Shown piece by piece: positions 1-33,264 of a stretch of 33,264 nt of DNA (its first letter is position 1; every line of letters begins with the position of its first letter). A model generated the notes under the pieces. The model was not told where the DNA came from. It did no database searches and was given only the letters and a program-made list of their open reading frames with translations. The DNA lies in NCBI GenBank assembly GCA_028707255.1, contig JAQTUQ010000016.1, positions 1 through 33,264 of the forward strand, written 5' to 3'. The DNA is from Dehalococcoidales bacterium. Lineage in GTDB: Bacteria > Chloroflexota > Dehalococcoidia > Dehalococcoidales > UBA5627. Both the position numbers and the translations under genes were made by a program.

Positions 1-1
1 T

Positions 2-163
2 GCCAGTAATAACTTCGAGCTGGCGATTGCGGTTGCCGTTGCTGTGTTCGGCATCGGTTCGGGACAGGCATTCGTGGCAGTCATCGGTCCCTTGGTCGAA
101 GTGCCTGTAATGATAGGCTTGGTTAACGTTGCTCTTTATTTTAAAAAGAGATTCTTTTTTTAA
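2..163 (+). CDS. acr3: Acr3-type arsenite efflux transporter, C-terminal end (partial)
   Basis: Only the last 53 codons are present; the gene enters from the left edge in frame 2 and stops with TAA at 161-163. The translation begins [20 protein letters not shown] and contains [19 protein letters not shown], the conserved final helices of the Acr3 (bile acid/arsenite/riboflavin transporter) family. It ends with a short basic tail (KKR). Acr3 proteins export arsenite across the cytoplasmic membrane. The usual partners (arsR, arsC) are not visible in the window and would lie to the left. Family assignment is fairly secure because the NNFELA and GPLVEVPV motifs are characteristic; substrate is inferred. 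Confidence 0.85.
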
Positions 164-191
164 AATTTTAACGTTTTTATACAAAATAGTA

Positions 192-220
192 TTGACATCA
201 ATATACATTCATTGTATCCT
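192..220 (+). promoter_or_regulatory. Putative promoter with overlapping palindrome in a 395-bp non-coding gap
   Basis: TTGACA (192-197), 17-nt spacer and TATCCT (215-220) form a plausible sigma-70 type promoter. An inverted repeat, ATACA-N5-TGTAT (203-217), lies in the spacer and runs into the -10 box, where a repressor could block RNA polymerase. The next gene starts at 559, so the leader would be over 300 nt. I found no convincing gene in 164-558; the only short ORFs (about 15 codons from an ATG near 221, and an ATG-TCG-TAA near 313) have no supporting features. Confidence 0.45.
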
Positions 221-558
221 ATATGTTATTCTTATATGATTATCTTGGCTTTGATTGTAAAGACAGATAGGGGATACCGATATCTTGCGCAATAAAATCA
301 GGAGACTGGTTATGTCGTAAGATGTTATTAAATTAATTACCCCTAGCAGAACAAAAGATGACATGTTTTACGCCGGTATTTATTATGTTTACATAGTCAT
401 CTGTTAAACTAGGTTAGATATAATTATTTGTGTCTCCCCACTAAAACCTACATCACTGATACTTTAACCACATCATTAACCACATCACTGCTTTTTATTG
501 AAGTCTCGCCATTTGGGTGGATTTATAAGATTGTTTATGATTGCCAAAGGAGATTGTT

Positions 559-1020
559 ATGAATATTCGAAAAATTATTCCTTATATTATTGTTATAGCT
601 CTGGGAATACTGCTATTAAATCTTGTTGCCACAGCACAACTTCATATGAATGAATTTATGAAAAAGTTTGATATAGACGGGCTCATTATGTGGCATATTC
701 TCGGCGCGGCATTTGCCTTTTTGTTTGGCGTGTTAACAGAGTGGCGTAAAACGTTAATGTTAGTAAAAAAAGAAATACGCGTAAGCTTTTCGGCGTTGTG
801 CGCCTTCGGAATACTGTTATTTGTGATCAGCCTGATTCCGACCTGGACATTCGTAATGCTCTTTGGGATAAATTTCCCGTTCACTTATGGGGCGGGAAGC
901 TTTAGTTTAATTGTTGGAGCGCTGTCTAATTCGTCGATAGTGCAGTATATTTTAGCGGTTGTTACAGGCGGTATGGTAATTAAAGGATTGACACAAAAAA
1001 TAAATCCGTTGAAGATGTAA
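559..1020 (+). CDS. Small integral membrane protein of unknown function, four predicted helices
   Basis: The start at ATG 559 is chosen because AAAGGAG (546-552) lies 6 nt upstream; the in-frame TTG at 541 overlaps that ribosome binding site. The 153-residue product has four hydrophobic stretches: about residues 6-26, 44-62, 77-102 and 115-145. Short charged links separate them (for example EWRKTLMLVKKEIR between helices 2 and 3). I recognise no family motif. It stands alone, between the Acr3 gene and the pyrimidine promoter, and ends 86 nt before that promoter. No cysteine or histidine cluster suggests a metal or redox role. Confidence 0.75.
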   Translation: MNIRKIIPYIIVIALGILLLNLVATAQLHMNEFMKKFDIDGLIMWHILGAAFAFLFGVLTEWRKTLMLVKKEIRVSFSALCAFGILLFVISLIPTWTFVMLFGINFPFTYGAGSFSLIVGALSNSSIVQYILAVVTGGMVIKGLTQKINPLKM

Positions 1021-1105
1021 GAAGGATTCGAAACCAGATTAAAATAAGGGTTTCTGAGTCAATAATGGGAATATAAAATAACAGTAAATAAAAATAAATT
1101 TTTCT

Positions 1106-1135
1106 TTGCATTATCCGCATATACAGTGATATAAT
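1106..1135 (+). promoter_or_regulatory. Promoter of the pyrimidine operon
   Basis: TTGCAT (1106-1111), an 18-nt spacer and a perfect TATAAT (1130-1135) predict transcription starting near 1142. This is just before the PyrR-responsive leader, so the whole attenuator (1154-1246) would be transcribed. It is the strongest promoter-like sequence near the operon. Confidence 0.75.
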
Positions 1136-1153
1136 AGTTTTTAGTTAAATAAC

Positions 1154-1188
1154 ACCTTTAACGCTAGTCCAGAGAGGCTGGCAAGGGT
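1154..1188 (+). promoter_or_regulatory. PyrR-binding loop (anti-antiterminator) of the pyr leader RNA
   Basis: The leader contains AGTCCAGAGAGGCT, the known PyrR recognition consensus. It folds as an upper stem GCTAGTC (1163-1169) with GGCTGGC (1176-1182) around the loop CAGAGA. Below an AAC bulge (1160-1162) is a lower stem, ACCTTT (1154-1159) with AAGGGT (1183-1188). In the Bacillus model, UMP/UTP-bound PyrR stabilises this hairpin and so frees the downstream terminator. Confidence 0.88.
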
Positions 1189-1218
1189 AATATGAATGTG
1201 CGCGAGTTTACCTCTTGC
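1181..1218 (+). promoter_or_regulatory. Antiterminator helix of the pyr leader
   Basis: GCAAG (1181-1185) pairs with CTTGC (1214-1218) and GGTAA (1186-1190) with TTACC (1208-1212), leaving T1213 bulged. This helix uses the 3' side of the PyrR-binding loop and the 5' arm of the terminator, so it excludes both. It would form when PyrR is not bound (low UTP/UMP) and allow read-through. Confidence 0.7.
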
Positions 1219-1246
1219 TGGCAAAGTTACAGTAAGAGGTTTTTTT
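1210..1246 (+). terminator. Attenuator terminator hairpin covering the pyrR ribosome binding site
   Basis: The arm ACCTCTTGCTG (1210-1220) pairs along its full 11 bp (one G-U) with CAGTAAGAGGT (1230-1240), closing a 9-nt loop. A run of seven T (1240-1246) follows, directly before the pyrR ATG at 1247. The 3' arm contains AAGAGG (1234-1239), the likely Shine-Dalgarno of pyrR. Any transcript that reads through but keeps this hairpin would also hide the start site. Confidence 0.88.
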
Positions 1247-1795
1247 ATGGCAAAAAAAGTAATAATGACCGAAGCCGATATCAAGCGTACAATAGCCCGC
1301 ATTTCCCATGAAATTGTCGAACGCAACAAATCCACAAACAATATTATTCTGGTCGGTATGCGCACACGCGGGGTTCCGCTTGCCAAACGCCTGGCATCAA
1401 ATATTGAATCATTTGAAGAAATGAAAATACCGGTCGGAATCCTTGATTTCAGCCTTTACCGTGACGATATTTCTTCCCAGGATATTCCTCTGGTAATTAA
1501 AAGCACCAATATCCCCTCCAGTGTAGACGGAAAAGTTATCGTCCTTGTTGACGATGTTTTATATACCGGGCGCAGCGCACGTGCAGCTTTGGATGCCATT
1601 ATCGACCTCGGGCGGCCTCTCTCAATCCAACTGGCAGTTCTGGTCGACCGCGGGCACAGGGAATTGCCTATACGAGCAGACTATGTCGGTAAGAATATTC
1701 CCAGTTCCAAAGATGAAGAGATAGAAGTTCGTCTCACTGAAACAGATGAAATAGATGAAGTGGCAATTATCCCCAAACCCGGAAGGGAGGGTTAA
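1247..1795 (+). CDS. pyrR: PyrR, pyrimidine operon RNA-binding attenuator / uracil phosphoribosyltransferase
   Basis: PyrR binds the pyr leader RNA in response to UMP/UTP; many homologues also convert uracil and PRPP to UMP. The start at ATG 1247 ([12 protein letters not shown]) gives 182 residues, the normal family length. A longer reading frame from 1196 would start inside the attenuator and is rejected. Hallmarks are [13 protein letters not shown] near residues 34-46 and the PRPP loop [14 protein letters not shown] at 97-110, followed by the [17 protein letters not shown] segment typical of PyrR. It heads the operon, directly behind its own target RNA, and ends 2 nt before pyrB. Autoregulation through the leader is therefore expected. 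Confidence 0.95.
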
Positions 1796-1797
1796 AA

Positions 1798-2805
1798 ATG
1801 GAAGCATTGGGACAGATTAACGTAATCGATTTAAAGGATGATAATCCGCAACCGGCACAAAAAATATGGAAGCATAAGCATATCCTTGACCTTGATGACT
1901 TTACACCATCCGAAATAGACCTTGTTATGCAAACCACCGATGCCATGCATGAAATACTATCGCGGCCGATTAAAAAAGTACCCACGCTGCGCGGTAAAAC
2001 GGTGGTAACCCTTTTCTACGAAGCGAGCACGCGCACACGTTCGTCTTTCGAACTGGCTGCCAAGAACCTCAGTGCTGATATCAGTAATCTGACCGTTTCC
2101 TCCAGCAGCGTCACCAAGGGTGAAAGTTTAATCGATACGCTGGAAACCATGGAGGCGCTCGGCGCCGATATTATAGTAATGAGGCACCCTAATTCAGGCG
2201 CGCCGAACCTGGCATCGAAACATGTTAAAGCCAGCATAATAAACGCCGGCGACGGCTGGCATGCCCATCCGACTCAGGCGCTGCTCGATATGTACACAAT
2301 GTTAAAATATAAAAACAGTATAAAAAATTTGAAAGTTACCATTATCGGTGACATTATCCACAGCCGCGTCGCCCATTCCAATATCTGGAGCCTGACTAAA
2401 ATGGGAGCCGATGTCACCATCTGCGCTCCTTCCACACTCTTACCAAAAGGCATGGATAATCCGCAGCCATACTTCCCGAAAGTAAATGTCACGACTGACA
2501 TTAATAAGGCAATGAAAGATGCCGATGTGGTAATGGGACTCAGGTTGCAGCTTGAGAGACAGCAAAGCGGGTTGCTACCCAGCATACGGGAGTATGCCAG
2601 ACTATATCAGATAACTGAAGAACGTTTATCAAAGGCTGATAAGGACGTAATCGTAATGCATCCCGGCCCTGTAAACGAGGATGTTGAAATAGCATCGACA
2701 GTCGCTCACGGAGACAAATCGGTTATTACCGAACAGGTAACCAACGGGGTGGCCGTGCGCATGGCACTGTTTTACCTGTTAGCCGGAGGCAGTCACAATG
2801 AATAA
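1798..2805 (+). CDS. pyrB: Aspartate carbamoyltransferase catalytic chain
   Basis: PyrB condenses carbamoyl phosphate with L-aspartate, the committed step of pyrimidine synthesis. Visible signatures are the carbamoyl-phosphate motif STRTRSSFE (residues 77-85), HPTQALLD near 160 and the C-terminal [12 protein letters not shown]. The last replaces the more usual NRG by NED. At 335 residues it is about 25 longer than the typical chain; the extra part is an N-terminal extension (residues 1-25) before the conserved HILDLDDF. The start at ATG 1798 has a good GGGAGGG ribosome binding site. It overlaps pyrC by 8 nt. No pyrI regulatory chain is present, consistent with control by PyrR. Confidence 0.96.
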
Positions 2806-4117
2806 AACTATGCTTATAAAAAACGGGCGCATTATTGACCCGTCGCAGGACATGGATATGACGGGTGATTTACTGATAACCGACGGCAGGATAAAAGAAG
2901 TCGCAGCGAGTATTAAAGAAATTCCGGCGGATTGTAATGTACTGGATGCGAAAGGAATGATAGTCTGCCCCGGATTTATAGATTTTCACTGCCACCTGAG
3001 ACAACCGGGCTTTGAAGAAAAAGAAACCATTGCAACCGGAAGTAAAGCCGCCGCCAAAGGCGGTTTTACCACAATCTGCTGCATGCCGAATACAAACCCG
3101 GCTCTCGATAATAGAGCAACCATTGATTATATCAAGTCTGCATCTGCCACCGATGCCTGCATCCGCGTTCTGCCGATTGGCTGCATAACCAAAGGCCGGG
3201 CGGGCAAAGAACTGGCCGATATGGGAGAACTGGCTGAAGCTGGAGTGGTTGCCGTAAGCGATGACGGCTCAACAATTGCCGATTCGCGTATAATGAAACA
3301 GGCTCTCGAATACAGTACGATATTCGGTTTGCTTGTAGGCGACCACTGCGAGGATGTTATGCTGTCCAATGGGGGGCAGATAAATGAAGGTATAATCGCC
3401 ACCAGGCTGGGTTTGAGGGGAATTCCTAATGCGGCCGAAGAGAATATTATCGCCAGGGATATTGCACTGGCAAAACTTACAGGAGCCCGGATTCATATCT
3501 GTCATATCAGTACACATGGTTCGGTAGAACTCGTTCGCAATGCCAAGAAAGATGGCGTTAAAATTACCGTCGAGGTCACTCCCCATCATCTTACTATGGA
3601 TGAGGGAATGGTACTCGGTTTCGACACCAATGCTAAGGTCAATCCTCCCCTGCGCACTCGAAAAGATATTGCGGCGCTCATTGCCGGTTTGAAAGACGAC
3701 ACCATAGACATTATTGCTACCGACCACGCCCCGCATACCGATAACGAAAAACTGTGCGAATTTGCTATTGCCCCCTTCGGTATAAGCGGTTTTGAAACTG
3801 CGCTTGGTAGCCTGATGAAACTGGTTCATAACGGTGATATCGAAATCGGTCTCCTGCTATCCAAGCTGACCGCCGCACCGGCAAAAATCATCGGCAGCAA
3901 ATTCGGCAAACTGGGAACACTCGAACAGGGAGCTATGGCGGATATAACTATATTCGACCCCGATGCGGAATGGAAAGTGAATGTTGAAGAGTTTTATTCC
4001 AGAGGCAGAAACACCCCCCTTAACGGCGAAAAGTTAAAGGGTAAAGTTATGGCAACTATATTTAACGGAAAAGTGGTTTATAAAGACAATTCGGTAAAAC
4101 TAGGAGTTAAAGCGTGA
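2798..4117 (+). CDS. pyrC: Dihydroorotase, class I
   Basis: A zinc amidohydrolase that closes carbamoyl aspartate to dihydroorotate. The metal-binding [10 protein letters not shown] motif is at residues 62-71, followed by [12 protein letters not shown]. Further ligands are in [14 protein letters not shown] and the C-terminal IATDHAPHT. The length (439) and the PGF-DFHCHLR-P pattern fit the class I (PyrC/AllB-like) enzymes rather than the E. coli type. ATG 2798 lies inside the end of pyrB, and the 3' end overlaps carA by 4 nt, so translational coupling is likely. Operon context excludes allantoinase or hydantoinase as the main role. Confidence 0.95.
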
Positions 4118-5205
4118 ACAAGAAAGCTATTCTGGTACTTGAAGATGGGTCGATTTTTGAGGGATATTCTTTCGGAGCCGATATAGAAACCTATGGAGAA
4201 GTGGTATTCAATACCAGCATGGCCGGTTACCAGGAAATACTGACCGACCCATCTTACGCCGGGCAAATCGTAGTGCCGACATATCCAATGATAGGTAATT
4301 ACGGCATCAATGATAACGACTTTGAATCCAAACGGGTACAGGTGAGCGGATTCGTCGTCAGGGAAGAATGCGAGGAACCCAGTCACTATCAGAGCAGTAT
4401 GACTATTCACGAGTATCTGGTCAATAATAGCATTGCCGGAATACACGGTGTCGATACGCGGGCAATCACGCGGCTTTTACGTTCATGCGGTGTCATGCGC
4501 GGGATTATAACCTGCGAAAAAACACCGCAACAGGCTTTAGCCGAAATAAAGTTAAAGCCGGATTACAGCAACACCGATTTTGTACACAAAGTTTCTTCAC
4601 CTGATACTTACGATTGGCCGGCTCAAAATTGTACCGAAAGTGAGTATAACATTGCTGTTTTAGATTGCGGTTTGAAATTCAGCATACTTAGAAAGTTAAG
4701 TGCGCTAAATTGCAGCTTAAAAGTATTTCCATGTGATACACCGGCAAGTGAGATACTGAAAATTAATCCGGATGGGATTTTGCTGTCACCCGGCCCGGGA
4801 AATCCCGAACTTTTAGATTATATTGTCGATAACGTAAAAATACTGGCTGAAAAAAAGCCGATTATGGGAATATGCCTCGGTAACCAGTTGATAGGCCGGG
4901 CTTTTGGAGCAAAAACTTTCAAACTGAAATTCGGGCACCGTGGCGGCAATCATCCGGTTAAAGAACTCAGTAATGGCAGAATTCATATTACTGCACAGAA
5001 CCATGGGTTTGCGTTAGACCCCGATACGGTTTCCAACGGGCTTGAAATAAGCTTCATTAATCTTAATGATGGCACTGTCGAAGGGATAAGGCACAAGGAA
5101 CTGCCGATTTTCGGTATCCAATATCACTCCGAGGCGTCTCCCGGCCCGCTCGATACCACCTACCTGTTTAAACAATTTTTAGGAATGATTGATAAGAGCA
5201 GATAG
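4114..5205 (+). CDS. carA: Carbamoyl-phosphate synthase small (glutaminase) subunit
   Basis: CarA hydrolyses glutamine and channels ammonia to CarB. It starts with GTG at 4114, sharing GTGA with the pyrC stop; TAGGAG (4101-4106) is correctly spaced. The N-terminal CPSase small domain (about 1-150, with FNTSMAGYQEILTDPSYAGQ) is followed by a class I amidotransferase. Its catalytic triad is intact: Cys254 in GICLGNQ, His338 and Glu340 in GIQYHSEAS. The length of 363 is normal. Its partner carB is not adjacent: about 1.2 kb of unrelated DNA separates them. Confidence 0.96.
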   Translation: MNKKAILVLEDGSIFEGYSFGADIETYGEVVFNTSMAGYQEILTDPSYAGQIVVPTYPMIGNYGINDNDFESKRVQVSGFVVREECEEPSHYQSSMTIHEYLVNNSIAGIHGVDTRAITRLLRSCGVMRGIITCEKTPQQALAEIKLKPDYSNTDFVHKVSSPDTYDWPAQNCTESEYNIAVLDCGLKFSILRKLSALNCSLKVFPCDTPASEILKINPDGILLSPGPGNPELLDYIVDNVKILAEKKPIMGICLGNQLIGRAFGAKTFKLKFGHRGGNHPVKELSNGRIHITAQNHGFALDPDTVSNGLEISFINLNDGTVEGIRHKELPIFGIQYHSEASPGPLDTTYLFKQFLGMIDKSR

Positions 5206-5214
5206 GAAGGTTAT

Positions 5215-5706
5215 ATGCTATCTTACAAAGAAAAACTTAAAAAGCCTTCAAGACAGTTAAGACACGATATGACCGATACTGAAAGGTATCTATGGTCGAA
5301 GCTGAAAATGAGACAGCTTAACGGATATCAGTTCTACAGACAGAAGCCTATAGGCAATTATATAGTCGATTTTTATTGTCCCGCGTTAAAGTTAGTGATA
5401 GAAGTCGATGGCAGTCAGCATTTTTATAATGACGGATTGGAACATGACAAAGAAAGAGATGCATATATCAATAGCCTTGGATTAAAAGTTCTCAGATTCA
5501 CCAACGTCGAAGTGCTAAAGAATATGCAGGGAGTTTTCGACAAAATTATAGAGCATATGAATGAAATCCCCCTTGTTCCCCCTTTTCCAAAGTGGGAGAA
5601 TAAGTCTTCTTTTAAAGGGAAACAGATTACTAAAATAAACCGCAAAGAGAAGTTAATTAATCGCGGGGATAATTCTTTAATAAATAAAGAGAAAGGCAAA
5701 CCATAA
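5215..5706 (+). CDS. DUF559 / Vsr-like endonuclease-domain protein with a repeat-derived C-terminus
   Basis: Residues 1-120 match the DUF559 family, a relative of the Vsr mismatch endonuclease with a PD-(D/E)xK type fold. The signature is seen as Asp52 (IVDFYCP), Glu63-Val-Asp65 (VIEVDGSQH) and a basic RDAYINSLGLKVLRFTN segment. Target and role of the family are not firmly known. The last 40 residues do not look like the domain. They read IPLVPPFPKWENK, a direct translation of a palindromic repeat (5564-5600), followed by a lysine/asparagine-rich tail. The gene sits 9 nt after carA with a GGAAGG ribosome binding site, so it would be co-transcribed with the pyr operon. It has no evident link to pyrimidine synthesis and looks like an insertion. 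Confidence 0.85.
   Translation: MLSYKEKLKKPSRQLRHDMTDTERYLWSKLKMRQLNGYQFYRQKPIGNYIVDFYCPALKLVIEVDGSQHFYNDGLEHDKERDAYINSLGLKVLRFTNVEVLKNMQGVFDKIIEHMNEIPLVPPFPKWENKSSFKGKQITKINRKEKLINRGDNSLINKEKGKP
5564..5600 (+). repeat. Palindromic repeat copy R1, inside the DUF559 reading frame
   Basis: This 37-nt unit begins AAATCCCCCTTG and contains the imperfect palindrome CCCCCTTTTCCAAAGTGGG. Compared with the reverse complement of R2 (5747-5783) it matches at most positions: AAATCCC, CT, T-C-CCCTTT and CAAAG line up without gaps. It has been read in frame as EIPLVPPFPKWE. Repeats of this look are scattered through many bacterial genomes; that statement is from general knowledge. Confidence 0.75.
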
Positions 5707-5746
5707 TGATTATTCTCTCATTTGTCCACAGGGAGACAATATAGCC

Positions 5747-5783
5747 ATTTCTCCCTTTGACAAAGGGAGATTGAGAGGGATTT
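5747..5783 (-). repeat. Palindromic repeat copy R2, inverted relative to R1
   Basis: It contains a perfect 10-bp inverted repeat, TCTCCCTTTG (5750-5759) and CAAAGGGAGA (5761-5770), around one central A, followed by a GAGAGGGATTT tail. The reverse complement aligns over 37 nt with R1. A third, decayed version may lie at 5714-5736 (TCTCTCATTTG then ACAGGGAGA). Together these fill the gap between the DUF559 gene and the next ORF. Confidence 0.75.
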
Positions 5784-5798
5784 AACTGAGGTAACTAG

Positions 5799-6179
5799 AT
5801 GAATAAGAATTCTTGTGAATGCTTAGAGGATGAAAAGAATTTTTGTGAACACTTAAAGGATGGAAAGTGTAAAGTATTAAAAAATATTAAATGCCTTCCT
5901 TATGAGAGAAAGAGAAATAAAAGCTGTTCATTTGCTGACAATTATAATAGGTTACAAGAAAATGGCAATTTATATGCAGATAAAATTAATATAAAAGTAA
6001 TGGATCAAGCGCAAATAAACTGGCATAAATTTATGCAGGATGAGATGCCCAACGGTCGTAAAAATATGACAGCAAAGCCATTAGAAGATGCAATAAGAAA
6101 AGAAATTAGTAATGAATTAACAAAATATAATGTAAATGTCACACACAAACCAGTAAAAATTCCCATACAAAGAATATAA
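5799..6179 (+). CDS. Hypothetical cysteine-rich protein, probably truncated by a frameshift
   Basis: The reading frame is 126 codons. The N-terminal 50 residues hold eight cysteines (including CECLED, FCEHLKDGKC, CLPYERKRNKSC), which may bind metal. The remainder is charged and helical-looking, with QINWHKFMQDEMPNG. I recognise no family. Base composition is visibly richer in A+T than the pyr genes, and the Lys/Asn codons are almost all AAA/AAT, which suggests a foreign origin. Only a weak ribosome binding site (GAGG) precedes ATG 5799. An A5 run at 6155-6159, close to the end, marks a likely frameshift: the next frame continues open for another 62 codons (see the following entry). Confidence 0.6.
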   Translation: MNKNSCECLEDEKNFCEHLKDGKCKVLKNIKCLPYERKRNKSCSFADNYNRLQENGNLYADKINIKVMDQAQINWHKFMQDEMPNGRKNMTAKPLEDAIRKEISNELTKYNVNVTHKPVKIPIQRI

Positions 6180-6345
6180 AGAGGATAAGAATTATAAAAT
6201 ATTTATGGTATGTTTAAATCCTATCGAAGGTTATAAAGACGCTATCGAAATTTTTAAATCTTATCTTGATGGCGTTTACTCTTTATCAGGAGAGCCTTAC
6301 ATAGATGAATTGTTTAAGGAATTATTTAAAATATACAGTAAATAA
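6157..6345 (+). pseudogene. Out-of-frame continuation of the 5799 gene
   Basis: Frame +1 is open from 6157 to the TAA at 6343-6345. It reads KFPYKEYKEDKNYKIF, then MVCLNPIEGYKDAIEIF, and ends ELFKELFKIYSK. Removing one A from the A5 run at 6155-6159 joins it to the upstream frame and gives one protein of about 182 residues. The composition and style (Lys, Tyr, Glu, Ile rich) match the upstream part. An alternative is a separate 46-residue protein starting at ATG 6205, but no ribosome binding site supports that. Confidence 0.5.
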
Positions 6346-6411
6346 ACAAATTAGTATATTAGATTATATATAAAAGCTTGATATAATTATTGACTCTTGA
6401 AAGGGAAATAA

Positions 6412-9400
6412 ATGACTGAAAAACCTAAAAAAGTATTGATTATCGGTTCGGGGCCCATTGTTATCGGTCAGGCGGCGGAGTTCGATTATGCCGGAACTCA
6501 GGCATGCAAAGCCATGCGTGAAGAGGGCATTATCTCCGTGCTTGTCAACTCTAATCCGGCTACCATTATGACCGACGAAGATATTGCCGATATCGTATAT
6601 ATAGAACCGATTACGGTTGAGGTCATTACACGCATCATAGAGAAAGAACGGCCTGACGGACTGCTGCCTACCCTCGGAGGACAAACCGGGCTGAATATGG
6701 CTGTAGACCTGGACGACGCCGGAGTGCTTGAAAAGTATAAAGTCAAGTCACTGGGAACGCCCATTGAAGCCATCCGCAAGGGAGAAGACAGGGAGCTTTT
6801 CAAGGAAATGCTGGAGGAAATCGGCGAACCGGTTCCACCTAGTGCTACGGTAAAAAATCTTAAGGAAGCCCATGAAGTGGCACAGAGATTAGGATTACCG
6901 CTTGTTATCCGTCCCGCTTATACCCTGGGGGGTACCGGAGGCGGATTTGCCAATACATGGGAACAGTTCGATGAGGTAGTTTCCATCGGACTGAACGCCA
7001 GCCCGATTCACCAGGTACTTCTGGAAATATCACTGGTCGGCTGGAAAGAAATCGAGTACGAGGTGATGCGTGATGGCGCCAACAACTGTATAACCATCTG
7101 CAATATGGAAAATATCGACCCGATGGGGGTACATACCGGCGACAGCATCGTTGTCGCACCCACCCAGACGCTTACCAATAAAGAATGCCAGATGTTGAGA
7201 ACCGCCAGTCTTAAAATTATCCGCGCTCTGGGTGTGGAAGGCGGATGCAACGTGCAATTTGCTCTCGACCCCAAGAGCGACAAGTATTTTGTAATTGAAG
7301 TAAACCCGCGTGTCAGCCGCAGTTCGGCGCTTGCCAGTAAAGCTACCGGCTACCCGATTGCCCGCGTTGCTTCCAAAATCGCCATAGGCAAGAGGCTGGA
7401 TGAAATTCCCAACGCCGTTACCGGTAAAACGATGGCTTCCTTCGAGCCGTCTATCGACTATATTGTAGCTAAAATCCCACGCTGGCCGTTCGATAAGTTC
7501 GAGTCCGGAGACAGGATTATCGGAACACAAATGAAAGCCACCGGAGAAGTTATGGCAATCGACAGGTGTTTCGAAGCTGCCATACAGAAAGCGGTGCGCT
7601 CTCTTGAATTCGGCAAGAGGTCTCTTTTATGGGAAGACCCCAAATGGGAACTGACCGATGATATAAAATCATATCCCCTTTATCCCAACGACCTCAGGTT
7701 ATGGGCGGTTATGGCTGCGCTTCGCCGCGGAAAATCGGTCGAAGAAATTGCCGAACACACAGGATACGACCTGTGGTTCTTAAAAAAGTTCAGGAATATT
7801 ATCGACATGGAAAAGAGATTGCTATCAGAACAGCTGACTCCGGAGCTTTTATGGCAGGCAAAACGCTATGGATTCTCGGATAGCCAGATCGGAACACTGG
7901 CAGACAGGTTAACGGCACAGGTCAGGCAGTTAAGAAATGATTGGGGTTTACGCCCTGTTTATAAGATGGTAGATACCTGCGCCGCTGAATTCGATGCCGC
8001 TACCCCCTATTTCTACAGCAGTTATGAAAAAGAGAACGAAGCTGTAACCGAACACCGTAGCAAGGCTATTGTTATCGGCAGCGGCCCCATCCGCATCGGT
8101 CAGGGTATTGAATTCGATTATTGCAGCGTACACTCTGCGTGGGCGCTGCAAAAGGCCGGTTATCAGAGCATCATGGTTAATTCCAACCCGGAAACGGTTT
8201 CCACCGATTTCGATACCAGCGACCGGCTGTATTTCGAAGCCCTCGATGAAGAAAGTATGCGGGATATTATCGAGAATGAAGGGTATTTTATCAATGATGA
8301 TAATCCCGACATGACCGAACCTCCCTGTATCGTCCAGTTCGGCGGACAAACAGCTATCAATCTGGCTACGCCGCTAACGCGGGCCGGATTGCCGCTTATC
8401 GGCTCCAGTTCCGAGACTATCGACCTCGCCGAAGACAGGAAGAGATTCGAGCATTTCTTAAGCGAACTGGGGATTCCGCAGGCGCCCGGCGCCGCGGTAA
8501 CGACGGTAGAAGAAGCGATAAAAGTAGCCGAGCTTATCGGATATCCTGTGCTGGTGCGTCCCAGCTATGTTCTGGGCGGCAGAGCTATGGAAATCGTGCA
8601 TAACGTTAATGAGCTCGCCCGTTATGTAAAACTGGCGGCAGACCTGGATACCGGCCACCCGGTACTTATCGATAAATACCTACTGGGTAAAGAGGTGGAA
8701 ATAGATGCTATCGGTGACGGGGAAAGTGTTTTTATTCCAGGTATCATGGAACACATCGAGAGGGCCGGTGTACACAGCGGCGATTCGATGGCTATTTATC
8801 CGGCAATAAAGCTTACTAAAACAGAAATAGATACCATTGTAGATTATTCGGTTCGCATCGGTCTCGCTCTTAATATAAAAGGGCTGATGAATATCCAGTT
8901 CGATGTGGTCAGGGACAGCTCGGGAAAATCGAAGATATACGTACTCGAAGTAAACCCGCGCGCCAGCCGCACCGTACCCTTTATCTCAAAAGTTACCGGC
9001 GTATCTATAGTAGATATTGCCACCAGGGTTATGCTCGGGCAAAGCCTCAAGGAGCAGGGTTTCCAGACAGGTTTATACCCCAGCAGGAACCTGATCGCCA
9101 TCAAAGCGCCGGTATTTTCGATGTCGAAACTGCTGGGTGTAGATACATACCTTGGACCCGAGATGAAATCGACGGGAGAAGTTATGGGTATCGATACTAC
9201 CTTTAACGGCGCGCTGGTTAAAGCTCTATTGGCTGCAGGTTTGATGCTGCCCGAAAAAGGCAGCATGCTGTTCAGTATCGCAGACCGCGATAAAGCAGAA
9301 GCTCTTCCCATAATAAGGAATTTTTATGAAGCCGGATTCAAGCTCTATGCCACCGAAGGCACATCGGAACTTTTACGCAACGCCGGAATTCCGGTATCCA

Positions 9401-9657
9401 TGATAACCAAGAAACTGGATGAAGGGCATCCCAATGTAATAGATATAATCCATGACGGAACGGTAAACGGTGTGATTAATACCATAACCGGCGGCAGGGT
9501 TTCACTGAGAGACGGCTTCCATATCCGCAGGGCTGCTGCCGAAAGACGCATCCCCTGCTTTACTTCGCTGGATACTGCCAGGGCGGTTGCCGAAGTACTT
9601 GCAAACGGTCAATATAATTATAATGTATTGTCTATGCCCGAATACCGTAACCGTTAA
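6412..9657 (+). CDS. carB: Carbamoyl-phosphate synthase large subunit
   Basis: CarB makes carbamoyl phosphate from bicarbonate, ammonia and two ATP. The 1081 residues show the standard duplicated layout. The first half starts [20 protein letters not shown] and carries an ATP-grasp domain with [13 protein letters not shown] and [14 protein letters not shown]. The second half begins near residue 550 with [20 protein letters not shown] and has [14 protein letters not shown] and [14 protein letters not shown]. The C-terminal MGS-like allosteric domain starts near 940 ([14 protein letters not shown]). ATG 6412 has GAAAGGGA upstream. A TATAAT at 6382-6387 without a good -35 box could be a weak own promoter, which would restore expression behind the insert. 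Confidence 0.97.
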
Positions 9658-9666
9658 ATCTTCAAT

Positions 9667-10473
9667 ATGCAGGAGAATGATATAGATAATATAACTCAAA
9701 ATAACGCCGCACATTCGATTTGCAGCATTATTTCCAACAGCGAAGTAATGCCCGGCGTATTCCTGATGTGGCTGGAAGCCGCTGATATTGCCAAGAAGGC
9801 AAAACCGGGGCAATTTATAATGATCCAGTGCGGCGGTAATACATTGTTTCGCAGACCGATAAGCATCCACCGTACCGAAGAAAGCAAACTGGCGATTTTA
9901 TATGCCGGTTTGGGCAGCGGCACCCAATGGCTTTCAAAACAGAAAGAGCATACCCCTATTGACATCCTGGGGCCTCTGGGGAACGGTTATACGGTTAATA
10001 ACGACGATAAAAACCTGTTGCTTATTGCCGGTGGAATGGGTATCGCTCCGTTAACTTTTCTGGCGGATGCCGCCGTCAGTCAGGGCAAAAATGTTACCTT
10101 GCTCCTCGGTGCGCAAAAAGAGGAAATGGTATTTCCCGGGAACCTACTTCCCGATGGTATTAAATGCATAGTAACTACAGACGATGGTTCGATGGGTATT
10201 AAAGGCAGAACCACCGATATGCTATCCGCTTATCTGGATGAAGCAGACCGGGTATTTGCCTGCGGACCTGCCCCTATGTACCGCACAATGTATAAAAATA
10301 ATCTCTTAATGAATAAACCCTGCCAGATTTCACTGGAAGTACGTATGGCGTGCGGCATGGGTGTTTGTTACGGCTGTACTATTAATACAAGACATGGATT
10401 GAAGCAGGTTTGCCATGACGGCCCCGTCTTTGACTTCGACGATATATTATGGGATGAACTGGTTGATATTTAA
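9667..10473 (+). CDS. pyrK: Dihydroorotate dehydrogenase B electron-transfer subunit
   Basis: PyrK passes electrons from PyrD (FMN) through FAD and a [2Fe-2S] cluster to NAD+. The FAD-binding motif FRRPISIHR is near residues 60-68 and the NAD site LLIAGGMGIAPLTF near 118-131. The C-terminal cluster cysteines are in MACGMGVCYGCTI and KQVCHDGPVFD. The length of 268 is normal. It lies 9 nt after carB, in the same frame. ATG 9667 has no clear Shine-Dalgarno, so translation may rely on coupling to carB. A pyrD gene, usually next to pyrK, does not follow and must be elsewhere. Confidence 0.93.
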   Translation: MQENDIDNITQNNAAHSICSIISNSEVMPGVFLMWLEAADIAKKAKPGQFIMIQCGGNTLFRRPISIHRTEESKLAILYAGLGSGTQWLSKQKEHTPIDILGPLGNGYTVNNDDKNLLLIAGGMGIAPLTFLADAAVSQGKNVTLLLGAQKEEMVFPGNLLPDGIKCIVTTDDGSMGIKGRTTDMLSAYLDEADRVFACGPAPMYRTMYKNNLLMNKPCQISLEVRMACGMGVCYGCTINTRHGLKQVCHDGPVFDFDDILWDELVDI

Positions 10474-10518
10474 AGTATTATATGTAGAGTCAATCTTGAT
10501 AATATAGGAGGCGAATTA

Positions 10519-10725
10519 ATGTCAGCTTTATTTAAAGGTTTAACTACGGCAGTCATCTGGATTCTTTTTGTTTTTGGTGTTATAAGACTTGTAATCGGGC
10601 TTGTTATGGCATTTTCATCCGGCCCCGATACGGCATCCATCGCAACATATCTGGACTTTTTTGTGGCGATCTGCAGCCTAACCCTGTCGGTCGTGGTTAT
10701 GAAATTACGCCAATCGATGCTGTAG
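10519..10725 (+). CDS. Small two-helix membrane protein, unknown function
   Basis: A 68-residue protein with two hydrophobic helices (about 9-32 and 40-61), joined by SSGPDTASIATYLD and ending in a basic KLRQSML tail. GGAGG seven nt before ATG 10519 is an excellent ribosome binding site, so this is likely a real gene. It could be the last gene of the pyr transcript (45 nt after pyrK). It ends only 14 nt from the convergent hydrolase gene, with no visible terminator between them. No family recognised. Confidence 0.7.
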   Translation: MSALFKGLTTAVIWILFVFGVIRLVIGLVMAFSSGPDTASIATYLDFFVAICSLTLSVVVMKLRQSML

Positions 10726-10739
10726 AGAAATAAGCAGAA

Positions 10740-11618
10740 TTACTCTGTTTTATCGGCAAGAAATTTAGCAATTCTATCGACATATTCATCGGGATAAGTC
10801 ATGTAAGATTGGCTGTGTCCTGCTCCATCAGCTATCCAGATTTCGTCTGACGGATTATTTGACGCATTCAGCAGGCTGTAAGCATCATAAGGCGGCACCG
10901 ATTTATCCAGCGAACCGTTGATAAAAAATATAGGGCATTTAATATAAGGAACTTTGTCGATGGCGCTTTCTTTATCCAGCCCGAAGAAAAGCTTCCCCAT
11001 TATAACCGCCCCCGGTTTAAAAATAACAAAAGGTTTAAATGTATTTGCCAACACCCTTTTTGTCATTTCGGGGATGCTGGTAAAACAACTATCGCATATT
11101 ACCGCCTTGATATCATTATTTTCCCTGGCGGAAGCGATGGCCGCAGAGGCTCCAATGGAAACTCCGAGCAGGATTATACTTTCCTCTGCTCCATTCCTGT
11201 TCCTGATATAATCTATCGCCCCGATGAAATCCCTTCCCAGTATAGAACGACAATTGAACTTTGCCGCCTGTGATTCCCCGCATCCCCTTCTTTCGAAAAC
11301 AAGTGTGTTAAAACCTCTTTTTGCCAAATCAACACATAATTCCAAAAGTTTTGTCGAGCGGTCCTCCCTGGTCTGTTTACCGCCCGGCATGGCAATAATC
11401 GTTTTATTGCTGCCCGTGGGTATATACCATCCCTTTAAAAGCATGTTATCGCTGCGGCTGTAAAAGCTGATATCTTCGTATGAAAGTCCAAAAGATGCAG
11501 GCGTCATTGTCAAAGGCCTTCTCAAGCTCATGGCTATTCCATTTGCTATCAAAAAAGACGTCAGCAAATACAAGAATATTACTCCTGCAATTATCCATAT
11601 CGCGATATACATTGTCAT
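10740..11618 (-). CDS. Membrane-anchored alpha/beta hydrolase
   Basis: A serine hydrolase of the alpha/beta fold with one N-terminal membrane helix (IAIWIIAGVIFLYLLTSFLIA). The nucleophile is in GVSIGAS, the acid probably in NGSLDKSVPP and the histidine in GAGHSQSY. The oxyanion region is AMPGGKQTRED and the strand after it LVFERRGCGES. This resembles the bacterial family of membrane-tethered esterases/peptidase-like hydrolases; the substrate cannot be told. The frame could begin at TTG 11669, but ATG 11618 or ATG 11612 place the helix at the extreme N-terminus and seem more likely; no Shine-Dalgarno is decisive. It is divergent from the nitrilase gene. Confidence 0.85.
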   Translation of the reverse strand: MTMYIAIWIIAGVIFLYLLTSFLIANGIAMSLRRPLTMTPASFGLSYEDISFYSRSDNMLLKGWYIPTGSNKTIIAMPGGKQTREDRSTKLLELCVDLAKRGFNTLVFERRGCGESQAAKFNCRSILGRDFIGAIDYIRNRNGAEESIILLGVSIGASAAIASARENNDIKAVICDSCFTSIPEMTKRVLANTFKPFVIFKPGAVIMGKLFFGLDKESAIDKVPYIKCPIFFINGSLDKSVPPYDAYSLLNASNNPSDEIWIADGAGHSQSYMTYPDEYVDRIAKFLADKTE

Positions 11619-11683
11619 ACTCAACCATATTATATAAGCAATTATGTTATATAAGAACCGATTATTCAAGTGTTATTTACACT

Positions 11684-11712
11684 TTGCCATTATCTTAACT
11701 CACAGTTATAAT
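11684..11712 (+). promoter_or_regulatory. Promoter of the nitrilase-family gene
   Basis: TTGCCA (11684-11689), 17-nt spacer and perfect TATAAT (11707-11712), followed by a strong GAGGAGG ribosome binding site and ATG 11743. The predicted leader is only about 25 nt. Confidence 0.75.
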
Positions 11713-11742
11713 CATTTTATATATTATCGAGGAGGTAATTAT

Positions 11743-12591
11743 ATGGTTGATACAATAAAAATCGCCGCAGTTCAGATAGAACCGAAATTAATGCAGAACA
11801 AAAATAATCTCGATAATATTATATCGAACATCAAAACCGCCGCAGCAGCAGGTGCGCAACTTGTTGTATTTCCCGAATGCGCCCTGACCGGTTACATGTT
11901 TACCAGCCTTGATGAAGCGTTGCCTTATATGGAAACAATACCGGGGCTATTTACTGATGAACTTACAAAACAGGCTGAAGACCTGAATGTTTACATCATT
12001 GCCGGACTGCTGGAAAAAGACGGGGACAAGCATTTCAATACGTCGGTGTTAATCGGACAGGAAGGAATTATCGGCAAGTACCGCAAAATTCATCTGCCCT
12101 TTTTGGGTATCGACAGATTTATCGATAAGGGAGACCAACCGTTCAAGGTTTACAAGACCGCAATCGGAAATATAGGTATGCATATCTGTTACGACTGCAA
12201 TTTCCCCGAATGCGCTCGCGTTATGGCACTTTTGGGGGCGGATATACTGGTTCTGCCGACCAACTGGCCGCAAGGGAGGCAAAGGATAGCCGAGCATGTC
12301 GTCTTATGCCGCGCCTATGAAAATAAGGTTAATTTTGTAGCCGCCAACCGCATCGGGATTGAGCGTAATGCCAAATTCATCGGTTTAAGCAGAATCATCG
12401 ATACGCGTGGCGACATTGTTGCCGCAGCGCTTGATGACGGCGAGCAAATAGTATACGGGCATGTCAGCATAACTGAAGCCCGCCAAAAACAGGTAATCTT
12501 CAAAGCGGGTGAATTTGAGATCAACTTAATTGCAGACAGAAGGCCGGAGTTCTACGTGACAATCACGGATAAAGGCAGGCCTACAGAATAA
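11743..12591 (+). CDS. Carbon-nitrogen hydrolase (nitrilase superfamily)
   Basis: A 282-residue amidohydrolase with the complete Glu-Lys-Cys triad: Glu45 in VVFPECALTG, Lys115 in KYRKIHLPF and Cys149 in HICYDCNFPE. The start at ATG 11743 is fixed by GAGGAGG just upstream; the longer frame from 11644 would begin before the promoter. The family hydrolyses amides such as omega-amides or N-carbamoyl amines. The YRKIHLPF and CYDCNFPE segments resemble N-carbamoylputrescine/beta-ureidopropionase and omega-amidase branches. Neither neighbour points to a substrate, so only the superfamily call is safe. Confidence 0.92.
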   Translation: MVDTIKIAAVQIEPKLMQNKNNLDNIISNIKTAAAAGAQLVVFPECALTGYMFTSLDEALPYMETIPGLFTDELTKQAEDLNVYIIAGLLEKDGDKHFNTSVLIGQEGIIGKYRKIHLPFLGIDRFIDKGDQPFKVYKTAIGNIGMHICYDCNFPECARVMALLGADILVLPTNWPQGRQRIAEHVVLCRAYENKVNFVAANRIGIERNAKFIGLSRIIDTRGDIVAAALDDGEQIVYGHVSITEARQKQVIFKAGEFEINLIADRRPEFYVTITDKGRPTE

Positions 12592-12601
12592 TCAATCATA
12601 C

Positions 12602-12634
12602 AAGGATTTATACTTGTATCTGAATAAATCCTTT
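12602..12634. terminator. AT-rich hairpin after the nitrilase gene
   Basis: AAGGATTTAT (12602-12611) is the inverse of ATAAATCCTT (12624-12633), with a 12-nt loop. Only three or four T follow, so termination efficiency is uncertain. It lies between two convergent genes (nitrilase + and zinc ribbon -) and could serve both. Confidence 0.45.
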
Positions 12635-12691
12635 ATCCTGCGATTCATATTCTATATAGAATACGCAGACGACTTGTCGGCTAATCCATAA

Positions 12692-12874
12692 TTAGTGGGC
12701 GGATTGTTCGACAAGTTCGGCAAGATTTTCGATCTCTCCGATTGATTGTATCCCGTTTAATAGAACCTCATATCCGCATAAAAAACAATGCTCGGAAATA
12801 ATTCCTTCATCGTTTTCCAGATACAGACTTCTGCTGCCGCACTTGGGGCAGTTTTTCACCTTGTTTTTACGCAT
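12692..12874 (-). CDS. Small zinc-ribbon protein
   Basis: The preferred start, ATG at 12874, gives 60 residues beginning MRKNKVKNCPKCGS. An AGGAG lies about 10 nt upstream, and the longer frame to 13003 adds a non-conserved, hydrophobic stretch. Two CxxC knuckles (NCPKCGS and HCFLCGY, 18 residues apart) form a likely zinc ribbon, followed by an acidic helical tail (SIGEIENLAELVEQ). Such proteins may be transcription-related or adapters; nothing here fixes a function. It is divergent from rimO. Confidence 0.65.
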   Translation of the reverse strand: MRKNKVKNCPKCGSRSLYLENDEGIISEHCFLCGYEVLLNGIQSIGEIENLAELVEQSAH

Positions 12875-12998
12875 ATAACCATTGCTCCTGCAAATATATT
12901 TTTTAGTATTTCTTCCCGTAAATTTTTTACAAAATGTTATTTTACTCCATGCTGCAAATTTTGCCAAGTATAACAGTAAATACGATGATATAAGAAAG

Positions 12999-13027
12999 TT
13001 CACTTAGTTCGAGCATTCACCTATAAT
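12999..13027 (+). promoter_or_regulatory. Promoter of rimO, predicted to give a leaderless transcript
   Basis: TTCACT (12999-13004), 17-nt spacer, TATAAT (13022-13027). The normal distance from the -10 box puts the first transcribed base at about 13034, exactly the A of the rimO ATG. No Shine-Dalgarno is visible between. Confidence 0.6.
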
Positions 13028-13033
13028 ATCAAT

Positions 13034-14368
13034 ATGATTAAAAATAACACCTTTCATATGGTATCGCTTGGTTGCGACAAGAACACCGTCGATGCCGATT
13101 CGATGTCGCAACTTTTAATTAATTCTGGCTACGAACCTGTGGCCGAGCCACGAAAGGCAAGAATAATAATCGTTAACACCTGTGGCTTTATCGGTTCATC
13201 CAAAGAGGAATCGTATAATGCTTTGGAAAAGCTGGCTGCCAAAAAGAAAAGCGGGCAGATACTTGTCGCAGCGGGCTGCCTGGCCCAACGCTATGGACAG
13301 GATGTTCTTTATCGCGTACATGGAATTGACGGATTAGTCGGCACACGACGCTGGATGGATATTGTCGATGTTATCGATAAACTCACTAACGAAAAAAAAT
13401 CAATACCATATTGCCATCTGCCGGATACTGCCGCTACAGTCGGAACTGATGAGGGAAACACTATTCGAGTTTCTGTTCAGGGTGCCAGTGCCTATTTAAA
13501 AATTGCCGATGGCTGCCGCTGTTTCTGTGCTTACTGCATAATCCCGAAGATTAAAGGACCGCTGGTCAGCCGACCGATGGATAAGATTCTGACTGAAGCA
13601 CGCCTGTTGCAGGATGAAGGAATACGTGAAATCATACTGATTGCGCAGAATACCACCGATTACGGATACGACCTCGGTATGAAAAACGGCCTAGTTACCT
13701 TGCTGAAACAAATGACGGTTAGCGTTCCCGATGTCAACTGGATACGCATTCTTTATGCCTATCCCGGTTATGTTACCGATGAATTAATCGAGATTATGGC
13801 AACAAACAAACAAATAGTTCCCTATCTAGACCTGCCTTTGCAGCATGCCCACCCTGCGGTATTAAAAAGAATGCATCGCCCAGCTAATATCGATTGGATT
13901 TACAGGACTCTCGGAAAAATGCGCAGAACCATACCAGGTCTGGCTTTACGCACCACCTTTATTGTCGGCTACCCCGGTGAAAGCGAGGCGGAGTTCCAAA
14001 CACTGCTTGATTTTGTTGAGGAGATACGCTTTGATAAATTGGGCGCATTTAAATACTCGTTTGAAGAAGGAACGCCGGCAGAACCATTGGGAGATCCCGT
14101 AGCAGATGAAGTTAAAGAAGACCGTTTGATGAGATTGATGGAAAAACAGCAGCAGATATCTCTCGAGCGTAACAGGTCGTTTATAGGACGCAATTTGGAT
14201 GTACTAATCGAAGGAACCGGAAAGGATATCTCCATTGGACGCAGTTACCGCGATGCCCCCAAGATTGACGGGCTCGTGCTGGTTAAAGGTGAATTAACTT
14301 CCGGAGAGATGGTTTCAGTTCACATAGATAAGGCTATGGTATATGACATTGGTGGGGCTGTGGATTGA
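13034..14368 (+). CDS. rimO: Ribosomal protein S12 methylthiotransferase RimO
   Basis: RimO is a radical-SAM enzyme that methylthiolates an aspartate of ribosomal protein S12, using two [4Fe-4S] clusters. The N-terminal UPF0004 domain carries three cluster cysteines (SLGCDKN, NTCGFI, AAGCLAQRYG). The radical-SAM motif is in DGCRCFCAYCIIPKIKGPLVSR. A C-terminal TRAM domain starts near residue 375 (RNSFIGRNLDVLIEG-like stretch). The SLGCDKNTVDAD opening and the length of 444 separate RimO from MiaB and MtaB. The neighbouring zinc ribbon is divergent. The gene appears monocistronic. Confidence 0.94.
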   Translation: MIKNNTFHMVSLGCDKNTVDADSMSQLLINSGYEPVAEPRKARIIIVNTCGFIGSSKEESYNALEKLAAKKKSGQILVAAGCLAQRYGQDVLYRVHGIDGLVGTRRWMDIVDVIDKLTNEKKSIPYCHLPDTAATVGTDEGNTIRVSVQGASAYLKIADGCRCFCAYCIIPKIKGPLVSRPMDKILTEARLLQDEGIREIILIAQNTTDYGYDLGMKNGLVTLLKQMTVSVPDVNWIRILYAYPGYVTDELIEIMATNKQIVPYLDLPLQHAHPAVLKRMHRPANIDWIYRTLGKMRRTIPGLALRTTFIVGYPGESEAEFQTLLDFVEEIRFDKLGAFKYSFEEGTPAEPLGDPVADEVKEDRLMRLMEKQQQISLERNRSFIGRNLDVLIEGTGKDISIGRSYRDAPKIDGLVLVKGELTSGEMVSVHIDKAMVYDIGGAVD

Positions 14369-14395
14369 TAGTCAATCGGTAAATATATTTTCCAG

Positions 14396-14437
14396 TTAAA
14401 AATATCCCCGGAATAGAATGATAACACTATTCCGGGG
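14396..14437 (-). terminator. Rho-independent terminator after the FxLYD-repeat gene
   Basis: An 11-bp GC-rich stem pairs CCCCGGAATAG (14406-14416) with CTATTCCGGGG (14427-14437) around a 10-nt loop. On the minus strand it is followed by ATATTTTT, matching a terminator for the gene ending at 14510. It may also stop rimO transcripts from the other side, although no T-run exists there. Confidence 0.7.
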
Positions 14438-14509
14438 TATAGGCTTGCTTAAGATACCTGCTATAAAATAATATTAATTATTTTATGTAGCCGTGTTCGA
14501 CTTCTTAAA

Positions 14510-15457
14510 TTATTCAACAAGGTCGCCGACAGTAACCTCATGATTTTTAACATTATCACCGGCAATAGGCTTAAAGGTTAATTTAAATTGACGGTTAGTA
14601 CCCGGTTCCAAATCCTTCACCGGAATAACCTTGGTTCCGACATCCTCTTTAGCCTCATTAAAGAATTTAACAATTATAGCGGCATCGGTTTTTTCCGAGC
14701 TGATATTTTTGCAAATCAAATTAACTTCTTTATCGTTGCCGACAGCTTTCATATCGCTTTGCACTATCTGTACTTTCTCTATATCAGCCGTTATTATGCG
14801 AAATATCCTGGCGTTATAGCTTTGTATTCTAAAACTCTCGCCGGACATAGGCACAGTAATTAAAATACCACGGCTATTACCGGGCAATAAGTTAGTTTCT
14901 TTATGCCTTGCTACATTTACGATGCTTCCTTCCCCGTCGAAAAAGGTGCATTCGATCATCAGCGTAGCAATAACATTATCGGAAATATTTTTTATACCGC
15001 ATTCGAGACCTTCCAATATGGCATTATCCATATATTTGAGTTCGTGCTTCGTGATCAATATCATATCATTGCCGGAAACTGACGGCTTGGGAACCATTAC
15101 AATATCCCTGACCTTTACACTGTAGTTCTCGACCGGTTTAGTTGTATCTTCCCTGTGAACCAAACGCACCGTACGCATGCCATTGGGCGCTAAACCGGAT
15201 ACCTTCTGTTCTACAATATCAATAACATTGCCGTCTTTATCGGAAAACGCAGCTTCGAAAACAACGCTTCCTACCGCTCTATCCATTACATTCTTTATGT
15301 TAAGCTCGATAATAATACTACCTCTGCCGTTTTCATCTTCATCTCTGAAAATATTATGATCAAGTATGGCAATTTTATTTTCTTCCGGAACAGTTTGCCT
15401 GGATTCTTTCGCGGTTTCTTTGCATTTGTTATTTGCATCTTTTGCTGTTTTATCCAT
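14510..15457 (-). CDS. Cytosolic protein of three tandem FxLYD-like beta-sandwich repeats
   Basis: A 315-residue protein with a charged, disordered N-terminus (about 1-27, Lys/Glu/Thr rich) and no signal peptide or membrane helix. Three related units follow (about 28-120, 125-220, 225-315). Each has the pattern of a beta-sandwich: I-x-L-x-I-K/N-N, then a FxD-K/E-G/D turn, then a L-x-P-G/N turn. Examples are VVFEAAFSDKDGNVIDIVEQ, MIECTFFDGEGSIVNVARH and IVKFFNEAKEDVGTKVIPV, followed by GLAPNGMRTV, NLLPGNSRG and DLEPGTNRQF. This resembles the FxLYD domain, usually found in exported proteins. Absence of a signal makes the location unusual. Function unknown. Confidence 0.75.
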   Translation of the reverse strand: MDKTAKDANNKCKETAKESRQTVPEENKIAILDHNIFRDEDENGRGSIIIELNIKNVMDRAVGSVVFEAAFSDKDGNVIDIVEQKVSGLAPNGMRTVRLVHREDTTKPVENYSVKVRDIVMVPKPSVSGNDMILITKHELKYMDNAILEGLECGIKNISDNVIATLMIECTFFDGEGSIVNVARHKETNLLPGNSRGILITVPMSGESFRIQSYNARIFRIITADIEKVQIVQSDMKAVGNDKEVNLICKNISSEKTDAAIIVKFFNEAKEDVGTKVIPVKDLEPGTNRQFKLTFKPIAGDNVKNHEVTVGDLVE

Positions 15458-15570
15458 TTTTGCTTTCCGCCTCTTGCAAGTAATATTTTTCGTGTTTGAG
15501 TTTAAAGTATTACCCGGTTAGTGTCAAAGTCTTTATCAAAAATACATGTAAAGATGACACTGTTTAAAAA

Positions 15571-15591
15571 CTATTTTATCTGATAAAATAG
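15571..15591. repeat. Perfect 21-bp palindrome between bacterioferritin and the FxLYD gene
   Basis: CTATTTTATC (15571-15580) and GATAAAATAG (15582-15591) are exact inverse copies around one T. On the minus strand it is followed by TTTTTAAA. It may thus be an AT-rich terminator for bfr, or an operator upstream of the FxLYD gene (start 15457). The sequence alone does not decide. Confidence 0.6.
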
Positions 15592-15658
15592 CTCCCAGAA
15601 TCAAGACCGGATAAACCAATGTCCCGATGAACATACATCAGGGTATTGATATCGTGCC

Positions 15659-16126
15659 TTACTTTAACTGGGCTGAAAGGAATATCTGAACTCCCAATTG
15701 ATTGATTCCATCCTGAACTTCTTCGATATTATCAATATGACTATCTTCGTCCTGCAGAATAGTCTGAAGAAGTTCACGGGTAGCATAATCCATGGCTTCT
15801 GCACACACTACGATTGCCTCATTATATGCCTTAATGGCATCCTCTTCCGCTTTATGGTCGTTGGAGAACATTTTAGGTACATCAGACCCGATATAGATTC
15901 CCTTTAAATTATTGACAACAGGCACTCCTTCAAGGAAAAGAATGCGAGCGATAAGTTTCTCCGCATGCTTCATTTCTTCGATAGCGCGTTTCTGAATTAC
16001 GTCACCGAGTTTGTCGTATCCCCAGTTTTCACACATTTCGGCATGCACCATATACTGGTTAACAGCAGTAAGCTCATCAGCCAATAACGAGTTTAAAACC
16101 GTAATAACCTTTGTCGAACCTTTCAT
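15659..16126 (-). CDS. bfr: Bacterioferritin
   Basis: A 24-subunit heme-containing ferritin that oxidises Fe(II) and stores it as a mineral. All ferroxidase ligands are present at the same numbers as in E. coli Bfr: Glu18, Glu51, His54, Glu94, Glu127 and His130, together with Tyr25. Met52, the axial heme ligand, is also present (IEEMKHAEKL), favouring bacterioferritin over non-heme ferritin. The length of 155 is typical. AAGGAGG lies 10 nt before ATG 16126. No bacterioferritin-associated ferredoxin gene is adjacent. Confidence 0.94.
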   Translation of the reverse strand: MKGSTKVITVLNSLLADELTAVNQYMVHAEMCENWGYDKLGDVIQKRAIEEMKHAEKLIARILFLEGVPVVNNLKGIYIGSDVPKMFSNDHKAEEDAIKAYNEAIVVCAEAMDYATRELLQTILQDEDSHIDNIEEVQDGINQLGVQIFLSAQLK

Positions 16127-16195
16127 TTAATCAGAAACCTCCTTTTTAAAAAACCAGACGAACACTGTTGCTGATGATTCTTTATTTCGATAACT

Positions 16196-16227
16196 ATTAT
16201 ACTATATTTTAACCTGAATTATGACAA
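16196..16227 (-). promoter_or_regulatory. Possible bfr promoter
   Basis: On the minus strand TTGTCA (16227-16222) and TATAAT (16201-16196) are separated by 20 nt, longer than optimal, so the -35 assignment is doubtful. The -10 box is perfect and lies 70 nt upstream of the bfr start. The gap 16127-16474 holds only this and the fabI terminator. Confidence 0.4.
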
Positions 16228-16380
16228 ATTTTAAGAGATTATTTATACATAAGAGGATAAACGAAAGAATTTTTACCCATCTAATCGTGATGCTATATTA
16301 ACAGTAATTTTATTATTGATACTATACTACTAATATATATATTTTAGAAGTTAGTACCAGCAGCCTGTTAGCGGCAAAGA

Positions 16381-16422
16381 AAAAGCCCCTGTACACGCTC
16401 GATGTTAACAGAAGGGTTTTTA
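16381..16422 (-). terminator. Terminator downstream of fabI
   Basis: The plus-strand arms AAAAA-G-CCC-CTGT (16381-16393) and ACAG-AA-GGG-TTTTT (16409-16422) pair with small bulges. On the minus strand the hairpin ends in GGGGCTTTTTC, as expected 50 nt after the fabI stop. Confidence 0.6.
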
Positions 16423-16474
16423 TATGTCGGGCTTGGTTTCAATTAACCTGCAAACGATATTTTCAGTTGGGAGA

Positions 16475-17245
16475 TTACATACCCATGATACTGTAACCGC
16501 AATCGACGTAGATTACCTGTCCCGTAATGCCCGAAGAGCCATCGGAAGCCAGGAAGACCGCTGTCTCCCCGATTTCCTCAGGTAAAACATTTCTTTTCAA
16601 AGGAGAGTGATTTTCGCAGTGGTCAAGCATAGTATGAAAGTCATTAATGCCACGTGCGGCCAGGGTATTAACAGGTCCCGCACTGATGCAATTAACGCGG
16701 ATTTTTTTGGTGCCGAGGTCGTAAGCCAGATATCTGGTCGAAGCTTCAAGCGCCGCTTTGGCAATCCCCATTACATTATAATGCGGAAAGACCTTTTCGG
16801 AACCATAGTAACTCATGGCAATGATACTGCCGCCGTTCTTCATCAGCGGGGCGGCAGTTCGCGCCAACGCGGTCAATGAATAAGCGCTAATTTCTAATGC
16901 AGTATTAAAATTTTCCCGGCTTGTGTTTATAAATTCACCATCGAGCGCTTCACGGGGCGCATAAGCAACGGAATGCAGTAGCATATCACATCTACCGAAG
17001 TTCTCCGTAATATACTGAAAGACCGAAGCGATTTCATCATCTTTGGTGACATCACATTGCAGGATAACGGAGCCGGAATCTAATGTATCGACCAGTTCCT
17101 GGATGTTCTTTTTAAAACGCTCTCCCTGATAGGCAAATACAAGGGTTGCGCCTTCTCTTTTCCATGCTTTAGCTATCGCCCACGCAATTGAGAATTTATT
17201 GGCGACTCCGAATACCAGCCCTATCTTACCTTCCAGTTGCGGCAT
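16475..17245 (-). CDS. fabI: Enoyl-ACP reductase (NADH), FabI
   Basis: FabI carries out the last reduction of each fatty-acid elongation cycle. It is a short-chain dehydrogenase variant. The cofactor region is GLVFGVANKFSIAWAIAK (residues 9-26). The catalytic pair Tyr156 and Lys163 lies in HYNVMGIAKAALEA, at the same numbers as in E. coli. SYYGSEKV and the C-terminal GYSIMGM are also typical. ATG 17245 (256 residues) is preferred over the TTG at 17257, since GGGGGA lies just upstream of the ATG. It is separate from the main FAS operon and divergent from the FabK-like gene. Confidence 0.94.
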   Translation of the reverse strand: MPQLEGKIGLVFGVANKFSIAWAIAKAWKREGATLVFAYQGERFKKNIQELVDTLDSGSVILQCDVTKDDEIASVFQYITENFGRCDMLLHSVAYAPREALDGEFINTSRENFNTALEISAYSLTALARTAAPLMKNGGSIIAMSYYGSEKVFPHYNVMGIAKAALEASTRYLAYDLGTKKIRVNCISAGPVNTLAARGINDFHTMLDHCENHSPLKRNVLPEEIGETAVFLASDGSSGITGQVIYVDCGYSIMGM

Positions 17246-17321
17246 ATGTTCCCCCAAATTTTGGCGTTTTGATCGATTTTACATACGGACATTGAATCAA
17301 ATGATAACTTCTACCGGTTTT

Positions 17322-17350
17322 TTGACAAACTTGAGTGCGAAATTTATAAG
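17322..17350 (+). promoter_or_regulatory. Upstream promoter (P1) of the FabK-like gene
   Basis: Perfect TTGACA (17322-17327), 17-nt spacer and TATAAG (17345-17350). A transcript from here would have a leader of about 300 nt before ATG 17662. I see no riboswitch or ORF in that leader. Confidence 0.6.
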
Positions 17351-17468
17351 TTAAGAAAAGAATATATTCCCTCTTAATTATTGTACAAATGATATAATAT
17401 GCGCGTCTACATTGTAAAGTATTCCCCTGAAGTACAAATAGTTCATCGCTTCGATATTTACAGGTGAT

Positions 17469-17497
17469 TTGTGATGTATCGGTTCAAACTGTATAAT
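17469..17497 (+). promoter_or_regulatory. Downstream promoter (P2) of the FabK-like gene
   Basis: TTGTGA (17469-17474), 17-nt spacer and perfect TATAAT (17492-17497). It lies 165 nt before the gene. With P1 it would allow dual control of the divergent region. Confidence 0.55.
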
Positions 17498-17661
17498 ATC
17501 CCTATAAGCGATAACAATTGGCAAGCTATATTTATTCTATCTGATTTTATTAATAAGTTCCGATGTTGTTAACGCAACTCTTGTATCCTTCTTTTAAACC
17601 GGTACCCGGTAAAATGATCAAATAGTTACAGTCATATTATGCTTGATTGGAGGGTAGTTTC

Positions 17662-18780
17662 ATGAGCCTTGAGTTAAAAATGCCGAAACTGCAAATCGGC
17701 GACTTAACAGCTAAAGTGCCCATTGTTCAAGGCGGAATGGGAATTGGTATTTCAATGTCTAATCTTGCCGCCGCTGTTGCCAATGAGGGCGGCATCGGTG
17801 TTATCTCCGCCAGCGGAGTCGGATTATATGAAACCGATTTTAACAGTAATTTTACGGAAGCTAATAGAAGAGCTTTAATAAAAGAGATAAAAAACGCCAG
17901 GCAAATGACAAAAGGTATTATCGGCGTCAATATAATGGTTGCTTTCAAAGATTGTCTCGACCTTATCAAGACTGCTGTAGAAGAATTTGTTGATATCATA
18001 TTTATCGGCGCCGGACTTCCCTTAAACATCCCCGATTCCTTAATCACCGGAAAATTGAATAATATCAAAACAAAAATAGCACCTATCGTATCTTCGGGAA
18101 AAGCAGCTAATCTGATTTTCCGCTATTGGCAAAGCCATTTTAACCGCGTACCCGATGCCGTAGTCGTTGAGGGGCCTCTGGCAGGCGGTCATCTCGGTTT
18201 TAAAAAAGAACAGATAGATGACCCGCAGTACTGTCTGGAGAATCTGGTATCCGACGTTATCAGGGAAGTAAAACCCTATGAACAATATGCAAATGCCGCC
18301 ATTCCGGTTATTGCAGCCGGAGGGGTTTATACAGGAGCCGATATCCACAGGTTCATCAGTTCCGGTGCGCAGGGAGTTCAAATGGCTACCAGGTTTGTGG
18401 CAACTCATGAATGCGATGCATCTAAGGATTTTAAAGAGACCTATATAAAATGTAAAAAGGAAGACTTAAAGATAATCAAGAGCCCGGCAGGTTTACCGGG
18501 AAGAGCGATAAAAAACAGGTTTCTTGAAGATGTAGAGCTGGGTGAAAAAGTGCCTGCCAGGTGCAGATGGCGTTGCCTTACAACATGCACTTTTCAAAAC
18601 TCGCCTTATTGTATTTGCGAGGCACTGGTTAATGCGCAAAAAGGAAACTTTGACGATGGTTATGCATTTGCAGGCGCCAATGCCTACAGAGTAGATTCCA
18701 TTATGTCTGTCAAAGAGCTAATGGCAACTCTGGTTGAAGAATACGAACAGGCTGCTACAAATAATAAACCGGCATTATAA
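17662..18780 (+). CDS. FabK / nitronate-monooxygenase-like flavoprotein
   Basis: A 372-residue FMN-binding TIM barrel. The start ATG 17662 follows GGAGGG (17649-17654). Family marks are PIVQGGMGIGIS (20-31), GVISASG, the EGPLAGGHLGF segment with the conserved histidine, and the FMN phosphate-binding AAGGVYTGADIHRFISSGAQGVQMATRF. The C-terminus has a cysteine-rich insert (CRWRCLTTC, then SPYCICEAL) seen in one branch of NPD proteins. The family includes FabK-type enoyl-ACP reductases and nitronate monooxygenases. The location among fatty-acid genes favours an enoyl-reductase or related acyl role, but true FabI is next door, so this is inference. It overlaps the carboxyltransferase gene tail to tail by 6 nt. 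Confidence 0.85.
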   Translation: MSLELKMPKLQIGDLTAKVPIVQGGMGIGISMSNLAAAVANEGGIGVISASGVGLYETDFNSNFTEANRRALIKEIKNARQMTKGIIGVNIMVAFKDCLDLIKTAVEEFVDIIFIGAGLPLNIPDSLITGKLNNIKTKIAPIVSSGKAANLIFRYWQSHFNRVPDAVVVEGPLAGGHLGFKKEQIDDPQYCLENLVSDVIREVKPYEQYANAAIPVIAAGGVYTGADIHRFISSGAQGVQMATRFVATHECDASKDFKETYIKCKKEDLKIIKSPAGLPGRAIKNRFLEDVELGEKVPARCRWRCLTTCTFQNSPYCICEALVNAQKGNFDDGYAFAGANAYRVDSIMSVKELMATLVEEYEQAATNNKPAL

Positions 18781-20325
18781 GGGAATATTACCGTGTTTTC
18801 TTGACGGGATTTTCACGGCTTTATTTTGCAACATTTCAAGAGCTGCAATAATTTTAGGTCTGGTTTCAGCAGGGTCGATTACGTCATCTATATATCCGCG
18901 TGCGGCAGCCACATAAGGAGTGTTGAATTTTTCCTTATAATCGTTTACCAGTTTCTGTATAGTTTCATCAGGTTTATCCGAGGCTGAAATTTCTTTCCTG
19001 CATATAATATTGACGGCTCCTTCCGCACCCATTACAGCAATTTCAGCTGTAGGCCATGCCAGATTTATGTCACCGCCGAGATGCTTGGAACTCATAACGA
19101 TATATGCGCCGCCATAGGCCTTTCGTGTAATAACCGTAACTTTAGGGACAGTAGCTTCGGCATATGCGAAAATCAGCTTTGCGCCATGGCGGATTATTCC
19201 CCCGTGCTCCTGAGTCGGCCCCGGCATAAATCCGGGCACATCGACAAGGCTGACTATCGGTATATTAAAAGCATCGCAAAAACGAACAAATCTGGATGCC
19301 TTGACGGAAGCATCGATATCGATAACACCTGCCATATAGCTTGGCTGCTGAGCAATAATACCTGCGGTTTTACCATTGAACCTGGCAAAACCGACAATGA
19401 TATTGGGAGCAAACTGTTGATGAATCTCTATAAAATCACCGCTGTCTATAATGCTGGAAATCAATACTTTCATATCATAGGCTTTTTTAGGGTCATCGGG
19501 AATCAAATCCTTTAAACTGCAATCGACACGTTTGGGGTCATCCGGGGAGGCATAAACTAATGGTTTTGACTCCCAGTTCTGCGGTAAAAAGCCGAAAAGA
19601 TGGCGCACTCTATTAAAACAATCCTCTTCGCTATCACAGATAAAGTGGGCAACACCGCTCTTGCGGGCATGAACTTCAGCCCCACCAAGCTCCTGGTGAG
19701 TCAGTTCTTCGTGTGTAACCGTTTTAACTACATCAGGCCCCGTAATATACATCTGGCTAATACCTTTAACCGTAAAAATGAAATCGGTTATAGCAGGGCA
19801 ATAAACCGCCCCTCCTGCACTTGGTCCTACAACAATAGAAATCTGCGGCACAACGCCCGAACATAATGTGTTATATAACAGCATATCTCCTACACCGCAG
19901 AGGCTGTCTACACCTTCCTGAATACGGGCTCCCCCGGAATCGAATACGGCAATTACCGGAGCTTTGTTGTCCAGCGCCAGTTCCATAATCTGCTTTACTT
20001 TTTGCCCCACTGCCTCCGATATCGAACCTCCAAGTATGGTGAAGTCCTGGGAATAAATAAAAACAGGTCGCCCGTCGATTTTGCCGCTTCCTGTAACTAC
20101 AGCATCGCCCGGGCAGGTATTGTCATCAGCCACAGTATCACAGTAGCGGGATTTGATAAAACAACCCAGCTCACTGAAGCTGTCGGGGTCAAGAAGGAGT
20201 GCAATGCGTTGTCTTGCAGTCAATTTACCCCTTGCCTGCTGCTGTTTATTACGTTCTATACCGCCGCCTTCCAATGCTTTTTGTTTTAAGCCGGCAAGTT
20301 TTTCTATTTTATCTTTGGTTGTCAA
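18775..20325 (-). CDS. Biotin-dependent acyl-CoA carboxyltransferase (PccB/AccD5 type)
   Basis: This 516-residue protein transfers CO2 between carboxybiotin and acyl-CoA; it has the two crotonase-like halves of the PccB/MmdA/AccD5 family. Motifs include ARGKLTARQRI near the N-terminus, FDSGGARIQEG, GPSAGGAVYCPAITDF, the second-half VDVPGFMPGPTQEHGGIIRHGAK and RKAYGGAYIVMSS. The start is a TTG at 20325 with GGGAG seven nt upstream; an out-of-frame ATG at 20330 stops after two codons. It is the last gene of the fatty-acid operon, so it may form an acetyl-CoA carboxylase supplying malonyl-CoA. Propionyl-CoA carboxylase or methylmalonyl-CoA decarboxylase are alternatives. No biotin carrier or biotin carboxylase gene is in the window. 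Confidence 0.9.
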   Translation of the reverse strand: MTTKDKIEKLAGLKQKALEGGGIERNKQQQARGKLTARQRIALLLDPDSFSELGCFIKSRYCDTVADDNTCPGDAVVTGSGKIDGRPVFIYSQDFTILGGSISEAVGQKVKQIMELALDNKAPVIAVFDSGGARIQEGVDSLCGVGDMLLYNTLCSGVVPQISIVVGPSAGGAVYCPAITDFIFTVKGISQMYITGPDVVKTVTHEELTHQELGGAEVHARKSGVAHFICDSEEDCFNRVRHLFGFLPQNWESKPLVYASPDDPKRVDCSLKDLIPDDPKKAYDMKVLISSIIDSGDFIEIHQQFAPNIIVGFARFNGKTAGIIAQQPSYMAGVIDIDASVKASRFVRFCDAFNIPIVSLVDVPGFMPGPTQEHGGIIRHGAKLIFAYAEATVPKVTVITRKAYGGAYIVMSSKHLGGDINLAWPTAEIAVMGAEGAVNIICRKEISASDKPDETIQKLVNDYKEKFNTPYVAAARGYIDDVIDPAETRPKIIAALEMLQNKAVKIPSRKHGNIPL

Positions 20326-20399
20326 TTCATTTCTCCCAAATTGTATTTGAAAGCGATAATTCGAGCATCAATTGTATTTAATATTAAATTAAATCCGTT

Positions 20400-20831
20400 T
20401 TATTCCCTGACCGGTAAAACAACGACGGCAGTGCCTGTCAACGTCTTTTCTCCATTCAGATTCTCAGCCCATATCTTCAAGGATACCAGATTCCCTTCTT
20501 TATCTATTTGCTTGTTTACTACCACACCCGTGCATGTTATCGGTTCGCCGGGGGTATTCATTCCGCGGTAGGTAACAGCAAGCTTTTTCAATTGCCCCTT
20601 TTCACCTATCCAATCGGTTATCATTTGACCTAAATAACAAGCCGCCAGTTGCCCGTGTACGATAACTCCCGGTAAATTATGCTCCATGGCATAATCTTTA
20701 TCATAGTGAATCGGATTATAATCACCCGAAGCCCCAGCCCATTTTACAAGCTGCATTTTATCCGGGGTTTTAATGCAAGGCGGAATATCGCTGCCGGGAA
20801 CGATATCTTCATAATATAATTGTTTATTCAT
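20400..20831 (-). CDS. MaoC-type (HadB-like) hot-dog dehydratase
   Basis: A 143-residue hot-dog fold protein. The R-specific hydratase 2 motif is in AGASGDYNPIHYD (about residues 32-44), containing the catalytic Asp and His; PGVIVHGQL follows. Family members interconvert 3-hydroxyacyl and trans-2-enoyl thioesters. It lies 15 nt downstream of a HadA-like gene, the same order as mycobacterial hadA-hadB, which suggests a heterodimeric dehydratase. PccB-like follows after 74 nt. FabZ is absent from this cluster, so this pair probably fills the dehydration step; a PhaJ-like role is the alternative. Confidence 0.85.
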   Translation of the reverse strand: MNKQLYYEDIVPGSDIPPCIKTPDKMQLVKWAGASGDYNPIHYDKDYAMEHNLPGVIVHGQLAACYLGQMITDWIGEKGQLKKLAVTYRGMNTPGEPITCTGVVVNKQIDKEGNLVSLKIWAENLNGEKTLTGTAVVVLPVRE

Positions 20832-20846
20832 AATCGCTATTCCATT

Positions 20847-21281
20847 TTAATAGATAATAGCCAGTTGTCGGCAAATCGATGTCAATTCGTGCTGTTGGTT
20901 TCTGCATTTAATTTCGAAGTTTATAAACAATGTCTGTCCGGTCTTTCCTTCGCGTTCACGGACATTGGTTATGCACATTTCTATTGTAAGGGTATCACCG
21001 GCTACGATTGGTAGATAGCTCTCGAGTTCTGTGCTGCCGTGAAGAATCGTTAGCGAAGGCACTTCGTTTAACTCCTGTATCATGCAGTCGAAACCAAGTA
21101 TGAGGGGAAAAGTAGGCGGGGCAATAAGTTGCCCGTTATTATTACGCCATTTAGTATTGCTTTCTCCGATAGCTTCTAAAAAACGTTCTATCATCCCGTT
21201 TTCGACATTATAAACAATCGGGGGATGCGGGACACCGGTACGTTTTTTTACTTCCTCAAATACTTGCGAAGAATCTATCAT
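20847..21281 (-). CDS. HadA-like MaoC N-terminal-domain dehydratase subunit
   Basis: A 144-residue protein matching the non-catalytic hot-dog half of HadA/FAS1-type dehydratases. Marks are YNVENGMIERFLEAIGESN near residues 24-42, the APPTFPLILGFD segment, and a strand-rich C-terminus (VAGDTLTIEMCITNVREREGKTG) that forms the hot-dog sheet. The Asp-x4-His motif of the catalytic subunit is absent. It immediately precedes the MaoC gene, so a two-subunit enzyme is likely. ATG 21281 is the only reasonable start. Position downstream of plsX supports a role in fatty-acid elongation. Confidence 0.8.
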   Translation of the reverse strand: MIDSSQVFEEVKKRTGVPHPPIVYNVENGMIERFLEAIGESNTKWRNNNGQLIAPPTFPLILGFDCMIQELNEVPSLTILHGSTELESYLPIVAGDTLTIEMCITNVREREGKTGQTLFINFEIKCRNQQHELTSICRQLAIIY

Positions 21282-21396
21282 AAATCCATTCCCAATAAAG
21301 CTATCAGAGTTTAATTTGCCATAACGACGTTTTCAACATACTTGATTACCCTTTATTGTAAAATATTCTCCATTTATCTACATAAAAAGCATTTGA

Positions 21397-22416
21397 TTAT
21401 TGATTGTTCAATTCATTGCTTAATTCGCTGTTTAATTCGCTAATCTTCTGGCAGATATTTCCTTCTGCAGTGCGTTTTGCAAGCCCGATAGCACTCTTTA
21501 TAGCTTTAGCACGTGAACGACCATGAGAAACTATAACGTTACCCTTTACCCCGAGAAGACAGGCTCCCCCGTACTCACGAAAATCCATGCTTTTAACAAG
21601 GAACCCGAGACCTACATCGGCAAGCAGGGCGCGCCCGTGCAATCTATAACTGCCATTATGTTCCGATTTCGACTGGCGGAGTTTAATGAATGAATCTCCC
21701 AATCCTTCGACTGTTTTTAGAATAATATTGCCGGTAAATCCGTCGGTTACGATAACATCCGCCATCCCGGTAGCGAGATCATTCCCCTCGATATTGCCGA
21801 TAAAATTGAGGCCGGACGCTTTTAACAAAGCATGACTCTCAAGCGTCAATCGATTGCCTTTTGTTTCTTCTTCCCCGTTGCTGACTAAACCGATACGAGG
21901 TTTATCGATACCGAATAGATGCCTGGCATAGATTTCACCCAGTTGAGCAAATTGAAGCAGGTTGAAAGGACGGCAATCCGCATTGGCTCCGACATCTATA
22001 AGTATAGCCGGATTCGAACGATTCAATTCTACAAGACTTGCCAGCGCCGGACGTTCGATACTTTCTATCCTTCCCAGGGTAAAAAGCGAAGCGCACAGCA
22101 CCGCTCCCGTGTTTCCGGCAGAAATAAATGCATCCCCGTCGGCATCCCTTAAATGCTTGATTCCTACTACTATCGACGATTTGGGCTTCTTTTTTACCGC
22201 TTCTACAGGGTGTTCATGAAACTCAATTGTCTGCGGCGCATCGATAATCGTAATGTTGTGTTTTGTTAAACGTTTACCTACAAGAACGTGAAGCAAGGAT
22301 TTTTTCCCGACGAGCGCAATTTCTATATCGTTAAATTCCGCGGCTGCCTTTATGGCACCCTTAACCACCTCACGGGGAGCATAATCTCCTCCGGAGGCAT
22401 CTACCAGTATCTTCAT
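21397..22416 (-). CDS. plsX: Phosphate acyltransferase PlsX
   Basis: PlsX converts acyl-ACP and phosphate to acyl-phosphate, the donor for PlsY in phospholipid synthesis. Hallmarks are the N-terminal [21 protein letters not shown], the central [33 protein letters not shown], and the [15 protein letters not shown] near residue 225. The length of 339 is normal. GGGAG five nt before ATG 22416 supports the start. Here plsX sits after acpP, whereas in many bacteria it leads the fab operon. Confidence 0.96.
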
Positions 22417-22634
22417 TCGTTCTCCCGACTTTCGACATTAAAATGGGCACATATAACTGAAATTGATAAATCACCGATTGCAAACAGAATTTTCTTCATC
22501 ACGATCTATATTTTAACAATATTCAAAAATATATAATCAAAACCCGGAAACAGAGGATAGAAGAATATATCTCCTCCTTTCATAGAAAATCAAAGGAGAT
22601 ACAAATATGCGAAATTTGGTTTTAATTTATTATT

Positions 22635-22889
22635 TTAAGCTATATTCAAAGCAGCTAAATAGTCGTTAACATCCTTAACGGTTTTTAATTTATTTGCATC
22701 CTCATCGGGTATTTTAATTTGTTTATCCGGAGTGCTGAATTCTTCCTCGAATGCCATTATCAATTCAACCAAATCGAGAGAGTCCGCCCCTAGGTCTGTG
22801 GTGAAAATAGCAGTTGGTACTATGCTGGACTCATTTACTCCGAGTTTATTCATAATTACTTTTTTAGTTCTCTCAGGAATTGTTGTCAC
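22635..22889 (-). CDS. acpP: Acyl carrier protein
   Basis: An 84-residue acidic four-helix protein. Ser37 in the [18 protein letters not shown] segment is the 4'-phosphopantetheine attachment site. It starts with GTG at 22889 behind a good GGAGGAA site. Gaps of 172 nt (to fabG) and 218 nt (to plsX) are wide for an operon. The first contains two small hairpins, which may adjust ACP message level or stability. Confidence 0.95.
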
Positions 22890-23061
22890 ACTGTTCCTCC
22901 CATTTATTAATAATTAGCAAGCAGGCTAATGAGAAACCTTTTTAAAACAAAGGTCTAATCGCTACTAACCCTTTTCTAAGGGCTAAAGATTAAATGTTAA
23001 TGCCCTCAATCGATTTCATATTATTAAATAAACCTTAAAATATTGCAAGCCGCAACAAATT

Positions 23062-23805
23062 TCATGCCATTCGCATTCCGCCATCGACAGATAAAACCTG
23101 ACCGGTAATATACGCCGCTTCTTCGGAAGCCAAAAATGCAACAGCATTCGCGACGTCATCGGGAGCCCCCAGATAGCCCAAAGGTATGCGGCTAATTATT
23201 TCCGTTTTTTGTTCTTCGGTTAAATGTTGCGTCATTTCAGTTACGATAAATCCGGGAGCGATAGCGTTGACTGTAATACCACGTGGTGCTACTTCTCTGG
23301 CAATTGACCTGGTAAAACCGAGAATGCCCGCTTTTGCAGAGGCATAGTTCGCCTGCCCCACGTTACCTGTTAGCCCGACAACGCTCGAAATGTTTATTAT
23401 TCTGCCATAGCGTTGCTTTAACATATGTTTAATAACAGCTCGTGTACAGAAAAAAACACTTTTCAAATTTACATCCAAAACGCTATCCCATTCTTCATCC
23501 GTCATTCTGAGTAAAAGCTGGTCGCGAATAATGCCTGCGTTATTGACTAAAATATCGATTCTTCCGAATGTTTCCATTACCCTGTCTATCATGGCATTTA
23601 CTTCGACAGAAGAGCTGACATTCGCAACACAAGCAATGCTCTGTTTTCCATTTAAACGTAGTTGCCCGGATATGGTTTCAGCATTTCCGCTGCTATCATG
23701 GGTAACCACACTTGCCCCGGCTTCGGAAAGTTTTATGGCAATAGCCTTGCCTATTCCTCTGCTGCTGCCGGTAACCAGCGCAACTCTGTCACCTAGATTA
23801 AACAT
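23062..23805 (-). CDS. fabG: 3-oxoacyl-ACP reductase FabG
   Basis: An NADPH-dependent short-chain dehydrogenase reducing 3-oxoacyl-ACP. The cofactor motif is VTGSSRGIGKAIA (11-23), with NNAG at 88-91. The catalytic residues are Ser141, Tyr154 and Lys158 in SSVVGLTGNVGQANYASAKAG. The C-terminal VAFLASEEAAYITGQVLSVDGGM is typical. The length of 247 and the position 43 nt after fabD make FabG, rather than a generic SDR, a confident call. AAGGAG lies upstream but 14 nt from the ATG. Confidence 0.95.
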   Translation of the reverse strand: MFNLGDRVALVTGSSRGIGKAIAIKLSEAGASVVTHDSSGNAETISGQLRLNGKQSIACVANVSSSVEVNAMIDRVMETFGRIDILVNNAGIIRDQLLLRMTDEEWDSVLDVNLKSVFFCTRAVIKHMLKQRYGRIINISSVVGLTGNVGQANYASAKAGILGFTRSIAREVAPRGITVNAIAPGFIVTEMTQHLTEEQKTEIISRIPLGYLGAPDDVANAVAFLASEEAAYITGQVLSVDGGMRMA

Positions 23806-23848
23806 ACTTTAATTGTTTTCTCCTTAAATATGTTTTCTCGGGATACTT

Positions 23849-24793
23849 TTATACCGATGCAAAATCAAGTTTTTTTATGGATTCAATATCGCAAATATTA
23901 ATGGTTCTAACTTCTTTGTTAATTCTTTTTATCATGCCGCAGAGCACCTTTCCGGGGCCTATTTCAATAAATGTATCAACTCCGTCATTTATCATAAATT
24001 CTATGGAACTCTGCCATTGCACACTCTGGCATAACTGGTTTATTAGCTCCTGCTTAATCGAATCGGAAGAAGTAATTGCCTGAGCAGTAGTATTAGCGAT
24101 AATAGGAATATCGGCATCTTTAAAATTGATTACGCTTATATAATCCGACAATCCCTGAGAGGCTGGCGACATTAAGGGTGTATGGAAAGCGCCGCTTACC
24201 TGCAAAGGGATAACTCGCATAGCGCCCCCGGTTTTAGCCATTTCCCCTGCTTTTTCAATATTTTCAGTTTTCCCGCTGATTACCATCTGTCCGGGGCAAT
24301 TATAATTGGCGATATATGTTTCGCTTTGGTCGCATATTTCTGCCAGAGTATTTTCATCCAGCCCGATTATTGCTGCCATCGATCCTGGATTAATCTGCCC
24401 TGCTTGATACATCAATCGGCCGCGTTCCCTTGCCAGGCAAACGGTTTCCGCAATTGGAAGAACACCGGCAACAGCCAGGGCGGTATATTCACCCAGGCTA
24501 TGTCCGGCCACATAGCACGGCTTGGGAAAATATCTGCTTCCAACCTGTTCTTCGGCAGCAGATAACAATGCAATGCTTGTAGTGACAATAGCGGGTTGAA
24601 CATTTATCGTCTTTATAAGTTCATCATCGGGGCCATTGAAACAAATTTGCGAGAGAGAGAAACCGAGCGACTCGTCGGCTTGTTCAAAGAGCGCTCTTGC
24701 TGACGGGAAATCGTTAAAAACATCTTGCCCCATACCTGTATGCTGGGCTCCCTGTCCGGGAAAAACATAAGCAACTTTTTTCAATTCCGTCAT
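23849..24793 (-). CDS. fabD: Malonyl-CoA:ACP transacylase FabD
   Basis: FabD loads malonate onto ACP. The first motif is FPGQGAQHTGMG (11-22). The active-site Ser99 is in GHSLGEYTALAVAG, an arginine in ARERGRLM, and His204 in SGAFHTPLM. ATG 24793 (314 residues) is preferred over TTG 24799 because GGAGAGG is 7 nt before the ATG. It is the first gene of the minus-strand fab operon and diverges from fabF across a 503-bp gap. Confidence 0.95.
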   Translation of the reverse strand: MTELKKVAYVFPGQGAQHTGMGQDVFNDFPSARALFEQADESLGFSLSQICFNGPDDELIKTINVQPAIVTTSIALLSAAEEQVGSRYFPKPCYVAGHSLGEYTALAVAGVLPIAETVCLARERGRLMYQAGQINPGSMAAIIGLDENTLAEICDQSETYIANYNCPGQMVISGKTENIEKAGEMAKTGGAMRVIPLQVSGAFHTPLMSPASQGLSDYISVINFKDADIPIIANTTAQAITSSDSIKQELINQLCQSVQWQSSIEFMINDGVDTFIEIGPGKVLCGMIKRINKEVRTINICDIESIKKLDFASV

Positions 24794-25296
24794 TAACAAA
24801 CCTCTCCGTTTAATAATCTCGATTTTAAGGCTAGATACCGATATCAGGTCGGATTTGCGGCTAACCGGTTTTTCGGCCAGCTATTAAATTATTGCCATTA
24901 CCGGTCACGGTTTTACATATAAATTGAATTTATCGTATTAACAGGAGAAATAAAAAAGCGGAAGGCGGGCAGACTTTGTAGAGGATTTTTCTCCCTTAAC
25001 TTTTTAATCATGCAATTATTCATATTCTATCAATAATACCATCGATTAGAATTTCCCGAGAACAGCAATTTATATTATCATAATAATACGGTTTTTTAAA
25101 ATCAGGCTGTGTTTATAAATTTGAGGCGGAAAGGTATTTATTTATATTTATTTTGCAATAATTATACGATATATGCTATAAATAGTAAGTTTGTCCGATA
25201 ACTCATGAAAGCACACTTATCATTTAACCACACTGATCGCCAATCGTTGTTTTCAATGAAATATGCCAGCTAATAAGCGTTAGGAGATAATTAAAC
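24794..25296. other. Intergenic region between divergent fabD and fabF
   Basis: This 503-bp AT-rich gap must contain the promoters of both divergent units. I see a good plus-strand promoter near 25153 but no clear minus-strand one. A GC-rich island (24958-24985) breaks the AT-rich background. Its start, GAGAAATAAAAAA (24945-24957), is identical to the sequence flanking the terminator at 28106-28118. No ORF with a ribosome binding site was found. Confidence 0.5.
25153..25182 (+). promoter_or_regulatory. Promoter of fabF
   Basis: TTGCAA (25153-25158), 18-nt spacer, TATAAA (25177-25182). The leader to ATG 25297 would be about 108 nt. Confidence 0.55.
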
Positions 25297-26556
25297 ATGG
25301 ATTATAAAAGCAATCGTGTCGTAATCACAGGAATAGGCATGATCAGCCCTCTCGGATTGGATGCAAATACGACATGGACGGGGCTTGTTAACGGTAAATC
25401 GGGAATCGATTACGTTACGCAATTCGATGCCCGTTCACTCGATACCAAATTCGGAGGAGAGATTAAAGGTTTCGACCCCAATAACTATATGAGTTCCAAG
25501 GATGCCCGGCGCGCAGACCGTTTTGCTCAACTGGCGGTTGCTGCCAGCAAGGAAGCTTTAGAGCAATCACGACTGGAGATCAATAACGGCAATGAAAAGA
25601 ACATTGGGGTAATAATAGGCAGCGGTATCGGTGGATTGACCACACTCTACGAACAAATGGCGGTTTTAAAGGAAAAAGGCCCCGATAGGGTCAGCCCTTT
25701 CCTCGTACCGATGATGATCGGTGATATGGCAGCCGGACAGGTATCTATTGCTCTGGGAGCTAAAGGACCGGCTTTGTGCACTACATCCGCCTGTGCCAGC
25801 GGAGCCGACGCAATCGGCGCCGCCTATGAGCTTATAAAACACGGCGAGATTAAAGCCATGATAGCCGGAGGTAGTGAGTCGATAATGAACGAAATCGGAT
25901 TTGCGGGATTCAATGCGCTCAGAGCATTATCTACCAGAAATGATAATCCCCAAACGGCTTCAAGGCCATTCGATATGGAGCGCGATGGTTTTGTAATCGG
26001 TGAGGGCGCCGGTGTGCTGGTTCTGGAAAATCTGGAGTATGCCATAGAACGCGGCGCAAATATATTGGCCGAAATCCTTTCTTACGGAGCCTGCGCGGAT
26101 GCATACCATATTACACAACCGAGGGAGGACGCCGAAGGAGCTACAAGCGCCATGAAGATTGCTCTGGATAAAGCGGGTTTGCAAACAACCGATATAGACT
26201 ATATCAATGCGCACGGTACATCAACCCCGCTGAACGATAAAACCGAAACCAAGGCCATTAAAAAAGCTTTCGGAGATTATGCTTTAAAAGTCCCGGTTAG
26301 TTCGACCAAATCGATGACGGGACACTTGATAGGAGCTGCGGGAGCGGTTGAGGCTGCTATCTGTGTATTCGTTATTCTCAACGGCATCATTCCGCCGACA
26401 ATTAATTATTCCATTTCAGACCCCGATTGCGACCTGGATTACGTACCCAATACTGCACGCAAGGCTAGCGTTACCAATGCCTTATCCAATTCGTTTGGAT
26501 TCGGCGGACACAATTCAACACTTATCATAAGCAAGTATAATGCAGAACGGAATTAA
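25297..26556 (+). CDS. fabF: 3-oxoacyl-ACP synthase II (FabF)
   Basis: A condensing enzyme extending acyl-ACP with malonyl-ACP. The Cys-His-His triad is complete: Cys166 in TSACASGAD, His306 in NAHGTSTPLND and His343 in SMTGHLIGAAG. The opening RVVITGIGMISPLG and the final SNSFGFGGHNSTLIIS are standard, and 419 residues is normal for KAS II. TAGGAGA precedes ATG 25297. It is transcribed away from the other fab genes, whereas it usually follows acpP. FabH, which would start chains, is not in the window. Confidence 0.96.
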   Translation: MDYKSNRVVITGIGMISPLGLDANTTWTGLVNGKSGIDYVTQFDARSLDTKFGGEIKGFDPNNYMSSKDARRADRFAQLAVAASKEALEQSRLEINNGNEKNIGVIIGSGIGGLTTLYEQMAVLKEKGPDRVSPFLVPMMIGDMAAGQVSIALGAKGPALCTTSACASGADAIGAAYELIKHGEIKAMIAGGSESIMNEIGFAGFNALRALSTRNDNPQTASRPFDMERDGFVIGEGAGVLVLENLEYAIERGANILAEILSYGACADAYHITQPREDAEGATSAMKIALDKAGLQTTDIDYINAHGTSTPLNDKTETKAIKKAFGDYALKVPVSSTKSMTGHLIGAAGAVEAAICVFVILNGIIPPTINYSISDPDCDLDYVPNTARKASVTNALSNSFGFGGHNSTLIISKYNAERN

Positions 26557-26680
26557 AGTTTATACCAAAGCCTTTTTATTTTCATAATTAAATATTCAAG
26601 CGATTACTTTGTTATGAATAGCTCTCCTTTATAGCCAGCAGATTTAGCAACAGCTTTTATCATATACGGAGTTTTATTTT

Positions 26681-27826
26681 ATGATAATTTTAGATGAACC
26701 TTATGTTTCCGATTATTTATTGAAATATATACATATGAATAATATTCCCGTTCTTAAAAATGATTATTCTGTGTTACACAATAGAGGATTTGATCTGAAC
26801 TATATAAGCACTGAAGAAGCCGTTGACGGCTACAACAGTGGTGAGCGTGTATATACAGTCTCGGAACATACTTTCGATTGGATATATAAAAATCTCCCGG
26901 GCAGTGAACTTGTAGAAAAAATAGGGATTTGCAAGGATAAAGCCAGATTCAGGACATTGATATCGGGACTGTATCCGGATTTATTCTTTGAGGAAATCAC
27001 TTTCGAACGACTGAAAGACCTCGATTATGCTAATCTACCCTATCCTGTTATTCTTAAACCTTCGGTCGGCTTTCACAGTATGGGAGTATATGCCTTATTC
27101 GACCAAAATGATTTTAAAAACGCCCTGTCAGACCTGGCATCGATAACAAAAAACAGGATGGACTTATTCCCCGAAAGTGTCATCGGCACCAAATTTATTC
27201 TGGAACAATACATTCAAGGAGAAGAATTTGCCATCGATGCCTATTTTGATAAGAATGGAACACCCGTGATTCTTAATATCCTGAAACACAGGTTTTCATC
27301 AAAAAGCGACGTTCATGACAGGATATATTATACGACAACGGAGATAATCAGCCGTTATCTTAATCCTTTTACGAAATTTCTTGAACGTATTAACAGCAAA
27401 TTGAATATTACGGATTTCCCGGTGCATATCGAAGCCAGAATTACCGAAAATAATATCGTGCCTATCGAATTTAATCCGCTGAGGTTTGCCGGTGCATGCT
27501 GTACAGATATAGCTTATTATGCATACGGAATAAACACCGTCGATTGTTATCTCAACCAAACAAAGCCTGATTTTAATGATATTCTTCATCGGAATTCCGA
27601 CAAAATCTATAGCCTGATTCTTGTCGACAAGAACGGAAAGGATATAGACAATGACAGGTTCGATTATAACAGATTGTATAATGACTTCGAACATATCCTA
27701 TCGCTGCGTAAAATCGATAATACGGCTATGGGATTGTTTGCCATTTTATTTACGGAGACAAGCAAAGGCAACGAGGCTGAGTTGGATAAAGCGTTAGTAG
27801 CTGATTATTCCGGTTATATTTTTTAA
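26681..27826 (+). CDS. ATP-grasp domain protein of unknown substrate
   Basis: A 381-residue protein with an ATP-grasp core. Visible pieces are a pre-ATP-grasp N-terminus (1-85), YPVILKPSVGFHSMGVYAL near residues 125-143 (nucleotide-binding lysine and flexible loop), EQYIQGEEFAIDAYFD near 178-193, and the metal-binding VPIEFNPLRFAG near 265-276. These enzymes join a carboxylate to an amine or thiol through acyl-phosphate. I cannot place it in a named subfamily; it resembles carboxylate-amine ligases of secondary or peptide metabolism. CGGAG precedes ATG 26681. It stands alone between fabF and tRNA-Gly, so its context gives no substrate. Confidence 0.85.
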   Translation: MIILDEPYVSDYLLKYIHMNNIPVLKNDYSVLHNRGFDLNYISTEEAVDGYNSGERVYTVSEHTFDWIYKNLPGSELVEKIGICKDKARFRTLISGLYPDLFFEEITFERLKDLDYANLPYPVILKPSVGFHSMGVYALFDQNDFKNALSDLASITKNRMDLFPESVIGTKFILEQYIQGEEFAIDAYFDKNGTPVILNILKHRFSSKSDVHDRIYYTTTEIISRYLNPFTKFLERINSKLNITDFPVHIEARITENNIVPIEFNPLRFAGACCTDIAYYAYGINTVDCYLNQTKPDFNDILHRNSDKIYSLILVDKNGKDIDNDRFDYNRLYNDFEHILSLRKIDNTAMGLFAILFTETSKGNEAELDKALVADYSGYIF

Positions 27827-27892
27827 GAAGATAATGTCAGCGAGAGTTAAGCAAACAGTCTACAAAACAGGGAATAATATAAAGGTTTCACG

Positions 27893-27967
27893 TGGAGCGG
27901 GTGGCGGGATTCGAACCCGTGACGTCTTGCTTGGGAAGCAAGCACTCTACCGCTGAGTTACACCCGC
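27893..27967 (-). tRNA. tRNA-Gly (anticodon CCC), CCA encoded
   Basis: It folds as a complete cloverleaf: acceptor GCGGGTG/CACCCGC (7 bp), D stem ACTC/GAGT, anticodon stem CTTGC/GCAAG with loop TTCCCAA (anticodon CCC, reads GGG), and T loop TTCGAAT. The discriminator is T and CCA is encoded (27895-27893). The first T-stem pair is an A-C mismatch, leaving four pairs. It reads glycine codon GGG. Confidence 0.95.
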
Positions 27968-27983
27968 TCAAAAAGGTATATCT

Positions 27984-28013
27984 ATTCTACCGTTAATAAC
28001 CCTTATCTGTAAA
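27984..28013 (-). promoter_or_regulatory. Promoter of tRNA-Gly
   Basis: On the minus strand TTTACA (28013-28008), 18-nt spacer, TAGAAT (27989-27984), 16 nt before the mature tRNA. Confidence 0.55.
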
Positions 28014-28111
28014 GATAAAAATGCCGGAGAATAAACACCACGCTTTTATTTATTTACAAGTTTATTGACACGTTTGCCCATATAATGGATAAGAGATAGA
28101 TCAAGAGAAAT

Positions 28112-28152
28112 AAAAAAACGGGAAGCAGGACTTATCTCAACCTCCCGTTTTT
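28112..28152 (-). terminator. Terminator after the 25-residue peptide gene
   Basis: The plus-strand arms AAAAAACGGGA (28113-28123) and TCCCGTTTTT (28143-28152) pair around a 19-nt loop. On the minus strand the stem ends in TTTTTTTATTTC. It lies 30 nt after the peptide stop and before the tRNA promoter. Confidence 0.75.
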
Positions 28153-28181
28153 ATCAGGGATACAATTCCCCTGTAATTTTC

Positions 28182-28259
28182 TTATTTCTTTTTTGCCGGT
28201 TTGGCAGGAGCAGCTGCCGGTTTTCCGCCTGCCGCTTTCGCTGGAGCTTTGTGACCCAT
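28182..28259 (-). CDS. 25-residue Lys/Ala/Pro-rich basic peptide
   Basis: This short frame begins MGHKAPAKAAGGKP and ends PAKPAKKK-stop. Nearly all residues are Ala, Lys, Pro or Gly; it has seven lysines plus a histidine and no acidic residue. An excellent AAGGGGG ribosome binding site lies 7 nt before ATG 28259. A perfect TATAAT (28313-28308, minus strand) lies about 50 nt upstream, and a terminator follows at 28152-28112. These three signals make it a likely monocistronic gene. The composition resembles histone H1-type or ribosomal-protein tails, so binding to DNA, RNA or acidic polymers is plausible. It follows ftsZ by 62 nt. Function unknown. Confidence 0.65.
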   Translation of the reverse strand: MGHKAPAKAAGGKPAAAPAKPAKKK

Positions 28260-28321
28260 TTTTAACCCCCTTTCATAGTTCTGAAAAAATAATTTAAATT
28301 AAAGAATATTATATCAAATAT

Positions 28322-29416
28322 TTATCTATTATTTCTATCTTTTTTATTAAAATGTCTGAAAAAAGAAGGCACGTCCAGTTCGCCCTCGTTTTCACTGTTT
28401 AATAATCGTTTCATGCTCTCTTGTTTCTCAGCGTCTAATCGTTCTTCTTTGGCAGCGGATTCTTCTTTTGTTTCAAAACCGGTAGCTATCAATGTCAGGC
28501 GAACCCTGCTGTCCAAAGACGAGTCCAACATTACACCGAATATCACATTGGCATCCGGAGCAACCGCCTTTTTTATGGTTTCCGCAGCGTCATTGACCTC
28601 AAAAAGCGTCAGGTCTTTCCCGCCGACCACGTTAAACATTACTTTCGTAGCTCCGTGAACCGATGCATCCAGCAAAGGGCTTGTCAATGCCTGTCTTGCC
28701 GCTTCAATAGCGCGATTCTGCCCGTTTCCCCATCCGATAGACATCCAGGCATGTCCGGAATCCTTCATAATAGCTTTAACATCGGCAAAATCGAGATTAA
28801 TCAGCCCCGGAACGGTAATCACTTCGGCGATTGCCTGTACACCCTGGTGCAACACTTCATCAGCCATACGAAAGGCATTGCTTATATTGGTTCTCTTATC
28901 ACAGATATCGAGGATTTTTTCATTGGGAACAATAATTAAAGTATCGACATGGGGAGCAAGATTACGAATACCCTCATCCGCCACTTTGGCACGATGCAGA
29001 CCTTCGAATTTAAAAGGACGGGTAACTACCGCAATCGTTAAAGCCCCGCTCTTTTTTGCAATCTCGGCGACTACCGGAGCGGAACCTGTTCCGGTTCCGC
29101 CGCCCATTCCGGCCGTAACGAAAACCATATCCGAGCCTTTTATAACGGATTGTATTTCATCCAGGCATTCCTCTGCCGCTTTGCGTCCCCTGCTATGGTC
29201 GCCGCCTGCTCCCAATCCGCGCGCCGACCTTTCACCCAGTTGAATCTTGAGGGGCGCTTCCGTTATTTCAAGGTGCTGAGTATCGGTATTCATGGCAATA
29301 AACTCAACCCCTCTGATACCTTCCTGTACCATGCGGGTTATGGCATTGCATCCCGAGCCCCCCATACCTATAACTTTAATTTTAGCCGGGCTGGGGACGT
29401 TTATTGATTGTGTCAT
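28322..29416 (-). CDS. ftsZ: Cell division GTPase FtsZ
   Basis: FtsZ is the tubulin-like protein of the division ring. Marks are IKVIGMGGSGCNAITRM (13-29), the GTP loop GMGGGTGTGSAP (103-114), the T7 loop NLDFADVKAIM and TRPFKFEG. A short linker rich in Glu/Lys (about 320-345) leads to a C-terminal peptide, ELDVPSFFRHF, matching the DxPxFxR tail that binds FtsA. The length of 364 is normal. CAGGAG lies 10 nt before ATG 29416, and the gene starts 25 nt after ftsA, so they are co-transcribed. Confidence 0.97.
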   Translation of the reverse strand: MTQSINVPSPAKIKVIGMGGSGCNAITRMVQEGIRGVEFIAMNTDTQHLEITEAPLKIQLGERSARGLGAGGDHSRGRKAAEECLDEIQSVIKGSDMVFVTAGMGGGTGTGSAPVVAEIAKKSGALTIAVVTRPFKFEGLHRAKVADEGIRNLAPHVDTLIIVPNEKILDICDKRTNISNAFRMADEVLHQGVQAIAEVITVPGLINLDFADVKAIMKDSGHAWMSIGWGNGQNRAIEAARQALTSPLLDASVHGATKVMFNVVGGKDLTLFEVNDAAETIKKAVAPDANVIFGVMLDSSLDSRVRLTLIATGFETKEESAAKEERLDAEKQESMKRLLNSENEGELDVPSFFRHFNKKDRNNR

Positions 29417-29441
29417 ATATCAATTCTCCTGCATTCAATAT

Positions 29442-30629
29442 CTATATATTTCTACCCATCAATCTGGAAATATAATTGGCATTTCTCGACTGTTTTTCAT
29501 CATTTATTAACTTCCAAAGCAGTAAACCGACACCGGTTGCATGCATCGGATTACTCAATGCATCGGAAACACCGGGCAACCTGAATGGATAACCTATGCG
29601 GGCGGGTAAACGAGTCGTACTGACCGCCAGTTCGGCAAGACCGGGAATATTGGCGGACCCGCCGCTTAATACCATATTGAGCGAAGCGACATTCGGAAAA
29701 TTAATTTCAGATAATTCGATCATCACCAGCCTTAAAAGCTCTTCCAGTCGTGTACTTATTATTTTGGTTAAATTATCATGGGAAATACTGAATTCACCCA
29801 TCACAATATCTTTTTTATCCGGCAATGACCCGCTAAACGGGATGACATTTCCATATTTAATTTTAATTTCCTCAGCCAGGTCGAAGGAAATTCCGGCGGC
29901 AATCGATACATCTCTCGTTATATGATAACCTGATACCGGAAGCACAAAAGCATAATAAGCGCTGCCATTTTGAAAAACAACAACATCGGTCGTACCACCA
30001 CCGATATCCAAAAGGATAGAGCCGTCCTGTTTTTCCTCTTCAGTTAATACTGCTTCTGCGCTGGCTAAAGGTTCCAGCACTATATCTTCAACCTTTACAC
30101 CGCTGCTGCGTACGCATTTTGCCAGATTCTGTACAGATGTGGAGGCTGCCGTGATGATGTTCGTTTCGGCATCAAGGCGATTGGCGTGCATTCCGACCGG
30201 GCTGTTTATTCCGGTCTGTCCGTCCAATGCATAAGAACGGGGAATTACATGCAGTATTTCTCTTCCCTGCGGTAATTCGATATCTCTGGCTATTTTTAGT
30301 ACGCGTTCCAAATCGCCGGGATGAACAATTTTTCTGGCATGAGTTATTGACACCACGCCATGATTATTGACAGAACTTATATGCTTGCCGGTTATGCCGA
30401 CACAAGCTGATTCCATCTTATATCCGGCTGCCTGTTCGGCTTTCATAACAGAGAGTTGTATCGATTCTTTGGCATCTTTAAAATCGGCAACCATTCCTTT
30501 ATGCAAACCGTTTGAAGGTACTACACCGACACCAAGAACAGTGGGCAACCCGTTTTCATCCACCTCTGCCATTATTGTACATATTTTGGTTGTCCCGACA
30601 TCGATTGCGGCGATTCTGTTATTCTTCAT
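29442..30629 (-). CDS. ftsA: Cell division actin-like ATPase FtsA
   Basis: FtsA tethers FtsZ to the membrane. The actin-fold motifs are AAIDVGTTKICTIMAE (phosphate 1, residues 7-22), LLDIGGGTTDVVVF (phosphate 2) and LSGGSANIPGL (adenosine). The 1C subdomain (about 84-160) with GREILHVIPRSYALDGQTGI is present. A short C-terminal amphipathic segment, NYISRLMGRNI, probably docks on the membrane. The length of 395 is typical. An AAAGGAGG box lies 15 nt before ATG 30629, farther than normal, so the initiation context is odd. Confidence 0.94.
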   Translation of the reverse strand: MKNNRIAAIDVGTTKICTIMAEVDENGLPTVLGVGVVPSNGLHKGMVADFKDAKESIQLSVMKAEQAAGYKMESACVGITGKHISSVNNHGVVSITHARKIVHPGDLERVLKIARDIELPQGREILHVIPRSYALDGQTGINSPVGMHANRLDAETNIITAASTSVQNLAKCVRSSGVKVEDIVLEPLASAEAVLTEEEKQDGSILLDIGGGTTDVVVFQNGSAYYAFVLPVSGYHITRDVSIAAGISFDLAEEIKIKYGNVIPFSGSLPDKKDIVMGEFSISHDNLTKIISTRLEELLRLVMIELSEINFPNVASLNMVLSGGSANIPGLAELAVSTTRLPARIGYPFRLPGVSDALSNPMHATGVGLLLWKLINDEKQSRNANYISRLMGRNI

Positions 30630-30681
30630 GCGTTCTCTTTAATACCTCCTTTAATTTGTACGATAATTTTTACAAATATCA

Positions 30682-30710
30682 TTTATATCAACCATAAGTA
30701 ATCAAGTAAA
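30682..30710 (-). promoter_or_regulatory. Promoter of ftsA-ftsZ
   Basis: On the minus strand TTTACT (30710-30705), 17-nt spacer, TATAAA (30687-30682). A second candidate farther upstream, TTGACG near 30768, is followed after 17 nt by TAGTAT. Either would give a short ftsA leader. Confidence 0.45.
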
Positions 30711-30801
30711 CAGATTGCTATAAAAATAAATTAGATAATATACTATCTGAATCCTCAACAATCGTCAATTATTAATTATTTCAATACATTCCCAGATTAT
30801 C

Positions 30802-30834
30802 AAAAAAATGCCCTGCAAAAACAGGGCATTTTTT
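30802..30834. terminator. Strong bidirectional terminator after the coiled-coil gene
   Basis: A7-TGCCCTG (30802-30815), 6-nt loop, CAGGGCA-T6 (30822-30834). With the flanking A/T runs it can act on both strands. In the minus direction it ends the transcript of the 30853-32706 gene and isolates it from ftsA. Confidence 0.88.
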
Positions 30835-30852
30835 ACGTGCTTTATCTTTATA

Positions 30853-32706
30853 TTAGCCGAGCATTGTCAATCCCAAACTTATTGTTACCGCCGCAACTAT
30901 CGAACCAAGCACCGAAAGAATAATAATAGTAGTGAGTTCTCTTGATGAAAGAACTTTCTTTACCAGAGTCCTCAAAAGGGCTTCCTGTGCCTTCTGCAAA
31001 GCCTCTTCGGCTTTAAGGCTGGCTTGATTCGCTATTTCTTCGGCAGAAGCTTTAACATCAGCTGCTGCTCTTTCGGCACGTGCGCTGGCAGCCAGGGCAG
31101 CGCTTTTGGCGTCTTCAGCCGCCCTCCTTGCTTCTTCCGCCGATTTTTTTGCTTCTTCGATTTTTGCCGTTGCTTCCTTACTGGTAGCTTTCATGGCTGC
31201 TTCGGCAGCTTCCTTGGCATCCAGCGCCGATTTTGATGCTCCGGCAAGAGCTGTTTCAGCAGCTTTTTTAGCTTCTTCGGCCGCTTTTTTAGCTTCGAGC
31301 ATCCTGGCCTGTGCTTCGTCCCCGGTAGCTTTCATGGTTTCTTCTGCGGCAGCTTGTGCATTAAGGGATGCCTGATTGGCTAATGCTGCCGCCCTTTCAG
31401 CGGCTTTAGCCGATTCTTCAGCCATAATAACCAACTTATGCAAGGCTTTTGCTGCTGCATCTACGGCATCATCGCCGGCAAGGTCTGTCTGTTCAGCTTT
31501 CACCCGTGTCTTCTCTGCGGCTTTAAAGGCTGTCAATGCCGCCTGTTTAGCTTCCTGTCCGGCCTTTTCAGTGCTGTCGGCAAGCGGACCGGTAACTTTA
31601 GTTGCCGCGGCAAGAGCTTCCTCTCCTGCTATATCGGCAAGTTCGGCTTTTCTTTCGATTTCTTCAGCTAACCTGAAACCTGCTGCCGCCATTCTCTTGG
31701 CTTTCTTTCCGGACTCATCGGTTTTAGAGGCTGTTTCAGCAGATAATTTTTTCTCCAACTCTGCCTTTGCAGTTTTAACGTTATTGACACTGTCATCAAG
31801 TTGTTTGTTAAGATTGTTAGATTGCGCAACAGCTGAATCCAGCGATTCCTTTGCCATAATAGCCGCTGCTTCAGCCCTTGCCGCAGCTTCCTGCGCTCTC
31901 TTCAATGCTTCGGCAGCCGCTTCTCTGGCTGCCAGATCCAATTCTTCTGCTTTTCTGACGGCCTCTTCGGCCGCATACCTGGCATTTCTGGCGGTTTCTT
32001 CTGCCTTAGCAGCCGCATCTTCCGCTCTGGCTACGGCCTCTGCCGCCGCTTGAATCGCGGATTCCGATGCTTCTCTGGCTGCCGCAGCCGCCGCTTCGGC
32101 TCTTTTAACTGCCTCGTCGGACTTTTTGGCGGCATCAGCGGCTGCCAGTGCAGCCGCTCTCGCGGCTTCTTCCTGCGCTTCTTTAGCAAGTCTGGCGGCT
32201 TCTTCGGCCTTTCTCGATGCTTCTAAAGCGGCTTCCCGAGCTGCTTTAACAGCCGCCGCAGCGTCCAATTTAGCTGCTGCCCCAGCTTCCTCAGCCCTCT
32301 TAACAGCTTCACTGGCCGCTAACTTTGCCGATTGAGCGGCATCCCTGGAACTTTTATCTGCTTCCTCCGATTTCGCAGCTGCTTTCTCGGCTGCGGTTAT
32401 AGCATCTTTAGCAGTTTTTTCTGCTTTCGCAGCCGCTTCTGCCGCTGCCCTGGTAGCATCGCCGGCAGCTTTCTCTCCAGCCTTACGAGCCTCTTCTGCT
32501 CTCTTCCCGGCTTCCAGCGAAGCCTGAGTGGCGGCTGTAGCTGCTTCTCTCGAAGAACGCGCGGCTTCTTCAGCCCTCTTTGCCGCGGCTGCTGCAGCGC
32601 GAATATTGTCATCCATTTCATCCAATATTTGCGGCAGCGGCTTCTGCATAATTTTAGGAGTATCGACTTGTTCGGTTAGCCTTTTTTCATTTTCTTTACT
32701 TACCAC
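30853..32706 (-). CDS. Alanine-rich coiled-coil protein with C-terminal membrane anchor
   Basis: A 617-residue protein starting at GTG 32706 with AAGGAG upstream. After about 40 N-terminal residues (EQVDTPKIMQKPLPQILDEMDD) nearly all of the chain to residue 580 is Ala/Lys/Glu/Arg-rich helix. Units such as KRAEEA and AAREAA recur at 18, 25 and 29 residues, distances made of 7- and 11-residue steps, which points to a mixed heptad/hendecad coiled coil. A less regular hinge lies near 290-330 (SNNLNKQLDDSVNNVKTAK). The C-terminus has one hydrophobic helix, about 593-616 (IIILSVLGSIVAAVTISLGL), so it is probably tail-anchored with the coil in the cytoplasm. No signal peptide. It could be a division, chromosome or envelope scaffold, or a LEA-3-like stress protein; its own terminator separates it from ftsA. 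Function unknown. Confidence 0.85.
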   Translation of the reverse strand: MVSKENEKRLTEQVDTPKIMQKPLPQILDEMDDNIRAAAAAAKRAEEAARSSREAATAATQASLEAGKRAEEARKAGEKAAGDATRAAAEAAAKAEKTAKDAITAAEKAAAKSEEADKSSRDAAQSAKLAASEAVKRAEEAGAAAKLDAAAAVKAAREAALEASRKAEEAARLAKEAQEEAARAAALAAADAAKKSDEAVKRAEAAAAAAREASESAIQAAAEAVARAEDAAAKAEETARNARYAAEEAVRKAEELDLAAREAAAEALKRAQEAAARAEAAAIMAKESLDSAVAQSNNLNKQLDDSVNNVKTAKAELEKKLSAETASKTDESGKKAKRMAAAGFRLAEEIERKAELADIAGEEALAAATKVTGPLADSTEKAGQEAKQAALTAFKAAEKTRVKAEQTDLAGDDAVDAAAKALHKLVIMAEESAKAAERAAALANQASLNAQAAAEETMKATGDEAQARMLEAKKAAEEAKKAAETALAGASKSALDAKEAAEAAMKATSKEATAKIEEAKKSAEEARRAAEDAKSAALAASARAERAAADVKASAEEIANQASLKAEEALQKAQEALLRTLVKKVLSSRELTTIIILSVLGSIVAAVTISLGLTMLG

Positions 32707-33104
32707 CCTGCTTCACTCCTTTTCATTTTTATTTATTTTTATGAATTACCAAAACACCGTATTTTAAAAATTGTATACTTGTTAAGTAATGGCGCTACTG
32801 GCAAAACAATACATGTAAAAGGACATTATGCTATCCCTTTTTATAAGAAGGTGCCAATTAAATCACGGGCTATTATCGACAATCTCAGTATGATTCCCTT
32901 TATGCATATTCATTAACAGATTGCCTTATATCCCCGCCACTTATTCCCACCATCCTTTCATTTTTAATAAAATACAGAATCTCCCCACGGTATCCATCAA
33001 CGCAATAACCGTAGTCTTGTTAAATCTAATTTGCGTACAATATTAATCATATGCCGTTTTTATATCTTTGTAAATGCCCTTAAGATATGAATTAGAAATA
33101 TTTT
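32707..33104. other. Non-coding stretch upstream of the coiled-coil gene
   Basis: AT-rich DNA of about 400 bp. I found no ORF with a ribosome binding site, no tRNA and no repeat. The promoter of the 32706 gene should lie here, but I could not pick a convincing pair of boxes. Confidence 0.5.
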
Positions 33105-33134
33105 TTGCAGTTTTTTCGAAGGGGGTTTTATATT
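33105..33134 (+). promoter_or_regulatory. Possible promoter for the right-edge ORF
   Basis: TTGCAG (33105-33110), 18-nt spacer, TATATT (33129-33134), 40 nt before ATG 33174. The -35 box matches weakly. Confidence 0.35.
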
Positions 33135-33173
33135 GTTCTAGCTGGACCCCATCGTTAGGACAGAACAGGGGTA

Positions 33174-33264
33174 ATGTTAAGGTGGAATCCTGTTACGGTT
33201 AATGGGTTCGATGCAAAAGATTCTACCATAACACCAGCCTTTGGTTCTATGGGGATAGTGGGGC
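33174..33264 (+). CDS. Possible gene start running off the right edge
   Basis: An open frame of 30 codons from ATG 33174 to the end of the window, starting MLRWNPVTVNGFDAKD. AGGGG lies immediately before the ATG, rather too close for an ideal ribosome binding site. The opposite strand is also open here for 35 codons (ending at a TAA near 33156), so the coding strand is uncertain. Not recognised. Confidence 0.3.
   Translation, partial: MLRWNPVTVNGFDAKDSTITPAFGSMGIVG

What the first reader, a model, noticed from the sequence alone, without database searches (positions are those of the whole stretch)
5564..5783. DUF559 nuclease gene carrying inverted palindromic repeats: a possible nuclease-repeat mobile unit
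Two 37-bp repeats (R1 5564-5600, R2 5747-5783) face each other around the 3' end of the DUF559 gene. Each has an internal palindrome, R2's being perfect (10-bp arms), and a third decayed copy may lie between them. R1 is translated as the protein tail. This recalls REP sequences and their RAYT transposases, but with a Vsr-like nuclease instead. My recollection is that DUF559 proteins in other genomes often end in similar PPFxKG-like translated repeats. If the link is general, DUF559 may cut or spread these repeats, which would be a new class of REP-like system.
Basis: partly seen in the sequence, partly recalled or inferred. Interest (0 to 1): 0.72.

Follow-up and report, generated by a model that had tools for sequence, protein, structure and literature searches.

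The report
Nuclease gene with its own repeats
A small DNA-cutting enzyme gene (DUF559) is, here and across bacteria, flanked by hairpin repeats of the long-unexplained 'BoxC/triplex-motif' type that are also scattered through the same genomes, which suggests that this enzyme is the missing factor that moves those repeats, a partnership I found described nowhere.

Summary
R1-R2 (5564-5783) is one copy of a dispersed MITE/REPIN-like element (sharp AAATCCC...GGGATTT borders, about 25 hairpin copies in this 1.64-Mb genome) fused to the 3' end of the genome's only DUF559 gene. In 140 DUF559 loci from one class and more than 20 phyla, a pyrimidine/purine hairpin lies just upstream in 86% and just downstream in 81%, against 9-11% for other genes; the two flanks are inverted copies in 60% against 1%. 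Hairpin sequence co-varies with nuclease subtype, and genomes with DUF559 carry more dispersed copies. Gene-less pairs with the same two ends, and occupied versus empty sites (Deinococcus hpa operon; a Chloroflexota genus), indicate mobility. The repeats have the architecture of the known BoxC/PIT/'intrastrand triplex motif' (23 copies in E. coli K-12), whose 2015 authors found no mobility enzyme. E. coli ycjD is a DUF559 gene with such motifs beside it. I infer that DUF559, a Vsr/homing-endonuclease-like PD-(D/E)XK nuclease, cuts and spreads these repeats: a REP/RAYT-like system with an unrelated enzyme. The association is shown; cutting, and the enzyme's causal role, are not.

The parts
5215..5706 (+). 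DUF559 nuclease gene (163 aa), between carA (4114-5205) and carB (6412-9657)
   Evidence: Pfam PF04480 E 9e-37; dN/dS 0.08 against the UBA5627 ortholog
5233..5559 (+). DUF559 domain proper; the reading frame then runs on into the repeat
5564..5783 (.). alpha element: MITE/REPIN-like unit with inverted ends, borders AAATCCC...GGGATTT
   Evidence: aligned with 10 further copies in G000 and UBA5627; homology stops at these borders
5564..5600 (+). R1, DOWN-type arm: head 5564-5576 plus hairpin 5577-5597
   Evidence: 43/43 identical in UBA5627
5710..5736 (.). third, decayed hairpin copy between R1 and R2
   Evidence: orthologous stretch in UBA5627
5747..5783 (-). R2, UP-type arm: hairpin 5750-5770 plus head 5771-5783
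   Evidence: 36/36 identical in UBA5627; same type as the upstream arms of L082, L092, L094

Best explanation
The locus is a member of a widespread nuclease-repeat mobile system. A single-domain PD-(D/E)XK nuclease (DUF559; E. coli YcjD is one) is carried between, or next to, two inverted hairpin-plus-head repeats of the BoxC/intrastrand-triplex class. The nuclease recognises the hairpin ends of its own lineage and nicks or cuts there; the host's replication or recombination machinery then copies or transfers the end-bounded DNA. This yields the gene-bearing unit (about 430-560 bp) and many gene-less derivatives (UP+DOWN pairs of about 100-220 bp, and single hairpins). In this window an alpha-type derivative sits fused to the 3' end of the nuclease gene. 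Shown: the anatomy, its generality, co-variation, dispersed copies, gene-less derivatives, occupied versus empty sites. Inferred: that DUF559 is the mobilising enzyme, that it cuts the hairpins, and the copying step (homing-like or REP/IS200-like).
For: Fixed-position inverted hairpins on both sides of DUF559 genes: unbiased hairpin density 8.3 and 8.1 per kb in the two flanks against about 1.3 background; inverted-repeat score >=32 in 39/60 class loci against 2/1225 control windows and 46/79 multi-phylum loci against 2/1236; other genes in the same loci 7/671. Third strand (head) in 44-46% of flanks against 1%. Nuclease similarity tracks downstream-arm similarity between different taxa (rho 0.32 and 0.53, 0/500 permutations each). 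FYRQ-subtype genomes have 6-67 CCCCCTTT hairpins, at least 9 in 6/7 against 5/190 other genomes (Fisher 4e-8); CCCTCTCCC hairpins median 6 in DUF559+ against 0 in DUF559- genomes (6e-9). Mobility: same intergenic site holds the full unit in G073, a gene-less UP+DOWN pair in G103 with arms of the type of G103's own DUF559 unit, a different pair in G194, a lone hairpin in G172; Deinococcus units inserted at different points of the hpa operon and in the paa operon, while D. deserti, D. ficus and D. radiophilus have overlapping genes at the NW-56 site. Nearest solved structures: a DUF559 protein (3HRL) and a homing endonuclease of mobile-intron origin (3R3P). A DUF559 protein causes DNA damage in vivo in Caulobacter (PMC12907096).
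Against: No biochemistry links DUF559 to these hairpins. Several genomes have many repeats and no detected DUF559 (G064 118, G088 94, G121 59, G010 58, G099 47). DUF559 itself is low copy (1-10 per genome). No target-site duplication. The head faces the gene in most lineages but away from it in Deinococcus, so the exact mobile unit is unclear. The window's gene and E. coli ycjD lack an upstream arm. Some insertions may be old and vertically inherited. The 80 named loci were selected for similarity to the window's protein.
Confidence: 0.72

Rival explanations
1. DUF559 is a passenger: an unknown enzyme acting in trans recognises the hairpin repeats and mobilises whatever lies between them; DUF559 travels as cargo (for example a restriction or repair gene).
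For: Some genomes hold many repeats without DUF559; DUF559 is low copy; weak similarity to restriction-type nucleases (PADLOC mREase_II 1e-8).
Against: DUF559 is the same single gene between such arms in very many phyla, its subtype co-varies with arm sequence, and no other gene was seen in the units examined.
Confidence: 0.13
2. Hotspot or expression structure: hairpin repeats act as terminators, regulators or fragile sites around an ordinary host/defence gene, without being its substrate.
For: Hairpins next to genes can terminate transcription; triplex motifs are linked to local instability in E. coli (PMC4666352).
Against: Other genes in the same loci show 9-11% against 81-86% and inverted pairs 1% against 60%; repeats are dispersed and form gene-less UP+DOWN pairs; the cited paper reports earlier work without promoter or terminator activity.
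Confidence: 0.1
3. Domesticated remnant: in this genome and in E. coli the nuclease has been retained for a host role (Vsr-like repair or restriction), as proposed for RAYTs, and no longer moves repeats; the arms are fossils or binding sites.
For: Single copy, strong purifying selection (dN/dS 0.08), conserved place after carA or sapF, missing upstream arm; Caulobacter VsrA depends on host methylation (PMC12907096).
Against: R1 and R2 remain 100% identical to the relative while the spacer decays, and G000 and UBA5627 have many related copies.
Confidence: 0.05

Closest known systems
BoxC / PIT / intrastrand triplex motif (TM), Holder et al. 2015, PMC4666352
   Same: Pyrimidine-pyrimidine-purine hairpin-plus-head units, dispersed, intergenic, often in inverted pairs of two types (A+B), in many phyla and linked to variable loci.
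   Different: No enzyme had been assigned (authors found no transposase or integrase nearby); here DUF559 is the partner, and UP and DOWN arms offer a reading of the A+B pairs.
REP/REPIN with RAYT (TnpA-REP) transposases
   Same: Low-copy nuclease gene flanked by inverted palindromic repeats with dispersed gene-less pairs; lineage-specific repeat-enzyme pairing; no target-site duplication seen.
   Different: RAYTs are HUH/Y1 enzymes; DUF559 is a PD-(D/E)XK fold. Heads are C-rich third strands, not GTAG tags.
DUF559 / YcjD / COG2852 predicted PD-(D/E)XK nucleases (Vsr-like; 3HRL)
   Same: The window protein is a clear member (E 9e-37).
   Different: Previously described as uncharacterised or restriction/repair-like; the repeat partnership is not mentioned in the papers found.
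EDxHD (Vsr-like) homing endonucleases, I-Bth0305I (3R3P)
   Same: Nearest structurally characterised non-DUF559 relative, a selfish DNA-cutting gene.
   Different: No intron or intein here; bounded by hairpin repeats; no homing site identified.
MITEs and classical insertion sequences
   Same: Inverted ends, gene-bearing and gene-less forms, insertion between genes of operons.
   Different: No DDE transposase, no target-site duplication, ends are hairpins with a third strand.

Membership tests
DUF559 (PF04480) | profile match above the curated cut-off | tested here: met
   125.7 bits against cut-off 20.6
BoxC/TM intrastrand triplex motif | three consecutive triplex-forming blocks (Y-Y-R or R-R-Y) with short loops | tested here: met
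   R1 AAATCCCCCTT-GT-TCCCCCTTT-TCC-AAAGTGGGA; third strand in 44-46% of DUF559 flanks against 1%
BoxC/TM intrastrand triplex motif | forms a triplex as an isolated strand | not testable with these tools
   shown for the E. coli motif by CD/NMR in PMC4666352; not for R1/R2
REP/RAYT system | HUH/Y1 tyrosine transposase next to the repeats | tested here: not met
   protein is DUF559, PD-(D/E)XK
REP/RAYT system | dispersed palindromes, often as inverted pairs, with a low-copy nuclease gene flanked by them | tested here: met
REP/RAYT system | GTAG or CGTC tag | tested here: not met
   heads are AAATCCC/CCCTCACCC-like
MITE | short non-coding element with inverted ends, sharp borders, multiple copies | tested here: met
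MITE | target-site duplication | tested here: not met
   none seen by inspection of 11 alpha copies
EDxHD homing endonuclease | Vsr-like fold related to I-Bth0305I | tested here: met
   3R3P matched at E 3e-6 by sequence profile
EDxHD homing endonuclease | cuts a defined site in an allele lacking the element and is copied there | not testable with these tools
   no experiment; empty sites exist
Vsr mismatch repair endonuclease | nicks at T:G mismatches | not testable with these tools
   fold relationship only

The most novel reading that the evidence does not exclude
DUF559 nucleases and BoxC/triplex-motif repeats form a bacteria-wide class of minimal mobile elements (about 430-560 bp autonomous, about 100-220 bp non-autonomous) in which one PD-(D/E)XK nuclease recognises hairpin/triplex ends; E. 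coli YcjD is the long-missing enzyme behind BoxC.
Probability: 0.6. Interest if true: 0.93.

Novelty: categorically new. Interest (0 to 1): 0.86.

Why it matters
BoxC/PIT/triplex repeats were seen in E. coli in the 1990s, occur in hundreds of bacteria and are tied to variable genome regions, yet no enzyme or function is known. Pairing them with DUF559 gives a concrete, testable partner in E. coli K-12 (ycjD), a possible function for a large uncharacterised nuclease family, and a second, independently evolved REP-like system built on an unrelated enzyme fold. It would also place a lone PD-(D/E)XK nuclease as the only protein of a mobile element, among the smallest known.

Tried and rejected
Window-only reading (a chance pair, or a terminator): rejected by dispersed copies and cross-phylum statistics. 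Enrichment around DUF559 within this genome: not testable, only one DUF559 gene. Rfam: no credible match. Target-site duplications: none seen. Upstream hairpin of E. coli ycjD as an arm: rejected, the same kind of hairpin follows sapF in strains without ycjD. E. coli ycjD presence/absence as an insertion event: rejected as a clean case, because the other strains carry the eefRABCD efflux operon there and a published analysis favours loss of eef (PMC12817139). S. meliloti pSymB empty site: no clean empty strain among the rows listed. UBA5627 as an empty-site panel: contig breaks and nested repeats limited it; one alpha site is conserved, one is rearranged. First alignment A1 was too diverse for a pattern scan. 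Structure prediction was not run because a close solved homolog exists (3HRL). No paper found links DUF559, COG2852 or ycjD to repeats, but the library holds open-access papers only.

Full report
1. The observation. R1 (5564-5600) and R2 (5747-5783) exist as described, inverted, around the 3' end of the only DUF559 gene of this genome. Within the window the hairpin pattern occurs only at these two places, against 0.02 expected from shuffles. A decayed third copy lies at 5716-5736. In the close relative UBA5627 (L112) carA, DUF559, R1, spacer, R2 and carB follow in the same order; R1 (43/43) and R2 (36/36) are identical although the gene has dS 0.77 and dN/dS 0.08 and the spacer has decayed. 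The window has an extra block of about 600 bp between R2 and carB that UBA5627 lacks.

2. What R1-R2 is. The genome holds about 25 hairpins of this kind and none of the reversed control pattern. They occur mostly as pairs of one 'UP' type and one 'DOWN' type. In the alpha layout heads point outward; 11 copies from this genome and UBA5627, including the window's R1-R2, align from AAATCCC to GGGATTT and then stop, in unrelated flanks, without target-site duplication. In the beta layout heads point inward, with 102-123 bp cores. So R1-R2 is one MITE/REPIN-like element, and its left end supplies the tail of the DUF559 protein.

3. The link to DUF559 is general. I fetched 60 DUF559 loci from the same class. 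Hairpins of any sequence peak just upstream and just downstream of the gene (8.3 and 8.1 per kb, background about 1.3). The two flanks are inverted copies of one another (score >=32) in 39/60 loci against 2/1225 same-spacing control windows. In 80 named loci from more than 20 phyla the result repeats: 46/79 against 2/1236, and CCCTTT-type hairpins are 60 times denser in the flanks than more than 1 kb away. Over all 140 loci, 86% have a pyrimidine/purine hairpin upstream and 81% downstream, against 9% and 11% for other genes in the same loci, and 60% against 1% (7/671) have inverted flanks. A third pyrimidine or purine block next to the hairpin, the triplex-motif signature, is present in 44-46% of flanks against 1%. 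Named plasmid examples include Deinococcus, Pseudanabaena, Sphingomonas and Sinorhizobium; in Neisseria and Azospirillum motifs lie nearby but not as an inverted pair, and Photobacterium shows none upstream.

4. Pairing of enzyme and repeat. Arm sequences differ between lineages but follow the nuclease: protein similarity correlates with downstream-arm similarity between different genomes or taxa (rho 0.32 and 0.53, none of 500 permutations each). All seven class genomes with an FYRQ-subtype DUF559 other than the window's own hold 6-67 dispersed CCCCCTTT hairpins, while most others have none (6/7 against 5/190 with at least 9, Fisher 4e-8). The CCCTCTCCC type has median 6 in DUF559-positive and 0 in DUF559-negative genomes (p 6e-9). 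Exceptions exist in both directions, and shared ancestry is not corrected for in these genome-level tests.

5. Mobility. In one Chloroflexota genus the same intergenic site carries the complete UP-DUF559-DOWN unit (G073), a gene-less UP+DOWN pair whose arms are of the type of the DUF559 unit elsewhere in that same genome (G103; compare L064), another such pair (G194), or a lone hairpin (G172); the arms have dozens of further copies in these genomes. In Deinococcus, DUF559 units lie on the opposite strand inside the hpa operon between oxidoreductase and hpaE (NW-56), between hpaB and oxidoreductase (D. proteolyticus, and a truncated gene in D. wulumuqiensis) and after a VOC-family gene (D. aetherius); D. 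deserti, D. ficus and D. radiophilus have the oxidoreductase and hpaE genes overlapping, without an insert. D. psychrotolerans has a unit with near-perfect inverted repeats of about 70 bp inside the paa operon.

6. What is known. The repeats match the BoxC/PIT/'intrastrand triplex motif' of Holder et al. 2015 (PMC4666352): 23 copies in E. coli K-12, five inverted pairs always of type A with type B, present in more than 260 bacteria, associated with variable loci; the authors state that they never found transposase or integrase remnants nearby. E. coli ycjD is a DUF559 gene. In strain KE47 a motif follows the gene and an inverted one lies before fabI; in K-12 the first is decayed. This is the same order as gene, R1, decayed copy, R2 in the window. 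YcjD was placed in the PD-(D/E)XK superfamily near Vsr in 2005 (PMC1189080); the closest solved structures are a DUF559 protein (3HRL) and the homing endonuclease of 3R3P (the identification of 3R3P as I-Bth0305I is my own knowledge). Caulobacter VsrA, a DUF559 protein, turns on the SOS response in cells lacking a cytosine methyltransferase (PMC12907096). I found no paper that connects DUF559 with these repeats.

7. How it most likely works. Inference: DUF559 binds the hairpin-head ends of its own type, most easily when single-stranded or extruded, and nicks or cuts there; repair or replication then copies or moves the bounded DNA. A homing-like route fits the protein's relatives; an IS200/REP-like single-strand route fits the hairpins and the lack of target-site duplication. 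Precedents for PD-(D/E)XK nucleases in DNA mobility are TnsA of Tn7 and the Rpn proteins (own knowledge). The varying orientation of heads and the missing upstream arm in the window and in E. coli leave the exact mobile unit open. The strongest alternative is that DUF559 is cargo of an unknown enzyme.

8. Verdict. The association and the anatomy are very well supported; mobility is well supported; the causal role of DUF559 is likely but untested.

Noticed in passing
window 5784-6395: Block of about 600 bp between R2 and carB absent from the UBA5627 ortholog; holds a 126-aa ORF (5799-6179) without Pfam or NCBIfam match above cut-off and a 30-bp tandem repeat at 5805-5864.
   Followed up: partly
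genomes G064, G088, G121, G010, G099: 47-118 CCCTCTCCC-type hairpins but no detected DUF559 gene: lost enzyme, missed gene, or another partner enzyme.
   Followed up: no
E. coli, sapF-fabI interval (L217-L221): ycjD with BoxC-type motifs in K-12-like strains; an efflux operon (eefRABCD in the literature) in ST131 and O157; strain NDM5 has lost the ycjD 3' end and the adjacent decayed motif.
   Followed up: partly
L196 (S. meliloti pSymB): 98-bp near-perfect inverted repeats around DUF559, each with two hairpins; parts of them occur in about 150 Rhizobiaceae plasmid records.
   Followed up: partly
L302, L308, L195 (Deinococcus): Additional small hairpins or inverted bases just outside the triplex-type arms (e.g. 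GGGCCAGCGTTGCTG / CAGCAACGCTGGCCC).
   Followed up: no
G201 (UBA5627) and G000: Other short dispersed repeats are nested around beta elements (hits of L253 19191-19381 at many places).
   Followed up: no
window 30853-32706: 617-aa alanine-rich, probably coiled-coil protein with a C-terminal hydrophobic segment.
   Followed up: no
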